Source: Maribacter sp. 4G9 (lineage in GTDB: Bacteria; Bacteroidota; Bacteroidia; Flavobacteriales; Flavobacteriaceae). Taken from it: DNA of 64,000 bases. The position numbers and the translations under genes are program-made. Below are positions 1 to 64,000 of the stretch, piece after piece. The notes beneath the pieces were generated by a model. That model saw nothing but the letters and a program-made list of their open reading frames with translations. It ran no database searches and was not told where the DNA came from. Position 1 is the first letter of the stretch, and each line of letters starts with the position of its first letter. The DNA lies in assembly GCF_002742265.1 (NCBI RefSeq), contig NZ_MDGL01000149.1:124001-188000 (forward strand), written 5' to 3'.

Positions 1-1
1 C

Positions 2-76
2 CTTCCTGTTCCCGGGGAATATATCGCTTGTGGCGATGCCCAAGAATTGACAGGAGGAAAAGCTTGGTCCCTATAA
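2..76 (+). CDS. C-terminal end of an unidentified protein (partial)
   Basis: The window opens inside an open frame that gives about 24 residues (LPVPGEYIACGDAQ, then ELTGGKAWSL) and stops at TAA in 74-76. The residue mix reads like protein and the other two forward frames look less so, but this is too short to place in a family. It runs in the same direction as the sugar isomerase that starts 90 bases later, so the two may share a transcript. Its product is unknown. Confidence 0.4.
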   Translation, partial: LPVPGEYIACGDAQELTGGKAWSL

Positions 77-166
77 TATGAAATGAGCCAAAAGAAATCT
101 CTGTAACTAACTAGAAATTGATTGGCGAATTGCATCTGACCTTTTAAAATCAATAAATACCAACGG

Positions 167-1084
167 ATGAAAAGAAGGGATTTTGTTAAAAATACGGCCC
201 TTTCCAGCGGAGTTATTTCACTGGGCGGGGCCTTTTCCTATGCATCCATAACAAACAAAATGGTAACAGCAAATAGTTTCAATCTTAAATACGCACCGCA
301 CTTTGGTATGTTCAAACACCACGCGGGCGAAAATCCTATCGATCAATTAAACTTTATGGCCGATCAAGGATTCACTGCTTTTGAAGATAATGGCCTTATG
401 AACAGGGATATTTCCATGCAAACAAGCATTGGCGAAACCCTGGCCAAAAGGGGAATGACCATGGGCGTGTTTGTAGTGGATAAAGGAGGTAATATGGCAA
501 ATACCTTGGCTGCCGGAAAACAGGAACATTTGGATATCTTTTTGGACGGTTGCAGACGTGCCGTAGAGGTCGCCAAAAGGGTAAACGCAAAATGGATGAC
601 CGTTGTTCCGGGAGGTTTTGAAAGAAAACTACCTATAGGTGTGCAGGATGCCAACGTTATAGAGGCTTTAAAACGGGCTGCGGAAATTTTTGAGCCCCAT
701 GGGCTTGTGATGGTCCTTGAGCCATTATCGGATTCACCCGACCTTTATTTGCAGAACTCAGACCAAACCTATATGATTTGCAAAGCGGTAGATAGTCCCT
801 CCTGTAAAATTCTCTTCGACATTTACCACATGCAAAAAACGGAAGGGAACCTAATACATAATATGGGCCTTACTTGGGACGAAATCGCCTACATACAAAT
901 TGGGGACAATCCAGGTAGAAACGAACCCACAACAGGTGAAATCAACTATAAAAACGTATTCAAGTTCATACATGAAAAGGGATTTGAGGGTGTTTTAGGT
1001 ATGGAACACGGAAATTCGAGAGAAGGCAAAGAAGGGGAAACGGCTGTTATTGAAGCATACAAGAAGGTAGACCAATTTCTATAG
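167..1084 (+). CDS. Hydroxypyruvate isomerase-like TIM-barrel protein with twin-arginine signal
   Basis: This 305-residue protein belongs to the AP-endonuclease-2-like TIM-barrel family of sugar isomerases and epimerases, and is closest to the hydroxypyruvate isomerase branch. Supporting segments are VLEPL near residue 185, FDIYHMQ near 217 (matching the isomerase hallmark), the IGDNPGRNEP loop near 246 and GMEHGN near 280; these supply the acidic and histidine metal ligands. The N-terminus MKRRDFVKN followed by a hydrophobic stretch is a twin-arginine type signal, so the protein is probably exported folded to the periplasm, as many Bacteroidota relatives are. The ATG at 167 is chosen because it begins the signal. 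The physiological substrate is not known; hydroxypyruvate is only the name of the family. Confidence 0.85.
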   Translation: MKRRDFVKNTALSSGVISLGGAFSYASITNKMVTANSFNLKYAPHFGMFKHHAGENPIDQLNFMADQGFTAFEDNGLMNRDISMQTSIGETLAKRGMTMGVFVVDKGGNMANTLAAGKQEHLDIFLDGCRRAVEVAKRVNAKWMTVVPGGFERKLPIGVQDANVIEALKRAAEIFEPHGLVMVLEPLSDSPDLYLQNSDQTYMICKAVDSPSCKILFDIYHMQKTEGNLIHNMGLTWDEIAYIQIGDNPGRNEPTTGEINYKNVFKFIHEKGFEGVLGMEHGNSREGKEGETAVIEAYKKVDQFL

Positions 1085-1164
1085 TACCCAACAAAGGATA
1101 CTTCACTCAATTATACCTTCCATTATTGGAATTAAGTTTAAAAATTTGACTTTTCGATGAAACA

Positions 1165-1205
1165 CCATAACGATATGTAAGTTTTTTACTACAATATCGT
1201 TATGG
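1165..1205. repeat. Perfect 12-bp inverted repeat
   Basis: CCATAACGATAT at 1165-1176 is exactly repeated in inverse orientation at 1194-1205, with a 17-nt loop that can itself pair GTAA with TTAC. It lies 80 bases after the isomerase stop codon. No T-run follows, so it is not a classical intrinsic terminator; it may stabilise the 3' end of the message or bind a protein. Confidence 0.6.
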
Positions 1206-1306
1206 TTATTATGTATTCCTATATTTATCTACTCGTTGTATATAGTGCCTTGTTGGGTATTTCCAAAATAACTCGGTCATACATGAAAAAAAGGTACAAG
1301 CCTTGA
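1202..1306 (+). CDS. Possible 34-residue membrane peptide
   Basis: A short frame starts in the right arm of the inverted repeat and encodes one hydrophobic segment (YSYIYLLVVYSALLGI) followed by a basic tail (MKKRYKP). The pattern suits a single-pass membrane peptide. No ribosome binding site or relative is recognisable, and chance is a serious alternative, so the entry is tentative. Confidence 0.2.
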   Translation: MVIMYSYIYLLVVYSALLGISKITRSYMKKRYKP

Positions 1307-1351
1307 TCCGAAAAATCTTTGTTTTGAGCATGTTTGTCAAGGCTTAAAAAT

Positions 1352-1383
1352 AAAAAACCAAGGAAAAAAATTCCTCGGTTTTC
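1352..1383. terminator. Bidirectional intrinsic terminator
   Basis: AAAACCAAGGAA (1354-1365) pairs with TTCCTCGGTTTT (1371-1382) with one mismatch. Read on the minus strand the stem is followed by TTTTTTATTTTT, a good U-tract, so it most likely ends the minus-strand gene that stops at 1575. Read on the plus strand it is followed by TTTTCTT and may also end the isomerase transcript. The rest of the 490-base gap holds only the inverted repeat and the small frame described above. Confidence 0.65.
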
Positions 1384-1574
1384 TTAAATAAAGGTTTAAA
1401 TCTAAAAATACGACCCTCAATGCTTCATTTAACGAAAATAGCCACCAAATGCTAATCTAGGTAGTTCCCCCGAAACCTAATATCAGACTAGTAATACAAT
1501 ACAAAGTTGCATTGTCATTCCTATTGGCGCCCAAAACATTGACCGGAATAGAACATTCCTAGGGTCGTATATTG

Positions 1575-2081
1575 CTAATAATTTCGGAATGAATCCGAAA
1601 TTCTAATGGTTCTTCCATAGTCGTTTACCAAGGTTACGTCCATAAATCCTTCAATACGCTTATGATCCAACCTAAATATCCTAACGATTCCACTATCCGC
1701 AAAAAATGGTTTCTCGCCAAAATCCTTATGGGTAAAATAGCCAAAAATTCCTTCGAAACCATTTAAGAAACCATCTACCTTGTGCACTTCAAAAGCCCCT
1801 TCATTTAATTCACTCCCGGTATTTTTGACCCTCATTACCAACTCAACTTTGCTTTGGTCCTCCTCATCGCTAAAAACGAGTGTCCATTTATTAAATAAAG
1901 TACCCGCATCCGATTCTTCTACTGCCAAACCAAAATCAAGTTGGGATGGAAGCAAATTTTCATTCGTGGGTTGACCGAATACAAAATCCATTTTATCATC
2001 AGAATTGGAAATCAACAAAAAGGGCATTATCCCTAAAAAAACATACTTGGTAATTTTAATGCCAAAACGACTTATCATCAC
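1575..2081 (-). CDS. Exported or membrane-anchored hypothetical protein
   Basis: This 168-residue protein has a hydrophobic N-terminal segment (KYVFLGIMPFLLIS, about residues 12-25) that fits a signal peptide or anchor, then a polar domain rich in beta-prone stretches. I do not recognise a family. It begins 9 bases after the stop of a 49-residue membrane peptide on the same strand, so the two are probably one transcript. A terminator follows at 1352-1383. It is isolated between two plus-strand units. Confidence 0.7.
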   Translation of the reverse strand: MMISRFGIKITKYVFLGIMPFLLISNSDDKMDFVFGQPTNENLLPSQLDFGLAVEESDAGTLFNKWTLVFSDEEDQSKVELVMRVKNTGSELNEGAFEVHKVDGFLNGFEGIFGYFTHKDFGEKPFFADSGIVRIFRLDHKRIEGFMDVTLVNDYGRTIRISDSFRNY

Positions 2082-2090
2082 TTCAAAAAT

Positions 2091-2240
2091 TTAGTTATTT
2101 GGGACAACCATGGTTTTTGGCTCATTCTGGCCCATGGCCAATTTTTCCGGTATGGCATTTTCAGAGCGCTTGTGTTCGAGTATAGATGCCACAATTACCA
2201 CTACCAACAAAATCCCGAACATTAGTAAACATCTTTTCAT
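2091..2240 (-). CDS. Small membrane-anchored hypothetical protein (49 aa)
   Basis: A short frame encodes MKRCLLMFGILLVVVIV followed by a soluble charged tail ending in MVVPNN. One transmembrane or signal segment at residues 4-20 is clear. The stop is 9 bases before the start of the 168-residue gene, which argues that it is a real translated frame in a two-gene operon. A second in-frame ATG at 2250-2252 would add four residues. I chose the inner one because it gives a standard positively charged signal start. No family is recognised. Confidence 0.5.
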   Translation of the reverse strand: MKRCLLMFGILLVVVIVASILEHKRSENAIPEKLAMGQNEPKTMVVPNN

Positions 2241-2472
2241 AATCAAAAACATTTTTTCTTTAAACATGTAACCACAACGAAATTAAGACAAGTTTAACGC
2301 CGCTAAGGGCAACTTGTATAAACTGCATTCTTTTTTGTATAATTGGGAATCGGGTTTTGGAGAAATCCTGATAAACTAAAAAACTGTACTACTTTTCTTA
2401 TAAGATTAAGTTTTTCAAATGCTGAAACAACCCATTTTATAATTTATACCAGTTATACTCAAATAAACCCCA

Positions 2473-2503
2473 TTGATACAAATTACTTATGTCTTTATCT
2501 TCG
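2473..2503 (+). promoter_or_regulatory. Candidate Bacteroidota promoter for the LytTR regulator
   Basis: TTG at 2473-2475 and TATCTTCG at 2496-2503 fit the -33 TTG and -7 TAnnTTTG elements (one mismatch) with a 20-base gap, 44 bases before the regulator's ATG. This is the only such pair seen in the gap 2253-2547. Confidence 0.35.
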
Positions 2504-2547
2504 TAGTACTAATTTTGATTAACTTTCCCTTAGTGTAAATACTACAT

Positions 2548-3282
2548 ATGTTAGAAGCTGTAATCGTCGATGATGAAATAAAGGCGCTCCAAAGTCTCAC
2601 TTGGGAGCTCACCAATTTCAGTGAAGAAATTCATGTGATGGCGTCCTTTACCAACCCTTTTGAAGCTCTGGAATATTTGGAAAAAAATACGCCGGACTGT
2701 CTGTTCCTGGATATAGAAATGCCCACCATGGATGGTTTTCAATTCATCCAAAAACTGACCAACAAAAACTTTCCCGTGGTCATTACGACGGCCTATAACC
2801 AATATGCCATTAAAGCCCTAAAGAACGAGGCCATAGATTATCTGTTGAAGCCTATCGATTCAGATGATTTGGAAGACACCATTTCCAAAATCAAAAAGTT
2901 CAACTCCAAGAATTTAACGGCGGAAAAACTGGAACAGATATTGCTAAATTTCAACTCTAGGTCTTCCAATAAACGAATTACCTTGAACACGGACGGCAAA
3001 TTGCTTTTTTTGGACAGTGATGAAATACTATATGCGGAGTCCGATGGCAATTACAGCACCCTATTTTTAACGGACGGCCAAAAAATAGTCCTTACAAAAA
3101 AATTGAAGGAAGTAAATCAGTTGTTGCCGGAAGATTGCTTTTTTAGAATTCACAATTCCTATATCATTAATTTAAACAAAATAAAGGAATTCCTTAAAAC
3201 CGATGGATATGTGGTCTTAAAGTCCAATCATAAGATCCCTGTTTCCAGACAAAAGAAGTCGGACTTTCTTGATTTATTATGA
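2548..3282 (+). CDS. LytTR-family response regulator
   Basis: This 244-residue regulator has a receiver domain (residues 1 to about 120) with acidic pair D8/D9, phosphoacceptor D55 in LFLDIEMP and K101 in YLLKPI, and a LytTR DNA-binding domain from about 140 to the end (RITLNTDGK to SRQKKSD). It should be phosphorylated by the histidine kinase encoded 6 bases downstream. The target genes are not evident. Length and domain order are normal for the AlgR/LytR family. Confidence 0.93.
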   Translation: MLEAVIVDDEIKALQSLTWELTNFSEEIHVMASFTNPFEALEYLEKNTPDCLFLDIEMPTMDGFQFIQKLTNKNFPVVITTAYNQYAIKALKNEAIDYLLKPIDSDDLEDTISKIKKFNSKNLTAEKLEQILLNFNSRSSNKRITLNTDGKLLFLDSDEILYAESDGNYSTLFLTDGQKIVLTKKLKEVNQLLPEDCFFRIHNSYIINLNKIKEFLKTDGYVVLKSNHKIPVSRQKKSDFLDLL

Positions 3283-3288
3283 GATTAC

Positions 3289-5277
3289 ATGATTCTGTTA
3301 CCATTTAAAAATCATTGGAATCCCTTATCCCTCAAACCTTCTTATCTAATAAGAAGGTTTATCCTTTTTTATGGAATTATTCTTTCATTCCAGTCTACCC
3401 GATCACAAAATATTTCAGATGATTTCAAAGGCCAAGTAAATGAGTTGATCATCAATGCGCCAAGAACATATTCCGATATAGATAGCATTCTAAGGAATTA
3501 CCGTAAAGATACGCTCTCCATGAGGTTCGTGATACAGGCCTCCAAGAAGAATAGTTATCCAGACGGGGAATTGTATGCCCTTAATCAACTAGGTAGGGTA
3601 TACAGGGATATTTCCAACTATCCAAAAGCGCTTGAACTTTTTCAACAAGCATTAAAACTTTCCATTGAATCTGACAATCTAGAATTCAGGATCTATAGTC
3701 TTAATATGATCAGTGTGGTCTATAGGCGTACGGAAGCCATCAAATCCGCATTGGATTATAGCCAAGAAGCCCTTGAACTTGCAGAAACTATAAAACCGGA
3801 AGACCGCTCCACCGGTATAAAAAGAAGTATCAACGTGTCCTTAAACTCCATTGGCAATATCTATCAATTGTTGGAACAATACGACCTGGCCATCCAAAAG
3901 TTTAAGGAATCCATGCAATTAGAGAAGGAACTGGATAATAAATTAGGGCTTGCCATAAACCATCAAAACGTTGGAGAATGTTATGAAGCCCAGGGAAAGT
4001 TGGAGCCGGCCTTGGATAATTTTCAAAAATCGCTCTCCTACAACGAAGAAATAAGCTCAGAAAAGGGAAAAATCATCTGCAACTACAGCATTGCCCATAT
4101 CTATGTTCATATGAAAAAAATGGATGAGGCACTGGCACTGCTTACATCCTCTTTGGAACGGGCCAAAATATTGGGTAATCAGGAAATCATTGCCACTATT
4201 CTAAACAATCTTGGTTGGGCCAATTTGAACATCGGGGATTATACACAAGCGGAACTCTATTTAAAAGAAGGACTCAAAATAGCCAAAACCTATAATTATC
4301 CATCAGAAGTTGCGGAAGCTAACAAATTTCTATCGGAATTGTGGATGAAAAAGGATGACTTTAAAAAGGCGATGGACTTTTATAAAGAATCCAAAAAATA
4401 CGAAGAACTGGTAACCAATAATCTGAATGTTAGGTATGTAAACGATATGATCGTAAGGTATGAGGCAGAAAAGCAAAATGATCAGCTCAAGTCTTTGGAA
4501 GAAGAGGTAAAGAACCAGGCCATAACCTTGAGAAAAAATAAGACCATGTTGCTAGTGACCTTCATTGGATTGGCATTGGCGGCCGGAATTCTTTACATCC
4601 TATACAGACAATATCAATTAAGCAGCGAAAAGAAACTACTTACCTTGGAACAGACCATGTTGCGTAGCCAAATGAATCCCCATTTCCTATTCAATTCATT
4701 GAATTCCATCAAACTATATATAATAAACAACGAAAAGAAAAACGCCGTCCATTACCTAAATAAATTCTCCAAATTGGTTCGAAAGATTTTGGAAGCCTCC
4801 TCGCAACGTGAAATTTCTTTGGCCGAGGAATTGGAAACGGTCGAACTTTATATGAACATTGAAAACATTCGGTTTTCAAACGAGATTATTTTCAAAATAA
4901 ATATTGCCGACGATATCGATGTCCATGGCGTAAAGATTCCATCCTTAATACTCCAACCATTTTTGGAAAATGCCCTTTGGCATGGACTCTCCTCCAAGGA
5001 AGGCGAAAAAAATATACAGCTCGATGTAATGAAAGGCCGGGAGGGTTTTATAAAGATTGCCATTACCGATGATGGGGTAGGGCGCGATGCGGCAGAAAAA
5101 ATCAAGGAACGCAAAGTCCTTAAAGGAAAATCAGTGGGTATTGATATTACAAAAGAGCGCCTTGCGAATTTTTCCAAGGATTATCAAAACTCCTTTCAGG
5201 TAGAGATCATAGATATCTACGACGATGACAATAAACCATCGGGCACCAGAATCATGCTGCACATTCCAACTATTTAA
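3289..5277 (+). CDS. TPR-containing LytS/YehU-type sensor histidine kinase
   Basis: This 662-residue kinase starts with a signal or anchor segment (about residues 22-38), carries some six to eight tetratricopeptide repeats outside the cytoplasm (about 85-410), crosses the membrane once near 420-440 and ends in a His_kinase domain. Phosphoacceptor H465 lies in MNPHFLFNSLN. The ATP-binding part has FLENALWHGL and DDGVGRDAA. The pairing with a LytTR regulator in one operon is the usual arrangement, and the TPR sensor is typical of Bacteroidota. The 3' end overlaps the opposing DUF3109 gene by 8 bases. Confidence 0.92.
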   Translation: MILLPFKNHWNPLSLKPSYLIRRFILFYGIILSFQSTRSQNISDDFKGQVNELIINAPRTYSDIDSILRNYRKDTLSMRFVIQASKKNSYPDGELYALNQLGRVYRDISNYPKALELFQQALKLSIESDNLEFRIYSLNMISVVYRRTEAIKSALDYSQEALELAETIKPEDRSTGIKRSINVSLNSIGNIYQLLEQYDLAIQKFKESMQLEKELDNKLGLAINHQNVGECYEAQGKLEPALDNFQKSLSYNEEISSEKGKIICNYSIAHIYVHMKKMDEALALLTSSLERAKILGNQEIIATILNNLGWANLNIGDYTQAELYLKEGLKIAKTYNYPSEVAEANKFLSELWMKKDDFKKAMDFYKESKKYEELVTNNLNVRYVNDMIVRYEAEKQNDQLKSLEEEVKNQAITLRKNKTMLLVTFIGLALAAGILYILYRQYQLSSEKKLLTLEQTMLRSQMNPHFLFNSLNSIKLYIINNEKKNAVHYLNKFSKLVRKILEASSQREISLAEELETVELYMNIENIRFSNEIIFKINIADDIDVHGVKIPSLILQPFLENALWHGLSSKEGEKNIQLDVMKGREGFIKIAITDDGVGRDAAEKIKERKVLKGKSVGIDITKERLANFSKDYQNSFQVEIIDIYDDDNKPSGTRIMLHIPTI

Positions 5278-5839
5278 GGTAATCTGCGGCCACTTGCTCC
5301 AATTCGTCGTACCAATCCTTTCCAAATTTTCGTATCAACGCGTCCTTGACAAATTTGTAAATGGGTACTTTCAATTCTTCCCCTAAGCTACAGGCGGGGT
5401 CACAGATATGCCATTTATGATAGTTTACCGCGGTTAGCGCTGTATACTCCTTAATCCTTACGGGATACAGGTGACAGGAAACAGGTTTTTTCCATTTGAT
5501 CTTTCCCTGGTTATAGGCTTCCTCGATTCCGCATTTGGCAATACTCCTTTCATCAAAGGTTACATAGGCACATTCGCTTCCATCTATAAGCGGGGTTTCC
5601 CATTCTCCGTCCTCACCTTTCACAAAGGCACCTTCACTTTCGATTACGGCGATACCTTCGGGCCTTAAAAAAGGTTTTACCTTGGCATAAATATCCACTA
5701 AGATCTCCGTTTCCTTTTCTTCCAAAGGTGCACCGGCATCACCGTCCACACAGCATGCTCCCTTGCAGGCATTTAGGTTGCAAACAAAGTCGTTTTCAAT
5801 AATATCTTCGGATACAATGGTTTTTCCTAATTGGAACAT
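5270..5839 (-). CDS. DUF3109 family protein
   Basis: This 189-residue protein matches the DUF3109 family of Bacteroidota. Its cysteines form clusters that could bind metal: CNLNACKGACC at about residues 20-30, a single Cys in SECAYV, Cys in AKCGIEE, SCHLYP and the pair in HICDPACSLG. The Cys-rich start resembles the YkgJ/UPF0153 iron or zinc cluster proteins. Its function is not known. It converges on the histidine kinase gene with an 8-base overlap. Confidence 0.85.
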   Translation of the reverse strand: MFQLGKTIVSEDIIENDFVCNLNACKGACCVDGDAGAPLEEKETEILVDIYAKVKPFLRPEGIAVIESEGAFVKGEDGEWETPLIDGSECAYVTFDERSIAKCGIEEAYNQGKIKWKKPVSCHLYPVRIKEYTALTAVNYHKWHICDPACSLGEELKVPIYKFVKDALIRKFGKDWYDELEQVAADYLK

Positions 5840-5928
5840 GTGAAAATTTTAGTGCCGAAAGATAAGGCATTTACTTTGTCCCTTTAATTATTATCCATTT
5901 AATAACATCCAAAGAGGTTTTATAAACG

Positions 5929-5936
5929 TAAATTTG
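5929..5936 (+). promoter_or_regulatory. TAnnTTTG -7 element for the MarC gene
   Basis: TAAATTTG matches the Bacteroidota -7 consensus exactly and ends 13 bases before the ATG. No clear TTG -33 element is present at the expected distance. Confidence 0.4.
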
Positions 5937-5949
5937 CAAAAAATTTAGA

Positions 5950-6534
5950 ATGACGTTCCATTTTAATTTAAGGGAAATTGCAACGGCGAGCATGGTATTA
6001 TTCGCCGTAATCGATATACTTGGAAGTATTCCGATCATCATAGGCCTACGTAAAAAAGTAGGGCATATCCAATCTGAAAAAGCATCGATCGTAGCGGCAT
6101 GTATCATGGTCGCCTTTTTATTTTTGGGTGAAGAAATCTTAAACCTTATCGGTATCGATGTAAACTCGTTTGCAGTGGCGGGTTCGTTCATTATTTTCTT
6201 TCTTGCTATTGAAATGATCCTAGGCATCACCATCTATAAGGACGACGAACCGGAAAGTGCCTCCATTGTGCCTATAGCCTTTCCTTTGATCGCTGGTGCG
6301 GGTACTCTAACATCATTGCTCTCCTTAAGAGCGGAGTATTATGTTGAGAATATCATTATATCCATCATAATTAATTTAATCTTTGTATATCTCGTACTAA
6401 AATCCTCCGTCAAGCTTGAAAAAATCTTGGGCAAAGGAGGGGTCAACATAATTAGAAAAGTCTTTGGTGTCATATTAATGGCCATTGCAGTTAAACTCTT
6501 CGCCGCGAATATTAACGAACTTTTCAGTCAATAA
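5950..6534 (+). CDS. MarC family integral membrane protein
   Basis: This 194-residue, very hydrophobic protein has about six membrane segments and follows the MarC (UPF0056) pattern: an N-terminal FAVIDILGSIPIIIGL segment, then FLAIEMILGI near the middle and the PIAFPLIAGAGTLTSLL segment around residues 110-125. The family was named for the E. coli multiple-antibiotic-resistance locus, but a direct transport substrate has not been shown. A perfect -7 element precedes it. A small membrane protein follows 35 bases later and may be cotranscribed. Confidence 0.9.
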   Translation: MTFHFNLREIATASMVLFAVIDILGSIPIIIGLRKKVGHIQSEKASIVAACIMVAFLFLGEEILNLIGIDVNSFAVAGSFIIFFLAIEMILGITIYKDDEPESASIVPIAFPLIAGAGTLTSLLSLRAEYYVENIIISIIINLIFVYLVLKSSVKLEKILGKGGVNIIRKVFGVILMAIAVKLFAANINELFSQ

Positions 6535-6569
6535 AAAAGATTGTATTTTTAAAGCATTAAGCGACTAAA

Positions 6570-6773
6570 ATGAATAGGACTTTAACGATTATACTGGTTG
6601 TTTGTGCGGTTGCCCTTATCGCCTATAATGTAACCTTAATTGACTTTGAAAATCCTTTTGAAGGTAACAGTATCGTGGCCATAATTGGAGTCATGGCCTC
6701 CTTATGCGCCATTGTTTTGATACTTATATTCTATACCAGTAAAAAAATACAGAAAAACCTGGATGAGGATTAA
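6570..6773 (+). CDS. Small two-helix membrane protein
   Basis: This 67-residue protein has two hydrophobic helices (about residues 5-24 and 36-56) joined by an acidic loop (DFENPFEGN) and a charged tail ending in LDED. It follows the MarC gene closely and ends with a 4-base overlap on the opposing protease gene. I recognise no named family, but the helix-loop-helix layout and operon position support a real gene. Confidence 0.65.
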   Translation: MNRTLTIILVVCAVALIAYNVTLIDFENPFEGNSIVAIIGVMASLCAIVLILIFYTSKKIQKNLDED

Positions 6774-8395
6774 TTTTGCGACTCGATAGCGGCCGCATCC
6801 GCTTGTTTAATGGTGGGATTGTCCAATTCCAATACCTTTAACAGCATAGGGTCCTTTACACTCTTTATTTTAGCATGCATATTGGCATCGAACAGTTGTT
6901 CCGCCAAAGAAGCTTTAAGATATAATTTTATGCTATCCTCAAAATCGTAAAAATTCATTTTCAGGTTTCTGGCCAAGGAATAATCCACAAACTTTTCAAA
7001 TAGGATGTCGTCCACCCTAAAATACCTGAAATACTCTTCCGCCGTATAATCCTTGTACAAGCCTCTGTTCCCATCAAGATGTTCGAATACAAAAAAGGAT
7101 AAAAATCCCAAGCTATCCATACTCTCAACGGCCTCCTCCTCATTGGAGCCAATAGGTACGAATTCATCAGGTATAATACCTCCTCCACCGTAAACAACTT
7201 TTCCCTTTGGAGTTGTGAACTTTAAGGAGTCGGCCACTTTTATACTATCCACGGATACCATCTCGCCATTGTGGTATCTATCCGTAAATCGTTCATAATA
7301 GTCCTTGTTGCCATTGGCATAGCTTTTCTGAATGCTTCTACCGGTGGGGGTATAGTATCTGGAAACGGTCAATCGAACGGCCGATCCATCGCCCAAGGCC
7401 ATTTCACGCTGTACCAAGCCCTTTCCAAAAGATCTTCTGCCCACAATAGTACCTATGTCATTATCCTGAAGCGCACCTGCCACAATTTCACTAGCGGAGG
7501 CGGAACGCTCATTGATAAGAACATATATAGGTTTATCCTCAAAACTTCCCCTACCTGTGGCATACGTCTTGTCTATTTTCCCTTTTTTGTTCTTGGTGAA
7601 CAATATAAGTTTGTTGTCCTCCAAGAATTCGTCCGCCATTTGCTCGGCAATGTTCAAATAGCCCCCGGGATTGTCACGAAGGTCTAATACCAATTTTTGG
7701 GCACCTTCGTTTCGAAGTTCTTCCAAGGCTGATTTAAATTCATCGTAGGTGGACTCTGCAAATCTGTTCACTTTTATATAACCTATATCATCGGAGAGCA
7801 TATAGTAGGATTCCACACTTTTAATGGGTACTACCCCCCTGGTCACCGTTACGTCGAATATCCTATCCTCTGATTTTCGATACACCCTAAGGTTGACAGG
7901 GGTACCTTCTTTTCCCTTTAGTTTCTGAACGATCAAATCGCTGGGCATGTTCTTACCGTAAAGTGTATCATTATCGGCCATTAGGATTCGGTCTCCCGGC
8001 TTTATCCCCTTTGCAAAACTGGGTCCATCCTTTATCGCGCGAATAACGGATATGGTATCCCTGTACGGATAGAAGTTTATACCTATGCCTACAAAATCAC
8101 CCTTCATGTTCTCAGCAACGCGGGTCATCTCCTTTTCGGGAATATAAACGGAATGGGGGTCTAGTTTTTCAAGAATACTGTTTACCGTAACATCAACGAT
8201 GCTATCCGTGTTTACATCATCCACGTACTCATAGTCGATATAATCGATCAACCTATTGAGCTTGTCCTTTTTGGAATTGGTGGTGAATAATTTTTCTGGG
8301 CTGTCATTGAAGTTAAGCTTACCGCCTACAAAAATGCCTATGGCCAATGCCAAGGCGATTATGGTGGGCAAAAGATATGTATACTTGTTCTTCAT
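6770..8395 (-). CDS. S41 family C-terminal processing peptidase
   Basis: This 541-residue periplasmic protease of the CtpA/Prc family cuts proteins near their C-termini. It has an N-terminal membrane anchor (about residues 7-25), a PDZ domain (about 90-175), and the S41 catalytic core with S300 in ERSASASEI and K325 in RRSFGKGLVQ, the usual 25 residues apart. The ATG at 8393-8395 is preferred over an in-frame TTG three codons upstream because it gives MKNKYTY plus anchor and does not overlap the preceding gene. It starts 5 bases after the deaminase stop, so the two are co-transcribed. Confidence 0.93.
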   Translation of the reverse strand: MKNKYTYLLPTIIALALAIGIFVGGKLNFNDSPEKLFTTNSKKDKLNRLIDYIDYEYVDDVNTDSIVDVTVNSILEKLDPHSVYIPEKEMTRVAENMKGDFVGIGINFYPYRDTISVIRAIKDGPSFAKGIKPGDRILMADNDTLYGKNMPSDLIVQKLKGKEGTPVNLRVYRKSEDRIFDVTVTRGVVPIKSVESYYMLSDDIGYIKVNRFAESTYDEFKSALEELRNEGAQKLVLDLRDNPGGYLNIAEQMADEFLEDNKLILFTKNKKGKIDKTYATGRGSFEDKPIYVLINERSASASEIVAGALQDNDIGTIVGRRSFGKGLVQREMALGDGSAVRLTVSRYYTPTGRSIQKSYANGNKDYYERFTDRYHNGEMVSVDSIKVADSLKFTTPKGKVVYGGGGIIPDEFVPIGSNEEEAVESMDSLGFLSFFVFEHLDGNRGLYKDYTAEEYFRYFRVDDILFEKFVDYSLARNLKMNFYDFEDSIKLYLKASLAEQLFDANMHAKIKSVKDPMLLKVLELDNPTIKQADAAAIESQN

Positions 8396-8400
8396 TACAA

Positions 8401-8832
8401 TCAATCATCTATTTGCGGCATAAATTCAAGCTCCACCCCGGCCCTTTTCAAAAATTTGAGCCCTGAATCATCCTTATACGTTATCTGATATACAACACGT
8501 TTTATGCCAGATTGGTGAATCAACTTGCTACATTCCCTGCAAGGTGACAGGGTAATGTATAAAGTGGCACCCTGACAGCTTTGTGTGGAGGAAGCCACTT
8601 TTAAAATGGCATTCGCCTCCGCATGGAGTACATACCACTTGGTGTACCCTTCCTCATCCTCACAAAAATTCTCAAAACCGGTAGGTGTACCGTTATAGCC
8701 ATCTGAAATGATCATACGATCTTTAACGATGATGGCCCCTACTTGCCTACGTTTACAATATGAGAGTTTTCCCCACTCCTTAGCCATCCTTAAATAGGCC
8801 CTGTCGTATTTTTCCTGTTTCGATTTGTTCAT
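8401..8832 (-). CDS. dCMP deaminase family protein (ComEB-like)
   Basis: This 143-residue zinc deaminase has the cytidine/deoxycytidylate signature: H70-A-E72 in VLHAEANAIL and C98/C101 in SPCREC. By family it converts dCMP to dUMP for thymidylate synthesis. It is first in a two-gene minus-strand unit with the S41 protease. This pairing looks like an operon of convenience. The exact nucleotide specificity is assigned only by similarity. Confidence 0.9.
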   Translation of the reverse strand: MNKSKQEKYDRAYLRMAKEWGKLSYCKRRQVGAIIVKDRMIISDGYNGTPTGFENFCEDEEGYTKWYVLHAEANAILKVASSTQSCQGATLYITLSPCRECSKLIHQSGIKRVVYQITYKDDSGLKFLKRAGVELEFMPQIDD

Positions 8833-8923
8833 GTAAACGGAAGCACAATTCTTGGTTTGTCTAAGATACCTGCTTTAAAAACCTTCGCAAAAGTATAGGG
8901 ACAATTTTAACTTTTAAGATGCC

Positions 8924-9508
8924 TTACCAAGGAAACGTTTGATATAACATAGGTATTGTGATTAATAAAACAATAATACTCGCTACCAAAACAAAAATGG
9001 ATTGTTTAATCCTACCCATGTTTTGGACGGCGTAAGCCAACAACAGTACGGCCATCACAATAATTAATTGGGAGATTTCGATTCCGGTCGCGAATCCCAG
9101 TAACGGTGTTACTTTCTCATCCTCTCCTGAAATCAGCATCTTAAAATAATTTGAAAATCCAAAACCGTGGATGAGACCAAAAAAAGCGGTTGCCAGTGCA
9201 TGCAACAAAATATTGCTCTGCCCTTGTAACCTCTTTAAGTAAACTATGTTGAAGATTGCCGTCAAAAATATGGTTACGGGTATTAAAAATTCAATTAAAC
9301 CAACATCCATAACCACTATTTCAAAAACCGAAAGCATCAAGGAAAGACAATGGGTAATCGTAAAGACCGTTGCCAGGACCAAGACCTTTTTCCAACTCTT
9401 GAAGGTAAAAGGAATTGCCAATGCCGATAAAAACAGGATATGGTCATAAGCACTAAAATCCAACACATGGTTTAGCCCCATTTTTATGTAAAACCAAAAA
9501 TTCTCCAT
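8924..9508 (-). CDS. HupE/UreJ family membrane protein
   Basis: This 194-residue protein has about six membrane helices and the HupE/UreJ pattern: an N-terminal helix with HVLDFSAYDHILFL (histidines and aspartates facing a metal path), THCLSL in the second helix and FGLIHGFGFS near residue 118. Relatives are proposed nickel or cobalt permeases near hydrogenase or urease genes. No such metalloenzyme is found here, so the transported metal is an inference. It is followed by no partner; the J-domain gene upstream runs in the same direction with a 14-base gap. Confidence 0.85.
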   Translation of the reverse strand: MENFWFYIKMGLNHVLDFSAYDHILFLSALAIPFTFKSWKKVLVLATVFTITHCLSLMLSVFEIVVMDVGLIEFLIPVTIFLTAIFNIVYLKRLQGQSNILLHALATAFFGLIHGFGFSNYFKMLISGEDEKVTPLLGFATGIEISQLIIVMAVLLLAYAVQNMGRIKQSIFVLVASIIVLLITIPMLYQTFPW

Positions 9509-9522
9509 AACTAGTCATTTTT

Positions 9523-10263
9523 TTAACTGATTCCCCTTTCCTTTTGTATGGTTTCATAGGCAAGCTGCACCTGCTTGAATTTTTCCTCCGCACCTCTTTT
9601 TATGGCCTCGTCCTGTGTATTCACCCTATCCGGATGGTATTTTTTAGCCATGGTACGGTAGGCTTTTTTTACCTCTTCATTAGTAGCGGATTTTTCTATC
9701 TCCAATATTTTATAGGAATTATCGGCCGATTTTATGAACATGGCCATAATACTTTCAAAATCTACTTGGGATACCCGCAGATAACCGGCAATTTCCCTGA
9801 TTTTATGTATCTCTGGAGTGCTGACATTCCCATCGGCCTGAGCGATACCGAACAAAAAATGAAGTAATTGGAGCCGTACTTCATACCGTGTCCTTTGTGC
9901 CAAAAAACTACTTATCCGCTGTGCGGAAATTTCCCTTTTTTTATTGATATCGTTAAAGGTCCTAAAAATGGCGTTCGCCTTTTCCTTTCCATAAGTGCCT
10001 ACAAAATACTGCCGTACGTAGTCCATTTCCTGTTGGCTTACCTGCCCATCTGCCTTGATTACAATGGAACATAAGGAAAGTAAGTTCAGTTCAAAGTCCG
10101 CAGGAGATACATTGGGTCTTGTAAAATCACCAAAAACGGTCTGCGCCCTACCATTTCCCGACCCAAAAAGACTGTCCAAGGCACTTCCAACGAAAAAACC
10201 TAGAACAGCGCCCGCAAATCCCCTAATAAAAAAGCCAACTAAAGCCCCAATCCATTTAATCAT
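9523..10263 (-). CDS. TerB/DjlA-like J-domain protein
   Basis: This 246-residue protein has a glycine-zipper membrane segment at residues 6-33, a TerB-like helical domain (about 55-165, FELNLLSLCSIVIKADGQ and FGIAQADGNVS) and a C-terminal J domain (about 180-244) with the HPD motif in KKYHPDRVN. The order matches DjlA, a membrane-bound DnaK co-chaperone. It lies directly upstream of the HupE/UreJ gene on the same strand (14 bases). It should recruit DnaK to a membrane substrate that the sequence does not identify. Confidence 0.9.
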   Translation of the reverse strand: MIKWIGALVGFFIRGFAGAVLGFFVGSALDSLFGSGNGRAQTVFGDFTRPNVSPADFELNLLSLCSIVIKADGQVSQQEMDYVRQYFVGTYGKEKANAIFRTFNDINKKREISAQRISSFLAQRTRYEVRLQLLHFLFGIAQADGNVSTPEIHKIREIAGYLRVSQVDFESIMAMFIKSADNSYKILEIEKSATNEEVKKAYRTMAKKYHPDRVNTQDEAIKRGAEEKFKQVQLAYETIQKERGIS

Positions 10264-10358
10264 TGCTATCTTTTGATAATTGCCAAAGATATAATATTAG
10301 GTAGAAAACCTACGACTAAGGAAACGTTAAGGTCTCCCTTAAAATAGTTCAAATTATT

Positions 10359-10366
10359 TATCTTTG
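10359..10366 (+). promoter_or_regulatory. TAnnTTTG -7 element for the bacilliredoxin gene
   Basis: TATCTTTG is an exact match to the Bacteroidota -7 consensus and lies 31 bases before the ATG. A -33 TTG is not obvious, only TTAAGG and TTAAAA at nearby positions. Confidence 0.45.
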
Positions 10367-10397
10367 TGTCTCAGATTTTTTAATAAAAAAATAAACT

Positions 10398-10808
10398 ATG
10401 TATCCAGCAGAATTAGTAAAACCTATGAGAGACGACTTGGCTTCTGCCGGGTTTGAAGAATTATATACGGCAGAAGCAGTTGAAAATGCCATCAAACAGC
10501 AAGGGACCACACTGGTAGTGGTCAATTCCGTTTGTGGATGTGCGGCTGCCAACGCTAGACCAGCGGCAAAAATGAGCTTACGGAACGAAAAAACTCCAGA
10601 TCATACGGTCACCGTATTCGCAGGAGTGGATACGGAAGCCGTCAACGCTGCAAGAAATTTGATGGTTCCCTTTCCACCGTCTTCACCTTCCATGGCCCTA
10701 TTCAAGGATGGCGAACTGGTCCACATGATAGAGCGCCATCATATTGAGGGAAGGCCTGCTGAAATGATTGCTGAGAACCTTGTACTAGCCTACAACGATT
10801 TCTGCTAG
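10398..10808 (+). CDS. Bacilliredoxin of the BrxA/BrxB (YphP/DUF1094) family
   Basis: This 136-residue thioredoxin-fold protein has the hallmark CGC motif (C46-G47-C48 in NSVCGCAAA) and the conserved FPPSSPSMALF and HMIERHHIEGR segments. BrxA/B proteins remove bacillithiol from mixed disulfides on proteins after oxidative stress. Its presence suggests that this organism makes bacillithiol; no bsh biosynthesis gene lies in the window. It is a single-gene unit with its own promoter and a strong terminator at 10847. Confidence 0.93.
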   Translation: MYPAELVKPMRDDLASAGFEELYTAEAVENAIKQQGTTLVVVNSVCGCAAANARPAAKMSLRNEKTPDHTVTVFAGVDTEAVNAARNLMVPFPPSSPSMALFKDGELVHMIERHHIEGRPAEMIAENLVLAYNDFC

Positions 10809-10846
10809 GCAGTATCCTTTTTTCAACCTTATTTTAGATATTTTAC

Positions 10847-10877
10847 ACCGCTCTTAATAGAGCGGTTTTTTATTTTT
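10847..10877 (+). terminator. Strong intrinsic terminator
   Basis: ACCGCTCT (10847-10854), loop TAAT and AGAGCGGT (10859-10866) form a perfect 8-bp GC-rich stem followed by TTTTTTATTTTT. It ends the bacilliredoxin gene and lies only six bases before the next ATG, insulating plsC. Confidence 0.92.
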
Positions 10878-10882
10878 GTAAC

Positions 10883-11620
10883 ATGCAAAAGATACTATCC
10901 TACATTGTTACCCCTTTTTTTTTCATTGCCTTTGGGATGACCCTGTTGGTTTTCCATCCTATACTTTGGCTGAGCTTAAAACTATTTGGTTATCCGGGTA
11001 TTAAGAAAACTGTTAGCCTCCTCAATCTTAGCTTAATGCGCTCAACTAATATTCTAGGAACTACGTACAGGTTTACAAATCCCCACGAAATACCAACTGA
11101 TAGACCACTAATAGTAGTGACCAATCACCAAAGTATGTACGACATTCCCCCCATAATTTGGTACATGAGGAAACACCACCCAAAGTTTGTGAGCAAAAAG
11201 GAATTGGGGAAAGGAATTCCAAGCGTCTCGTATAATTTGAGGCATGGTGGTTCAGTTTTGATAGACAGAAAGGATGCCAAAGCTTCAATCATGGAAATTG
11301 GAAAATTGGGTACATACATAGAAAAATATAACCGGACCGCCGTTATTTTCCCCGAAGGAACAAGAAGTAGGGATGGACATCCAAAACCCTTTAAACCTAT
11401 GGGATTAAAGATGCTGATGAAGAAAGCCCCATCTGCTTTGATAGTTCCTATAAGCATCAATAATTCCTGGAAATTGGTCCAATATGGTAAATTCCCCATG
11501 GGATTAGGGGCGAAAGTTTCCTTTGATGTCCACGAACCATTTGAAAATGATGGAGACTTTGATGGATTGCTTGCCAAAGCCGAAGCTGCCGTAGTTTCCG
11601 GAATAAATTCATTTAAATGA
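10883..11620 (+). CDS. plsC: 1-acyl-sn-glycerol-3-phosphate acyltransferase
   Basis: This 245-residue membrane enzyme adds the second acyl chain to lysophosphatidic acid in phospholipid synthesis. It has an N-terminal membrane helix (about 8-32), the catalytic NHxxxxD motif (N81, H82, D87 in NHQSMYDIP) and the substrate-binding FPEGTRSRDG box near residue 156. Length is normal for PlsC. Its stop overlaps the start of the HD gene by 4 bases (ATGA), so the two are translationally coupled. Confidence 0.93.
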   Translation: MQKILSYIVTPFFFIAFGMTLLVFHPILWLSLKLFGYPGIKKTVSLLNLSLMRSTNILGTTYRFTNPHEIPTDRPLIVVTNHQSMYDIPPIIWYMRKHHPKFVSKKELGKGIPSVSYNLRHGGSVLIDRKDAKASIMEIGKLGTYIEKYNRTAVIFPEGTRSRDGHPKPFKPMGLKMLMKKAPSALIVPISINNSWKLVQYGKFPMGLGAKVSFDVHEPFENDGDFDGLLAKAEAAVVSGINSFK

Positions 11621-12294
11621 GCAATACCCAAATCGTTGAGGAAACCATCGCCTTTGTAAAGGAAACACTACAGAATGCCGAAGGTGGGCATGATTGGTTT
11701 CATATAAAAAGGGTATTTCAAAACAGTATGCTCATTGCAAAGGACGAAAAAGTGGATATTCTTGTGGTAAGCCTCGCAGCCTTATTGCACGATATAGCCG
11801 ATGCAAAATTTCATAATGGCGATGAAACTGTAGGACCTCAAATGGCCTCAGACTTCCTTAACTCTCTTAAGGTCAAGAAAAAAATAGTCCGGCATGTCAT
11901 AAAAATTATTGAACACATATCCTTTAAAAACAGTCTAGATAAGTCCAAAAAGAAGTCTTTCAGCTCCAAGGAACTTGAAGTTGTTCAGGATGCCGATCGT
12001 TTGGATGCCATTGGTGCTATTGGTATTGCCCGGGCATTCAATTATGGCGGCTTCAAAAACAGGGAAATCTACAATCCTGATATTGCCCCAAATCTAAAAC
12101 TGAGCAAGGAAGCCTATAAAAATTCTACTGCCCCAACCATCAACCATTTCTACGAAAAATTGCTCCTCCTAAAGGATAAAATGAATACTCCTACAGGGAA
12201 AAAGCTTGCGGAATCAAGGCACCAATTTATGTTGGATTACTTGGAACAGTTTTATGCCGAATGGAATCCATTGATTGCTAAACCAAAGCAATAA
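11617..12294 (+). CDS. HD domain phosphohydrolase
   Basis: This 225-residue protein has the HD superfamily metal site: a histidine in HDWFHIKRV (residues 25-33), H58-D59 in LLHDIAD and the later aspartate in VQDADRLDAIGA. It resembles the YedJ/YpgQ group, which hydrolyse nucleotides, but the substrate is not fixed by sequence. It is coupled to plsC by a 4-base overlap. Confidence 0.9.
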   Translation: MSNTQIVEETIAFVKETLQNAEGGHDWFHIKRVFQNSMLIAKDEKVDILVVSLAALLHDIADAKFHNGDETVGPQMASDFLNSLKVKKKIVRHVIKIIEHISFKNSLDKSKKKSFSSKELEVVQDADRLDAIGAIGIARAFNYGGFKNREIYNPDIAPNLKLSKEAYKNSTAPTINHFYEKLLLLKDKMNTPTGKKLAESRHQFMLDYLEQFYAEWNPLIAKPKQ

Positions 12295-12295
12295 A

Positions 12296-12323
12296 AAAGG
12301 GAAATCCAAATAGATTCCCCTTT
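12296..12323 (-). terminator. Terminator between convergent genes
   Basis: AAAGGGAAATC (12296-12306) pairs with GATTCCCCTTT (12313-12323) with one mismatch. On the minus strand the stem is followed by TTTTTTATTG, which is a good tail, so it ends the glycosyltransferase gene that stops at 12355. It may also act weakly for the HD gene on the plus strand. Confidence 0.75.
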
Positions 12324-12354
12324 CAACGAAAATTAATAATCTCGATTTTTTTGA

Positions 12355-13767
12355 CTATCCCCTGGTCAACCAACCTCTTCTATTGGCGGTCGCAATGGCA
12401 TAAGGAGTTATCCAGAACAGTCCGAATGTATACATTACGCTATAGGAATAAGCCCAGAATGATTCTATAAAGTTATATCTATTCGCATAAAAAATAACTG
12501 GAAAAGTAGATAGTACCAGAATACTCAAGAACGTTGAGCTAACAAATAAGATTGGATGTGTTAGAACAAAATACAGCATAAACAAAAGGAATGGGTAACT
12601 CATGACAATCTTAGTTGCCTGACTAAAGAACAATAGTCGTGTGCCCGCCTTGTTTCCTTTCCTAAAGTTTGTAAATACATACTTGGACATTTCAATATTC
12701 TCCCTAACGTTGCTCCTGCCCCATCTAATGAACATTTTATAAAGGCCTTTGTATTTTTCAGGAACATTGGTATAAGCATAGGCATTTCTTTGAAATAGCA
12801 CATGATATCCTTGCTTCAAAATCATATTGGTCATGGCACGGTCCTCTCCAATATCGGATGGTTGCCCCATAAAGGTTTGGTTTATCCATGCATCCAAACA
12901 GGCAAATACGGCAGTTCTGCGATATGCCGCCAAGGCCCCCGGGGTACAAAGAACTGAATTGAGGCTACTTTCGGCTGATCTTACAAATTCAAAACTCAAA
13001 ACAAAGCTCACGTCCAACATTTTAGGAATCAAGGCCTCCTTATTGTTCAATACCCTAATGTTACCTGCAACGGCACCGCAGTTTTCGTTTGTCACAAAAG
13101 GACTTACCAAATTCCTTAAGGTATCCTTCTTTACAATGGAATCACTATCCACAGTTACAAAAACCTCCCCAATCCCCTCATTAAAACCACGGTATAAGGC
13201 ATGTCTTTTTCCCATATTCTTCGGTTGTTGGCAAATGGAAACCCGATCACCCAAAACCTTTTTGGCCTCTTGCATCCAATGCCAGGTATCGTCCTTGCTC
13301 CCATCATCAATAGAAAGCAATTGTAGTTTTTCTACGGGATAATCGCTTTCCGCCAAACTCATCAAAGTGGCATATACCTGTTTCCCTTCGTTGTATGCGG
13401 GAACGATAACGGTACATGTAGGAAGCTCCTCGTCTGAAACCGATGCTATTGCCCTGTAGCGAAAATATCTGTATAAGGTGTAGACAAAAAAACCAGCTTT
13501 GAATAGAAAAAGCCCGGTCGCAATAACCATAAATATTAAACCGAAAGTAGTACTCATTCGGTCTTGATTGAACTGGTCATAATCTGCCTGCAAGACATAC
13601 ATTATATAGATGGACGCGATCATTAGTACAAACGTGCTGCCCATAACAAAAACGCCCCGCGCATTTGCGTTTTGAATAAAAGATTGGAACCTTGATTTCA
13701 ATAAAAAACCGTTCGCTATACTTGGTTTGGTATCGGAGCGGTCAACATCATTTAATCTTGGTGTCAT
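12355..13767 (-). CDS. Family 2 processive-type glycosyltransferase
   Basis: This 470-residue membrane protein has two N-terminal membrane segments (about 38-60 and 73-95), a GT2 catalytic domain with VIVPAYNEG at 120-128, DDGS at 154-157, the nucleotide-sugar D207-S-D209 motif in VTVDSDS, GEDRAM near 312 and a (Q/R)xxRW-like FIRWGRS motif near 358, then three or more C-terminal helices. This is the hyaluronan/NodC/chitin synthase layout, so it probably makes and exports a polysaccharide. The ATG at 13765-13767 is chosen; an in-frame TTG six codons upstream is less likely. It stands alone, with no other polysaccharide genes nearby. Confidence 0.88.
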   Translation of the reverse strand: MTPRLNDVDRSDTKPSIANGFLLKSRFQSFIQNANARGVFVMGSTFVLMIASIYIMYVLQADYDQFNQDRMSTTFGLIFMVIATGLFLFKAGFFVYTLYRYFRYRAIASVSDEELPTCTVIVPAYNEGKQVYATLMSLAESDYPVEKLQLLSIDDGSKDDTWHWMQEAKKVLGDRVSICQQPKNMGKRHALYRGFNEGIGEVFVTVDSDSIVKKDTLRNLVSPFVTNENCGAVAGNIRVLNNKEALIPKMLDVSFVLSFEFVRSAESSLNSVLCTPGALAAYRRTAVFACLDAWINQTFMGQPSDIGEDRAMTNMILKQGYHVLFQRNAYAYTNVPEKYKGLYKMFIRWGRSNVRENIEMSKYVFTNFRKGNKAGTRLLFFSQATKIVMSYPFLLFMLYFVLTHPILFVSSTFLSILVLSTFPVIFYANRYNFIESFWAYSYSVMYTFGLFWITPYAIATANRRGWLTRG

Positions 13768-14062
13768 TGTGTTTTCAGATTTCAATTGTGTCCTTGATTT
13801 GTTCTAGTGGTTATACGGCTACAATGCCACTCTGGATTTTTATTTATGATATATTTATGTAAAAAGCGATTCTTTAACTTTTTGGTAAGAATTTGCGATG
13901 GATTAGGCCTATAAATTCATCAAATTCAAAATGAAGGTGACATCATTTTTTTATGAATACCAAAAAATACACCTCATCATTTTATAAGTTTAATAATAAC
14001 TACAAGGCAGAAATAAAAAGTCAATTTTTTGTACCTTACTAGCCCAGACAAATTATTTAACC

Positions 14063-15487
14063 ATGCAAAGAAGAAAGTTTATTAAAAATACCGCCGCCGC
14101 GTCCGCGGCCTTTTCAATTGTACCCAGTTTTGTTATGGGCAAATCACATGTTCCTCCCAGTGATACGCTATATGTTGGTGCCTTTGGGGTTGGGGGAAGG
14201 GGTGCCGGTGTGATCCAGGGCCTTAACGAAACCCAAAAAGTAAAATTCGTTTCCTTTTGCGATGTCGATGATAGAAGGGCCGCCGAAACCTATGCCAATT
14301 TTCCCGATGTAAAAAGGTACAAGGATTTTAGAACGGTCTATGACAAACATTTGAACGATATGGACGCCATAATGGTGGCCACGCCCGATCACATGCATGC
14401 ATCCATAGCTTTGCCTTTTATGCGGGCAAAAAAACATGCCTATGTTGAAAAACCGTTGACGCATAATATCAATGAAGCCCGCTTGATGACACAGGTCGCC
14501 AAGGAAAACGGCATTGTCACCCAAATGGGGAACCAAGGTGCCTCAAGTGACGGCAGTAGGGAAGCCAAGGAATGGATAGATTCTGGCATTATTGGAAAGG
14601 TTTATAAGGTAGATTGTTGGACGAACAGACCCGTATGGCCCCAAGGTGTTCCCGTACCTCAAGGCAAGGACCGAATTCCCAAGGGACTGGACTGGGACCT
14701 TTGGTTGGGAACTGCCGAAATGAGGGATTATAATGACGCGTATCTTCCTTTTAAATGGAGAGGCTTTTGGGACTTTGGTACAGGGGCTTTGGGTGATATG
14801 GGTTGCCATATTATGGAAACTCCTTTTAGTGTTTTGGGGCTAGGCTATCCAACAGAGGCAGAGGCGAGTTGCACCACCAACTGGGTTGGGGACTTCGTAG
14901 AGGCGGACTACAGCGAATCGTGCCCAGCATCTTCCATCGTCCGATTAAAATTCAATACTCTTGAGCATGGTGACATCGCACTTAACTGGTACGATGGCGG
15001 ATTGCTCCCAGATTTACCGGATGAACTGAAGGATGGCGAAACCATTGGCGATTCTGGCGGAGGAAGCATTTTCTACGGTACCCGAGGGATTTTGGTCTGT
15101 GATACCTATTCCAGAAACGCGCGATTATTGCCCTCAACGACCATGGAATTGTTGACACCCCCAAAACCCTATTTAAAACGGATTGAAGGTGATACTGGCG
15201 GACACCAGCGCAACTTTGTGGAAGGATGTCTACAAGGCGCTGAAACTTCCTCCAATTTTGAACGCTCCGGACCTTTGACCGAAGCCGTTTTAATGGGTAA
15301 TTTGGCCATTAAGGCCTTTCAATATAAAAAATTGAAAGAAGGCAAAAAATTGGGTGATTGGGATCCCTTTGAATATCCCGGTAGAAGAAAAATCCTTTGG
15401 GATGGTGACAATATGCGCGTAACCAATTGGGACAAGGCCAACGAATGGGTAAAAGGAAGTTACCGAAAAGGCTGGGAATTAAGCTAA
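14063..15487 (+). CDS. Gfo/Idh/MocA family oxidoreductase with twin-arginine signal
   Basis: This 474-residue protein has a twin-arginine signal (MQRRKFIKNTA), a Rossmann NAD(P) site FGVGGRG at 41-47, the family EKP motif at E129-K130-P131 and a C-terminal alpha/beta substrate domain with ALGDMGCH near 245. Relatives oxidise or epimerise sugars and inositols, often in the periplasm in Bacteroidota. The substrate cannot be read from sequence. It parallels the TIM-barrel isomerase at 167, a family that often occurs with such oxidoreductases. A 295-base AT-rich upstream gap (13768-14062) holds no gene. A terminator follows. Confidence 0.9.
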   Translation: MQRRKFIKNTAAASAAFSIVPSFVMGKSHVPPSDTLYVGAFGVGGRGAGVIQGLNETQKVKFVSFCDVDDRRAAETYANFPDVKRYKDFRTVYDKHLNDMDAIMVATPDHMHASIALPFMRAKKHAYVEKPLTHNINEARLMTQVAKENGIVTQMGNQGASSDGSREAKEWIDSGIIGKVYKVDCWTNRPVWPQGVPVPQGKDRIPKGLDWDLWLGTAEMRDYNDAYLPFKWRGFWDFGTGALGDMGCHIMETPFSVLGLGYPTEAEASCTTNWVGDFVEADYSESCPASSIVRLKFNTLEHGDIALNWYDGGLLPDLPDELKDGETIGDSGGGSIFYGTRGILVCDTYSRNARLLPSTTMELLTPPKPYLKRIEGDTGGHQRNFVEGCLQGAETSSNFERSGPLTEAVLMGNLAIKAFQYKKLKEGKKLGDWDPFEYPGRRKILWDGDNMRVTNWDKANEWVKGSYRKGWELS

Positions 15488-15513
15488 ACTGATCCAATTT
15501 AAGCAATAGAAGG

Positions 15514-15550
15514 CCGTCTAAAACGTAATTTGATTTAGACGGTTTTTTTT
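15514..15550 (+). terminator. Intrinsic terminator
   Basis: CCGTCTAAA (15514-15522) pairs perfectly with TTTAGACGG (15534-15542) and is followed by eight T residues. It ends the Gfo/Idh/MocA gene. Confidence 0.92.
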
Positions 15551-15600
15551 GTGATAAAAAAGATATACTTTCATTGAATTCAAAAATCAAACCATATCAT

Positions 15601-17337
15601 ATGTCCCTAAATCAATTCGCTTCGCGTTCCCTTCTGTTAATTTGCATCGCATTCCTTATACAATCCTGTTCAACCGAAAAGAAACAGACAGGCACCTTGC
15701 TGATCCACGGTGGCCCAATTTACACCATGGATTCCCTGAATCCCAAGGTTGAGGCCGTTGTGACCCTTGACAACAAAATACTGTTTTCCGGTAGTTTGGA
15801 GGATGCCGAAAAACTAAAAGGCCCAGAGACCCAAGAAATAAATCTTGAAGGCAAAACCATGACACCCGGACTGATCGAAGGGCATGGGCATTTTATGGGT
15901 CTCGGTTACAATGAACTCAATCTCGACCTCATCAATACCAAAAGCTTCCAGGAAATTATCGATGCCGTTGCCGATGCGGTCCAGAAAGCAAAGCCAGGAG
16001 AATGGATTACGGGACGGGGCTGGCACCAGAGCAAATGGGACCAACTCCCTGAAAACAGCGTTTTGGGTTTCCCAACCCATGAAGCACTTAGTGCCATATC
16101 ACCGGACAACCCCGTGTATTTAAGACATGCCAGTGGCCATGCCGGTTTTGCCAATGCCAAGGCCATGGAATTGGCCGGTCTTCAAGTGATGGGAACGGAA
16201 AATATGGACGCGCTCTCCGTGGAAGGCGGTGAGGTCATCGTGGATGACCTGGGGCTTCCAACAGGCGTCTTTAATGAGCGCGCCATGACCCTTATTACCA
16301 AACACATCCCAGAAAACACCCCGGAAAAGGACATTCAAGCCTTCGAACTTGCCGTAGCGGCCTGCCACAGGAACGGTATCACAGGATTCCACGATGCAGG
16401 CATCGGGAGGGAGACCATTGCACTTTACAATAACATGAAGGCCGAAGGCAAAATGGGGATACGTATGTACGCCATGTTAACGGGATGGGACAAAGAGCTC
16501 CTCAATGAATGGTACGAAAAGGGTCCCAACGTAGACCCTGAGCACCTTTTTACAATACGGTCCATTAAATTGAATTGTGACGGGGCGCTTGGGTCTAGAG
16601 GTGCCTGGTTATTGGAATCCTATTCCGATAGACAAGATCACTTCGGCCATGAGACCCTGCCCATGGAATTTGTCAAGGAAACGTCCCTGAACGGTTTGGA
16701 ACATGGTTTCCAAGTGTGTTCCCATGCCATTGGAGATCGTGCCAACCGGGAAATCCTGGACCGCTATGAAGCGGCTTTTATGGAAAAACCACAGATGGTC
16801 AATGACAACAGGTTTCGTATTGAACATGCCCAACATTTACACCCGGACGACATTCCAAGGTTTGCGGAGCTTGGGGTCATACCCGCCATGCAGGCCGTGC
16901 ATTTATCCTCTGATCGTCCTTGGGCGATAGACCGATTGGGCGAAAAGCGTATCAAGGAAGGTGCCTATATGTGGCAGGCCCTATTAAAAAGTGGGATTCC
17001 CGTGGTGAACGGTACGGACGTTCCCGTGGAACCATTGAACCCCATAGCCAGTTTTTATGCAAGCGTCACACGGAAAACACTTGAAGGAAGTCCAGAAGGT
17101 GGCTATGAACCCGATCAGAAAATGACCCGGCAACAGGCATTGAGATCCTATACGCTCGATGCAGCCTATGGCGCCTTTGAAGAAGGTATTAAAGGTTCCA
17201 TTACCGAAGGTAAGCTGGCCGACTTTACCATTTATGACCAAGACCTAATGACGGTACCGGAGGATACATTATTGGACACTCAAGTGGCCATGACCATTTT
17301 TAATGGGCAGGTAGTTTACGCTAAGAATATGAATTGA
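15601..17337 (+). CDS. Lipoprotein amidohydrolase of the YtcJ type
   Basis: This 578-residue protein has a lipoprotein signal ending in LIQSC (Cys23) and an amidohydrolase domain of the YtcJ/imidazolonepropionase-like group: a GGPIYTMDS beta-sandwich start, GLIEGHGHFMGLG near residue 88 with the metal-binding His pair, RIEHAQHLHP near 410 and GTDVPVEPLNP near 470. Such enzymes hydrolyse C-N bonds, but the substrate is unknown. The ATG at 15601 is chosen because an upstream TTG (15574) would put nine polar residues before the lipid signal. It is a single-gene unit after a terminator. Confidence 0.9.
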   Translation: MSLNQFASRSLLLICIAFLIQSCSTEKKQTGTLLIHGGPIYTMDSLNPKVEAVVTLDNKILFSGSLEDAEKLKGPETQEINLEGKTMTPGLIEGHGHFMGLGYNELNLDLINTKSFQEIIDAVADAVQKAKPGEWITGRGWHQSKWDQLPENSVLGFPTHEALSAISPDNPVYLRHASGHAGFANAKAMELAGLQVMGTENMDALSVEGGEVIVDDLGLPTGVFNERAMTLITKHIPENTPEKDIQAFELAVAACHRNGITGFHDAGIGRETIALYNNMKAEGKMGIRMYAMLTGWDKELLNEWYEKGPNVDPEHLFTIRSIKLNCDGALGSRGAWLLESYSDRQDHFGHETLPMEFVKETSLNGLEHGFQVCSHAIGDRANREILDRYEAAFMEKPQMVNDNRFRIEHAQHLHPDDIPRFAELGVIPAMQAVHLSSDRPWAIDRLGEKRIKEGAYMWQALLKSGIPVVNGTDVPVEPLNPIASFYASVTRKTLEGSPEGGYEPDQKMTRQQALRSYTLDAAYGAFEEGIKGSITEGKLADFTIYDQDLMTVPEDTLLDTQVAMTIFNGQVVYAKNMN

Positions 17338-17434
17338 TGCCAGCAAAAGCATGGATGCTTACGTTAGGGGGTTCGTACCGACCAGACGAACGCTTAGCTA
17401 TTAGTTGTAGTTGTTTTTCAGTCCAAGTTTAACC

Positions 17435-17509
17435 AATAGGTTTCTAAAGCCATTCCAAGCGCAACTTTCCCCCGCTGGCGCGAGCGTTACGCTCGTGCCT
17501 AAACCTATT
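17435..17509. repeat. REP-like palindromic intergenic element
   Basis: A GC-rich hairpin, GCGCGAGCG (17478-17486), TTA, CGCTCGTGC (17490-17498), sits inside outer arms AATAGGTTT (17435-17443) and AAACCTATT (17501-17509). The hairpin has no T-tail and is far more GC-rich than the surrounding non-coding DNA. The structure fits REP elements of the kind mobilised by RAYT transposases; no transposase is nearby. The rest of the gap 17338-17619 holds no gene. Confidence 0.6.
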
Positions 17510-17619
17510 ACAAAAATGTGACCAAGCCAATAAATTGCTTTATGATCGTTTAGTTCCATCATATTGCCTTCTATGCAAAGTTTAAAACTTCCCTCAACTT
17601 AATGAAAATATCCAAAACT

Positions 17620-18690
17620 TTAAAAAAGGCTTAATTGTCCCGTCTTATATTGCGCATGCAGTTCCGTATTCAAGGCAGGGAATTTTTTGTCCTTAAAGTA
17701 TTTCTGTTTGGCGAGCCTTACCATATCATGGATTTGGGTGGCTATTTTGCCCTCTCCCCTGCTTCGGATTCCGTAGCGGCTATCGTTTAGGGTACCTCCA
17801 TGGCATTCCTTGATTTGGTTCAGCACTTTGTCGGCTTTGTCCGGTAGGGTCTTGCGAATCCAATCGGTAAAAATACCGCCAATGGCACCGTTCAATCGCA
17901 CCACGGTAAAAGCAAAGGATACTGCCCCATTTTCCGATACCGCTTTGGCCAAATCCATGATCTCATGGCTATTGATCCCCGGAATGATGGGTGCCAGCAT
18001 CGCGTTGACAGGTATCCCGTTATCGGACAGTACTTTTATCGCCTTCAACCTTTTGGGGATGGATGCGGTTCTTGGTTCCAATATCCTTCTTGTTTCCTCC
18101 CTTAATGAGGTTAAAGAGACATTCACCCCAATCAGTCCGTATGCGTTCAATTCCTTTAAAAGGTCCAAATCCCTTAATATCAAGGCATTTTTAGTGATGA
18201 TGCCTACCGGATGTCGGTATTTCAAAAAGACCTCCAAACAAGCCCGTGTTAATTTGAATTCCTGTTCCGCAGGCTGATAGCAATCTGTATTGCCGGAAAG
18301 CACAATGGTATTCGCCTTCCAGGATGAACTTTTAAGCTTGGACTCCAACAATTTAGGGGCATCTTTCTTGACGAGAATCTTACGCTCAAAATCCAATCCA
18401 GCACTGTAACCCCAGTATTCGTGGGTGTTTCGGGCATAGCAATAAATACAGCCATGTTCACAGCCTTGATAGGGGTTCATGGAATACATCATTCCAACAT
18501 CGGGACTCGTTACTTCATTGACTATCGTCTTCGGAAAAATAGGAATGTACTGGGTTTTGTTTTTATCGGCCTCCTCACCTTCCAATCGGCAAAACTCCAG
18601 AAAATCGTCCCGAGTTTCATAACTATGTTGAAGGAATTTGTTAGGTGTATTTTCCTGCGCACCCCTTCCTTTAATTGGAGAATTGTTCAT
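17620..18690 (-). CDS. PA0069-family radical SAM protein (SplB-like)
   Basis: This 356-residue protein has the radical SAM [4Fe-4S] motif C77-E-H-G-C81-I-Y-C84 in YQGCEHGCIYCYAR and the PA0069/SplB-like core (LSGNTDCYQPAE near 147, GIITKNALILRD near 182). Relatives include spore photoproduct lyase, but the role of this group outside spore formers is unknown. The ATG at 18688-18690 lies inside the 3' arm of a perfect 22-bp hairpin that fills the gap to the upstream gene, so translation may be controlled. The IKGRGA start matches the usual N-terminus of the family and supports this start. Confidence 0.88.
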   Translation of the reverse strand: MNNSPIKGRGAQENTPNKFLQHSYETRDDFLEFCRLEGEEADKNKTQYIPIFPKTIVNEVTSPDVGMMYSMNPYQGCEHGCIYCYARNTHEYWGYSAGLDFERKILVKKDAPKLLESKLKSSSWKANTIVLSGNTDCYQPAEQEFKLTRACLEVFLKYRHPVGIITKNALILRDLDLLKELNAYGLIGVNVSLTSLREETRRILEPRTASIPKRLKAIKVLSDNGIPVNAMLAPIIPGINSHEIMDLAKAVSENGAVSFAFTVVRLNGAIGGIFTDWIRKTLPDKADKVLNQIKECHGGTLNDSRYGIRSRGEGKIATQIHDMVRLAKQKYFKDKKFPALNTELHAQYKTGQLSLF

Positions 18691-18735
18691 GTATTGGATT
18701 TATTCCAAAAATATGGAATAAATCCAATACATGAA
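18686..18735. promoter_or_regulatory. Perfect 22-bp hairpin covering a start codon
   Basis: Positions 18686-18707 and 18714-18735 are exact inverse complements (arm begins TTCATGTATTGG), separated by a 6-base loop. On the minus-strand message the 5' arm begins one base after the stop of the upstream gene and the 3' arm contains the AUG of the radical SAM gene. There is no U-tract, so this is not a typical terminator. Confidence 0.85.
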
Positions 18736-18736
18736 A

Positions 18737-20287
18737 TTATTTAACCGCTACTTGGACCAATTGTTTTTTTGTTCCCCTTTTGGCGTAGAACATGAGCTCG
18801 TCATGCAATTTGTCTATATAGGGTTTGGAAACCATTAGGGGTAAGCGGGCATCGGTATCATCGATAACCTTTTCATAGTTCATGCGGCCATTTTCATCCA
18901 ACTTGATCAAAAACACGTTCCTATTCCTGCTCAATCCCTGCTTGAACATGATGCGTTCGTCACTTAACTGCTGTGGGTTTTCGGCCGAGGTACTGATAAA
19001 AAAGTAGGTAGTATCATCCTTGGTGAGGGAACTATACGAGGCGTAGGCCCCATCGCCTTGGGTGACTTCGGTTTTGTTTATATTTCTTGCCCAAATCAAG
19101 TCGCCCTCCCCGCTCAGTTTGGCACTTACAATGTCATTGTGGTGATATCTGGTGACCAATACCCTACCGCCACTACTGTTTGCCTGTGTACTGGTGCTGG
19201 TAAAATACTCTTCGGCATTGAATAGAATATGTCCCTTGGACGTAATATTCATTCCCTTAAATACCAAGTTTTTTAGTGTCTTGTCCTCTTCCCTACCAAA
19301 TTTGTCCATCATGAACTGTTCCGAAAATGGGTTGAACTTTTGACTTTCGATTTCCAATGTCCTCGGATTCAATTTAAAGTAGGAGATACCGTTGTAACGG
19401 TTATCTTTTCTATCGGCATAGAAACCGAGACACAACAATTCCTTGCCCTTAAAAATTGGTTTCAGGGCCTCTGGAAACTTGCCTGGCGTGTAAAACGACT
19501 GTGTTGTGCCACCCGTACTGGAAACCCGTACCATTTCATATTGAAACTTGCGATCCGTAGCATTGAACCTCTTTTTCTTGAAATAGGCTTTCCCTACCAA
19601 GTATACATTGCTCAAGTCTTCCGAGAAGGTTATCGTCTCAAAGGCATAATTTTTTTCCTCAACTTCTGCGGAAAAATCATGCTCCATCAATTTGTTCAGT
19701 CCCGCATCAAAAACATGGATATAATGCTGGTTGTTCTTACCCTTTTTAAAGTGGGTAGTTATGGCAAAGGCTGATTTCTCATCGTTAAATAGGACCGATG
19801 TAGTGAACCCCGACGAAAAATTCCTGTTGTAGTAATTGCGGTCCAGCGGCTCAGCAACGGGATCCGATGGAATGCTCAAAATAGTCTCCTTGGTGAACTG
19901 GTAATCCGTGTACGGGCTTCTATGGATTTGATATTCGTAGGCCATGCTTTGGTAATTGTATTCCAGGAAAAGCAAATAGGCCTGCCCGTTCTTGATATAC
20001 GCATCCACGAAATTGGCATTTTTCAGCTTGTAATTGAATTCGGACAACAATTCCAAATCCTTGTTGTAATGCTCTATGAAATAGCCCTTGGGTTTAAGCA
20101 CGATTCCCGTGTAGTAGGCCCTAACGATGACCGTTCCGCCTTGGCCGTCATCCGCAATGGCCAAAAGATTGGAATACTTGTACTTGTCATTGTATTTTTC
20201 GCCGATGTTATAGGCGACATCGGCCTGTTGGGCAACGGAAAGGTTTACAGCTGCCAAAAACAGTACTAGGAAAATTTTTTTAAACAT
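18737..20287 (-). CDS. Secreted hypothetical protein, possibly beta-propeller
   Basis: This 516-residue protein has a signal peptide (MFKKIFLVLFLAAVNLSVAQ, cut about residue 19). The rest is made of repeated beta-rich blocks with charged turns, which suggests a propeller, but I see no named motif and no T9SS tail. It starts 16 bases after the crotonase stop on the same strand and so is probably part of that operon. Its function is unknown. Confidence 0.75.
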   Translation of the reverse strand: MFKKIFLVLFLAAVNLSVAQQADVAYNIGEKYNDKYKYSNLLAIADDGQGGTVIVRAYYTGIVLKPKGYFIEHYNKDLELLSEFNYKLKNANFVDAYIKNGQAYLLFLEYNYQSMAYEYQIHRSPYTDYQFTKETILSIPSDPVAEPLDRNYYNRNFSSGFTTSVLFNDEKSAFAITTHFKKGKNNQHYIHVFDAGLNKLMEHDFSAEVEEKNYAFETITFSEDLSNVYLVGKAYFKKKRFNATDRKFQYEMVRVSSTGGTTQSFYTPGKFPEALKPIFKGKELLCLGFYADRKDNRYNGISYFKLNPRTLEIESQKFNPFSEQFMMDKFGREEDKTLKNLVFKGMNITSKGHILFNAEEYFTSTSTQANSSGGRVLVTRYHHNDIVSAKLSGEGDLIWARNINKTEVTQGDGAYASYSSLTKDDTTYFFISTSAENPQQLSDERIMFKQGLSRNRNVFLIKLDENGRMNYEKVIDDTDARLPLMVSKPYIDKLHDELMFYAKRGTKKQLVQVAVK

Positions 20288-20303
20288 GGTAGGTTCGCTT
20301 TAT

Positions 20304-21086
20304 CTACGAACCCGGAAAATCAGCTTTTCTTTTTTCTAAAAATGCCGTGGTGCCTTCAGCAAAATCGTCCGTTCCAAAACACGTCCCAAAAGCCTCAATT
20401 TCCTGCTCGTAGCCGTTTACAGTATTCATAAAACCCGCATTTACCGCTTTTATTGCATGGGATATGGCTACAGGTGAGTTATTGCAGATTTTTTCGGCAA
20501 TTTTATGACATAATGGAAGCAGTTCTTCCTGTGTTGCGACATGGTTTACCAAGCCATAATTTTTTGCTTGTTCGGCAGAAATCATGCCAGCCGTCATGAT
20601 CATTTCCATGGCTCTTCCCTTACCAACCAGTTGTGGAAGTCGCTGTGTCCCCCCATATCCCGGAATCACGCCCAGGGAAACCTCTGGAAGGCCCATTTTG
20701 GCGTTATCACTTGCCACCCTAAAATGACAGGCCATGGCCAGTTCCAACCCGCCACCCAAGGCAAAACCGTTAACGGCCGCTATCACCGGCTTGGATAGGT
20801 TTTCAATAAAATCGAACAACAATTCCTGACCTTTGGCGGCCAGTTTCTTGCCTTTTTTTACGGAGAAATCCGCAAACTCAGAAATATCGGCCCCGGCCAC
20901 AAAGGCCTTTTCACCACTCCCGGTGATTATGATGACCTTTACATCAGCATCCTGTTCCAGTTCTGAAAGGGCTTCATGCAATTCTTGAATGGTCTCCCGG
21001 TTCAAAGCATTTAACTTTTTTGGTCTATTTATGGTGATGGTTGCAACAGCTTCTCCCAATGCTACCTGTATTGTTTCGTAAGACAT
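20304..21086 (-). CDS. Enoyl-CoA hydratase/isomerase family protein (crotonase)
   Basis: This 260-residue protein has the crotonase fold: oxyanion-hole segments AFVAGADISEF (61-71) and FALGGGLELAMACH (108-121), and both catalytic glutamates, E115 and E135 in GLPEVSLGVIPG. Keeping both Glu residues fits hydration of a 2-enoyl-CoA, as in short-chain enoyl-CoA or 3-hydroxybutyryl-CoA dehydratases. It lies 12 bases after the sensor kinase stop and 16 before the secreted protein, in a minus-strand run. Confidence 0.92.
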   Translation of the reverse strand: MSYETIQVALGEAVATITINRPKKLNALNRETIQELHEALSELEQDADVKVIIITGSGEKAFVAGADISEFADFSVKKGKKLAAKGQELLFDFIENLSKPVIAAVNGFALGGGLELAMACHFRVASDNAKMGLPEVSLGVIPGYGGTQRLPQLVGKGRAMEMIMTAGMISAEQAKNYGLVNHVATQEELLPLCHKIAEKICNNSPVAISHAIKAVNAGFMNTVNGYEQEIEAFGTCFGTDDFAEGTTAFLEKRKADFPGS

Positions 21087-21098
21087 GTTCTTTCGCTT

Positions 21099-22571
21099 TT
21101 ATTTTATAGTTTTCATTCTTCCAACCCTTGGGAATTTAACACAAAAAACAGTGCCCTTCCCTGGCTGGGACGTGAAATTAATGCTCCCTTTGTAAGTTTC
21201 TACGATATTCTTTACCATTCCCAGACCAAGACCCATCCCACTGGTCTTTGTGGTGAACTTGGGTTCAAAAATCTTGTCCTCAAAATCCTTTTCAATACCA
21301 ATACCGTTGTCCGCGACGGAAATTTTGACCATATCCCCGTCAATGGCCACGGAAACCAAAATCCTAGGGGAATCATGTTCATCCGGTATAGCCTGGATGG
21401 CGTTTTTTACCAAATTGGTAACGACGCGTATCAATTGGGTCCGATCCAATTTTGCAATAATTTCCTCTTCTTCGGCGATAAAATGGATGTAATCCTCATT
21501 GAAAATATCCAAAGCGAGTTTTACGATTTTTACAACATTGAGGGTCTCGTTCTGCTGTGCCGGCATTTCGGCAAAACTTGAAAATGCCGAGGCAATGCTG
21601 CTCATGGTATCGATCTGCTGGATAAGCGTTTTGGAGTATTCAGCAACTTTTTCGGTAATATTGGGATCCTTGGGGTCAAATTTAAGTTGAAAGCTTTGAA
21701 CGCTCAATCGCATAGGGGTCAATGGATTTTTGATTTCATGGGCCACCTGTTTGGCCATTTCCCTCCAAGCCTGTTCCCTTTCGCTTTTGGCCAATTTCGC
21801 CGCACTTATACTTAGTTCATCAATCATGGCATTGTAGGAGGAAATCAATTTTTCTATTTCCTCACCGGGCTTTTCCAAATGGATTTTCTCGTTCCTGCGG
21901 GTAAGGTCCGTACGTTCCATCATATCGCTTATTGCCTCCAAGGACCGCGTTATGTATTTTGATATGAAATAAGCCAACCCAATGGCCAATAGGAACATGA
22001 GAAAATAGACGCCGCCCAAGCGCGCCAGAAACTCGTTCAACTCCTTGTCGTTGAACGAATTATCTTCAAAATAGGGCAGGTTCAGTATGCCTATGGGCTT
22101 AAAGTGACGGTCCGCTATGTAAGTGTACGAAGCCTGATACTGGTCGCCCGCTGCCTTATTTCTCTCAACATATCTCTTGTCCACACTTGTTTCCAATTGG
22201 TTGAGAATTTCAGGGTCAAGACATAAGGAAATAGGGTCATTTTCAATTTTGGGCCTTGAGCTTTTGATCAACTCACCTTCCAAACTATAAATATTAAAAT
22301 TCATGTTTTGCACCACGGCAATCTCATAAATTTCCTCCTTAAAAATAAGCCCAAGGTATTGCGTAGTAACGGGATAGGTCGTTTTTTGAATGGTCAAATC
22401 AATGCTCTGCCTGATTTGCTCCTCCTTGCGTTCCATCCTGTTTTCATGATAATCCCTATTGATTTCCCTAAACTGATAGATGGTAACGCCCAATATAAGT
22501 ACCGATGCGATGAGCACCAATAAAATCATGGATACGAATATGCGCGACCGTAAAGAGAATTTTCTTAGCAA
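21099..22571 (-). CDS. NtrY-like sensor histidine kinase with HAMP domain
   Basis: This 490-residue membrane kinase has helices at about 12-34 and 187-204 around a periplasmic sensor region, a HAMP domain (about 205-260), the H box with H278 in QVAHEIKNPLTPM, an N box near 390 (NLVKNAIQAIP) and G boxes DNGIGIE and GMGLGLGMVK. No response regulator is adjacent. The reading frame has no ATG before residue 15, which lies inside the first helix, and the frame is closed by a stop about 17 codons upstream; the TTG at 22569-22571 is therefore taken as the start. A heptamer tandem repeat lies just upstream. Confidence 0.88.
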   Translation of the reverse strand: MLRKFSLRSRIFVSMILLVLIASVLILGVTIYQFREINRDYHENRMERKEEQIRQSIDLTIQKTTYPVTTQYLGLIFKEEIYEIAVVQNMNFNIYSLEGELIKSSRPKIENDPISLCLDPEILNQLETSVDKRYVERNKAAGDQYQASYTYIADRHFKPIGILNLPYFEDNSFNDKELNEFLARLGGVYFLMFLLAIGLAYFISKYITRSLEAISDMMERTDLTRRNEKIHLEKPGEEIEKLISSYNAMIDELSISAAKLAKSEREQAWREMAKQVAHEIKNPLTPMRLSVQSFQLKFDPKDPNITEKVAEYSKTLIQQIDTMSSIASAFSSFAEMPAQQNETLNVVKIVKLALDIFNEDYIHFIAEEEEIIAKLDRTQLIRVVTNLVKNAIQAIPDEHDSPRILVSVAIDGDMVKISVADNGIGIEKDFEDKIFEPKFTTKTSGMGLGLGMVKNIVETYKGSINFTSQPGKGTVFCVKFPRVGRMKTIK

Positions 22572-22646
22572 AGGACTTGTTGTTTTCCCAAAGTTAGCAA
22601 ATATCGCACCAAAGCGCGTTCAAATTCAGGTTCAAGCGCAAATGTC

Positions 22647-22721
<75 letters not shown>

Positions 22722-22751
22722 AAATTATAAAAAGGGAATAGCATAAAATTA

Positions 22752-23303
22752 TTATGCATCGGGATTTTTGTTTCGAATGCGTTTGTAAAGCTTGATTCCC
22801 AGCATCAAAAGGATTCCCAAAACAATGATACCTACTACGCCAAAAATCCAATTGAAGGCGCTTTTTAATATGACCAGAAAAACCACCGCAAATAGGATCA
22901 GCGTGGCACCCTCGTTCCAAACACGCATATAATTGGAGGAATAGCGTATCTCATCTCTTTGGAATTTCTTAAAGATTAGATGATTCTTTATATGATAGGC
23001 AATGAGCAAAACCACAAAACCCAATTTCACATGCATCCAAGGTTGTTGCAACCACTGGGGCATTAAGAGCAATAACCAGATAGCAAATATAGTCGCCAAA
23101 ATAGCGGAGGGCCAGGTAATGATATACCATAGCCTTTTTTCCATTAACTTAAACTGGGTACTCAATATCTCCCTTTCATTATCAGGTTTCTGTTGTGCTT
23201 CTATATGGTAAATAAACAACCTTGGGATGTAAAAAAGCCCTGCAAACCAAGTGATCACAAAAATCAGGTGCAAGGCTTTTATATAATTGTAATATTCGGT
23301 CAT
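22752..23303 (-). CDS. hemJ: HemJ-type protoporphyrinogen IX oxidase (CopD-like)
   Basis: This 183-residue protein has four or five membrane helices and the HemJ pattern: ALHLIFVITWFAGLFYIPRLFIYH at residues 10-33, with the histidine and following WFAG segment, and WMHVKLGFVVLLIAYH near 90. HemJ oxidises protoporphyrinogen IX to protoporphyrin IX, the step before iron insertion by HemH. It lies 14 kb from the main heme cluster and is flanked on both sides by low-complexity repeats. The broader DUF2269/CopD label would also apply, but the heme genes nearby favour HemJ. Confidence 0.85.
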   Translation of the reverse strand: MTEYYNYIKALHLIFVITWFAGLFYIPRLFIYHIEAQQKPDNEREILSTQFKLMEKRLWYIITWPSAILATIFAIWLLLLMPQWLQQPWMHVKLGFVVLLIAYHIKNHLIFKKFQRDEIRYSSNYMRVWNEGATLILFAVVFLVILKSAFNWIFGVVGIIVLGILLMLGIKLYKRIRNKNPDA

Positions 23304-23309
23304 ATTCTC

Positions 23310-23370
23310 ATAACATCAAACTCAAATACAATAATCAAATACAAGTATCAAGTTCAAGTTCAAACACTTA
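23310..23370. repeat. Low-complexity CAAGTT-type intergenic stretch
   Basis: The gap upstream of hemJ is built from variants of TCAAA and CAAGTTCAAG words. Similar words occur on the other side of hemJ (22618-22650) and between hemC-hemD and hemE (40417-40445). No gene is seen in it. Confidence 0.5.
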
Positions 23371-23465
23371 TTATTTCTACAACTATTTCACTATTCCACT
23401 AACAAACTTATAAAACGGTTACAAAACAAAACCAGAAACGTTCAAAAGAAAGAACTGTTTATGAA

Positions 23466-26400
23466 CTACTTCGGATTTAAAGCCCCAATACCCGCTTCCC
23501 AAAGTGCTTTGTTATATGCCGGAATATCGGTATTGAACAAGGCTTCGCCCCTAGCTTTTAATGGTATCCATTGCTGGTCCAATTCCTGCTTCCTGTCCAA
23601 ATTCGACTTGTTTACCCGTGGAATACTACCACTGGTCTGGTTCAACAAGAACAGATATTCCGCCGTAAACTTGTTGGGGAAATTCTCCACATCGTCATAG
23701 GCCTGAGATTTACGCTGTACCATATCGGCGTCCCACACCTTCATTTTTTCCAAAAGAGCTTCACCTTTTGATTTTAAAGCTTCATCGTCCAAATCCGTCA
23801 ATACTGCTTTCAATTTGTTTTGGACCTTGAAAAGGGAATTGACCATGGTATGCATTTCCGTTATTTTTTGCTCCATGTCAGTCATAAAAGCGTCATACTC
23901 CTCAAATTGTCCCGGTTTCATTTCAATGGTAGGTATAGCTTTGATCTCTCCTTTGGTACTCACCATTTCATCGTCAACTTTAAGCGCAATGGTATATGTT
24001 CCAGGAATTGCATCATGACCTCTAAAATTTGCCTCAATATACACACCTGGAATGCCAGGTACAATGGTATGGCCCATATCCCACACAAAACGGTTCAAAC
24101 CTTCATTTTTGGGCAATACAGGTGACGGAGGTGCTCCCCCACCGTTATGTGGTATATAGTCTTTGTCTTTTTCCGAACTAAAACTCCGTATTAATTTCCC
24201 TTTTGAATCCCTGATTTCCATGGAAATCTTGGTGGAATCCTTCAATTTTGGCAATTCATAATACAGCACCATACCTTTCGCCGGATTGACCCCGTCAAAG
24301 GCATCTGTAGCAGTAAGCTCCTTGGAATTACTGCTCATGGGGCTTCCCCAAGAACCGGCGTAGGCCGCACTTGGCTTCAATAATTTCAACCCCTTTTTGG
24401 CTGGTTCATACTGGCTAATGGCATTGATATTGTCCAAAATCCAGAAAGATCGGCCCGAGGTAGCCACAATTAGATCCCCTCTATGGACCTTTAAATCCAA
24501 CACAGGGGTTACCGGTAAATTCAACTGAAAAGGCTCCCATGCTTTGCCACCGTTCCAAGAAATGTACATACCGAGTTCCGTACCCGCATACAATAAATCT
24601 TTCTTATTTTCATCTTCCCGAACCACTCTTGTAAAGGCCCCGTAAGGGATACCAGCACTGATATTGGTCCAGGTTTTCCCATAATCCGTTGTTTTGTAAA
24701 GGGCCGGTGTGTAGTCGTTGAACTTGTATCGGGTGGTGGCGATATAGGCAGTTGCAGGGTCGTGAGGTGATACCTCTATAGCATTGATCAAGCATTCGCT
24801 CAGTCCCTTTGGGGTTACATTTTCCCAGGTTTCACCACCATTTTTGGTAATATGTACAAGACCATCATCGCTCCCGGTCCAAAAAACACCTTTTTCGTGC
24901 GGGGATTCTATCAAATAGGCCAAGGTTCCGTAGTTTTCTGCCCCAACAGCTTCATTGGTGTAAGGTCCGCCACCGTTTCCTTGCTTTGCATCGATATCTC
25001 TTGTCAAATCCGGGGAAATCTCCTCCCAACTAACACCCATGTCGCGGGTTCTCAGCACCAATTGTGCGCCATGGTAGTACGTTCCCGGTTCGTGGATGGA
25101 ACCTATGATCGGGGCATTCCAGTTGTACAGATATTTCATGTTCCTGGCTTCCCTTCCCAAATACTGTATGGGGGCCGCCATAATGTTGGTAGAACTTTTA
25201 GTTTCCGTATCAAGCACTTCGATAGTTCCCAAATAACTTCCGCCCAATACATACCTTGGATTATCTGGGTCAAAGGCCAAAAAGGCACTTTCACCACCGG
25301 CAGAATAGGTCCAGTCCTCCTTCGTTATACCGCCCCTTCCCAAGGATAAGCTGGCGATTCGAACCGAAGTGTTGTCCTGCTGACCGCCATAAATATTGTA
25401 TGGAAACAGGTTGTCAACACTTATTCTATAAAACTGTGCCGTTGGCATATTATCCTGCGCCGACCAAGTTTCTCCATAATCAAAGGTAATGGTAGCGCCT
25501 CCGTCATCGGCCATCACCATGTTTTTGGAATTATCCGGGTTTATCCACAAATCGTGTGTATCCCCATGCGGTACATCAATGGTTTCCCAAGTCTTCCCGC
25601 CGTCTTCGGAACGGAACATATTGGCGCTTAGCACATAGACGGTATCCTCATCATTTGGGTCGGTAAAAACCTCAATATAGTACCAAGCCCGCTGTACCAA
25701 TCTGTTGTCTCCGCTCACCATGGTCCAGGATTCCCCCGCATCGTTGGATACGAAAAGTCCCCCTTTGTCCGCATTGGAATCACTTTCTATCAATGCGTAC
25801 ACTTTATTTGAATTAACAGGGCTTACCGATATGGCCATTTTTCCTTTTTCCTCTGGAAGACCCTCATGGATTTTTTTCCATGTCTCTCCGGCATCGGTGG
25901 ATTTGTACAGGCCACTTCCTTCCCCGCCACTGATTACAATATTCGGTTTTCTCTGATGCTCCCACATGGCAGCATACATAATTTCAGGATAGTTGGCATC
26001 CATAGAAAGTTCTACCGCACCGGTCAAATTATTTACGAACAAGGTGTTCTTCCAAGTCTTGCCTCCATCAACGGATTTGTAGATACCTCTTTCGGGATTG
26101 CCTTCAAAAAGTGCTCCTTGGGCAGCTACATAAACAATATCGGGATTTGTTGGGTGAATGATGATCCTGGAAATATGCTGGGTCTTTTCCAATCCTAAAT
26201 GTTGCCATGTCTTCCCTGCATCGGTGGACTTATATACCCCATCACCGTAAGACGTCATCACTCCTCTGGGGGCATGCTCGCCCATGCCGCAGTATAGAAT
26301 GTTGGGATTCGATTTTGATACCGCTATGGCTCCTACGGAACCGGTTTTGAAATATCCGTCGGATATATTTACCCATTTCTGACCGGCGGTCTCGGTCTTC

Positions 26401-26594
26401 CAAAGTCCGCCTCCAGTTGTACCCATATAATAGGTCATGGGATCATTCACCACGCCGGAGGCCGTAACCGAACGCCCACCTCTAAAAGGTCCTATATTGC
26501 GGTATTTCATGGGTTTGAAATACTCATTTGCCGATTGGGCAAAAGTGGCACTGCACGCGAGCAGCGTCAATAATACTAGATATTTGCTTTTCAT
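23466..26594 (-). CDS. Secreted BNR/VPS10-like repeat protein (paralog 1)
   Basis: This 1042-residue protein has a signal peptide ([20 protein letters not shown]) and a large region of sialidase-type Asp-box repeats (S-x-D-x-G-x-T-W, such as [10 protein letters not shown] and [10 protein letters not shown]), which form beta-propellers like those of VPS10/sortilin and GH74 proteins. The C-terminal 250 residues add a beta domain and a helical stretch. No catalytic residues can be assigned, so the glycosyl hydrolase label often given to such proteins is not secure. No T9SS tail is present. It is a close paralog of the gene at 27118, from which it is separated by the REP-bracketed GIY-YIG unit. 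Confidence 0.88.
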
Positions 26595-26670
26595 TTTACG
26601 TAATTGGTTTACTCCTTTTTCGAGTTCTATTTTTATCGACTTGTGTTAGTTTAAGATCCGTGAACCAAAG

Positions 26671-26696
26671 CTTCTCGACTCCGCTCGAAGTGACAG
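26671..26696. repeat. REP-like palindromic unit, left
   Basis: CTTCTCGACTCCGCTCGAAG plus TGACAG. The core TCGA-CTCCGC-TCGA can form a short stem. It matches the unit at 27081-27106 at 25 of 26 positions in the same orientation and lies 12 bases beyond the GIY-YIG stop codon. Confidence 0.85.
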
Positions 26697-26707
26697 TTGT
26701 AGTTCAG

Positions 26708-27019
26708 TTAGTCCTTATTCTTAAAATTGGTTTCATTTTTACATACTGAGAATAACCTTAATAAATCATAGTCCCCATTTGCTAATGCCATTTTCTTCGC
26801 CCTACTCCATTTCTTTATTCTCTTTTCAAATTTTTCCGCTTGTTCAAATTGCATAAATTCTTGATGCCATATGATAACAACAGGTCGGCGTCTAGAAGTG
26901 TATGAATTATCGTTCAAACCGTAGTTGTGTTCTCTTGTTCGTCTTTCTAAATCATTGGTTAAACCTATGTAAATGCTTTGATCAGCACATTGCGCCATAT
27001 AAACATAATAATATCGCAT
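26708..27019 (-). CDS. GIY-YIG nuclease superfamily protein
   Basis: This 103-residue protein is a complete single-domain GIY-YIG nuclease: YVYMAQC and SIYIGLT supply the two tyrosine motifs (residues 5-21), the catalytic arginine is in DLERRTREHN (about 23-32) and the metal-binding glutamate is in EKFEKRIKKW (about 62-71). Relatives resemble YhbQ and the UvrC/SLX1 catalytic domain; their cellular roles are mostly unknown. The gene is bracketed by near-identical REP-like palindromes 12 bases beyond its stop and 24 bases before its start. No other domain is fused to it. Confidence 0.9.
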   Translation of the reverse strand: MRYYYVYMAQCADQSIYIGLTNDLERRTREHNYGLNDNSYTSRRRPVVIIWHQEFMQFEQAEKFEKRIKKWSRAKKMALANGDYDLLRLFSVCKNETNFKNKD

Positions 27020-27042
27020 TTAACCTATTTAAAACTAAAAGA

Positions 27043-27106
27043 CTGTCAGGTCGAGCGTAGTCGAGACCCATGTTCCGGGGCTTCTCGACTCCGCTCGAAG
27101 AGACAG
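27043..27106. repeat. REP-like doublet forming a long imperfect hairpin
   Basis: Two units face each other: CTGTCAGGTCGAGCGTAGTC at the start (27043-27066) and its near inverse complement at 27081-27106 (CTTCTCGACTCCGCTCGAAG plus AGACAG). The central 15 bases of each arm pair with one mismatch and the CTGTC/GACAG ends also pair. The doublet lies just upstream of the GIY-YIG gene and 11 bases past the stop of the next gene. Confidence 0.88.
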
Positions 27107-27117
27107 GTGCCTTTTAT

Positions 27118-30100
27118 TTAGTCCTCTAAAAACAAATAATTCAATTTTAAGTCATTGAAAGCGGCATTGAACGCTTTGAGCTCATCAGACATCACCGCAT
27201 CAAACTTGTCCAATTCCTTGTTGATAGCAGCTGTGAGCTCATTCTTAACGGCAATGTCCTGTTCCGTGGGAGGAAAGTCGTCAATGGCGACCAGACTGTT
27301 CAAATGTCCCAATTTGTTGGTCAACTTAATGGGGAAATTCAATGGATCTTGCCTACTCCTATTCTTGGTCTGGTACAAAGCCTTCTCGACCTCGCCCAAG
27401 CTTTCCTTCATTTTTTTGGCCTTTTCGATAAGCTCTTTGGTAGACTCGTTATCCGCATATTGCTTGCTAAAAGCATCCAACTGTGCGGTGACATTCCTAA
27501 TCTTTTCTATGGATTTATGGGCCTTATCTATGGTCGTGTTGATATCGGTAATAAAATCATATTGCTTTTGCATATCGGCCACCGATGCCTCGGCTCTTGG
27601 GTCTGGAACTATCTTGAAATCCTGCGTGCTAGTTGAACCGTTTACGTTCAAATGAACCTTGTAGTTTCCGGGAACCGCCTTGGGACCATCCAAATTGGCC
27701 CACCAGAGTATCATGCCGTCCAATAATTTGGCTCCTTTGCCCCGAGTGTCCCAAACAAAGGTATTGCCCCCCTTTTTTACCTCTAGTTTTTGGTCCTTTT
27801 CCTTCGTAAAGTTATTATAGGTGGCCAAGGTATCCCCGGCCATGGAGGTATAGGTTAGATGTACACTATCCTTTTCGCTGAGATTCTTTAAATAAAAATG
27901 AGTCACCACACCGTTAGGGTGGTTTTGTCCCGACGTCTTGGAAGGTCTGCTAGATGCCCTCCCTTTAGTACGATAGGAATCTTTTGGCTTGTAAAGAATT
28001 TGTTCAGAGGATTTTTTACCTTCCTCCAATTGATGCAATACGGTTAGATCATCGATCATCCAAAGACTTCTCCCTTGGGTGGCCACGATTAGATTATCGT
28101 CCTTGATGGTCAAATCCGTAATGGGCACAATTGGTAGGTTCATTTGGAAGGAATTCCAGTTGGCACCATCATCAAAGGAAATATACATTCCTGTTTCCGT
28201 TCCTGCATATAACAACCCTTTTCTTTTGGGGTCTTCCCGAACCACCCGGGTAAAATGTTCTTCATTTATCCCATTGGTAATTTTAGTCCAAGTCTGGCCA
28301 TAATCCGTTGTTTTATATAAATAGGGCTGGAAATCACCCAGTTTATAACGGGTTGCTGCTACATAACAAGTACCCTCATCAAAAGCGGAAGGTTCAATGC
28401 TATTGATCATGTTCCACTCCGGCATATTGGATGGGGTAACATTTTCCCAAGTTTCGCCCCCGTTCTTAGAAATGTGGATCAGTCCGTCATCGCTACCCAC
28501 CCAAAGCAAGCCTTCCTTTAACGGACTTTCATTGGCGGTAAAGATGGTACAGTAGTATTCAACACTTGTATTATCTTGGGTAATGGGCCCACCACTAGAA
28601 CCTAACTTGGTAGGGTCGTTTCTGGTAAGATCCCCACTCAACACCTCCCAACTCTGACCTTCATTGGTGGTCATGTGCACTTGATTGGAAAAGGTGTATA
28701 ATTTGTTGGGGTTATGCCTACTGAATAAAATTGGGAAATTCCACTGAAAACGATATTTCATTGCCTCGGCACCAGCACCCATGGGGTTGTCGGGCCATAC
28801 GTTGATGCCCCTAACGGTACCTTTTTCATGGTTCACGCGGGTAAGGAAGCCATCGTAACTACCACCGTAAACGATATCATCATTCTCCGGGTCTACGGCG
28901 ATCCAAGCGGATTCCCCTCCTGCGGTTTCCTCCCAATCGTCCTCCGTGATGGCGGAACCATCGCTTCTGTGATTGACACGAAGTGTGGAATTATCCTGTT
29001 GCGCCACATAAATTCGGTATGGAAAATGATTGTCCGTAGTCACCCTGTAGTACTGTGCCGTAGGTTGGTTGTAATAGGTACTCCAGGTCTCCCCGCCGTC
29101 ATAGGAAATTTGCGCACCCCCGTCATCACCAATGATCATTCGCTGACCGTTCTCAGGCGATATCCAAAGATCATGATGGTCGCCATGCGGGGCGTTAAAG
29201 GACTTAAAAGTCTTACCTCCGTCCATGGATTTGTGATAGCTTACGTTCAAAACATAGACGACATCGGCATCCTGGGTATCTGCATACACACGGGTATAAT
29301 ACCATGCCCTTTGTCTCAAATTACGATCACTATTGACCAAGGACCATTTTTTACCACCGTCTTCGGAACGATACAAACCGCCCTTTTCCTTATTTTCGAC
29401 AATGGCCCAAACCCTCTCCGAATTCTTGGGTGATACAGCTACCCCTATGATTCCCAAGGTATCTTGTGGAAAACCTTCGTTCTTGGATATCTCAGTCCAC
29501 GTTTCACCACTGTCCGTACTTTTCCAAAGAGCGGAACCTTCCCCTCCACTGCTTAAACTGTATGGGGTTCTTTGGGCTCTCCAAGTGGAAGCATACAAAA
29601 TCCTTGGGTTGTTTGGATCAAAGGTCAAATCGACCGCACCCGCCTGTTCGTTTACGAAAAGGACTTGTTTCCAGGAGGCACCACCATCGGTACTTTTATA
29701 GATACCTCTTTCTTTTGTCGGCTTATAAATATCTCCCAATACCGCTGCGTATACGGTGTTATAATCGGTTGGATGCACCCTTATTCTTGGTACATGCCTG
29801 CTTTTTTCCAAACCGGCCTTTTCCCAAGTTTTACCGCCATTTACGGTTTTCCAAATGCCATACCCTGAAGAAACGTTACCTCTTAGGGTCTTTTCGCCAC
29901 CGCCCACATAGATTACATTCGGGTCGCTTTTCGCCACCTCCACTGCACCGATACTTCCACCAAAATAACCATCGGATATGTTTTCCCAGGTACGGCCGCC
30001 ATCCAAGGTCTTCCAGACTCCGCCACCGGTAGCCCCAAAATAAAATAGATTGGGCTCTCCCGGCACGCCTGTGACCGCAGCCGATCTTCCCCCACGATAA

Positions 30101-30255
30101 GGACCTATGCTACGATATTCAAGGCTGGAATACAATTCCTGCGGATATGAAACTTCAACACTTTTTGATTTGTTTCTACGCTGTCCTTCCGTTGTAATGG
30201 GCAGCAATAATAGGAAAAGGGCCATGAGGCCCGTAAAGGAGTAATTGGATTTCAT
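27118..30255 (-). CDS. Secreted BNR/VPS10-like repeat protein (paralog 2)
   Basis: This 1045-residue protein has a signal peptide (about residues 1-24, ending TEGQ) and the same layout as the gene at 23466: YRSIGPYRGGRSAAVTGV at the start of the propeller, many Asp-box repeats (KSTDGGASWK, KTVNGGKTWE), conserved WVGSDDGLIHISKNGG near 590 and a helical C-terminal part. The two clearly arose by tandem duplication. The polar, repeat-rich ectodomain suggests ligand or glycan binding at the cell surface, but no activity can be assigned. Confidence 0.88.
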   Translation of the reverse strand: MKSNYSFTGLMALFLLLLPITTEGQRRNKSKSVEVSYPQELYSSLEYRSIGPYRGGRSAAVTGVPGEPNLFYFGATGGGVWKTLDGGRTWENISDGYFGGSIGAVEVAKSDPNVIYVGGGEKTLRGNVSSGYGIWKTVNGGKTWEKAGLEKSRHVPRIRVHPTDYNTVYAAVLGDIYKPTKERGIYKSTDGGASWKQVLFVNEQAGAVDLTFDPNNPRILYASTWRAQRTPYSLSSGGEGSALWKSTDSGETWTEISKNEGFPQDTLGIIGVAVSPKNSERVWAIVENKEKGGLYRSEDGGKKWSLVNSDRNLRQRAWYYTRVYADTQDADVVYVLNVSYHKSMDGGKTFKSFNAPHGDHHDLWISPENGQRMIIGDDGGAQISYDGGETWSTYYNQPTAQYYRVTTDNHFPYRIYVAQQDNSTLRVNHRSDGSAITEDDWEETAGGESAWIAVDPENDDIVYGGSYDGFLTRVNHEKGTVRGINVWPDNPMGAGAEAMKYRFQWNFPILFSRHNPNKLYTFSNQVHMTTNEGQSWEVLSGDLTRNDPTKLGSSGGPITQDNTSVEYYCTIFTANESPLKEGLLWVGSDDGLIHISKNGGETWENVTPSNMPEWNMINSIEPSAFDEGTCYVAATRYKLGDFQPYLYKTTDYGQTWTKITNGINEEHFTRVVREDPKRKGLLYAGTETGMYISFDDGANWNSFQMNLPIVPITDLTIKDDNLIVATQGRSLWMIDDLTVLHQLEEGKKSSEQILYKPKDSYRTKGRASSRPSKTSGQNHPNGVVTHFYLKNLSEKDSVHLTYTSMAGDTLATYNNFTKEKDQKLEVKKGGNTFVWDTRGKGAKLLDGMILWWANLDGPKAVPGNYKVHLNVNGSTSTQDFKIVPDPRAEASVADMQKQYDFITDINTTIDKAHKSIEKIRNVTAQLDAFSKQYADNESTKELIEKAKKMKESLGEVEKALYQTKNRSRQDPLNFPIKLTNKLGHLNSLVAIDDFPPTEQDIAVKNELTAAINKELDKFDAVMSDELKAFNAAFNDLKLNYLFLED

Positions 30256-30381
30256 TTTCAGTTCTTTGAATTAGTCGACTCTAAATTTAAGAAAAGCTTT
30301 TAATTCAACTTAGGATAAAATGTAAAAAGAACTGGAATTTAATGAGCATCCTATTCTAATGCAAAATCATCAGAAACATAT

Positions 30382-31485
30382 TCAATCCAAAAACTCCAGG
30401 CAAACCGGATTGGGCAAAGCCATTTCTTCCAGAAATTCTAAGGCGCCTTGCTCTTGATTTCTTTTGAAAACAACAATATTGCTGCTTTTTTGGTTCGCCA
30501 CCAATAAAAATCTACCACTTGGGTCTATAACAAAATTACGGGGCCAATCCCCTCTAACGGATTCCCTGCCCACCAGACTCAAGGAACCTGTTGCTTTGTC
30601 CACTTTAAAAATGACGATGGTCTGTTCGCCACGGTTGGAGCCATACAGGAATTTACCATCGGGGGACAAATGAATATCGGCAGAGTAACTCTCCCCCGAA
30701 AAATCTTGGGATAGTGTAGCATGTACTTCTTTTTCCACATAGCTCGAACCTTCCCTTTCAAATACGGTAATGGAGGAATTCAGTTCATTGATGACATACA
30801 GATACTTGCCATTTTGACCAAAAGTAAAATGCCTTGGCCCGGCTCCATCGGGTAGGTCAATGGAAGCTCGTTCGTGTGGAACATACATACCATTTGCCAA
30901 TTTGTATCGCTTAACCGCAACCAATCCCAAATCGGCAATAAATAATCCATCTTTGATAAATTCAGCGGAATGAACATGAGAAACCTTAACTGTGTCTAGA
31001 CTTTTATGATCAATGATTTGTGGATTGCCTTGTAAACTTCCAGAATCGTCCAAATCAAAAATAGTGGCACTACCACCGGTATAACTGGAAACAGCCAAAT
31101 TTTTACCATCATCTGAAACAGCAATATGACATGGATGGGCACCCACGGTAGCCACACCCCCTTTTTGAACAAGCTTACCATTTATGAGCTCATAGGCCGT
31201 GACGCCTCCTGAATTATTTTCAAAGGAATCCGTTTCAAGCACGGAGTAGAGGATAGAATTATCCGGGGCGAATTTTATGTAGGATGGATTTTCAATGGTT
31301 GCCGCCAATTGTTTGTCCGTAAGGGCTCCCGTATTGACATTGAACGTAAATTTATAGATCCCTTTACTCTCACCATTCGTATAAGTCCCTACATATAAAT
31401 TGTACATAGCTTGTTCTGTATTGGTATTACATCCCATCAAAGAAAGCATGCTTAAGCATAGCATGATAATTCTCAATTTTTTCAT
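30382..31485 (-). CDS. Lactonase-family beta-propeller lipoprotein
   Basis: This 367-residue protein has a lipobox (LSLMGC, Cys19) and a seven-bladed propeller of the lactonase family (LYVGTYTNGESKGIY near the start, AGPRHFTFGQNGKYLYV and HLSPDGKFLYGSNRGE). Cytoplasmic relatives are 6-phosphogluconolactonases. As this copy carries a lipid signal it must act outside the cytoplasm on another lactone or not be an enzyme. The ATG at 31483-31485 is chosen over a GTG two codons upstream because it gives the standard MKKLR signal start. Confidence 0.88.
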   Translation of the reverse strand: MKKLRIIMLCLSMLSLMGCNTNTEQAMYNLYVGTYTNGESKGIYKFTFNVNTGALTDKQLAATIENPSYIKFAPDNSILYSVLETDSFENNSGGVTAYELINGKLVQKGGVATVGAHPCHIAVSDDGKNLAVSSYTGGSATIFDLDDSGSLQGNPQIIDHKSLDTVKVSHVHSAEFIKDGLFIADLGLVAVKRYKLANGMYVPHERASIDLPDGAGPRHFTFGQNGKYLYVINELNSSITVFEREGSSYVEKEVHATLSQDFSGESYSADIHLSPDGKFLYGSNRGEQTIVIFKVDKATGSLSLVGRESVRGDWPRNFVIDPSGRFLLVANQKSSNIVVFKRNQEQGALEFLEEMALPNPVCLEFLD

Positions 31486-31545
31486 TTGCACAAAAAATTT
31501 ACCTAAATGTAGTCACTTCTTGTGAAATCGACATAGCCCTAGAAA

Positions 31546-31683
31546 CTAAGTATCGATTTTGGAATGCGTTTCTCGTTTCTTGTACGCGCGATATTCTTTG
31601 GACGATTTTTTCAAATCGATGATGGCAAGCACCATGAGAATTAACAACACTAATGAAACTACGACTAAAACTATGTACAACAT
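31546..31683 (-). CDS. Small single-pass membrane protein (45 aa)
   Basis: A 45-residue frame begins MLYIVLVVVSLVLLILMVLA, one clear membrane helix, and ends in a basic tail (KKSSKEYRAYKKRE). The composition and the positive-inside layout are typical of real small membrane proteins. It is oriented with the lactonase gene 61 bases downstream. No named family is recognised. A longer overlapping frame on the same strand lacks such a pattern. Confidence 0.6.
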   Translation of the reverse strand: MLYIVLVVVSLVLLILMVLAIIDLKKSSKEYRAYKKRETHSKIDT

Positions 31684-31790
31684 GGGGGATGTATTTCCTT
31701 TTTAGACCCCAAATGATGTGAAATGTCACTATTTAATTCAAATTAAATAGGACATAAGTCCCCTAAGAATAGAAGACAATTATTCCCGCC

Positions 31791-33167
31791 TTACACCAAT
31801 GTTGTCTTAATTTCCCGTCTCAAAAAATAGCCTGTGACGATTGTTGCCAACACATCGGCAATAGGAAAGGAAATCCAAACACCCAGTTCCCCATAAACTT
31901 TGGGTAAAATCAGGATTAATGGGATAAAGAAAAAACCTTGTCTGGAAAGGGTGAGCAACAGTGCGGGTATGGCCTTCCCTATAGCTTGAAAATAGGCCGC
32001 CCCTATTAACTGTAATGCTATTATTGGGGTTGCCGCAAAAACCCAACGCATGGCATTTGGGGCATTTTCCATGACAAAGGCATTTGTTTCCAAATCATGG
32101 GCAGACATGCCAGGTTTATCGCTAAGGAAGAGTGCGGTAATGGCCTCTGGGAATATCATAAGACCTATGAAAACCACGGTGGCCAAAACAGAGGCATAGG
32201 TAATGGCCGTATTAATCGATTTTCGTACCCTTTGGTATTTTTTAGCCCCATAATTGAATCCGGCTATGGGCAAAAATGCTTGGGTTACCCCAAATACAGG
32301 GAAAAGGGCAAACATCAACATTCTACCGATGATAGCATATACCGCCACCATGGCTTCGCCACCAAGGGTGAAAAGAATGTTGTTCATGATCAAATAGATA
32401 ATACTTACTACCGCCTGCCTTGCCAGTGTCACAAAACCAAGAGAACCTATTTCCCCTACAACAGGAACATTCAATCCTAAATGCTTCCATTGGACTTTCA
32501 TTTCTGAGTATTGCGAGAAGAAAAAGTATCCTACGTATAAAAAACACAAAACATAGCCTATTGTAGTGGCCCAAGCGGCACCGGCCATCCCCCAATCAAA
32601 AACATAAATAAACACATAGTCCATGAGTAGGTTTCCTACAGAGGGTATGATCATGGCTATCATGGCGAATTTTGGTTTGCCCTCCGCCCTTATAACGGTA
32701 TTCCCCATCATACAAAGTGCCAAAAAAGGTACTCCGTACAGCACAATGGTATAGTAGACCTTGGCCGGATCGTATATTGCTCCTTTACCCCCAAAAGCGG
32801 GAATGATGGACTCCAACAAGGAAAGCCCCATAACTACCATCGTTATGGTGATACCCAACGTAAGGGTGATTTGGTTCCCAAAAGTGGTAAAGGCCTTTTC
32901 CTTATCATCAGCCCCAAGAGCTCTTGAGATGATACTCGATCCACCTACACCAATGGCCATACCCAGAGCTCCTATAAAAAATGATACCGGCAGTACCACG
33001 TTTATGGCCGCTATGGCAATGGAACCGATCCAGTTTCCCACAAAAATGGAATCGACCAATACGTTCAATGACATCACAAGAATTCCAATACTGGCAGGCA
33101 CTGCCTGGGCTACCAAGAGTTTTCCTATGGGCTGTTTACCCAATTCTTCCGATGTGAATTTGGCCAT
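31791..33167 (-). CDS. MATE family efflux transporter
   Basis: This 458-residue protein has about 12 membrane helices in two homologous halves, with the MATE pattern NVLVDSIFVGNWIG (about 31-44), GVGGSSIISRALG (about 75-87) and a second-half counterpart (GVTQAFLPIAGFNYGAKK near 290). MATE exporters move cationic drugs or metabolites out in exchange for Na+ or H+. It lies 40 bases after the ferrochelatase stop on the same strand. The substrate is unknown. Confidence 0.92.
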   Translation of the reverse strand: MAKFTSEELGKQPIGKLLVAQAVPASIGILVMSLNVLVDSIFVGNWIGSIAIAAINVVLPVSFFIGALGMAIGVGGSSIISRALGADDKEKAFTTFGNQITLTLGITITMVVMGLSLLESIIPAFGGKGAIYDPAKVYYTIVLYGVPFLALCMMGNTVIRAEGKPKFAMIAMIIPSVGNLLMDYVFIYVFDWGMAGAAWATTIGYVLCFLYVGYFFFSQYSEMKVQWKHLGLNVPVVGEIGSLGFVTLARQAVVSIIYLIMNNILFTLGGEAMVAVYAIIGRMLMFALFPVFGVTQAFLPIAGFNYGAKKYQRVRKSINTAITYASVLATVVFIGLMIFPEAITALFLSDKPGMSAHDLETNAFVMENAPNAMRWVFAATPIIALQLIGAAYFQAIGKAIPALLLTLSRQGFFFIPLILILPKVYGELGVWISFPIADVLATIVTGYFLRREIKTTLV

Positions 33168-33207
33168 AGGCCTGATTTATTGAATTTTAATAAAAGTGTG
33201 GTCAACC

Positions 33208-34242
33208 TTAGTGGTGAGGTAAAACCCCTACCTTTTGCCATTCCTCGATCCATTGCGCCATCAAGGAGACCCAAGCATCATTGTCATTTAAACAAGGTAT
33301 GTGTTTGTAGGCTTCTCCCCCAGCTTCCATAAACTGGTGTTTCCCTTCCATGGCGATTTCCTCCAAAGTTTCCAGACAATCCGCCACAAAAGCCGGGGTA
33401 ACCACCGCCAATTTCTTCTTACCTTCTTTTGGAAATCTTTCAAACTCAAAATCCGTGTAGGGTTTTAACCAAGGATCGTTGGGCAAACGTGATTGAAAGG
33501 ACACGCTTACTTTATCTTCCGGTAGGTTCATCTGGTTACGGACCAGTTCGGTCATTTTATAACATTGGTGGCGATAACAGGTATGGTGCGCTACGGAATT
33601 TGTATGGCAACAGGAACCATCAATTTTACAATGGAACTTGGTTGGGTCTGATTTTCGGATGTGCCGTTCCGGAATTCCGTGATAGGAAAACAGAATATGG
33701 TCATATTCAAAATCCTTCAAGCCCTCTTTTATGGAATCTGAAAGAACCCTAATATAATCGGTGTTTTTATAAAAAGCAGGTAATGTCGTGATTTTCATTT
33801 CAGGAAAAGATGCATCCTGCACTTCCAGGACCTTGACCACAACAGTTTCATAAGAGGACATGGCATAATGCGGATAAAGCGGTACCAATAAAACCTGATC
33901 TACACCTTTATCCTTTAACTCCTGAAGGGCACCTTTAATGGTCATGCTCCCATATCGCATGCCCAGAGCCACTGGAAGTTCCGTTTGTTGGCGGAGCTTA
34001 TCCGTAAACCGTTCTGAAAGGACAATCAAAGGGGAACCTTCTTCCCACCAAATCTTGGAATAGGCCTCGGCCGATTTTTTAGGTCGGGTTTGCAAAATGA
34101 TACCCCGCACGATGATATTCCGCAACACTTTTGGAACATCTATAACGCGTTCGTCCATAAGAAACTCGTCCAAATATGGTTTTACGTCCTTTGCGGTGGG
34201 ACTATCAGGGGATCCCAAATTAACCAGTAAAACTCCTTTCAT
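33208..34242 (-). CDS. hemH: Ferrochelatase
   Basis: This 344-residue enzyme inserts Fe2+ into protoporphyrin IX, the last step of protoheme synthesis. The start LLVNLGSPDSP, the active-site histidine in FSYHGIPERH (about 190-199) and the C-terminal FVADCLETLEEI (with the conserved acidic residues, about 290) are all present. The Cys-rich loop CKIDGSCCHTNSVAHHTC after the active site is a variant seen in some bacterial ferrochelatases. It lies 4 kb from the hemA-hemB cluster and runs the opposite way. A perfect -7 element lies upstream. Confidence 0.95.
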   Translation of the reverse strand: MKGVLLVNLGSPDSPTAKDVKPYLDEFLMDERVIDVPKVLRNIIVRGIILQTRPKKSAEAYSKIWWEEGSPLIVLSERFTDKLRQQTELPVALGMRYGSMTIKGALQELKDKGVDQVLLVPLYPHYAMSSYETVVVKVLEVQDASFPEMKITTLPAFYKNTDYIRVLSDSIKEGLKDFEYDHILFSYHGIPERHIRKSDPTKFHCKIDGSCCHTNSVAHHTCYRHQCYKMTELVRNQMNLPEDKVSVSFQSRLPNDPWLKPYTDFEFERFPKEGKKKLAVVTPAFVADCLETLEEIAMEGKHQFMEAGGEAYKHIPCLNDNDAWVSLMAQWIEEWQKVGVLPHH

Positions 34243-34266
34243 TACCTAAAATTGAATTATGAACTG

Positions 34267-34274
34267 CAAAAATA
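34267..34274 (-). promoter_or_regulatory. TAnnTTTG -7 element for hemH
   Basis: Read on the minus strand this is TATTTTTG, an exact consensus match, ending 24 bases before the hemH ATG. No clear -33 element is visible. Confidence 0.4.
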
Positions 34275-34403
34275 ACACTTGATATGCGATGATATTTTAA
34301 TTTAGGGCATTAGTTTTCTATACCACCATAAAGTCCGTCGATTTATTTCACTATTATTTTGTGGGCTACCAAATTTTAGTATGTTGTACCCAAACTTGGA
34401 GCT

Positions 34404-35486
34404 ATGGATACAGTTTTCGAAGATATTCCCAGGGAATCGTTGATTTATTTAGGTATTTCGTTCGCGGTTTTCCTCGTAATCTATTGGGTTACGCTATTTG
34501 TATTGCGAAAATTTGGTAAAGACCCCAGGTATTTGGTTCCCGAGGGGGTCATGAAAAGAGTGGCCTTTCCCATTTTTCTCCTATTTGTTTCCATTGTGGT
34601 CCGCATGACTTCCTTTAGACAATTATTGGGTATGGAAAACGAGGAATACTGGTTCAAAAAGGCCAGTGCCCTTCTTTTCATATTCGCTATGACTTGGCTT
34701 ATCATTGGAATCCTAAAAGTGGTCAAGCAACTCATCATCCACAATTATGATGTAAACACGGAGGACAATCTTAAGGCCCGAAAAATTTATACACAATTCA
34801 ATATTTTGGAACGAATCATCATATTTATTGTTGTAATTCTGGCCATTGGGGCAGTCCTTATGAGTTTTCAGGAAATCAGGGAGGTAGGGGTGAGTATTTT
34901 TGCATCGGCCGGGGTGGCAGGTATCATCATTGGTTTTTCGGCCCAAAAACTTATCGGAACCGTATTGGCGGGCATACAGATTGCCATTGCCCAGCCCATA
35001 AAGTTGGATGACGTAGTTATCGTAGAAGGGGAATGGGGCCGCATCGAGGAAATCACTTTAACCTACGTGGTGGTAAAAATTTGGGACAAACGCCGTCTCA
35101 TTGTACCTACGCCTTATTTTATTGAAAAACCTTTTCAAAACTGGACCAAAACTTCCTCCGACATTTTGGGCACCGTTTTTTTATATACCGATTACAAGGT
35201 TCCTTTTGATGCTTTACGTGAGGAACTGACCCGGATTTTGGAAAATACCGATTTATGGGACAAGGAAGTAAATGTGCTACAAGTGACCGATAGCAAGGCC
35301 AATTATGTAGAGATAAGGGCTTTGATGAGCGCCAAGGATTCGCCAACGGCATGGGATTTGAGGGTACATATACGAGAAAAATTGATATCTTTCCTTCAAG
35401 AGAATTATCCGGAAAGTATTGTTCATAATAGGATTTTGATGGATAAACTTAATGAGGATAATTCAAACGAAAAAAATCAACAATGA
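34404..35486 (+). CDS. Mechanosensitive channel of the MscS family
   Basis: This 360-residue protein has about five membrane helices and the MscS pore region: GVSIFASAGVAGIIIGFSAQ (about residues 164-183), the QPIKLDDVVIVEG beta domain start (about 199-211) and VPTPYF in the middle domain. It should open under membrane tension to release solutes on osmotic downshock. Its last codons overlap the DUF1460 gene by 4 bases (ATGA), so the two are translationally coupled. Confidence 0.92.
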   Translation: MDTVFEDIPRESLIYLGISFAVFLVIYWVTLFVLRKFGKDPRYLVPEGVMKRVAFPIFLLFVSIVVRMTSFRQLLGMENEEYWFKKASALLFIFAMTWLIIGILKVVKQLIIHNYDVNTEDNLKARKIYTQFNILERIIIFIVVILAIGAVLMSFQEIREVGVSIFASAGVAGIIIGFSAQKLIGTVLAGIQIAIAQPIKLDDVVIVEGEWGRIEEITLTYVVVKIWDKRRLIVPTPYFIEKPFQNWTKTSSDILGTVFLYTDYKVPFDALREELTRILENTDLWDKEVNVLQVTDSKANYVEIRALMSAKDSPTAWDLRVHIREKLISFLQENYPESIVHNRILMDKLNEDNSNEKNQQ

Positions 35487-36322
35487 AACACCTCTTAATC
35501 TTCACCCTTCTATTTTTATCCTGTGCGATAGAGGCTCAAACTATCACCTGCTCTCCGTTGGACAGGCAGGCCGTACAGACTAAAATTGATGAGACCCAAG
35601 GTTTGGAACAACCTGATTTTGGACAAACCTTAGTCGCCGTAGGCAAAACCTTTCTAAAGACGCCATACGTGGCCAAAACGCTAGAAATTGGGGATACGGA
35701 AACCTTGGTAGTCAACTTACAGGGCTTGGACTGTACCACGTTTGTGGAAAACGTTCTTGCATTTTCATTGATGCTGAAAGAGGGTAAAACCTCATTTGAT
35801 GATTTTACAAAGAATTTAGAAACCATTCGGTATAAAGATGGAAACCTTGAAGGTTATACTTCACGACTACACTATTTTTCTGAGTGGATTGCCAACAATG
35901 CCGAAAAAGGCTTATTGAAGGACATAACGGGAGAGATTGGTGGAAAAGAAATCACCAAGGATATCAACTTTATGAGCGAACACAGGGACCTCTATCCTTT
36001 TTTGGCTGACGATACCAATTTCGAAAAGATAAAGGCTTCCGAAAAGTATTTGAACAGTCAGCCCATTTGTGTCCTGGCCCAAGACCAGATTGCCGAAAAC
36101 GAGCATTTGATCCAATCCGGCGATATCATTGCCCTTGCAACCTCCATCAATGGACTGGATGTCACCCATACAGGAATTGCCACCAGGGAAGCCGATGGCA
36201 GAATTCATCTATTACATGCGTCCACCGGATCCATGGAGGTGGAAGTTTCGGAAAAACCGCTAGCAGAATACTTGATAAAAATAAAAGGGAATACAGGTAT
36301 TATGGTGGCAAGGCCACTATAA
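35483..36322 (+). CDS. DUF1460 (N-acetylmuramoyl-L-alanine amidase-like) protein
   Basis: This 279-residue exported protein has a signal peptide (about 1-18, ending EAQ) and the DUF1460 NlpC/P60-like core: catalytic C84 in LQGLDCTTFVEN and a histidine in VTHTGIA near residue 232. A structure-solved Bacteroides member is an N-acetylmuramoyl-L-alanine amidase, so this one probably trims peptidoglycan or muropeptides. It is coupled to the MscS gene, which links it loosely to envelope stress. Confidence 0.9.
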   Translation: MKHLLIFTLLFLSCAIEAQTITCSPLDRQAVQTKIDETQGLEQPDFGQTLVAVGKTFLKTPYVAKTLEIGDTETLVVNLQGLDCTTFVENVLAFSLMLKEGKTSFDDFTKNLETIRYKDGNLEGYTSRLHYFSEWIANNAEKGLLKDITGEIGGKEITKDINFMSEHRDLYPFLADDTNFEKIKASEKYLNSQPICVLAQDQIAENEHLIQSGDIIALATSINGLDVTHTGIATREADGRIHLLHASTGSMEVEVSEKPLAEYLIKIKGNTGIMVARPL

Positions 36323-36486
36323 GAATAAAAAATAAAAACCAACCATTGGGTTTGTTCCCGCAATTAGAAAAGGCAGAAGTCTTTTTGAATATACCGGAAA
36401 CTAACTAGGTTTTATCGATGAACAGCAAAAATACCTCTAAAACTCATTGTCCTTATTTCGAATACAAACTACTTAGTTTGTTAAAT

Positions 36487-37380
36487 TCAAGTACTACTCG
36501 CCAACGCCATCACATATTTCTTGGGCGTTGTCCCATACTTTTTCTTAAAAGCGGCGATAAAATGGCTTGAGGTACTATACCCAATTTTCAACCCGATCTC
36601 GTTCACGTTGTATTGTCCGGATTCCAGTAATTTCCTGGCATGTTCCATTTTATAATCGAAGAGAAAGCTGTAAACGGAATCGCCATAGATTTGCTTAAAT
36701 CCCTCTTTTAAACGCTTTAAGCTCAGGCCTATTTCTTTGGAAAGCTCGGTCAAGGTCGGTGGTTCGGCCATATTGGAAATAATGATTTCCTTGGCCCTTC
36801 GGATCCGTTTCACGTTATCCTCGTCTACTAGAAACGGACACTGTTCTACATCGGCATCCGTATTTTTATTAAAATAAAGAGCGATCAATTCATATATCTT
36901 GCCTTTTAAATAAAGTCCTTTTATCGTTGGATGCAGATTGTAGTTAATGATCTGACTCAAAACCACAGCGATTGGGGGCGATACCGGTTCCTGTGCATAA
37001 TACTTCTTTTCCTGGTTCTCTTCACTAAGAAAGGGAATATAACCGGCCTCATCTGAAAACAAGGAATGAAATTTACGGATACTCATTACCACGGTAACCA
37101 TCCATGAATTTGGGGCCAACATAAGGTTCAAAGGCAAATCCAATTGCGTATTATAAAGCAACAACGAATTCTCCTCGGATACCTCCAAGGCATAGGTTCC
37201 TTGGTTAAAAACAAACTTCCCACCTCCTTTTAAACAGAAGTGGAATTGGATATAACTGCGGTTGATCTCGCGTGTGACGTTCTTTGTTTCTGAAGTATTG
37301 TTCTGAATTTTAAGTACATAAAATCCATTTTCTATTAGTAGTTCCTCGAAGGAACCTTGGGCGATGTTTTTGCTTTCCAT
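36487..37380 (-). CDS. AraC-family transcriptional regulator
   Basis: This 297-residue regulator has an N-terminal ligand-binding-type domain (about 1-190) and a C-terminal pair of helix-turn-helix motifs (LTELSKEIGLSLKRLKEGFK near 208 and VNEIGLKIGYSTSSHFIAAF near 260). It is transcribed away from hemA across a 196-base gap, so it is a good candidate for control of the heme cluster, a context I have seen repeated in flavobacteria. The ligand is unknown. Confidence 0.92.
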   Translation of the reverse strand: MESKNIAQGSFEELLIENGFYVLKIQNNTSETKNVTREINRSYIQFHFCLKGGGKFVFNQGTYALEVSEENSLLLYNTQLDLPLNLMLAPNSWMVTVVMSIRKFHSLFSDEAGYIPFLSEENQEKKYYAQEPVSPPIAVVLSQIINYNLHPTIKGLYLKGKIYELIALYFNKNTDADVEQCPFLVDEDNVKRIRRAKEIIISNMAEPPTLTELSKEIGLSLKRLKEGFKQIYGDSVYSFLFDYKMEHARKLLESGQYNVNEIGLKIGYSTSSHFIAAFKKKYGTTPKKYVMALASST

Positions 37381-37411
37381 ACTTTCGCAACTTAAATGTT
37401 ATTATTTAGAA

Positions 37412-37446
37412 TCTATCTAAACAATAACGATAGAAGATTTTCGTTA
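37412..37446. promoter_or_regulatory. Overlapping dyads between the AraC gene and hemA
   Basis: TCTATC (37412-37417) and GATAGA (37429-37434) form one dyad; TAACGA (37425-37430) and TCGTTA (37441-37446) form another. The two overlap in the divergent gap and could be binding sites of the AraC regulator. Each arm is only 6 bases, so chance is possible. Confidence 0.25.
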
Positions 37447-37557
37447 GACGTTGTAAAAATAGGGGTTTTGAGCCGATTTATATTGTATTTTTATCTAAAA
37501 TCACTTCTACCGACGCTTATAGTTCCTCTAGCGTTATTTTTATTAAATCGATGCGTT

Positions 37558-37565
37558 TATTTTTG
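37558..37565 (+). promoter_or_regulatory. TAnnTTTG -7 element for hemA
   Basis: TATTTTTG is an exact consensus match 11 bases before the hemA ATG, which predicts a very short leader of about 5 bases. Confidence 0.45.
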
Positions 37566-37576
37566 TCGCCGCAACT

Positions 37577-38833
37577 ATGAAGGACTATCACATTTCTAAA
37601 CACAACTCCTTTTATACGATTGGCCTCAATTATAAAAAGGCCGATGCGGAGGTAAGAGGAAAATTCAGTTTGGACGAGGCATCCATGACGGCACTCCTGG
37701 CAAAAGCAAAGGAACAGGGTATCGATGGGTTATTGGCCACCTCCACCTGTAATAGAACTGAACTTCATGGTTTTGCCCAGCATCCCTTTCAATTGATCAA
37801 ATTATTGTGCGACTTTTCCCTTGGCAGTGTGGAGGAGTTTCAAGAAGTGGCCTATGTCTATAAAAACAAGGAAGCTATTTCGCACCTATTTCGGGTTGGA
37901 ACGGGACTGGATAGTCAGATTTTAGGTGATTTTGAAATCATCAGTCAGTTAAAGCAGAGTTTTTTCCGTTCCAAAAAACAGGATATTGCCAATCCGTTCA
38001 TAGAGCGTTTGGTCAATGCGGTCATCCAGGCCAGCAAACGCATAAAAAATGAAACCGAGATATCTTCGGGTGCAACTTCGGTGGCATTTGCATCGGTTCA
38101 ATATATATTAAACAACGTTGAGAATATTTTCGAAAAGAACATTCTTCTCTTCGGTACGGGGAAAATTGGACGAAACACCTGTGAAAATCTTATCAAGCAT
38201 ACCAAAAATCCACATATTACCTTAATAAACCGAACAAAGGAGAAAGCGGATAAAGTGGGTGGCAAGTTTAATCTTACCGTTAAGGATTATGGTGACCTGC
38301 AAGCGGAAATACGCAAAACAGATGTTCTGGTAGTAGCCACAGGGGCGCAAAAGCCTACGGTTTGCAAAGAACTCATTTACACAAAGAACCCTTTATTAAT
38401 TTTAGATCTTTCAATTCCTAAAAATGTGGACGACAACGTTTTGGAACTGGATAACGTATCCCTCCTACATTTGGACCATTTATCCCAAATGACGGACGAA
38501 ACCCTGGAGAAACGGAAGCTTTTCATCCCAAGAGCGGAAGCTATCATTGAAGAAGTCAAGGAGGATTTCATACAATGGCTGGAGACGCGTAAATTTGCTC
38601 CCGTTATCAAGGCACTTAAAATGAAGCTAAAGACCATGAAGGATGAAGAGTTGGACTATCAATCCAAAAAAACCTCGAATTTTGACGCCGAACAGGCCGA
38701 AATCATATCCAACAGGATCATCCAGAAAATCACCAAGCAATTTGCCAACCATCTTAAGGACGACACTATTGATTCTGATTCTAGCCTAGAGCTTATCCAA
38801 AAAGTGTTTCAATTAGAGCTAGAGACTAAATGA
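37577..38833 (+). CDS. hemA: Glutamyl-tRNA reductase
   Basis: This 418-residue enzyme reduces glutamyl-tRNA to glutamate-1-semialdehyde, the first step of the C5 heme pathway. The catalytic cysteine C58 is in TSTCNRTE, the NADPH domain has LLFGTGKIGRNT near 190 and the C-terminal dimer domain follows. It is the first gene of the heme operon. Its stop overlaps the hemC-hemD start by 4 bases. Confidence 0.96.
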   Translation: MKDYHISKHNSFYTIGLNYKKADAEVRGKFSLDEASMTALLAKAKEQGIDGLLATSTCNRTELHGFAQHPFQLIKLLCDFSLGSVEEFQEVAYVYKNKEAISHLFRVGTGLDSQILGDFEIISQLKQSFFRSKKQDIANPFIERLVNAVIQASKRIKNETEISSGATSVAFASVQYILNNVENIFEKNILLFGTGKIGRNTCENLIKHTKNPHITLINRTKEKADKVGGKFNLTVKDYGDLQAEIRKTDVLVVATGAQKPTVCKELIYTKNPLLILDLSIPKNVDDNVLELDNVSLLHLDHLSQMTDETLEKRKLFIPRAEAIIEEVKEDFIQWLETRKFAPVIKALKMKLKTMKDEELDYQSKKTSNFDAEQAEIISNRIIQKITKQFANHLKDDTIDSDSSLELIQKVFQLELETK

Positions 38834-40410
38834 GTAAAAGTATTCGCATAGGCACGCGCGATAGTGAATTGGCACTATGGCAGGCCAATACCGTTAAAGA
38901 GCAACTTGAGGCATTAGGCCATTCCGTAACATTGGTTCCGGTAAAATCAACCGGCGACCTGGTCTTGGACAAACCACTGTATGAACTTGGGATAACAGGT
39001 ATTTTTACCAAAACCTTGGACGTGGCCATGCTCCATGGTGATATCGATATAGCGGTGCACTCCATGAAGGATGTTCCTACCCAACTCCCAAAAGGCATTG
39101 TTCAAGCTGCGGTTCTCAAAAGGGCCAACTATATGGATATTCTGGCCTTTAAGAACAATGAGGAGTTTTTGGGTTCTCCGGATGGTATTGTGGCTACCGG
39201 CAGTTTAAGACGTAAAGCACAATGGCTCAACCGATATCCTTCCCATACGGTAGTAGATCTTAGGGGGAACGTGAACAGCCGTTTACAAAAGTTGAAGGAC
39301 AACGACTGGAACGGGGCCATATTTGCGGCCGCCGGATTGGAACGCATAGGACTGGAACCAGAAAATACCATAGGGCTCACTTGGATGGTTCCCGCACCTG
39401 CACAAGGGGCTATCATGGTAGTAGCTATGGAAAACGATACGGAAATTCGTGAAATCTGTGCAGAACTCAACCATGGGGAAACCGAAATCTGCACAAAAGT
39501 GGAACGTGATTTCCTAAGGGAATTGGAAGGTGGGTGTTCGGCCCCTATTGGCGCATTGGCCTATATAGATAAAGAGAACGTTGTAAACCTCAAAGGGGTC
39601 CTTCTGACCGTTGACGGATCAAAAAAGCTTGAAGCTTCCTTAACGGCACCCTTGGGCAAACATAAAAACCTAGGGATTGATGCCGCACGAAGTATTTTAA
39701 GCCGCGGGGGAAGACGCCTTATGAACCAATTACAAGGTGCTGACCTCAAGACCAATATATTTTCCACAAAAAAACTGACCGAGGCCCAATTACAAAGATT
39801 CAAGGGCTCCATAAAAGTTGATTCCGAGGATTTTATAAAGATTAGCCCTAACAGGATTTCTCCAGTAGTGTTAAAAAAAGAACATAAAAATGTAGTTTTT
39901 ACCAGTAAGAATGCTGTAGAAAGCCTATTGACGAACATAAGTCCGGAAGAACTTCAATTTAAGAATATTTACTGCGTAGGCAGGAAAACAAGGAGACTTA
40001 TTCGGAAAAAGATTGGAAAAGTGACCCATTTTGAAAACAGTGCTACAGATTTGGCGAAGTATCTGGTGGAATATATAGAGGGTACAGAAGTCACCTATTT
40101 CCATGGAAACCTGAGTTTGGAACATCTGCCCAGCATTTTGGAGGATAACCAGATTACCGTAAACAAAATTGAGGCCTACAGGACCAAACTTTCCGGCAAA
40201 TCCATAACGGAATCGGTTGAAGGTATTTTGTTTTATAGCCCTTCTGCTGTAGAAAGTTATTTGTTAAAAAACAAGCCACATCCAATTGCATATTGCATTG
40301 GGGAAACCACGGCAACAGAAGCCCGGAAACATTTCAGGGAAGTGAAAGTTGCGAAAATTCCCGATACAGAAAGTGTTATTGATTTGGTAAATGGGGATTA
40401 TGGTAGTTAG
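38830..40410 (+). CDS. hemC: Fused porphobilinogen deaminase and uroporphyrinogen-III synthase
   Basis: This 526-residue protein joins two consecutive heme enzymes. Residues 1 to about 310 are porphobilinogen deaminase ([13 protein letters not shown] at the start, [14 protein letters not shown] near 75, and the dipyrromethane-cofactor cysteine C236 in [11 protein letters not shown]). From about 335 to the end the sequence fits uroporphyrinogen-III synthase ([13 protein letters not shown] near 355 and [12 protein letters not shown] near 468). The fusion would hand the unstable hydroxymethylbilane to the second site. Fused HemCD proteins are known elsewhere in bacteria. It is coupled to hemA by overlap. 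Confidence 0.93.
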
Positions 40411-40416
40411 AAATTA

Positions 40417-40532
40417 CAAGTTCAAGAGCAAGAATCAAGCTCAAAAAAAATGTTTGGCAATAACGAACAACCATCAGCCATCAAACATCAACCAAAAACC
40501 AAAAACCAACAACGAGCAACGAGCAACGAGCA
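40417..40532. repeat. Low-complexity intergenic stretch of CAAG and CCAACAA words
   Basis: The 130 bases between hemC-hemD and hemE consist of near-repeats: CAAGTTCAAGAGCAAG, then ACCATCAGCCATCAAAC, CCAAAAACCAAAAACC and three copies of AACGAGC. The inverse complement of the ACCATCA/CCAAAAA words occurs at 56478-56540. No gene is seen; an upstream open frame through it would only add a low-complexity extension to HemE. Confidence 0.7.
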
Positions 40533-40540
40533 ATAAACAT

Positions 40541-41563
40541 ATGATAAAGAACGATTTATTCCTTAGGGCCCTAAAAGGTGAAACAGTAGAGAGACCTCCG
40601 GTTTGGATGATGCGACAGGCAGGCAGATACCTTCCAGAATTCATGGAAATCAAGGAGAAATACGACTTTTTTACCCGATGTCAAACCCCAGAACTGGCTT
40701 CGGAAATAACGGTACAGCCCATCAGAAGGTTTGGTATGGATGCTGCCATTCTCTTCAGCGATATCTTGGTGATTCCACAGGCAATGAACATTGAGGTTCA
40801 AATGAAACCTAATTTTGGACCTTATCTACCAAACCCTATAAGAAGCCAAAAGGACGTTGATGAAGTTATCGTTCCTGATGTAGCAGAGGCATTGGATTAT
40901 GTGATGCAGGCCATTACCGCTACCAAAGAGAAATTAAATGATGAAGTGCCGTTGATAGGTTTTGCGGGATCTCCATGGACCATTCTTTGCTATTGTATAC
41001 AAGGACAAGGCAGTAAGACTTTTGACAAAGCCAAGGAATTCTGTTTTACACAACCGGTGGCAGCCCATGAATTGTTGCAAAAAATCACGGATACCACCAT
41101 TGCCTATTTGAAAGCTAAGGTAAAGGCGGGCGTCAACGCCGTACAGGTATTCGATTCTTGGGGAGGAATGTTGTCACCTACGGATTATCAAGAGTTTTCA
41201 TGGCAATACATACAACAAATCGTAGACGCCCTTAAGGAAGATGCCCCAGTAATCGTCTTTGGTAAAGGATGCTGGTTTGCACTCAAGGAAATGTCCCAAT
41301 CAGGGGCCTCGGCCCTTGGTGTGGATTGGACCTGTTCCGCACAAAATGCACGCTACCTTACCGGTGGAAAAATAACCTTACAAGGCAATTTTGATCCGGC
41401 CAGGTTATTGTCACCTCCATCTGAAATCAAGAAAATGGTCACTCAAATGATCCACGAATTTGGAAAGGATAGATATGTGGTGAATTTGGGCCATGGAATT
41501 CTTCCCAACGTTCCCGTTGAGAATGCCAAGGCCTTTATTGATGCCGTTAAGGAGTTTAGGTAA
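40541..41563 (+). CDS. hemE: Uroporphyrinogen decarboxylase
   Basis: This 340-residue enzyme removes four carboxyl groups from uroporphyrinogen III to give coproporphyrinogen III. Hallmarks are [15 protein letters not shown] (residues 21-35), [12 protein letters not shown] near 136 and [12 protein letters not shown] near 315. The ATG at 40541 is chosen because it matches the family's N-terminus; the frame continues upstream for 50 codons through repeat DNA that encodes only Asn/Lys/Gln-rich filler. It lies in the heme operon after hemC-hemD. Confidence 0.96.
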
Positions 41564-41639
41564 GTCCTTTGGAATTAATATTTCCTTAAAACGTGCAATT
41601 TACCTTTCCAGAGGTATCAAGACTTCGTATTTTTAAGGA

Positions 41640-42182
41640 ATGATTTCCATAGCGAACGGTACTTTTGAAATAACGCCCATTCATGAAAAATACGCATGGA
41701 GAATCTGCGATTTTGTAACGGTCAATACCTCTAGACTAAAGACCTATTTCCCACGGACCTTGACCGAGAACCTAACTCCGGATCTATCCCAGCTCTTTGT
41801 AGATAGAAAGATCAAGGACTTTAAAAGTAAAAACGAGTTTTTATTCGTCATAAAGAACACGATAGACAGAACGGTTGCGGGATTGTTGTTTGTAAAAAAT
41901 CTGGATTACACCCAAAAAGAGGCAGAGCTTGCTTACTGTATTGGGTACCAGCATGAAGGAATTGGCATAACGACCATGGCAGTGAAGGAAATAACCAATT
42001 GGTCTTTTAAGGAATTGAACTTAAAAACATTACGGATTATTGTACATAGGACAAATCCAGCGAGTATACGTATTGCGGAGAAATGTGGCTATGTCTGGAA
42101 GGAGACCTTGCCTAAGGAACACCAACCTCCGGAAATGGCACCTATGGATATGGAACTCTATATTAAAACCAATGAAGGATAA
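41640..42182 (+). CDS. GNAT acetyltransferase (RimJ/RimL-like)
   Basis: This 180-residue protein is a Gcn5-related acetyltransferase of the RimJ/RimL group (AELAYCIGYQHEGIGITTMAV near 97-117 forms the acetyl-CoA P-loop, and NPASIRIAEKCGYVWKET near 140 is typical of the group). Those enzymes acetylate protein N-termini or small amines; the target here is unknown. It overlaps hemF by 11 bases and so is translated from the heme operon. Confidence 0.9.
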   Translation: MISIANGTFEITPIHEKYAWRICDFVTVNTSRLKTYFPRTLTENLTPDLSQLFVDRKIKDFKSKNEFLFVIKNTIDRTVAGLLFVKNLDYTQKEAELAYCIGYQHEGIGITTMAVKEITNWSFKELNLKTLRIIVHRTNPASIRIAEKCGYVWKETLPKEHQPPEMAPMDMELYIKTNEG

Positions 42183-43074
42183 ATTCTATAAGTATATACA
42201 TACACTTCAAGATACCATCACCAAAAAACTTGAATCCATTGATGGCAAGACAAAATTTCAAGAAGATCTTTGGGAACGGCCCGAAGGTGGAGGTGGACGA
42301 ACACGGGTCATTGAAAATGGGGATGTATTCGAAAAAGGAGGCGTAAATATTTCGGGGGTGCATGGAGCTTTGCCCGAAAGTATGCAGGCTTATTTTGGGG
42401 TAAAAGATGCCGATTTTTTTGCGTGCGGACTAAGTTTGGTCCTACACCCAAAAAACCCTATGGTGCCCACCGTACATGCTAATTGGCGCTATTTTGAAAT
42501 GTATGATAACGATGGAAACGTCGTGGATCAGTGGTTTGGTGGAGGGCAGGATTTGACCCCCTATTATTTATTCGAGGAAGACGCCAAACATTTTCATGAA
42601 ATTTGCAAAGCGGCATGTGACAAACACGACCCCAGTTTTTATCCCACCTATAAGAGAAAATGCGACGAATACTTTTGGAATACGCATCGGAACGAGGCTA
42701 GAGGCGTCGGCGGTCTATTTTTTGATTATTGCAAGGCGACGGATAAAATGTCCATGGAAGACTGGTACAAGTTTGTTACCGAGATAGGAAACAGTTTTTT
42801 AGATGGTTATATACCAATTGTTATAAAACGTAAAGACCTTCCCTATACCCAAGAACAAAGGGATTGGCAGGAAATCAGAAGGGGCCGATATGTGGAATTC
42901 AATCTGGTTCATGATAAGGGCACACTTTTCGGTTTAAAAACCAACGGTCGTATTGAAAGTATATTAATGAGCCTTCCACCCCATGTGCAATGGCGATATG
43001 ACCATCATCCTGAAGCAGGTAGTGCCGAAGAAAAACTGATTAACGTACTGCAAAAACCAAAAGCCTGGATTTAA
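42172..43074 (+). CDS. hemF: Oxygen-dependent coproporphyrinogen-III oxidase
   Basis: This 300-residue enzyme converts coproporphyrinogen III to protoporphyrinogen IX with O2. Hallmarks are PEGGGGRTRVIENGDVFEKG (about 37-56), HANWRYFEM near 104, WFGGGQDLTPYY near 122 and RGRYVEFNLVHDKGT near 237. The ATG at 42172 is chosen to fit the family N-terminus; it sits inside the end of the GNAT gene. Use of HemF means this step needs oxygen; no anaerobic HemN is seen in the window. Confidence 0.96.
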   Translation: MKDKFYKYIHTLQDTITKKLESIDGKTKFQEDLWERPEGGGGRTRVIENGDVFEKGGVNISGVHGALPESMQAYFGVKDADFFACGLSLVLHPKNPMVPTVHANWRYFEMYDNDGNVVDQWFGGGQDLTPYYLFEEDAKHFHEICKAACDKHDPSFYPTYKRKCDEYFWNTHRNEARGVGGLFFDYCKATDKMSMEDWYKFVTEIGNSFLDGYIPIVIKRKDLPYTQEQRDWQEIRRGRYVEFNLVHDKGTLFGLKTNGRIESILMSLPPHVQWRYDHHPEAGSAEEKLINVLQKPKAWI

Positions 43075-43077
43075 ACT

Positions 43078-43866
43078 ATGAAACAAAAAATATATCAAAT
43101 CGATGCTTTTACGAACAAGCTTTTTGGTGGTAACCCGGCAGCCGTATGCATATTGGAAACCTGGTTGCCCGATGATATCATGCAAAAAATAGCCGCGGAA
43201 AATAATTTGGCGGAAACAGCTTTTGCCGTTCCTCGTGGCAATGATTATGAACTACGCTGGTTTACACCAGAAGTAGAGGTCGACCTGTGCGGGCACGCTA
43301 CCTTGGCCACTGCCTACGTTATCTTAAATTATTACGATTACAAAGAACATACCATTAGGTTTATTTCGCCCAGAAGCGGTGAACTTCTGGTAAAAAGTGA
43401 TGAAACCGGACAAATGACCATGGATTTTCCAACGGACTACCTAGTTCCCTTTGAAAGTATAAACGAAATCAACGAAGCCATTGGAAAGCAACCCTTGGAA
43501 ACTTTTAAAGGGAAAACAGATTACTTGTTGATTTACGAAGACCAGCAAGATATTGAAAATATTAGGCCGAATTTTCACTTATTGGACCAAGTGGATTGCA
43601 GGGGTGTCATCGTTTCGGCTAAAGGAGATGCAGTTGATTTTGTGTCCCGTGCCTTTTTCCCAAAGTGCGGCATCCCCGAGGACCCGGTTACAGGTTCGGC
43701 ACACACGACCCTTACGCCCTATTGGTCAAAAAAGTTGAACAAAACTTTGATGAGTGCCCAACAATTATCGCAGCGTGGAGGAAGCTTGACCTGTGAATAT
43801 TTGGGAAAAAGGGTGAAAATATCAGGGCAGGCGGTTTGTTATCTTGAGGGGTTCATAATAATTTAA
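43078..43866 (+). CDS. PhzF-family isomerase/epimerase
   Basis: This 262-residue protein has the PhzF fold of two similar halves: YQIDAFTNKLFGGNPAAV (6-23), catalytic glutamate E46 in NNLAETAF, FTPEVEVDLCGHATLA near 62-77, and PEDPVTGSAH near 200. Members isomerise or epimerise small carbonyl compounds; the substrate here is unknown. It starts 3 bases after hemF, so it is cotranscribed. Its stop abuts the stop of the opposing helicase gene. Confidence 0.92.
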   Translation: MKQKIYQIDAFTNKLFGGNPAAVCILETWLPDDIMQKIAAENNLAETAFAVPRGNDYELRWFTPEVEVDLCGHATLATAYVILNYYDYKEHTIRFISPRSGELLVKSDETGQMTMDFPTDYLVPFESINEINEAIGKQPLETFKGKTDYLLIYEDQQDIENIRPNFHLLDQVDCRGVIVSAKGDAVDFVSRAFFPKCGIPEDPVTGSAHTTLTPYWSKKLNKTLMSAQQLSQRGGSLTCEYLGKRVKISGQAVCYLEGFIII

Positions 43867-46548
43867 TCAATGCCAAATCAAGGCTTTTTCTATATTCTCA
43901 CCTTCATTATTGGAGATGTGGAACATCCTTGCCTTTAATAATATTTTTCGTCCCTTTATGTGCCTAGTATAAATCAGTCGGGAACTACCTACATTTCTCT
44001 CCCAATGGTAAAGAAACTTCTCTGATTTTTCTTTTTTCTCCCCTAAGACCCTTGGCACTACATAAAAACGCTTAAACCCTAGTAAATTCCTAAACCATTC
44101 CTTTCGCTGTAAAAGGTACCTAGGATTGTCAATAGGAGCTATAATCTCACCCAATGTATTTATGAATAATGTGCTTTCATAATTTGTCATACCAACCGGT
44201 ATACAACTTACGGTACCTTTAGGACCTAAATCTACTTGAAGCCCTATATCTTTGGAAGTACTTTCAATATATCCTAATTCTTGTAGCGTTTTCAGGGTTG
44301 CCATACCCATCTTATAGATTTCCTTGTGTAAATTTCCGTGTCTCACAAATAAAAGAATTGCCTTATAGAACTTTAATCCATATCCCAAAACTAACGCCGA
44401 TAATAAGATATAAATAAATTTTATCCATCCTCCACTTAAAATAACATTGATATTTTTAAGTGCTAGCTCAGGGATGAAAAATGCCAAGCCTAACATTATT
44501 TCGATAAATGAGGCAATCACAACATCCTTAAAATAAAGTTGATTTTGACGTTGATAGCTAGTATTTCCATCGTAATATTTTTTCAATTCACGAGAAATCA
44601 CACTTCCAGTACCAATTGCACTGTTCCAATGTGCTGTAATCAAGTCGGTATTTTTTGAATTTTCTATACTTTTCGAATTGATAAATCTTATGTCTTCCTC
44701 TGTTTTAGGTAAATGAATATCCAAACGGTCCACTCCATTCTCAATCCTTAGTGGCTCATCATTCGAAATTCCCATAAAAGCAGAAAACCGTCTACTTAAA
44801 GTGACCCAATCGGCTCCACCGAACTCATCCATTGGGTCTAAGCAGACCAAATGCCAAATAACCGCTGTTTTATTGGGGATTTTATCATAGGTCCTTATAG
44901 CCCTACCACGCATTTGATTTGATGACACAAAAGAACCAACAGAGGATGCCAGAATCAAGGTATTTATGGCGGGTGCATCCCAACCTTCACCTAACAAGGA
45001 TTTTGTTCCTATCAGTATATTAATAGAACCTTCTTGGAACAACTGGGTGATACTCTCTACAAGAGAAACACCAATACTTCTGACTATTTTATGAATATAT
45101 ACAAAGTTGTCATTTTTATCCATGGGTGTAAATGAGACTACGTCAGCACCAAATCTTTCAATAATTTCATTATAAACCTCAACACTTACGATGACCAGAC
45201 TACCGGTCAAAACGGCAATCTTAGAGATATTCCCTACCTCTCCTATAAGATTATTAAAAATAGGTACAGCACCCATTTTCACCGTCTCAGTGGAGTCGTT
45301 GTTGACATAAAGAAATTCCTTTCTTATATAATCTGTCAACACCACCATTCTTAAGTCAGAATTAAGCTCCTTTTGAGCAGCCTTGGTAATTTCAACTATA
45401 CTCCTCAATTTACTCGGACTTGAGGCAAGTACTTTGTAAAAAGTATCAGAGCCTATTAAATCTACACGATTTGTTTTTAGAACACCCATTCGCTTCAATC
45501 TCTTTTCCAAAGACAGCAAATACGAATTATTTCCATAATTTTTTATGTCATCAAAAAACAAATGATTTAGAACAACTTCCGCCCATTCTATATTAAATTT
45601 AGGATAATCGATTTGGTTATTCCCCCTAAAACCTAAAACCATTAGTTTTTCCTTAGAAATATGATGTCCCACAGAATTCAGAAAAATTAAATGACCAGAA
45701 AAAACCGCAGGGTTTTTATAAATTTCATCAAGATTTTTTAAGGTAGCTGTAAAGAACCGATGCCCTTTGATATGCTCTATAAATTGTTGGTCTTTCTTTA
45801 AATTTTCAAGCATACGAGCAACGCCCATCCTAAAATCTACGATATGGTCGATGGTCAGTTTTTCTGGTAGAGAAAAATGAATGAAATCCTGATGGGGACA
45901 CAAATCACCCTCTTTTACTAAATTGGGTACTGCAATTTCGTCATCCACCTGCCCACATAATTCAAAATACCTCTCAATTTCCGCCTGTGAACTGTCAAAA
46001 GGCGGAGTAGCTGTTAAGGCGACAATGGTCAAATCCTGTAGCTGTTTTAAAGAAAACAGGCATTTCCACCATTCATTCTTCAAATGATGCGCTTCATCCA
46101 AAATAACGGCTTTTATTCCGGCACTTTTAAAATAGTCTAGAAAAGCCTTTTCATCTTTACTTCTTTTATATAATGCATGTAAACTTTGATAGGTTGAAAA
46201 AGTAATATCTCCTAAATCGTTTAAATCAAAGGAAGCACCTTCATAATATCTTTTATCGGTAAAAAACTCTTGAAGCCGTTCTTCCCATTGATTACGAATG
46301 GTAAGAGTAGGCGAAAGCACTATTGTCCGTTTTCCAATCCGTCTTACTATCTCTAAACCCAGCAAGGTCTTTCCTGATCCCGGAGGAGCAATCACATGTA
46401 AATGGTTGTCTTTAATGTGTTCTTGGAAATGATTTAAAAAAACCTCTTGGTATTTTCTCCAGGAATATTTGAAATTTAATGATTTGAAACTTGTCAATTT
46501 GTGCTTATTTGGAAAACCAATACTAGGTAAAAACGCTTCAGGTTCCAA
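43867..46548 (-). CDS. SF2 helicase with C-terminal membrane segments
   Basis: This 893-residue protein has an N-terminal SF2 helicase core: Walker A APPGSGKT (54-61), DEAH (151-154) in ILDEAHHLKN, LTATPPFD (178-185) as motif III, GTKSLLGEGWDAPAIN near 540 and the QMRGRAIRTY arginine-finger motif near 565. Two membrane helices follow at about 676-700 and 709-730, then a 160-residue basic soluble tail. No nuclease or HNH motif is seen. The start is a TTG at 46546-46548, because a TAA lies directly before it in frame and no ATG exists before the Walker A motif. By eye the gene is more AT-rich than the flanking heme genes. It lies on the opposite strand between phzF and hemB and so breaks the heme operon. 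Function is unknown; defence or DNA-uptake roles are guesses. Confidence 0.85.
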   Translation of the reverse strand: MEPEAFLPSIGFPNKHKLTSFKSLNFKYSWRKYQEVFLNHFQEHIKDNHLHVIAPPGSGKTLLGLEIVRRIGKRTIVLSPTLTIRNQWEERLQEFFTDKRYYEGASFDLNDLGDITFSTYQSLHALYKRSKDEKAFLDYFKSAGIKAVILDEAHHLKNEWWKCLFSLKQLQDLTIVALTATPPFDSSQAEIERYFELCGQVDDEIAVPNLVKEGDLCPHQDFIHFSLPEKLTIDHIVDFRMGVARMLENLKKDQQFIEHIKGHRFFTATLKNLDEIYKNPAVFSGHLIFLNSVGHHISKEKLMVLGFRGNNQIDYPKFNIEWAEVVLNHLFFDDIKNYGNNSYLLSLEKRLKRMGVLKTNRVDLIGSDTFYKVLASSPSKLRSIVEITKAAQKELNSDLRMVVLTDYIRKEFLYVNNDSTETVKMGAVPIFNNLIGEVGNISKIAVLTGSLVIVSVEVYNEIIERFGADVVSFTPMDKNDNFVYIHKIVRSIGVSLVESITQLFQEGSINILIGTKSLLGEGWDAPAINTLILASSVGSFVSSNQMRGRAIRTYDKIPNKTAVIWHLVCLDPMDEFGGADWVTLSRRFSAFMGISNDEPLRIENGVDRLDIHLPKTEEDIRFINSKSIENSKNTDLITAHWNSAIGTGSVISRELKKYYDGNTSYQRQNQLYFKDVVIASFIEIMLGLAFFIPELALKNINVILSGGWIKFIYILLSALVLGYGLKFYKAILLFVRHGNLHKEIYKMGMATLKTLQELGYIESTSKDIGLQVDLGPKGTVSCIPVGMTNYESTLFINTLGEIIAPIDNPRYLLQRKEWFRNLLGFKRFYVVPRVLGEKKEKSEKFLYHWERNVGSSRLIYTRHIKGRKILLKARMFHISNNEGENIEKALIWH

Positions 46549-46623
46549 TTATATTGGGCAAACAATCAATACTAAAATTCATTTTCTTTACTTTGTATAC
46601 TATAAACTAAGAGACTATAGTTA

Positions 46624-47616
46624 ATGTACCCACTCATAAGAAATAGAAGATTACGCGCATCCGAATCCATACGAAGATTGGTCAGGGAGACTATCATCAG
46701 TCCGGATGATTTTTTAGTACCCCTTTTCATCGTAGAAGGTAAAGGAATAAAGGAAGAGATTGCCTCCATGCCAAATTATTTCAGGTTGAGTTTGGACAAT
46801 TTGGAAAAAGAGGTCAAGGAACTCTGGAATATGGGCCTCTGTTCCGTGCTTCTTTTTGCGAAAGTGGAAGATGGAATGAAGGATAACAAAGGTACCGAAG
46901 CCCTGAATCCAGATGGATTGATGCAACGTGCCGTGAAAACCGTAAAAAATGCGTGCCCACAAATGCTGGTCATGACCGATGTCGCCTTGGACCCCTACTC
47001 CTCTTACGGGCATGATGGTATTGTGGCCGACGGACAAATCCTAAATGACGAAACCGTTGAAATTCTTTCTGAAATGAGCGTTTCGCATGCCAAGGCCGGT
47101 GCCGATTTTGTGGCTCCCAGTGATATGATGGATGGCAGGATCCTAAGCATTCGCGAAGCTTTGGAGGATGAAGGTTATAGCAACACTGGAATCATGAGCT
47201 ATAGTGCCAAATACGCCAGTGCCTTTTATGGTCCGTTTCGAGATGCGCTGGATTCTGCGCCCGTGGATATTAAGAACGTTCCCAAGGACAAAAAGACCTA
47301 TCAGATGGATTATGCCAATCGGTATGAAGCTATCCGGGAAACCCAAATGGACATTGACGAAGGTGCCGATATAGTCATGGTAAAACCCGGACTTTGTTAT
47401 TTGGATATTGTCCGTGAAATTAGGAACGAAGTGGACGTGCCTGTTGCCGTGTACCAGGTCTCTGGCGAATACGCCATGGTAAAAGCTGCTGCCGAAAAAG
47501 GCTGGCTGGACCATGATGCCGTAATGATGGAACAATTGACCGCAATCAAACGCGCCGGGGCCAACATCATCGCTTCTTATTTCGCTAAAGATGTTGTCAA
47601 ACTGCTTAATACCTAA
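46624..47616 (+). CDS. hemB: Porphobilinogen synthase (delta-aminolevulinate dehydratase)
   Basis: This 330-residue enzyme condenses two aminolevulinate molecules into porphobilinogen. Lysines of the Schiff-base sites lie in SYSAKYASAFYGPFRDA near 203 and DIVMVKPGLCYLD near 256. The metal loop reads DVALDPYSSYGHDG: it has Ala, Asp and Asp where zinc enzymes carry three cysteines, so this is the Mg2+-dependent type. It is set apart from the rest of the heme operon by the helicase, so it probably has its own promoter in the 75-base divergent gap. Confidence 0.96.
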   Translation: MYPLIRNRRLRASESIRRLVRETIISPDDFLVPLFIVEGKGIKEEIASMPNYFRLSLDNLEKEVKELWNMGLCSVLLFAKVEDGMKDNKGTEALNPDGLMQRAVKTVKNACPQMLVMTDVALDPYSSYGHDGIVADGQILNDETVEILSEMSVSHAKAGADFVAPSDMMDGRILSIREALEDEGYSNTGIMSYSAKYASAFYGPFRDALDSAPVDIKNVPKDKKTYQMDYANRYEAIRETQMDIDEGADIVMVKPGLCYLDIVREIRNEVDVPVAVYQVSGEYAMVKAAAEKGWLDHDAVMMEQLTAIKRAGANIIASYFAKDVVKLLNT

Positions 47617-47698
47617 AATTACTCCGCCTTCAACATCCACATACAATGTAAAATTCCACCAAAGGCATTATCTTTAAAGGGAACCAAACCTCCCTTTT

Positions 47699-49279
47699 AT
47701 GAAAAATGTCTTTTTCTACGCTTCCCTGTCCTGCTTTATTATACTGGGTGCCTGTAAACATCAGACCCAAGAGCAAGTTACTCCCGGCCCTACGGAAAAA
47801 GCACAGCGGTTCTCCAGCAATTATATCCCTCCAAAATTTGAAAATGATCAGCGGACCGGTAAAATTACTGGGGCACAGGATAAAATCCAGGGGATTTTTG
47901 AAACCAATGCAAAAGCCAGACATATTCCGGGCATCAGCTACGGCATTGTAGTGGACGATTCACTGGTACTTACCGGAAGTTATGGTGTTATTGATCTTGA
48001 AACACAAATCGAAGCCAGCCCTACAAAAGCCTTCCGGATTGCGAGCATGACCAAGAGTTTTACGGCCATGGCCATTTTAAAATTGCGGGACGAAGGCAAG
48101 CTTGATTTGGACGACCCTGTATCAAACTACTTTCCTCAGTTGGACACCTTGGTATACCTAACCCAAGATTCCCCCGCAATCACCATAAAGAACCTGCTAA
48201 CGATGACCGCAGGCTTTCCGGAGGACAACCCTTGGGGCGATCGCCATTTGAACGATGCTACGGAAATGTTGGAAAATATGTTGGCCGAGGGACTTTCCCT
48301 CTCCAAAGTTCCTTCCTACCAATACGAATATAGCAATACAGGATATGGCATGTTGGGCCAGATTGTGGCAAAAGTGTCCGGAAACACCTATCAGGAGTAC
48401 ATTACCCAAAATATCCTACGACCATTGGCTATGGAGCATACTTACTGGGAATATGAAAAAGTACCCGAAGACATGCTAGTGCACGGATACCGATATGAGG
48501 ACGACACTTGGAAGCCCGAACCCATATTGCACGATGGCGTCTTCGGTTCCATGGGTGGGCTGATTACCACGATTGCCGATTTTTCAAAATATGTGAGCTT
48601 TCACCTCTCCGCATGGCCACCCAGAAGCGAAAGAGACAATGGGCCCGTAAAACGGAGTACCCTCCGGGAAATGCATACGCCCCAATATCCGTACCTATCC
48701 TCTTGGGCAACCGATTGGAATAACGAGCCCTGTGCAAGGGTCTCCGGCTATGGATATGGGCTGGGAATATCGGAAGATTGCAAAGGAATCATAAAGGTTT
48801 CCCATGGTGGGGCTTTGCCCGGTTATGGTAGTAACTATTCCTTTTTTCCGGAATATGGTATAGGAATTATGGCCTTTGGCAATTTAACCTATACCGGACC
48901 TTTGCCCTTGGATGAAATCTCTAAATTACTGTTTGAGGAACTGGAATTGCAACCTAGAAAAAAGGTAGCTTCCCAAATCCTTAAAAACAAGAAAGACCAA
49001 TTGGTATCCGCTTTGAAAACATGGGAAACTGGGATGGACACCACCTTGTTTGCGGATAATTTCTTTTTGGACCGTTCCCTGGAAAAACGAACCCAACACA
49101 TTTCCGATTTGAAACAAACTATCGGGGAAATAGATTCCATCGGGGAAATACGTCCCAGAAACCAGTTACGGGGAGATTTTGAAATTTATGGCAAACATGG
49201 CACCATCTCTGTTTTCTTTACCTTAAATCCTGAAATTGACCCGAAAATCCAACAGTTGGAAATGAGAATTAAACCCTAG
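47699..49279 (+). CDS. Beta-lactamase-fold serine hydrolase lipoprotein
   Basis: This 526-residue protein has a lipobox (IILGAC, Cys19) and a class C beta-lactamase/DD-peptidase core: S116-M-T-K119 in IASMTKSF, YSN in YEYSNTGYG near 212 and HGG in SHGGALPGYGS near 365. The C-terminal 120 residues form a separate domain of unknown role. Members are esterases, D-aminopeptidases or lactamase-like hydrolases. The substrate is not known. Confidence 0.9.
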   Translation: MKNVFFYASLSCFIILGACKHQTQEQVTPGPTEKAQRFSSNYIPPKFENDQRTGKITGAQDKIQGIFETNAKARHIPGISYGIVVDDSLVLTGSYGVIDLETQIEASPTKAFRIASMTKSFTAMAILKLRDEGKLDLDDPVSNYFPQLDTLVYLTQDSPAITIKNLLTMTAGFPEDNPWGDRHLNDATEMLENMLAEGLSLSKVPSYQYEYSNTGYGMLGQIVAKVSGNTYQEYITQNILRPLAMEHTYWEYEKVPEDMLVHGYRYEDDTWKPEPILHDGVFGSMGGLITTIADFSKYVSFHLSAWPPRSERDNGPVKRSTLREMHTPQYPYLSSWATDWNNEPCARVSGYGYGLGISEDCKGIIKVSHGGALPGYGSNYSFFPEYGIGIMAFGNLTYTGPLPLDEISKLLFEELELQPRKKVASQILKNKKDQLVSALKTWETGMDTTLFADNFFLDRSLEKRTQHISDLKQTIGEIDSIGEIRPRNQLRGDFEIYGKHGTISVFFTLNPEIDPKIQQLEMRIKP

Positions 49280-49308
49280 CCTATTTTTATGTCATCCAGC
49301 TATTCTCA

Positions 49309-49527
49309 TCAATGCAATTCCTCACAGAAAAAGCCCCGTTGAGACAAGAGTTCTGAAATAGCCGAAGGATTTGGATTTAGAGTCTCTATGCGAAGAATGT
49401 TATCGCAATCCTCCAGATCAAAGTTCCATCGCCCATGGTCATTTATCAATTCGTTTAAATAAGGGGCAAGATATTTCACCTTACCCTTTTTTCTTACAGA
49501 AGTTTTAAAAACCAATACTGTTCTCAT
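49309..49527 (-). CDS. Small protein, possibly HMA/ferredoxin-like fold
   Basis: This 72-residue protein has alternating beta and alpha segments (VLVFKTSV, LAPYLNEL, RWNFDLEDCDN, ILRIETLN, AISELLSQRGF) like a small ferredoxin-like or heavy-metal-associated domain, but no CxxC motif is present. It begins two bases after the DinB stop on the same strand, so it is part of that operon. Function is unknown. Confidence 0.75.
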   Translation of the reverse strand: MRTVLVFKTSVRKKGKVKYLAPYLNELINDHGRWNFDLEDCDNILRIETLNPNPSAISELLSQRGFFCEELH

Positions 49528-49529
49528 AC

Positions 49530-50021
49530 TTAGCTTCTGTCATAAAACATAGGAGGTTCAATCCCTAGGGAACGTAGATATACATAACCTTGACCACGAT
49601 GATGCATTTCATTGTCAAGAAAATAAAATAGGGAAGATTGTACCGTTCCAGGGTATTGTCCAAAAGATACGATTTGCTTCTGAAAGTCCATTTCTTCCAT
49701 TTGCGCCCATAGCTTGTTTAGTTGCTCCGTGGCACTGTCCCAAGCTTCCAGTAATTTCGCCTTGCTGTTGCCGTGGTCAAAATGTTCGTTCAATTGAGCC
49801 GTTTGCCCCGTTACAATTTCACGTAATCCCGGTTCCGCAATGCCCAAAAGTTCCAAAACCATATCAGCGAAGGGACGCATACCTCCAATACTATACATAA
49901 AGAGTTCATCTTCTGGGAATATTTCGATAACACTTCGAGTAAGTCTTCTGTGACCCTGCCAATGTTCCACTAACTGATTTGAAGTAATAACCTGAGTTGC
50001 TCCTTTAATCGTGTTTTCCAT
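49530..50021 (-). CDS. DinB family protein
   Basis: This 163-residue four-helix-bundle protein belongs to the DinB/YfiT-like family (HWQGHRRLTRSVIE near residue 20, and the metal-binding histidines in NEMHHRGQGYVYLRSLG near 140). The group includes mycothiol- and bacillithiol-dependent S-transferases; the substrate here is not known. It shares a divergent promoter gap with a WYL regulator that probably controls it, and is cotranscribed with the 72-residue gene. Confidence 0.9.
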   Translation of the reverse strand: MENTIKGATQVITSNQLVEHWQGHRRLTRSVIEIFPEDELFMYSIGGMRPFADMVLELLGIAEPGLREIVTGQTAQLNEHFDHGNSKAKLLEAWDSATEQLNKLWAQMEEMDFQKQIVSFGQYPGTVQSSLFYFLDNEMHHRGQGYVYLRSLGIEPPMFYDRS

Positions 50022-50049
50022 ACTATTTATTATTTATTGATTATGACAA

Positions 50050-50057
50050 CAAAGATA
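50050..50057 (-). promoter_or_regulatory. TAnnTTTG -7 element for the DinB gene
   Basis: On the minus strand this is TATCTTTG, an exact consensus match, 28 bases before the DinB ATG. The first TGACA-N6-TGTCA site lies just upstream of it, over the -33 region. Confidence 0.5.
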
Positions 50058-50068
50058 TTCGCGCCCTA

Positions 50069-50084
50069 TGACAACCCTTTGTCA
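50069..50084. promoter_or_regulatory. Operator-like palindrome, site 1
   Basis: TGACA-ACCCTT-TGTCA is an inverted repeat with a 6-base spacer. It lies in the -33 region of the DinB promoter and is repeated exactly in layout at 50118. Confidence 0.6.
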
Positions 50085-50105
50085 GTAGTGCTTTGGAAAT
50101 CAAAA

Positions 50106-50113
50106 TAATTTTG
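50106..50113 (+). promoter_or_regulatory. TAnnTTTG -7 element for the WYL regulator
   Basis: TAATTTTG is an exact consensus match between the two palindromes, so both could control its use. It implies a leader of about 120 bases before the chosen ATG at 50243. Confidence 0.4.
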
Positions 50114-50117
50114 CTCC

Positions 50118-50133
50118 TGACATACTGCTGTCA
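50118..50133. promoter_or_regulatory. Operator-like palindrome, site 2
   Basis: TGACA-TACTGC-TGTCA has the same arms and spacer length as site 1, with 49 bases between the two centres. It overlaps the expected start of the WYL transcript. Confidence 0.6.
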
Positions 50134-50242
50134 CTACCTAGACCTATTTTTGGTCAAAAGGAATGCTAAAATGGATGCCAAATGGACATTTGACCTTAAA
50201 ATCTTGTCCTATCTTTGGGAGAAAGGCCGATCTATTATGGGA

Positions 50243-51196
50243 ATGGATACCGTAAAACGATTTGATAGGATTGTAGCGATATTTATACAGTTGCAGTCCA
50301 AACGTATTGTAAAGGCCCAGGAACTTGCAGATCGATTCCAGGTGAGTCAACGTACTATCTATAGGGATATTCGAACCCTTGAAGCTTCAGGAGTGCCCAT
50401 TGCCAGTGAAGCAGGTGTTGGATATTCTATCATGGAGGGCTATAGCCTTCCCCCGGTCATGTTTACACGTGAGGAGGCCGGCAGTTTTGTCGCTGCGGAA
50501 AAATTAATGCAACAATTTACAGATAAGTCCTTGGGGTCCTACTTCGAAGCGGCCATGTACAAGGTGAAGTCGGTACTTAGGGTAAGGGAAAAAAAGTGGG
50601 TGGAAGCTCTGGAATCACAGGTGAGGATTTTTCCGAACCAGCAATTGTTAAATGAAAATATACCGAATGCCCTAGAAATTCTTTTTGAAAGTATTGCTGA
50701 AAAGAAACAGGTTTTTTTGCGGTATACCGCGTTGGAGGCGGATGTACCATCGGAAAGAAATATTGAACCTATAGGTGTTTTTAATGAAAATAACTATTGG
50801 TATGTTATGGGGTATTGCCACCTGCGAAACGATTATAGACAATTTAGGACCGATAGGATTTTAAAAATTGTTGGTACTGCCAAGCCCTTCATTTTGGAAC
50901 ACAAAACACTGGACGACTTGCGAAAACGAAACGAAGTCAAGAACAAAACAAAGGTGCGAATTCTTGTTGACAAAAAAATAAGTAAATACCTAGGAGCCAG
51001 TAAAAAACATCAAGGTTTTGTCTCGGAAACCATAAAGGGGAATCACGTGGAGATGACCTTTATGGTGGATGATGTACAGAATTATTTTTCCCGATGGTTT
51101 CTTTCCTTTGGGGATTATGCCAAAATTTTGGAACCGGAATCCTTGAAAAAAAGAGTAGCGGAGATTCTTTTACAAACGCAGGAAGGCCTTAAATAA
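50243..51196 (+). CDS. YafY-type WYL-domain transcriptional regulator
   Basis: This 317-residue regulator has an N-terminal HTH (KAQELADRFQVSQRTIYRDI, about 23-42), a linker and a WYL ligand-binding domain (NNYWYVMGYC near 189, RQFRTDRI near 206). WYL regulators respond to nucleic-acid or other ligands. The ATG at 50243 (MDTVKRFDRI) matches the family N-terminus; the frame is open upstream but starts with no ATG until 50237. It is divergent from the DinB operon, the usual arrangement for regulator and target. Confidence 0.9.
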   Translation: MDTVKRFDRIVAIFIQLQSKRIVKAQELADRFQVSQRTIYRDIRTLEASGVPIASEAGVGYSIMEGYSLPPVMFTREEAGSFVAAEKLMQQFTDKSLGSYFEAAMYKVKSVLRVREKKWVEALESQVRIFPNQQLLNENIPNALEILFESIAEKKQVFLRYTALEADVPSERNIEPIGVFNENNYWYVMGYCHLRNDYRQFRTDRILKIVGTAKPFILEHKTLDDLRKRNEVKNKTKVRILVDKKISKYLGASKKHQGFVSETIKGNHVEMTFMVDDVQNYFSRWFLSFGDYAKILEPESLKKRVAEILLQTQEGLK

Positions 51197-51260
51197 ATTG
51201 AATATAGGCAGCCATCCAATGAACTTCAAGGATTATATTTGAAAGACTAACATCACCATA

Positions 51261-52559
51261 ATGCCAAAAACTATCCTATATCTATTTATTGGAATTTGTT
51301 CGAATGTTCTTTCAGGACAACAATATAGCGATGAACAGGTTGCGGGGGATTTGAACCAATTTGATTATCAGTTGGTTTATAATCAAGTAGATTCCATCAT
51401 AACAAATGGTATAAAAAACAAGGCCTTTCCGGGAGCCCAGGTATTGGTTGCCAAAAACGATTCCATCATTTTTCACGAGGTTTTTGGATATCACACGTAT
51501 GACAGTATTCAGCCCGTGACCTTGGACGATTTATACGACCTCGCTTCGGTAACAAAAATTACAGGACCATTACCGGCCATCATGAAATTGGTGGGCGAGG
51601 GCAAATTAGGTTTGGATGTCCCTTTTAGTACCTATTGGAAACCTTGGAAGCGCAGAAAAGACAAAAAAGATATCACGCTTAGAGAGATTTTAGCCCATCA
51701 GGCAGGACTGGAACCCTACATTGTCTTTTTAAACGAAACATTAAAAAAGAACGGTCGGTTTAAAAATAGGTTTTTACGAAAATCCAAAAGCAATCGCTTT
51801 GAAAAACAGGCCTTTGACAGTATTTACGTAAAAACAAGATTTAATCGAAAAATGTACCGAATGATCAACCGGTCCAAGGTTTCGGAGGATAAGACCTATC
51901 GGTATTCCGGGTTGACTTTTCTTCTTTTTCCAAAAATTATCACAGATTTCACAGGGGTTCCCTATGAGCAATATATAACCGAAAACTTTTATGAGCCCAT
52001 TTGTGCCAAGACCCTAGGTTTTCTCCCGTCGACCAAAAACTATCCCAATCTCATTGTCCCCACCGAAATGGATACCCTCTATAGACATACCCTTACCCAA
52101 GGTTGGGTGCATGACGAGAATGCTTCCTTGCTTGGCGGTATTTCCGGTAATGCTGGATTGTTTGGCACAGCCGAAGATTTGGCTAAAATCATGCAGCTGT
52201 ATTTAAACTACGGCGCCTTTGAAGGGAAACAGATTTTACCCAAAGAAGTGGTCCAGGAATTTATAATGGTGCAATATCCGGAAAACGATAATCGAAGAGG
52301 TTTGGGATTTGACAAACCTTCGTTAGGCAACGATACCCTGGCCTTGAAGGATGCCTATCCTGCCCCTGAAGTAAGTGCGGAAAGCTTTGGACATAGCGGA
52401 TTTACGGGAACTTTTGTTTGGGCAGACCCTAAGAACCAATTGGTATATATTTTTCTTTCCAACAGGGTCTTTCCAACCAGGGAACATCGGGCACTTTACG
52501 ACTTGAATATAAGGTCGGCCGTACAGCAGGTTTTTTACAAGGCATTGGCAAACCAATGA
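51261..52559 (+). CDS. Secreted beta-lactamase-fold serine hydrolase
   Basis: This 432-residue protein has a signal peptide (about 1-19, ending LSGQ) and the class C core: S96-V-T-K99 in LASVTKITG, YSG in TYRYSGLTFLL near 216 and HSG in GHSGFTGTF near 378. An SxxK/YxG/HxG triad fits an esterase or D-stereospecific peptidase; the substrate is unknown. It resembles the domain fused to family 3 glycosidases in some bacteria. It follows the WYL gene by 64 bases on the same strand. Confidence 0.88.
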   Translation: MPKTILYLFIGICSNVLSGQQYSDEQVAGDLNQFDYQLVYNQVDSIITNGIKNKAFPGAQVLVAKNDSIIFHEVFGYHTYDSIQPVTLDDLYDLASVTKITGPLPAIMKLVGEGKLGLDVPFSTYWKPWKRRKDKKDITLREILAHQAGLEPYIVFLNETLKKNGRFKNRFLRKSKSNRFEKQAFDSIYVKTRFNRKMYRMINRSKVSEDKTYRYSGLTFLLFPKIITDFTGVPYEQYITENFYEPICAKTLGFLPSTKNYPNLIVPTEMDTLYRHTLTQGWVHDENASLLGGISGNAGLFGTAEDLAKIMQLYLNYGAFEGKQILPKEVVQEFIMVQYPENDNRRGLGFDKPSLGNDTLALKDAYPAPEVSAESFGHSGFTGTFVWADPKNQLVYIFLSNRVFPTREHRALYDLNIRSAVQQVFYKALANQ

Positions 52560-52690
52560 AAATCAAAACCCTTTCAATTCTTATCCCCAATTTCTTTTTT
52601 GACCTCATCCAAAAATCCATAACCTAAAAGATATCTGTTTATGGTGTAGACGGATTTAATTGGTATCTTAGACACTCATTAAATCGACTT

Positions 52691-53839
52691 ATGGGACTTC
52701 TCATTTTTTATGCCCTCATATCCATTTTCTTTTCCTTTTTATGCTCCATATTGGAGGCTGTACTCCTGAGCATCACCCCAACTTTTGTCAATGTAAAAAA
52801 AAGGGAGGGCAAAACGTATGCGATAACCCTAGAAGAACTGAAACAAGATGTTGACCAACCCCTAATCGCCATATTGACCTTAAACACCATTGCCCATACC
52901 GTGGGTGCCATTTTGGTAGGTGTTCAGGCCAAAGTAGCGTATGCGGAGCTTTATGGTACGGCCAAACGCTCTATTATGGGTATTGAATTCACCGAAGACC
53001 TCATGGTAGGGGTAGTATCTACCCTTATGACCATATTGATTCTTGTCGCGTCGGAAATCATTCCAAAAACTATCGGCGCTACGTATTGGAGACAACTGGC
53101 CAATTTTACCTCTAAAGCACTTAAGGCGATGGTGCTAGCTCTAAAATATACCGGATTGTTGTGGTTATTACAATTATTCACCAAATTGGTAGGTGGCAAA
53201 GGCCATCACGGTAGCGTTTTGAGCCGGGAAGACTTTACGGCGATGACGGACATGGCCCATGAGGAAGGAGTATTTCAAAAATCGGAATCGACCATCATTA
53301 AAAACTTATTACGTTTTGAAGAAGTTCAGGTAAAGGATATTATGACCCCCCGGGCGGTGATGAAGATTGCTTCCTCGGACAAAACCATCCAAGCCTTTTT
53401 TGAAGATAACCCAAAACTGCGCTTCTCCAGAATACCAATTTTTGAGGAAAAGGTGGACAACATTACCGGTTTCGTTTTGAAGGACAACGTCTATGAGGAA
53501 ATCATCCATGAAAACGGTGATTTGCCCTTGCTAGAAATTAAACGTGACATCTTACTGACCAAGCGTGATACTCCCATTCCCAAGTTGTTCGATACCTTCG
53601 TAAACAAAAGGGAGCATATTGCCTTGGTCATGGACGAATATGGTTCCGTTAGCGGCCTTGTAACCATGGAAGACGTTATAGAGACCCTCCTAGGACTCGA
53701 AATCATGGATGAAAGCGATAATGTAGCCGATCTACAACTTCTGGCCCGTAGGAATTGGGAAAATAGGGCCAAAAAGAGCGGAGTCATTGAAAAAAATCCA
53801 GTAGAACAAGAATCAGCCGAGGAAAAAGAAGAAGAATAA
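52691..53839 (+). CDS. CNNM/DUF21 and CBS-domain transport protein (CorC/HlyC-like)
   Basis: This 382-residue protein has an N-terminal CNNM (DUF21) membrane domain of three to four helices (residues 1 to about 175) with NTIAHTVGAILVG near 60, then a pair of CBS domains (about 205-335: IMTPRAVMKIASSD, ALVMDEYGSVSGLVTMEDVIE). Family members move Mg2+ or act as Co2+/Mg2+ exporters. The CorC C-terminal domain is absent and the tail is acidic (EEKEEE). The ogt gene follows by 6 bases, so both are probably in one transcript. Confidence 0.9.
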   Translation: MGLLIFYALISIFFSFLCSILEAVLLSITPTFVNVKKREGKTYAITLEELKQDVDQPLIAILTLNTIAHTVGAILVGVQAKVAYAELYGTAKRSIMGIEFTEDLMVGVVSTLMTILILVASEIIPKTIGATYWRQLANFTSKALKAMVLALKYTGLLWLLQLFTKLVGGKGHHGSVLSREDFTAMTDMAHEEGVFQKSESTIIKNLLRFEEVQVKDIMTPRAVMKIASSDKTIQAFFEDNPKLRFSRIPIFEEKVDNITGFVLKDNVYEEIIHENGDLPLLEIKRDILLTKRDTPIPKLFDTFVNKREHIALVMDEYGSVSGLVTMEDVIETLLGLEIMDESDNVADLQLLARRNWENRAKKSGVIEKNPVEQESAEEKEEE

Positions 53840-53845
53840 CGGCAA

Positions 53846-54319
53846 ATGGAAACTGCATTTATCCACACGCCCTTGGGTACCACAAAGTTGGAAGGCGACG
53901 AAAACGGTCTTTCTGCCATAACCGTTTTGGATTCCAACGAAGAACCCACGGATATTATTCCCATCGAATTAGAGGATGCCGTCTATCAATTAAAAGAATA
54001 TTTTGAGGGCTCTAGAACACAATTTGACCTAGTACTGAATCCATCCGGCACCGATTTCCAGAAATCCGTTTGGAAAGCCCTTCTGGAAATCCCCTATGGT
54101 AAAACTGTTTCCTATTTGGATTTAAGTAAAACCTTGGGCGATGCTAAAGCTATTAGGGCCGTGGCCTCGGCCAACGGAAAAAATCCGCTTTGGATCGTAG
54201 TCCCTTGCCATCGCGTTATTGGTAGTGACGGTTCCCTTACCGGATATGCCGGTGGCCTACACCGAAAAAAATGGCTTTTGGAGCACGAGAATCCTGTAAA
54301 GCAGCAATCCTTGTTCTAA
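53846..54319 (+). CDS. ogt: Methylated-DNA-protein cysteine methyltransferase
   Basis: This 157-residue suicide enzyme repairs O6-alkylguanine in DNA by moving the alkyl group onto its own cysteine, C121 in the IVVPCHRVIG motif. The helix-turn-helix region (KTVSYLDLSKTLGDAKAIRAV, about 86-106) and AGGLHRKKWLLEHE tail fit the family. It lacks the Ada activator domain. It follows the CNNM gene by 6 bases. Confidence 0.95.
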   Translation: METAFIHTPLGTTKLEGDENGLSAITVLDSNEEPTDIIPIELEDAVYQLKEYFEGSRTQFDLVLNPSGTDFQKSVWKALLEIPYGKTVSYLDLSKTLGDAKAIRAVASANGKNPLWIVVPCHRVIGSDGSLTGYAGGLHRKKWLLEHENPVKQQSLF

Positions 54320-54356
54320 TATTCTCCTCATTTATTGTGTTTCCTACCTTCTTACA

Positions 54357-54376
54357 AACCGACCGAAAAGTCGGTT
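54357..54376. promoter_or_regulatory. Palindrome AACCGAC-N6-GTCGGTT
   Basis: Arms AACCGAC (54357-54363) and GTCGGTT (54370-54376) are exact inverse complements around CGAAAA. The shape resembles TetR-family operators. It could also be a weak stem at the end of ogt, but no T-tail follows. Confidence 0.4.
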
Positions 54377-54415
54377 CCCCTAGATAACATCCAATCAAAA
54401 ACCGAGAATATTGCT

Positions 54416-54432
54416 TTTTGACTTAGTCAAAA
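54416..54432. promoter_or_regulatory. Palindrome TTTTGACT-T-AGTCAAAA
   Basis: The 8-base arms (54416-54423 and 54425-54432) are exact inverse complements around one T. TTGACTnAGTCAA-type dyads are common operators of TetR and other small repressors. Confidence 0.4.
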
Positions 54433-54483
54433 TCACTTTTGTCCATAAACCCTTCCCGATTTTTAACTCCGTCAAACTATGTG

Positions 54484-54501
54484 ATAGACCACTTGGTCTA
54501 T
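54484..54501. promoter_or_regulatory. Palindrome ATAGACCA-CT-TGGTCTAT
   Basis: The 8-base arms are exact inverse complements around CT, five bases before the stop of the next (convergent) gene. The TGGTCT half-site is a frequent TetR-type signature. No regulator gene is nearby. Confidence 0.4.
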
Positions 54502-54506
54502 AAACC

Positions 54507-55652
54507 TTAATCCACAAAATAGGTAGGGACAAAATTCAAATTTTTCTGTGCCCTTAGCTTTCCATCGCTTGAAAGTAGAAGAAAACCCCCGGGTTCATAA
54601 ATTTCACCATTCGGTAAAGTATATGAAATTGCGAACACATTTTTACCGGAAAGGTATTGACCTAAAATAGGTTGAATATCCAAGCCCTTTTCACTATTCA
54701 ATTTTTCAATGGCCCCCGATAAATCCAAAACAGTATTGGTGCCGGTCAAAATATCGAAAATTGCAGGTCCTTTGACCAAGCTAAAGGGTTGTGGATAGGT
54801 ATATTCGTAATATAATTTGCCATCCGCAAGGGTTCCATTGATTGGACCTGTAGGAAAGGGATGGTCAAACTGCAGTTCATTTTTGGAAATGCTAATGAGA
54901 TTGACCATGTCAAAAAGTTCCAAAACCGTATTTTCATTATCATTCTGGGCAAAAATTGCCAATTCGCCGTCCTCGGTAATCAAAACACTAGGCTTACTGC
55001 TCTTTAATTCCAATGTTTTGGAAATGATTTCCGTTTGGGTATCAAAAAGTATGATTTTATACTCCCCATCCCCTGTTCTATAGGTAATCACCAGTTTACC
55101 ATCATGATATAACGGTTGAAATAATTGGTCTATTCCAAATTCAATAGCAAGATCAAATCCCTCCAAAGTTTCCAAATCGACAATGCGTAGGGCCAAATTG
55201 GTAGATCCAAAGGGCTTGTACAAACCAAAATAAACCGAATTATCATTGCTAAATCCCCAAACCAAAGACCGCTCCGTCGTAATGGTATAAAATTCGGTAT
55301 AGGTGGTAATTCCAGAAGAAACCAAATCCTTTTGGTGCAAGGAAATGGCTCCGTTGGACAACGAAAAAAAAGAAAGCTTGTCATTGAGCTGTCGCAAGGT
55401 CAAATAATCATTTGATATGCCCAATTCGCTGGACAAGTCCGTTTGAAAGCCCTCATCGGTTTCACTATTATAATCGTACTGGTAGACCTTGTCCAAATCC
55501 TCCCCGATCAACGTTAGGTTTATGGCCTCATCAATAGTTGGATTCTCCGAGCTATCCTTATTACAAGAAATGAGCAACAGAAAACCGCAAAAAATCGATA
55601 TACTAAAGAATTTCACGAATGTCCCTTCCAATCTGATTTTAGTTGCCCCCAT
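54507..55652 (-). CDS. Hypothetical lipoprotein
   Basis: This 381-residue protein has a lipobox (FLLLISC, with the Cys at about residue 30 after a somewhat long lead) and then beta-rich repeats with FSLSNGAISLHQKD and similar blocks, which suggests a propeller. I recognise no family. The ATG at 55650-55652 begins MGATKIR; a later start near residue 14 (MF not available) is not seen. It stands alone between convergent neighbours. Confidence 0.7.
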   Translation of the reverse strand: MGATKIRLEGTFVKFFSISIFCGFLLLISCNKDSSENPTIDEAINLTLIGEDLDKVYQYDYNSETDEGFQTDLSSELGISNDYLTLRQLNDKLSFFSLSNGAISLHQKDLVSSGITTYTEFYTITTERSLVWGFSNDNSVYFGLYKPFGSTNLALRIVDLETLEGFDLAIEFGIDQLFQPLYHDGKLVITYRTGDGEYKIILFDTQTEIISKTLELKSSKPSVLITEDGELAIFAQNDNENTVLELFDMVNLISISKNELQFDHPFPTGPINGTLADGKLYYEYTYPQPFSLVKGPAIFDILTGTNTVLDLSGAIEKLNSEKGLDIQPILGQYLSGKNVFAISYTLPNGEIYEPGGFLLLSSDGKLRAQKNLNFVPTYFVD

Positions 55653-55742
55653 GTTTAAATATAACCTATTTTAAGCTATTCAGAAGACCTTAAATATTAA
55701 ATAAAATATGTTAAATTACTGACTCTTAGGAATGCCAAAACT

Positions 55743-56456
55743 ATGCTGCACAAGATTAACTTGGAACACATCCTATTCTTGGATATTGAAACCGTACCTG
55801 AAAAGGCGGATTTTCAAGAATTGGACGATGTAAAACAGGAACTCTGGGAACAAAAATCAAAATATCAGCGTAGGGAGGATTTTACTGCAGAAGAATTTTA
55901 TGATAGGGCAGGTATTTGGGCAGAGTTCGGGAAAATAATCTGTATTTCGGTAGGATATTTTAAAATGCAAGGTGAAACCCTCCACTTTAGGGTCACCACT
56001 TTTCACGGCGATGAAACTAAACTATTAAAGGACTTTAAAAATCTTTTGAATGGTCATTTCAGCGAAGCCAAACACTTGCTATGCGCACACAACGGTAAGG
56101 AGTTCGATTTTCCTTATATCGCCCGCCGGATGATCATTAATGGAATCTCCCTGCCTTGGAAATTGGATCTCTTTGGAAAAAAACCTTGGGAAGTTCCCCA
56201 TTTGGACACGATGGACCTGTGGAAGTTTGGCGATTACAAGCATTATACCTCCTTAAAGCTGATGACGAACATCTTGGGCATACCCTCCCCTAAGGAAGAC
56301 ATTGATGGCAGTATGGTGAGAGATGTTTTTTATGAGGATAACGATTTGGACCGTATCATCACCTATTGTGAACTGGATGTGGTTACCACCGCTCAGGTCT
56401 TTCTCAGGCTTCGTAATGACCCTCTTTTGGAAGATCATCAAATAAAGAAAGTGTAG
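55743..56456 (+). CDS. DEDD-type 3'-5' exonuclease (PolB-exo-like)
   Basis: This 237-residue protein has the RNase H-fold exonuclease motifs: D14-I-E16 in LFLDIETVPE, HNGKEFDFPYI near 119 with the second aspartate, and YCELDVVTT near 205 with the last one. It fits the predicted 3'-5' exonuclease family related to PolB proofreading domains (DNA_pol_B_exo2). It could trim DNA ends in repair. It is followed by a repeat element and not by an obvious partner. Confidence 0.9.
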   Translation: MLHKINLEHILFLDIETVPEKADFQELDDVKQELWEQKSKYQRREDFTAEEFYDRAGIWAEFGKIICISVGYFKMQGETLHFRVTTFHGDETKLLKDFKNLLNGHFSEAKHLLCAHNGKEFDFPYIARRMIINGISLPWKLDLFGKKPWEVPHLDTMDLWKFGDYKHYTSLKLMTNILGIPSPKEDIDGSMVRDVFYEDNDLDRIITYCELDVVTTAQVFLRLRNDPLLEDHQIKKV

Positions 56457-56540
56457 CCCCCTAGCCCCCAAAGGGGGAATTTGGTTGTTGGTTGTTCGAT
56501 TTTTGGTTGATGGTTGCTGGTTGTTGGTTTTTTGATGATC
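56454..56540. repeat. Composite intergenic repeat
   Basis: TAGCCCCCTAGCCCCC pairs CCCCC (56465-56469) with GGGGG (56473-56477) around AAA and runs on into GTTGGTTGTT-type words up to 56540. The second part is the inverse complement of words found at 40466-40532. Similar elements appear in many flavobacterial gaps, from memory, but I cannot show that here. Confidence 0.5.
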
Positions 56541-56610
56541 ATACTCAAATTCCAAAAGCAACGCCCTTAATTAATAAAAAACAGCCATATAGCCCTCGTA
56601 ATGGCACATA

Positions 56611-56640
56611 AAAAAGGGTAACCTATTGGCTACCCTTTTA
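56611..56640 (-). terminator. Intrinsic terminator of katG
   Basis: AAAAGGGTA (56612-56620) pairs with TACCCTTTT (56631-56639) and the stem can extend with ACC/GGC around TATT. On the minus strand it is followed by TTTTTTATG, 27 bases past the katG stop. Confidence 0.85.
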
Positions 56641-56665
56641 TAGAAAAGTGTCGAGTTAGTTTGGA

Positions 56666-58981
<2,316 letters not shown>

Positions 58982-59055
58982 CTATTATCTTGTTTTGACT
59001 TATTTCAATATCGATTTTGTCTATGATTTTTATAGAACCGATACCCAAATAAGAA

Positions 59056-59084
59056 GACCCGACGCGCGAAAGGCAAGTCGGGTC
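59056..59084 (-). terminator. Intrinsic terminator of the subtilase gene
   Basis: GACCCGAC (59056-59063) and GTCGGGTC (59077-59084) form a perfect 8-bp stem with a 13-base loop. On the minus strand TTCTTATTT follows. It lies 54 bases past the subtilase stop. Confidence 0.75.
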
Positions 59085-59137
59085 CAGATAAAAGGAAAAA
59101 TGAATTGGTTCCGGGGGAATACGGGGCGGACTACAAT

Positions 59138-61348
59138 TTAATTTTTAAAGAATTTGGTGCTTTTATACGTATCGCCATCCTTAACTTGAAGGATGTACAT
59201 TCCTGTGGCGAGGTCCACTACCGGAATAGGTTTTTTGTCTATCGTGCCCACCTTCAACTCAATTCCGGCAGGCGAGATAATTCGATACATGGCAGATGCG
59301 CCAACTTCAGTCAACAGACTTATATGGGTCACCGCAGGATTGGGATATATGGAAAAGCTGATGCCTTGATCCGCACTTAATGTCTGAAAAGTGTCCAAAA
59401 GCCCTACAACCGTATTGGGTCCATCGAAGGTAAACTTGTATTCCATACTAAATTCCGACGCTATATTTTGGGAGCAGAATGTTTTGACACGCACAACGTA
59501 ACTCTCATTTAAAACCAATTCCGATAAGGTTTTAGAACCGCTTGTGGTAAAATTCGAAATCCAGGTATCCTCGCTTTCCTTTCTGTACTGTACTTCATAA
59601 AGCCCATCAACGATTTCATCCCACTTCAACAAAATTTCATTATCAAGTGGATTATCCAATGCCAAACCATTTGGTGCAAAAGGACTACATTCCGTAAAGC
59701 TGGCTCCCGAAATTATTAGTGAATAGTCTTGGGCATCCCGTAACAGGCTTCCTTTATGGACCACTGTAATGGTATAATTTCCTTGAGCATTGGGTATTTC
59801 AATTTTCTCAAACGGATCAACTAAATTATCGCCTTGTTCAGCTGGAGCATTTGGATTTTTGGGATTCAACTTCCACGGAAGAAAGGTTTTTCCATCTTGG
59901 GTTATTCTTATGTCCAAATCGTTCACGAGTGCCGGGGTTCCATTGTTCAAATCCCCCCTATTGATATATTCCGATGCAGGGTCTGTCCATGAAATGGAAG
60001 CCATCAAGGTCGCGCCTTCGGTTGCCTTGACAGTCAATTCAAGGGTTTCCCCGTCTACAAGGCTGTTCTCCAAAATCTGAGTGCTGAACTCCTTTTGATA
60101 CAGGACCTCAGCGGCCCTTTTTGCATTCATGACACCCCAGCCCATTTTATAATCGGGTCCGGGAGCATCAACATCATCCGCAGTATGGAGTGCAAGACCC
60201 TTTAAGGTTGCCGCCTTTAAATAAGATCCATAAAGCTGTTCATGGTATTGCTGTATTAGCAATAAGGCACCGGTGACACCGGGCGTGGCCATGGACGTTC
60301 CGGCGGATATATCATAGCTGGTTTCACTTTTGGCATCGGTAGAAAGGATGGAAGATCCATCTCCGGCCAAATCGGGCTTAATCCTACCATCGTCCACTGG
60401 ACCATAACTACTATAGGAAGAAACCGAAGCCTCCTTTAGGTTGCCCCTGGTATCAATTCGAGAATTGGAACCTGCCACTGTGAGTCCATTTTTGGCCACC
60501 GTAAACCCCAATAGTAAATCAAAACCATCGGCACTTGTTCCAAAAACCGGAGACTCGTTATCCCCGCTGTGCCTTGCATTTCCGGCCGCAGTCACCATAA
60601 GATAATACGGGGCATTGTACATAATATTATCCCAATCCTGGGCCACTTTTATATAAGATCCAAAATACCAGTCTGGAACGCGGTCCGTCTTTATTCCATA
60701 GGAATGGTTGGAAAGTAACAATCCGTTGGCCGCTGCCTCCGCTACTTCGATCTTATCCCTCGTCCAGTCGTGTGAAAGAACATTGGCCCTGTAGGCGACT
60801 CCCTGTGCATTTCTTTTCACCCCGGAAGAAATCAAGCTTCCGGTGACCATGGTGGCATGCGCATCGATTTCCGTACCTCCATCACCCACATGGGCCCTTA
60901 CATCATATTCCTGATGCGTGGTCATCGCTACACCAGCGTCCCAGACACCCACTTCCATACCAAGACCATCCAAATCCAAGTTCAAAAGACCATTACTATG
61001 CAGGGCAGAGGCCCTGGAAGTTTGACTGGCATTATCGGCATAGGTTTCATAATAGATGGGGGTACCATCCTGACCAATTTCCTGCAATTCGACCTTTTTA
61101 CCATCGGGAAATACTTCCTTGATTTTTAGATTATTCGCTTTGGCCATAGCCATCGTCTTGGCCCTGTTCACCTCATAATCGAATTCCATGTCAACTTGCA
61201 TGGAACCTATTTTAGAAAAATCATACCCCGATTTTATCAATAACTTTAATTCCTGGGATTGAGCAACCATCTTCTGGCCGCCTGAGACCAAAAGGAATAA
61301 GAACGACATGGTTACACCATTATAAAAGAAGCGAATTCTAGCGTCCAT
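59138..61348 (-). CDS. S8 family subtilase with T9SS sorting domain
   Basis: This 736-residue secreted protease has a signal peptide (about 13-29), a subtilase domain with D137 (GVWDAG), H164 (IDAHATMV) and the serine in ISAGTSMATPG near 350, plus the oxyanion asparagine in AAGNARHSG near 260. A fibronectin type III domain (about 565-650) and a type A T9SS C-terminal domain (FSIYPNPAVTHISL to TKFFKN, about 668-736) follow. The last domain sends it out through the type IX system and marks a Bacteroidota host. Confidence 0.93.
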   Translation of the reverse strand: MDARIRFFYNGVTMSFLFLLVSGGQKMVAQSQELKLLIKSGYDFSKIGSMQVDMEFDYEVNRAKTMAMAKANNLKIKEVFPDGKKVELQEIGQDGTPIYYETYADNASQTSRASALHSNGLLNLDLDGLGMEVGVWDAGVAMTTHQEYDVRAHVGDGGTEIDAHATMVTGSLISSGVKRNAQGVAYRANVLSHDWTRDKIEVAEAAANGLLLSNHSYGIKTDRVPDWYFGSYIKVAQDWDNIMYNAPYYLMVTAAGNARHSGDNESPVFGTSADGFDLLLGFTVAKNGLTVAGSNSRIDTRGNLKEASVSSYSSYGPVDDGRIKPDLAGDGSSILSTDAKSETSYDISAGTSMATPGVTGALLLIQQYHEQLYGSYLKAATLKGLALHTADDVDAPGPDYKMGWGVMNAKRAAEVLYQKEFSTQILENSLVDGETLELTVKATEGATLMASISWTDPASEYINRGDLNNGTPALVNDLDIRITQDGKTFLPWKLNPKNPNAPAEQGDNLVDPFEKIEIPNAQGNYTITVVHKGSLLRDAQDYSLIISGASFTECSPFAPNGLALDNPLDNEILLKWDEIVDGLYEVQYRKESEDTWISNFTTSGSKTLSELVLNESYVVRVKTFCSQNIASEFSMEYKFTFDGPNTVVGLLDTFQTLSADQGISFSIYPNPAVTHISLLTEVGASAMYRIISPAGIELKVGTIDKKPIPVVDLATGMYILQVKDGDTYKSTKFFKN

Positions 61349-61493
61349 AGCATAATTAGATTATGTAAGATTTGGACTACAATATTATTGTTTGGACCGA
61401 ATTCGATAATCAATCGCTCTTACATATTCGATGAAATACACACTAGATTCTTGATGGCTGTTGTGAAAGTGTCAAATTTTGATGTTTGTAGGA

Positions 61494-62486
61494 TTATTCT
61501 TTCTTTTTATGCTTGTTGAACTTTAGAACGATGTACACTGGAAAATGATCACTGTAGCCACCCAAGTATTTTTTACCAACAAAGGTCCTAAAGGGATTTC
61601 CCTTGTATTTCCCTTTTATTTCCTTTAAAAAATCTTGGTCAAAAATATTTGCTGTATCAAAACTATGGCTGCCCTTCTCGTACCTATAGAATCTATGGGA
61701 TAGTATAATCTGATCAAACAGGCTCCATGTTTTTTTGTAACTGGCGCTTCCCCGCGACTTGGGTATATGAAGGCTTTCCATTGGGTTGTGTAACCCTGTA
61801 TCCTGTAAAAGTGTTTGAACACTCTTAGAGGACGGGTCGTCATTGAAATCTCCCATTACAATGCATTTGGGGTTGGACTCATCCCTTTGAATAGCGGCAA
61901 TTTTTCCTTTTACAACTTCGGCGGCGGCCATTCTTTTATATTCAGTGATTTCCGCACCATCCCTTCTCGAGGGCCAGTGATTTATGAACAGGTGTATTTT
62001 TTCACCATTCAGTAGGCCGCATACATATAGGATATCCCTGGTAGTATCACGAACTCCATCTGGGTTGTTGACCATGAGAGGTATTGCTTGAGAGATAAGT
62101 ACTTTAAAATACTTCCGATGATATATGAGCCCCGTATCGATACCCCGCTCATCGGGAGATTCATAATGCACAAAATCGTAATCCACGTCCTCTAACGGCT
62201 CCGTTTCGATCAAATCCCTTAGTACCGAATGATTCTCCACTTCCGCTACGCCAATGATTACAGGTGGATAGCGATTGGCCGATTGCCCTATGCTGAATAT
62301 TGTCTTGGCCAACCCGGAAAGTTTTCTACGGTATTTATTTTGTGTCCAATTTTTAAATCCATCCGGGGTAAAATCCTCGTCCAGGGTACGGACATTGTTT
62401 TTGGGGTCAAAAAGATTTTCGAGATTATAGAAAGCGATGGTAAATAAATGTTCGGAAATCTTCTTTTTGAAAAATGGAAATCGCAT
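61494..62486 (-). CDS. Endonuclease/exonuclease/phosphatase family protein
   Basis: This 330-residue protein has the EEP-fold motifs: FYNLENLFDP (about 18-27) with the first Asn, GVAEVENHSVL near 78 with the metal-binding Glu, INHWPSR near 169, MGDFNDDP near 210 and YSDHFPVY near 312 with the final His. Substrates in the family range from DNA to phospholipids and inositol phosphates, and the sequence does not settle which. A short signal or cytoplasmic start is seen, with no clear export signal. It is divergent from hflX. Confidence 0.88.
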   Translation of the reverse strand: MRFPFFKKKISEHLFTIAFYNLENLFDPKNNVRTLDEDFTPDGFKNWTQNKYRRKLSGLAKTIFSIGQSANRYPPVIIGVAEVENHSVLRDLIETEPLEDVDYDFVHYESPDERGIDTGLIYHRKYFKVLISQAIPLMVNNPDGVRDTTRDILYVCGLLNGEKIHLFINHWPSRRDGAEITEYKRMAAAEVVKGKIAAIQRDESNPKCIVMGDFNDDPSSKSVQTLLQDTGLHNPMESLHIPKSRGSASYKKTWSLFDQIILSHRFYRYEKGSHSFDTANIFDQDFLKEIKGKYKGNPFRTFVGKKYLGGYSDHFPVYIVLKFNKHKKKE

Positions 62487-62538
62487 GTCCTTTTTTTAAG
62501 GACCATAAATTTACTAAAATAGCTCCCTCTCTTTTATG

Positions 62539-62546
62539 TAATTTTG
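62539..62546 (+). promoter_or_regulatory. TAnnTTTG -7 element for hflX
   Basis: TAATTTTG is an exact consensus match 14 bases before the hflX ATG. Confidence 0.45.
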
Positions 62547-62560
62547 CACTTTACCGTTCT

Positions 62561-63775
62561 ATGTTAGAAAAGAAGACCACAGAATACGAAAAGGCCGTCC
62601 TCATTGGAATTATCAATAAGGAACAAAACGAAGAGAAAGTAGCGGAATTTCTGGACGAACTGGAGTTCCTTACCTATACGGCGGGCGGGGAAGTTATAAA
62701 ACGTTTTATCCAACGGGTAGACATCCCCAATCCAAAGACCCTCATTGGTAGTGGTAAAATGGAGGAGGTTGAACGTTTTGTGGACGAAAACGAAATTGGT
62801 TCCGTAATATTCGATGATGAGCTTAGCCCCGCCCAGCAGCGGAACATAGAAAAACAGTTGCGGTGTAAGATCATTGACCGTACCAGTCTTATCTTGGACA
62901 TCTTTGCCCAACGTGCCCAGACCAGCTATGCCAGAACACAGGTGGAGCTGGCACAGTACGAATATTTGTTACCGCGTTTAACGGGTTTATGGACACACTT
63001 GGAACGGCAAAAAGGGGGTATTGGGATGCGCGGTCCGGGTGAAACGGAAATTGAGACGGATAGACGTATCGTTCGTGACCGAATTACACTGCTTAAGAAA
63101 AAGCTGGAGAAGATAGATAGGCAAATGGAGACCCAGCGCGGCAACCGGGGGTCGCTGGTACGGGTTGCCCTTGTTGGTTATACCAACGTTGGGAAATCTA
63201 CCCTAATGAACGTCATTAGCAAAAGTGATGTCTTTGCGGAGAACAAGCTTTTTGCAACCTTGGATACCACGGTACGAAAAGTGGTTCTTGGAAACCTTCC
63301 CTTTCTTTTAAGCGATACCGTTGGATTTATTAGAAAATTACCCACCCAATTGGTAGAAAGCTTTAAAAGTACCTTGGACGAAGTTAGGGAGGCGGATCTC
63401 TTGTTGCATATAGTGGACATTTCCCATCCCCAATTCGAAGAACACATAGACTCCGTCAATCAGATTCTTTCCGAAATCAAAAGTTCCGACAAAAAGACCA
63501 TAATGGTCTTTAACAAAATCGATCAATATAAAAATGAGGTCATTGAAGAGGATGATCTTATGACGGAAAAAACTTCCAGGCACTTCACCATTGAGGAATG
63601 GAAACGTACTTGGATGGAAAAAGTGGGCGATAGAGCCTTGTTCATTTCTGCCTTGAACAAGGAAAATCTGGACGAGTTTAGAAAACGGGTGTATCAAGAG
63701 GTCAGGGACATACATGTGACGCGTTTTCCCTACAATAATTTCCTATATCCGGAGAATTTGGACGAATATCAATAG
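62561..63775 (+). CDS. hflX: GTPase HflX
   Basis: This 404-residue GTPase splits or rescues stalled ribosomes under stress. The HflX N-terminal domain with GMRGPGETEIETDRR near 165 precedes the G domain (about 200 on): G1 GYTNVGKST near 206-214, G3 DTVGF near 253 and G4 NKID near 318. The ATG at 62561 is chosen because the family begins here; the frame opens further upstream without any support. The 225 bases from 63776 to the end of the window hold no gene that I can support. Confidence 0.95.
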   Translation: MLEKKTTEYEKAVLIGIINKEQNEEKVAEFLDELEFLTYTAGGEVIKRFIQRVDIPNPKTLIGSGKMEEVERFVDENEIGSVIFDDELSPAQQRNIEKQLRCKIIDRTSLILDIFAQRAQTSYARTQVELAQYEYLLPRLTGLWTHLERQKGGIGMRGPGETEIETDRRIVRDRITLLKKKLEKIDRQMETQRGNRGSLVRVALVGYTNVGKSTLMNVISKSDVFAENKLFATLDTTVRKVVLGNLPFLLSDTVGFIRKLPTQLVESFKSTLDEVREADLLLHIVDISHPQFEEHIDSVNQILSEIKSSDKKTIMVFNKIDQYKNEVIEEDDLMTEKTSRHFTIEEWKRTWMEKVGDRALFISALNKENLDEFRKRVYQEVRDIHVTRFPYNNFLYPENLDEYQ

Positions 63776-64000
63776 GCATTTTTAAAGGCTCCAGTGTAGT
63801 TCATCGATCAAATTAAACCACTCATATTTTACACCACATTTTAGGTTTGGTTCACAACATAAATGCTGCATAAGCTGAATGTAGGCCGTACCTTTACCCT
63901 GTGTTTAAGTGATAGTGTTGACCCCAAATCGATATTTGACTTCTTAAGCTATAAGTAAAAATCCCATATTTTACGATACCTACTTAACCAAAAAGCCCTC

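Follow-up and report, generated by a model that had tools for sequence, protein, structure and literature searches.

A predicted GIY-YIG nuclease gene associated with CGTC/TGTC-tagged REP palindromes in Maribacter sp. 4G9 and other bacteria

What relates a small GIY-YIG gene to the palindromes that bracket it? The question is raised by a 64-kb stretch of DNA from Maribacter sp. 4G9 (the window), which belongs to a 4.6-Mb draft genome of 196 contigs. Repetitive extragenic palindromes (REPs) are among the commonest small repeats of bacterial genomes. The GTAG superfamily of REPs has a known partner enzyme, whereas the CGTC/TGTC superfamily was reported without one in 2013; Di Nocera et al. stated that these REPs 'apparently lack a dedicated transposase' and reported them in Alphaproteobacteria, Bacteroidetes and other groups, with Gramella forsetii among the carriers (PMC3733652).

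The window locus and its predicted nuclease

The sequence-only reading of the window had described a 103-residue GIY-YIG gene with a palindromic unit behind it, an inverted doublet in front of it and tandem paralogs on both sides, and the sequence confirmed this layout (Table 1). The unit at 26671-26695 starts 12 bases past the stop codon, the doublet (27044-27068 and 27081-27105) lies 24 bases ahead of the start codon, and the outer two units agree at all but 1 of 26 positions. The paralogs are two Sortilin/BNR-repeat proteins with 51% identity in the part that aligned with the N-terminal 300 residues. The tag of the downstream unit, TGACA at 26691-26695, is directed at the gene; the proximal half of the doublet carries TGTCA at 27044-27048, and the distal half carries AGACA, so that the strict pattern defined below misses it. 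With at most two mismatches, the core TCGACTCCGCTCGA occurs three times in the window, every time at the GIY-YIG locus; in 100 shuffles of the window the mean was 0.14 copies and none reached three.

Table 1. Features of the GIY-YIG locus (positions within the window)
Feature	Position	Strand	Basis
GIY-YIG nuclease gene (predicted), single-domain, 103 aa	26708..27019	-	ORF list, PF01541 match
REP unit 3' of gene	26671..26695	+	sequence, pattern CGAC-NNN-GCTC-N4-TGACA
REP unit 5' of gene, proximal half of inverted doublet	27044..27068	-	sequence, pattern match
REP unit, distal half of inverted doublet	27081..27105	+	sequence, core match with 0 mismatches
Sortilin/BNR-repeat paralog, 1042 aa, context only	23466..26594	-	ORF list, domain match
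Sortilin/BNR-repeat paralog, 1045 aa, context only	27118..30255	-	ORF list, domain match

The window protein matched PF01541 with an E-value of 7.2e-18 and 65.1 bits, above the curated cut-off of 22.6. Y17, G19, R27, H31 and E65 were invariant in this protein and 25 relatives, and we take Y17, R27 and E65 to be the catalytic Tyr, Arg and Glu of the GIY-YIG active site. With both the domain and the active-site positions conserved, the gene is predicted to encode a nuclease of the GIY-YIG superfamily. By sequence profile its solved relatives were two, BH0048 (1zg2) and EF2693 (1ywl). When its AlphaFold2 model (mean pLDDT 88.9) was used in a fold search, BH0048, a small UPF0213 protein, came first (E 8e-5), followed by several Slx1 or Slx1-Slx4 chains (E 1e-3 to 2e-2), including complexes with branched DNA. 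Between the window gene and its copy in G150, the closest congener, there were nine nonsynonymous and seven synonymous differences (pN 0.035, pS 0.128); on these few changes, pN below pS points in the direction of purifying selection. The protein of a second GIY-YIG gene of the same genome (L015) has a C-terminus two residues shorter than that of the window protein at the aligned place.

Generalized by eye from its copies, the palindromic unit reads CGAC-N2/3-GCTC-N4-TGACA (the strict pattern). It matched 17 times in the own genome, where the reversed control matched 0 times, and in 87 of 149 host-family genomes, with 0 matches of the reversed control in every genome. Five of the 17 own-genome units flank the two REP-bearing GIY-YIG genes and the rest are scattered. 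Many dispersed intergenic copies lie far from any GIY-YIG gene, some of them in inverted head-to-head pairs (for example C185:75917/75963); REPs are likewise scattered away from RAYT genes in REP/RAYT systems.

The window unit has four covarying pairs around TCGAC-N3-GCTC. Among 92 distinct units, the four bases before TCGAC and the N4 stretch formed a mean of 3.78 of 4 pairs (four pairs in 76 units, three in 12 and two in 4), compared with a mean of 1.61 and a maximum of 1.98 in 1000 shuffles of the partners, and 20 of the 32 distinct arm quartet pairs were fully complementary. Because the arms covary, the symmetry is maintained as the sequence changes, which fits a hairpin, a cruciform or a duplex-DNA dimer site alike. 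As single-stranded DNA, single window units were poor hairpins (-1.1 and -1.5 kcal/mol, z about +1.4), so recognition as a hairpin is doubtful for this REP type; the inverted doublet folded strongly (-20.7 kcal/mol, z -5.1).

Tagged repeats around GIY-YIG genes of the host family

We assembled 95 small GIY-YIG genes of the host family, namely the three own genes and the 92 best-listed matches (30 with loci and the next 62 of the list, leaving out two long-ORF rows and taking G087 out of order together with its neighbour). A strict unit lay within 350 bp of 24 of the 95. REP density was 2.2 per kb at 0-100 bp from the genes and 0.011 per kb at both 500-1000 bp and 1000-1500 bp, an approximately 200-fold difference and the enrichment close to GIY-YIG genes that the sequence-only reading had proposed to look for. 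The REP label changed 7 times on the protein tree, as against a mean of 21.8 in shuffles, of which 0 of 500 were as low. A supported clade of 19 genes (97/88) held 18 REP-labelled genes, including the window gene; its nineteenth, L077, has degenerate units by eye. These 19 genes occupy only six gene neighbourhoods by single linkage, so the gene itself rarely moves between sites.

Units stood on both sides of 15 genes. The median distance from gene to unit was 28 bp upstream and 11 bp downstream. Of the nearest units, 14 of 20 upstream and 17 of 19 downstream have an outward-directed tag; contrary to most of these loci, the window units that adjoin the gene point inwards. Degenerate-arm or long-loop units also flank L077, L061 and L104, which the strict pattern scores as REP-free. 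Since the strict pattern overlooks such units, strict counts are lower bounds. A scan for perfect hairpins near the three own GIY-YIG genes missed the imperfect palindromes.

A pattern-free test sought a near-exact repeat common to both 250-bp flanks, with a cut-off of 14 that was picked after the 80-locus result below had been viewed and was set beforehand only in the phylum replicate. By any evidence, 66 of the 95 family genes had a flank repeat, compared with 3 of 285 random intervals. Broken down by group, the counts were 27 of 30 for REP-group genes, 6 of 10 in the neighbouring group, 24 of 42 in the largest of the others and 9 of 13 in the last group. Many common segments in the group of 42 resemble other tagged REPs, such as GTCATTGCGAGG, GTCATCCTGAAC and GTCATTCCTGCG; GTCA/TGAC lay inside the common segment in 15 of 24 cases in this group and in 4 of 9 in the last.

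The last group is different: this clade of 13 genes, which contains the third own gene, L014 (C7:141844-142053), had no strict REP; therefore, not every small GIY-YIG gene belongs to the REP system. ARAGORN found a tRNA gene in 10 of 12 loci of this clade and its direct repeats resemble tRNA pieces in part, and it is possibly another mobile GIY-YIG type. The GIY-YIG genes that adjoin tRNA genes are L014, L044, L058, L070, L087, L096, L099, L103, L106 and L131. Tandem GIY-YIG copies occur in G143 (C1:1005437-1006329, three at 337-bp steps) and also in G108, G069, G073, G027 and G246.

At the level of whole genomes, a profile of 25 proteins, most of them picked for their REPs, gave 73 matches in 49 of the 149 host-family genomes. 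The median number of strict REPs was 11 in these 49 (4 with none), compared with 0 in the remaining 100 (58 with none; Fisher P 1.6e-9). As 22 of the 149 genomes had supplied the profile, this comparison is partly circular and was rerun without them: the remaining 27 genomes had a median of 7 REPs (3 without any) versus 0 in the same 100 (P 3e-7). Without the profile genomes, the Spearman correlation with REP load was 0.45 for the GIY-YIG type and 0.15 (P 0.10) for HUH transposases. REP load thus tracks this GIY-YIG type, and HUH transposases weakly or not at all. Seventeen of the 149 genomes had at least five REPs and no match to the GIY-YIG type, and could have lost the gene, carry other variants or be incomplete assemblies.

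Sites, lineages and hosts

Among 36 genomes of the window genus, we read 30 neighbouring-paralog loci. The GIY-YIG gene with REPs stood at the paralog site in two, those of the own genome and G150, and 26 of the 30 showed the site without the gene. Of the 24 loci scored by script, two had gene and REP, ten had a TGTC-tagged REP-like unit only and twelve had neither; among the six unscored, four showed by eye the paralog end and no gene, and two were uninformative. G157 and G164 carry a single unit at the site. Upstream of window position 26594, the spot between the paralogs has REP-like units in congeners without the gene (L226, L229, L230, L232, L234, L235, L237 and L239-L242), and it looks like a REP hotspot. 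In G032, from another genus, the gene for the window protein's closest relative comes right after the same paralog, with another ORF next.

A comparable site was found in Sphingobium, where in four aligned isolates a REP-gene-REP arrangement separates fnrL from a response regulator. Four isolates lack the gene; two of them show, at precisely this place, one REP with a tag at either end, and two have none. In Sphingobium sp. TomTYG73 (L259), the GIY-YIG copy is unannotated and has a one-base gap relative to the other filled copies. In sister genomes, the single REP may have preceded the gene or been left behind by a deletion. The empty sites expected of a mobile unit were therefore found in both genera and, together with the REP enrichment, strongly support the compact REP-plus-nuclease unit proposed from sequence alone. 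That proposal had taken scattered REPs, along with a gene conserved in place in all relatives, as signs against it; most own-genome REPs are indeed scattered, but the gene is missing at the site in nearly all congeners read.

We compared flank similarity with protein identity in 4409 pairs of genes from different genomes and obtained a Spearman correlation of 0.24, with 0 of 500 Mantel permutations as high. The flank cut-off was reached by about 1% of pairs below 30% identity and by 70% at 60-80% identity. Vertical inheritance of one locus was rejected as the cause of repeat sharing, because non-syntenic pairs alone still share: 78 of 128 had a flank repeat in common at 60% identity or more, and 13 of 1073 below 30%. 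GIY-YIG genes of different lineages in one genome shared a flank repeat in 0 of 25 comparisons; of the own genes, the window gene is paired with a 3-base-loop unit and L015 with a 2-base-loop unit. A score of 36 of 37 (one tie) sets the best of many against the best of few, so we relied on the fractions instead. As far as sequences can tell, these results show that repeat type follows protein lineage and not host genome.

Outside the family, a tblastn search of plasmid records with the L015 protein returned 38 records, of which 12 were examined. On inspection by eye, the gene stands between tagged or similar palindromes in L132-L134, L136-L139, L141 and L142, from Sphingobium, Rhizobium, Sinorhizobium, Methylobacterium, one Sphingomonas and Planktothrix; none were seen by eye in L135, L140 and L143. 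The alphaproteobacterial flanks match, again by eye, the geometry of CGTC-tagged REPs, an 8-9 bp stem with a 4-5 bp loop and a CCA tail. The Sinorhizobium "plasmid" records L137 and L138, at 3.5-3.7 Mb, are chromosome-sized and their label may be wrong; in L138, hflX and mazG lie beside the GIY-YIG gene.

A profile from six plasmid-record proteins yielded 80 named loci chosen by protein similarity alone. The flank repeat was inverted in 55 of the 80, direct in 39 and present in either orientation in 67, and 0 of 240 control intervals reached the cut-off in either orientation. GTCA/TGAC lay within the common segment of 59 of the 67, compared with a mean of 19.9 and at most 31 in letter shuffles. 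The 67 include Alphaproteobacteria (in Mesorhizobium the near-identical flank arms reach ~69 bp) and a Massilia, as well as bins labelled gamma- and deltaproteobacteria, Omnitrophota, Uhrbacteria, Parcubacteria and Bacteroidetes, and the 13 negatives include bins labelled Berkelbacteria, Sedimentisphaerales and Ignavibacteriales; several of the 80 loci come from metagenome bins, whose taxon label may be wrong. A replicate in the host phylum, with the cut-off preset, used 30 loci from 74 matching genomes among 148 drawn and was positive at 21 of 30 loci, compared with 0 of 90 control intervals. The flank-repeat tests found nothing at 13 of the 80 named, 9 of the 30 phylum and 29 of the 95 family genes. 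Chance and general repeat density were ruled out as causes by the shuffles, the reversed pattern, the control intervals and the distance profile. Taken together, gene and repeat are associated, and paired as cognates, in many bacteria.

Proposed system, rival explanations and known systems

With moderate confidence, we read the window gene as a REP-associated GIY-YIG nuclease and the palindromes as its cognate CGTC/TGTC-tagged REPs, the mechanism being inferred. The best reading by analogy is a REP-nuclease system that would work like REP/RAYT with an unrelated enzyme, and the small GIY-YIG enzyme is likely the partner that maintains or spreads these repeats. The nuclease would bind the tagged palindrome, whether this forms a cruciform, a folded doublet or a duplex-DNA dimer site, and would cut at the TGTC tag or close to it; when the host repairs the break, a REP, or REP-gene-REP, may be copied into the cut place. 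Spread would then amount to homing-like gene conversion between REP sites with occasional ectopic copies, and solo REPs and inverted doublets would be non-autonomous derivatives. Because enzymes of the GIY-YIG kind hydrolyse DNA and leave the ends unjoined, the proposed spread would resemble homing and not the covalent cut-and-rejoin of the RAYT type; this would accord with six neighbourhoods for 19 genes and with many more REPs than genes. We lean, by a narrow measure, towards the broader view that single-domain GIY-YIG proteins are the missing dedicated enzymes of CGTC/TGTC REPs across Bacteria, using hydrolysis and host repair as a second, independent solution to the REP/RAYT problem.

The nuclease might instead be a structure-specific repair enzyme that resolves cruciforms or REP doublets, much as Slx1 acts on branched DNA, with REPs tolerated near its gene and no selfish spread. 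Slx1 and Slx1-Slx4 among the next-best fold matches, the strong fold of the inverted doublet and the own gene's pN below pS all suit this explanation, which we nevertheless regard as unlikely, since it leaves unexplained both two-sided repeats that differ by protein lineage and the fact that only some congeners carry the gene at a given site. That patchiness is what a freestanding homing endonuclease would produce if the gene were selfish, the REP-bearing site its target and the other REPs either by-products or repeats of the host that are older. Homing endonucleases with the GIY-YIG fold are known, and the same site is occupied in two genera (the window gene and G032), is without the gene at most congener loci and is one of few neighbourhoods of the core clade; however, REP load rises with the gene, which pure homing does not require, and many REP copies are distant from any GIY-YIG gene, so that we give this account rather little credence.

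A regulatory role is also conceivable, with the palindromes acting as terminators or as RNA hairpins, either to control the GIY-YIG gene or as substrates for cleavage at the RNA level. Units near both gene ends, at the median distances given above, and covarying arms would be expected of such elements, but the identical unit type is scattered through the genome and the flank repeats are often far longer than a terminator, as the Mesorhizobium arms illustrate, which makes this role improbable. HUH (RAYT-type) transposases, finally, might move the REPs with the GIY-YIG gene as a passenger. They are known REP movers, as described in the accessible part of PMC8266576, and their Y1 genes occur in 59 of the 149 family genomes, including the own genome; yet the REP median was 0 in genomes with HUH and without the GIY-YIG type versus 10.5 in the reverse case, and only 1 of 30 Y1 loci had a strict unit nearby. 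These counts contradict RAYT/HUH as the mover of these units, and in the host family the passenger explanation is close to refuted.

In the open-access literature, covered by titles and abstracts, we found no paper linking GIY-YIG to REPs; the single joint match for GIY-YIG and repetitive extragenic palindromes combined a Moraxella pangenome table with an unrelated reference. The word GIY occurs 0 times in the main text of PMC3733652, and the terms tried gave no match to GIY or nuclease in the main texts of PMC12306157, PMC5896051, PMC2817692 and PMC5082802. The accessible parts of PMC6006769 and PMC8266576 cover HUH enzymes and GTAG REPs. If the proposed system is real, a function would be assigned to the many genes whose sole annotation is 'GIY-YIG nuclease family protein' or 'excinuclease ABC subunit C', two unrelated nuclease folds would have reached the same arrangement of tag, palindrome and gene, and REP families kept by a hydrolytic nuclease and host repair may occur in many phyla.

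Among known proteins, UPF0213/COG2827 members such as BH0048 and EF2693 share the single domain of ~95-105 residues and the fold; we know of no link between these two and REPs. GIY-YIG homing endonucleases have the same catalytic fold and a patchy same-site distribution, and Slx1 has the catalytic fold and is among the nearest solved folds. Unlike either, the window gene comes without an intron or an attached DNA-binding domain and is flanked by multi-copy tagged palindromes. The repeats resemble the CGTC-tagged REP superfamily, compared by its description in the accessible text and not by consensus, in a CGTC/TGTC tag outside a palindrome of similar size and in dispersed intergenic copies and head-to-head dimers (PMC3733652). 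The closest parallel in organization is REP/RAYT (TnpA-REP, REPtron): in both, tagged and often inverted palindromes stand on either side of a small nuclease gene, many further copies occur alone at other places, the repeat type is coupled to the enzyme lineage and the tag is just outside the palindrome. The tag is GTAG in REP/RAYT and TGTC/CGTC here (TGTCA/TGACA in the window type), the palindromes differ, the enzyme is an HUH Y1 tyrosine transposase there and a predicted GIY-YIG hydrolase here, and HUH genes do not track these REPs. On a stricter view this would be a variant of the REP-nuclease kind, both parts of which were already known separately; because it departs from REP/RAYT in two defining features, the enzyme and the tag, we regard the proposed system as new.
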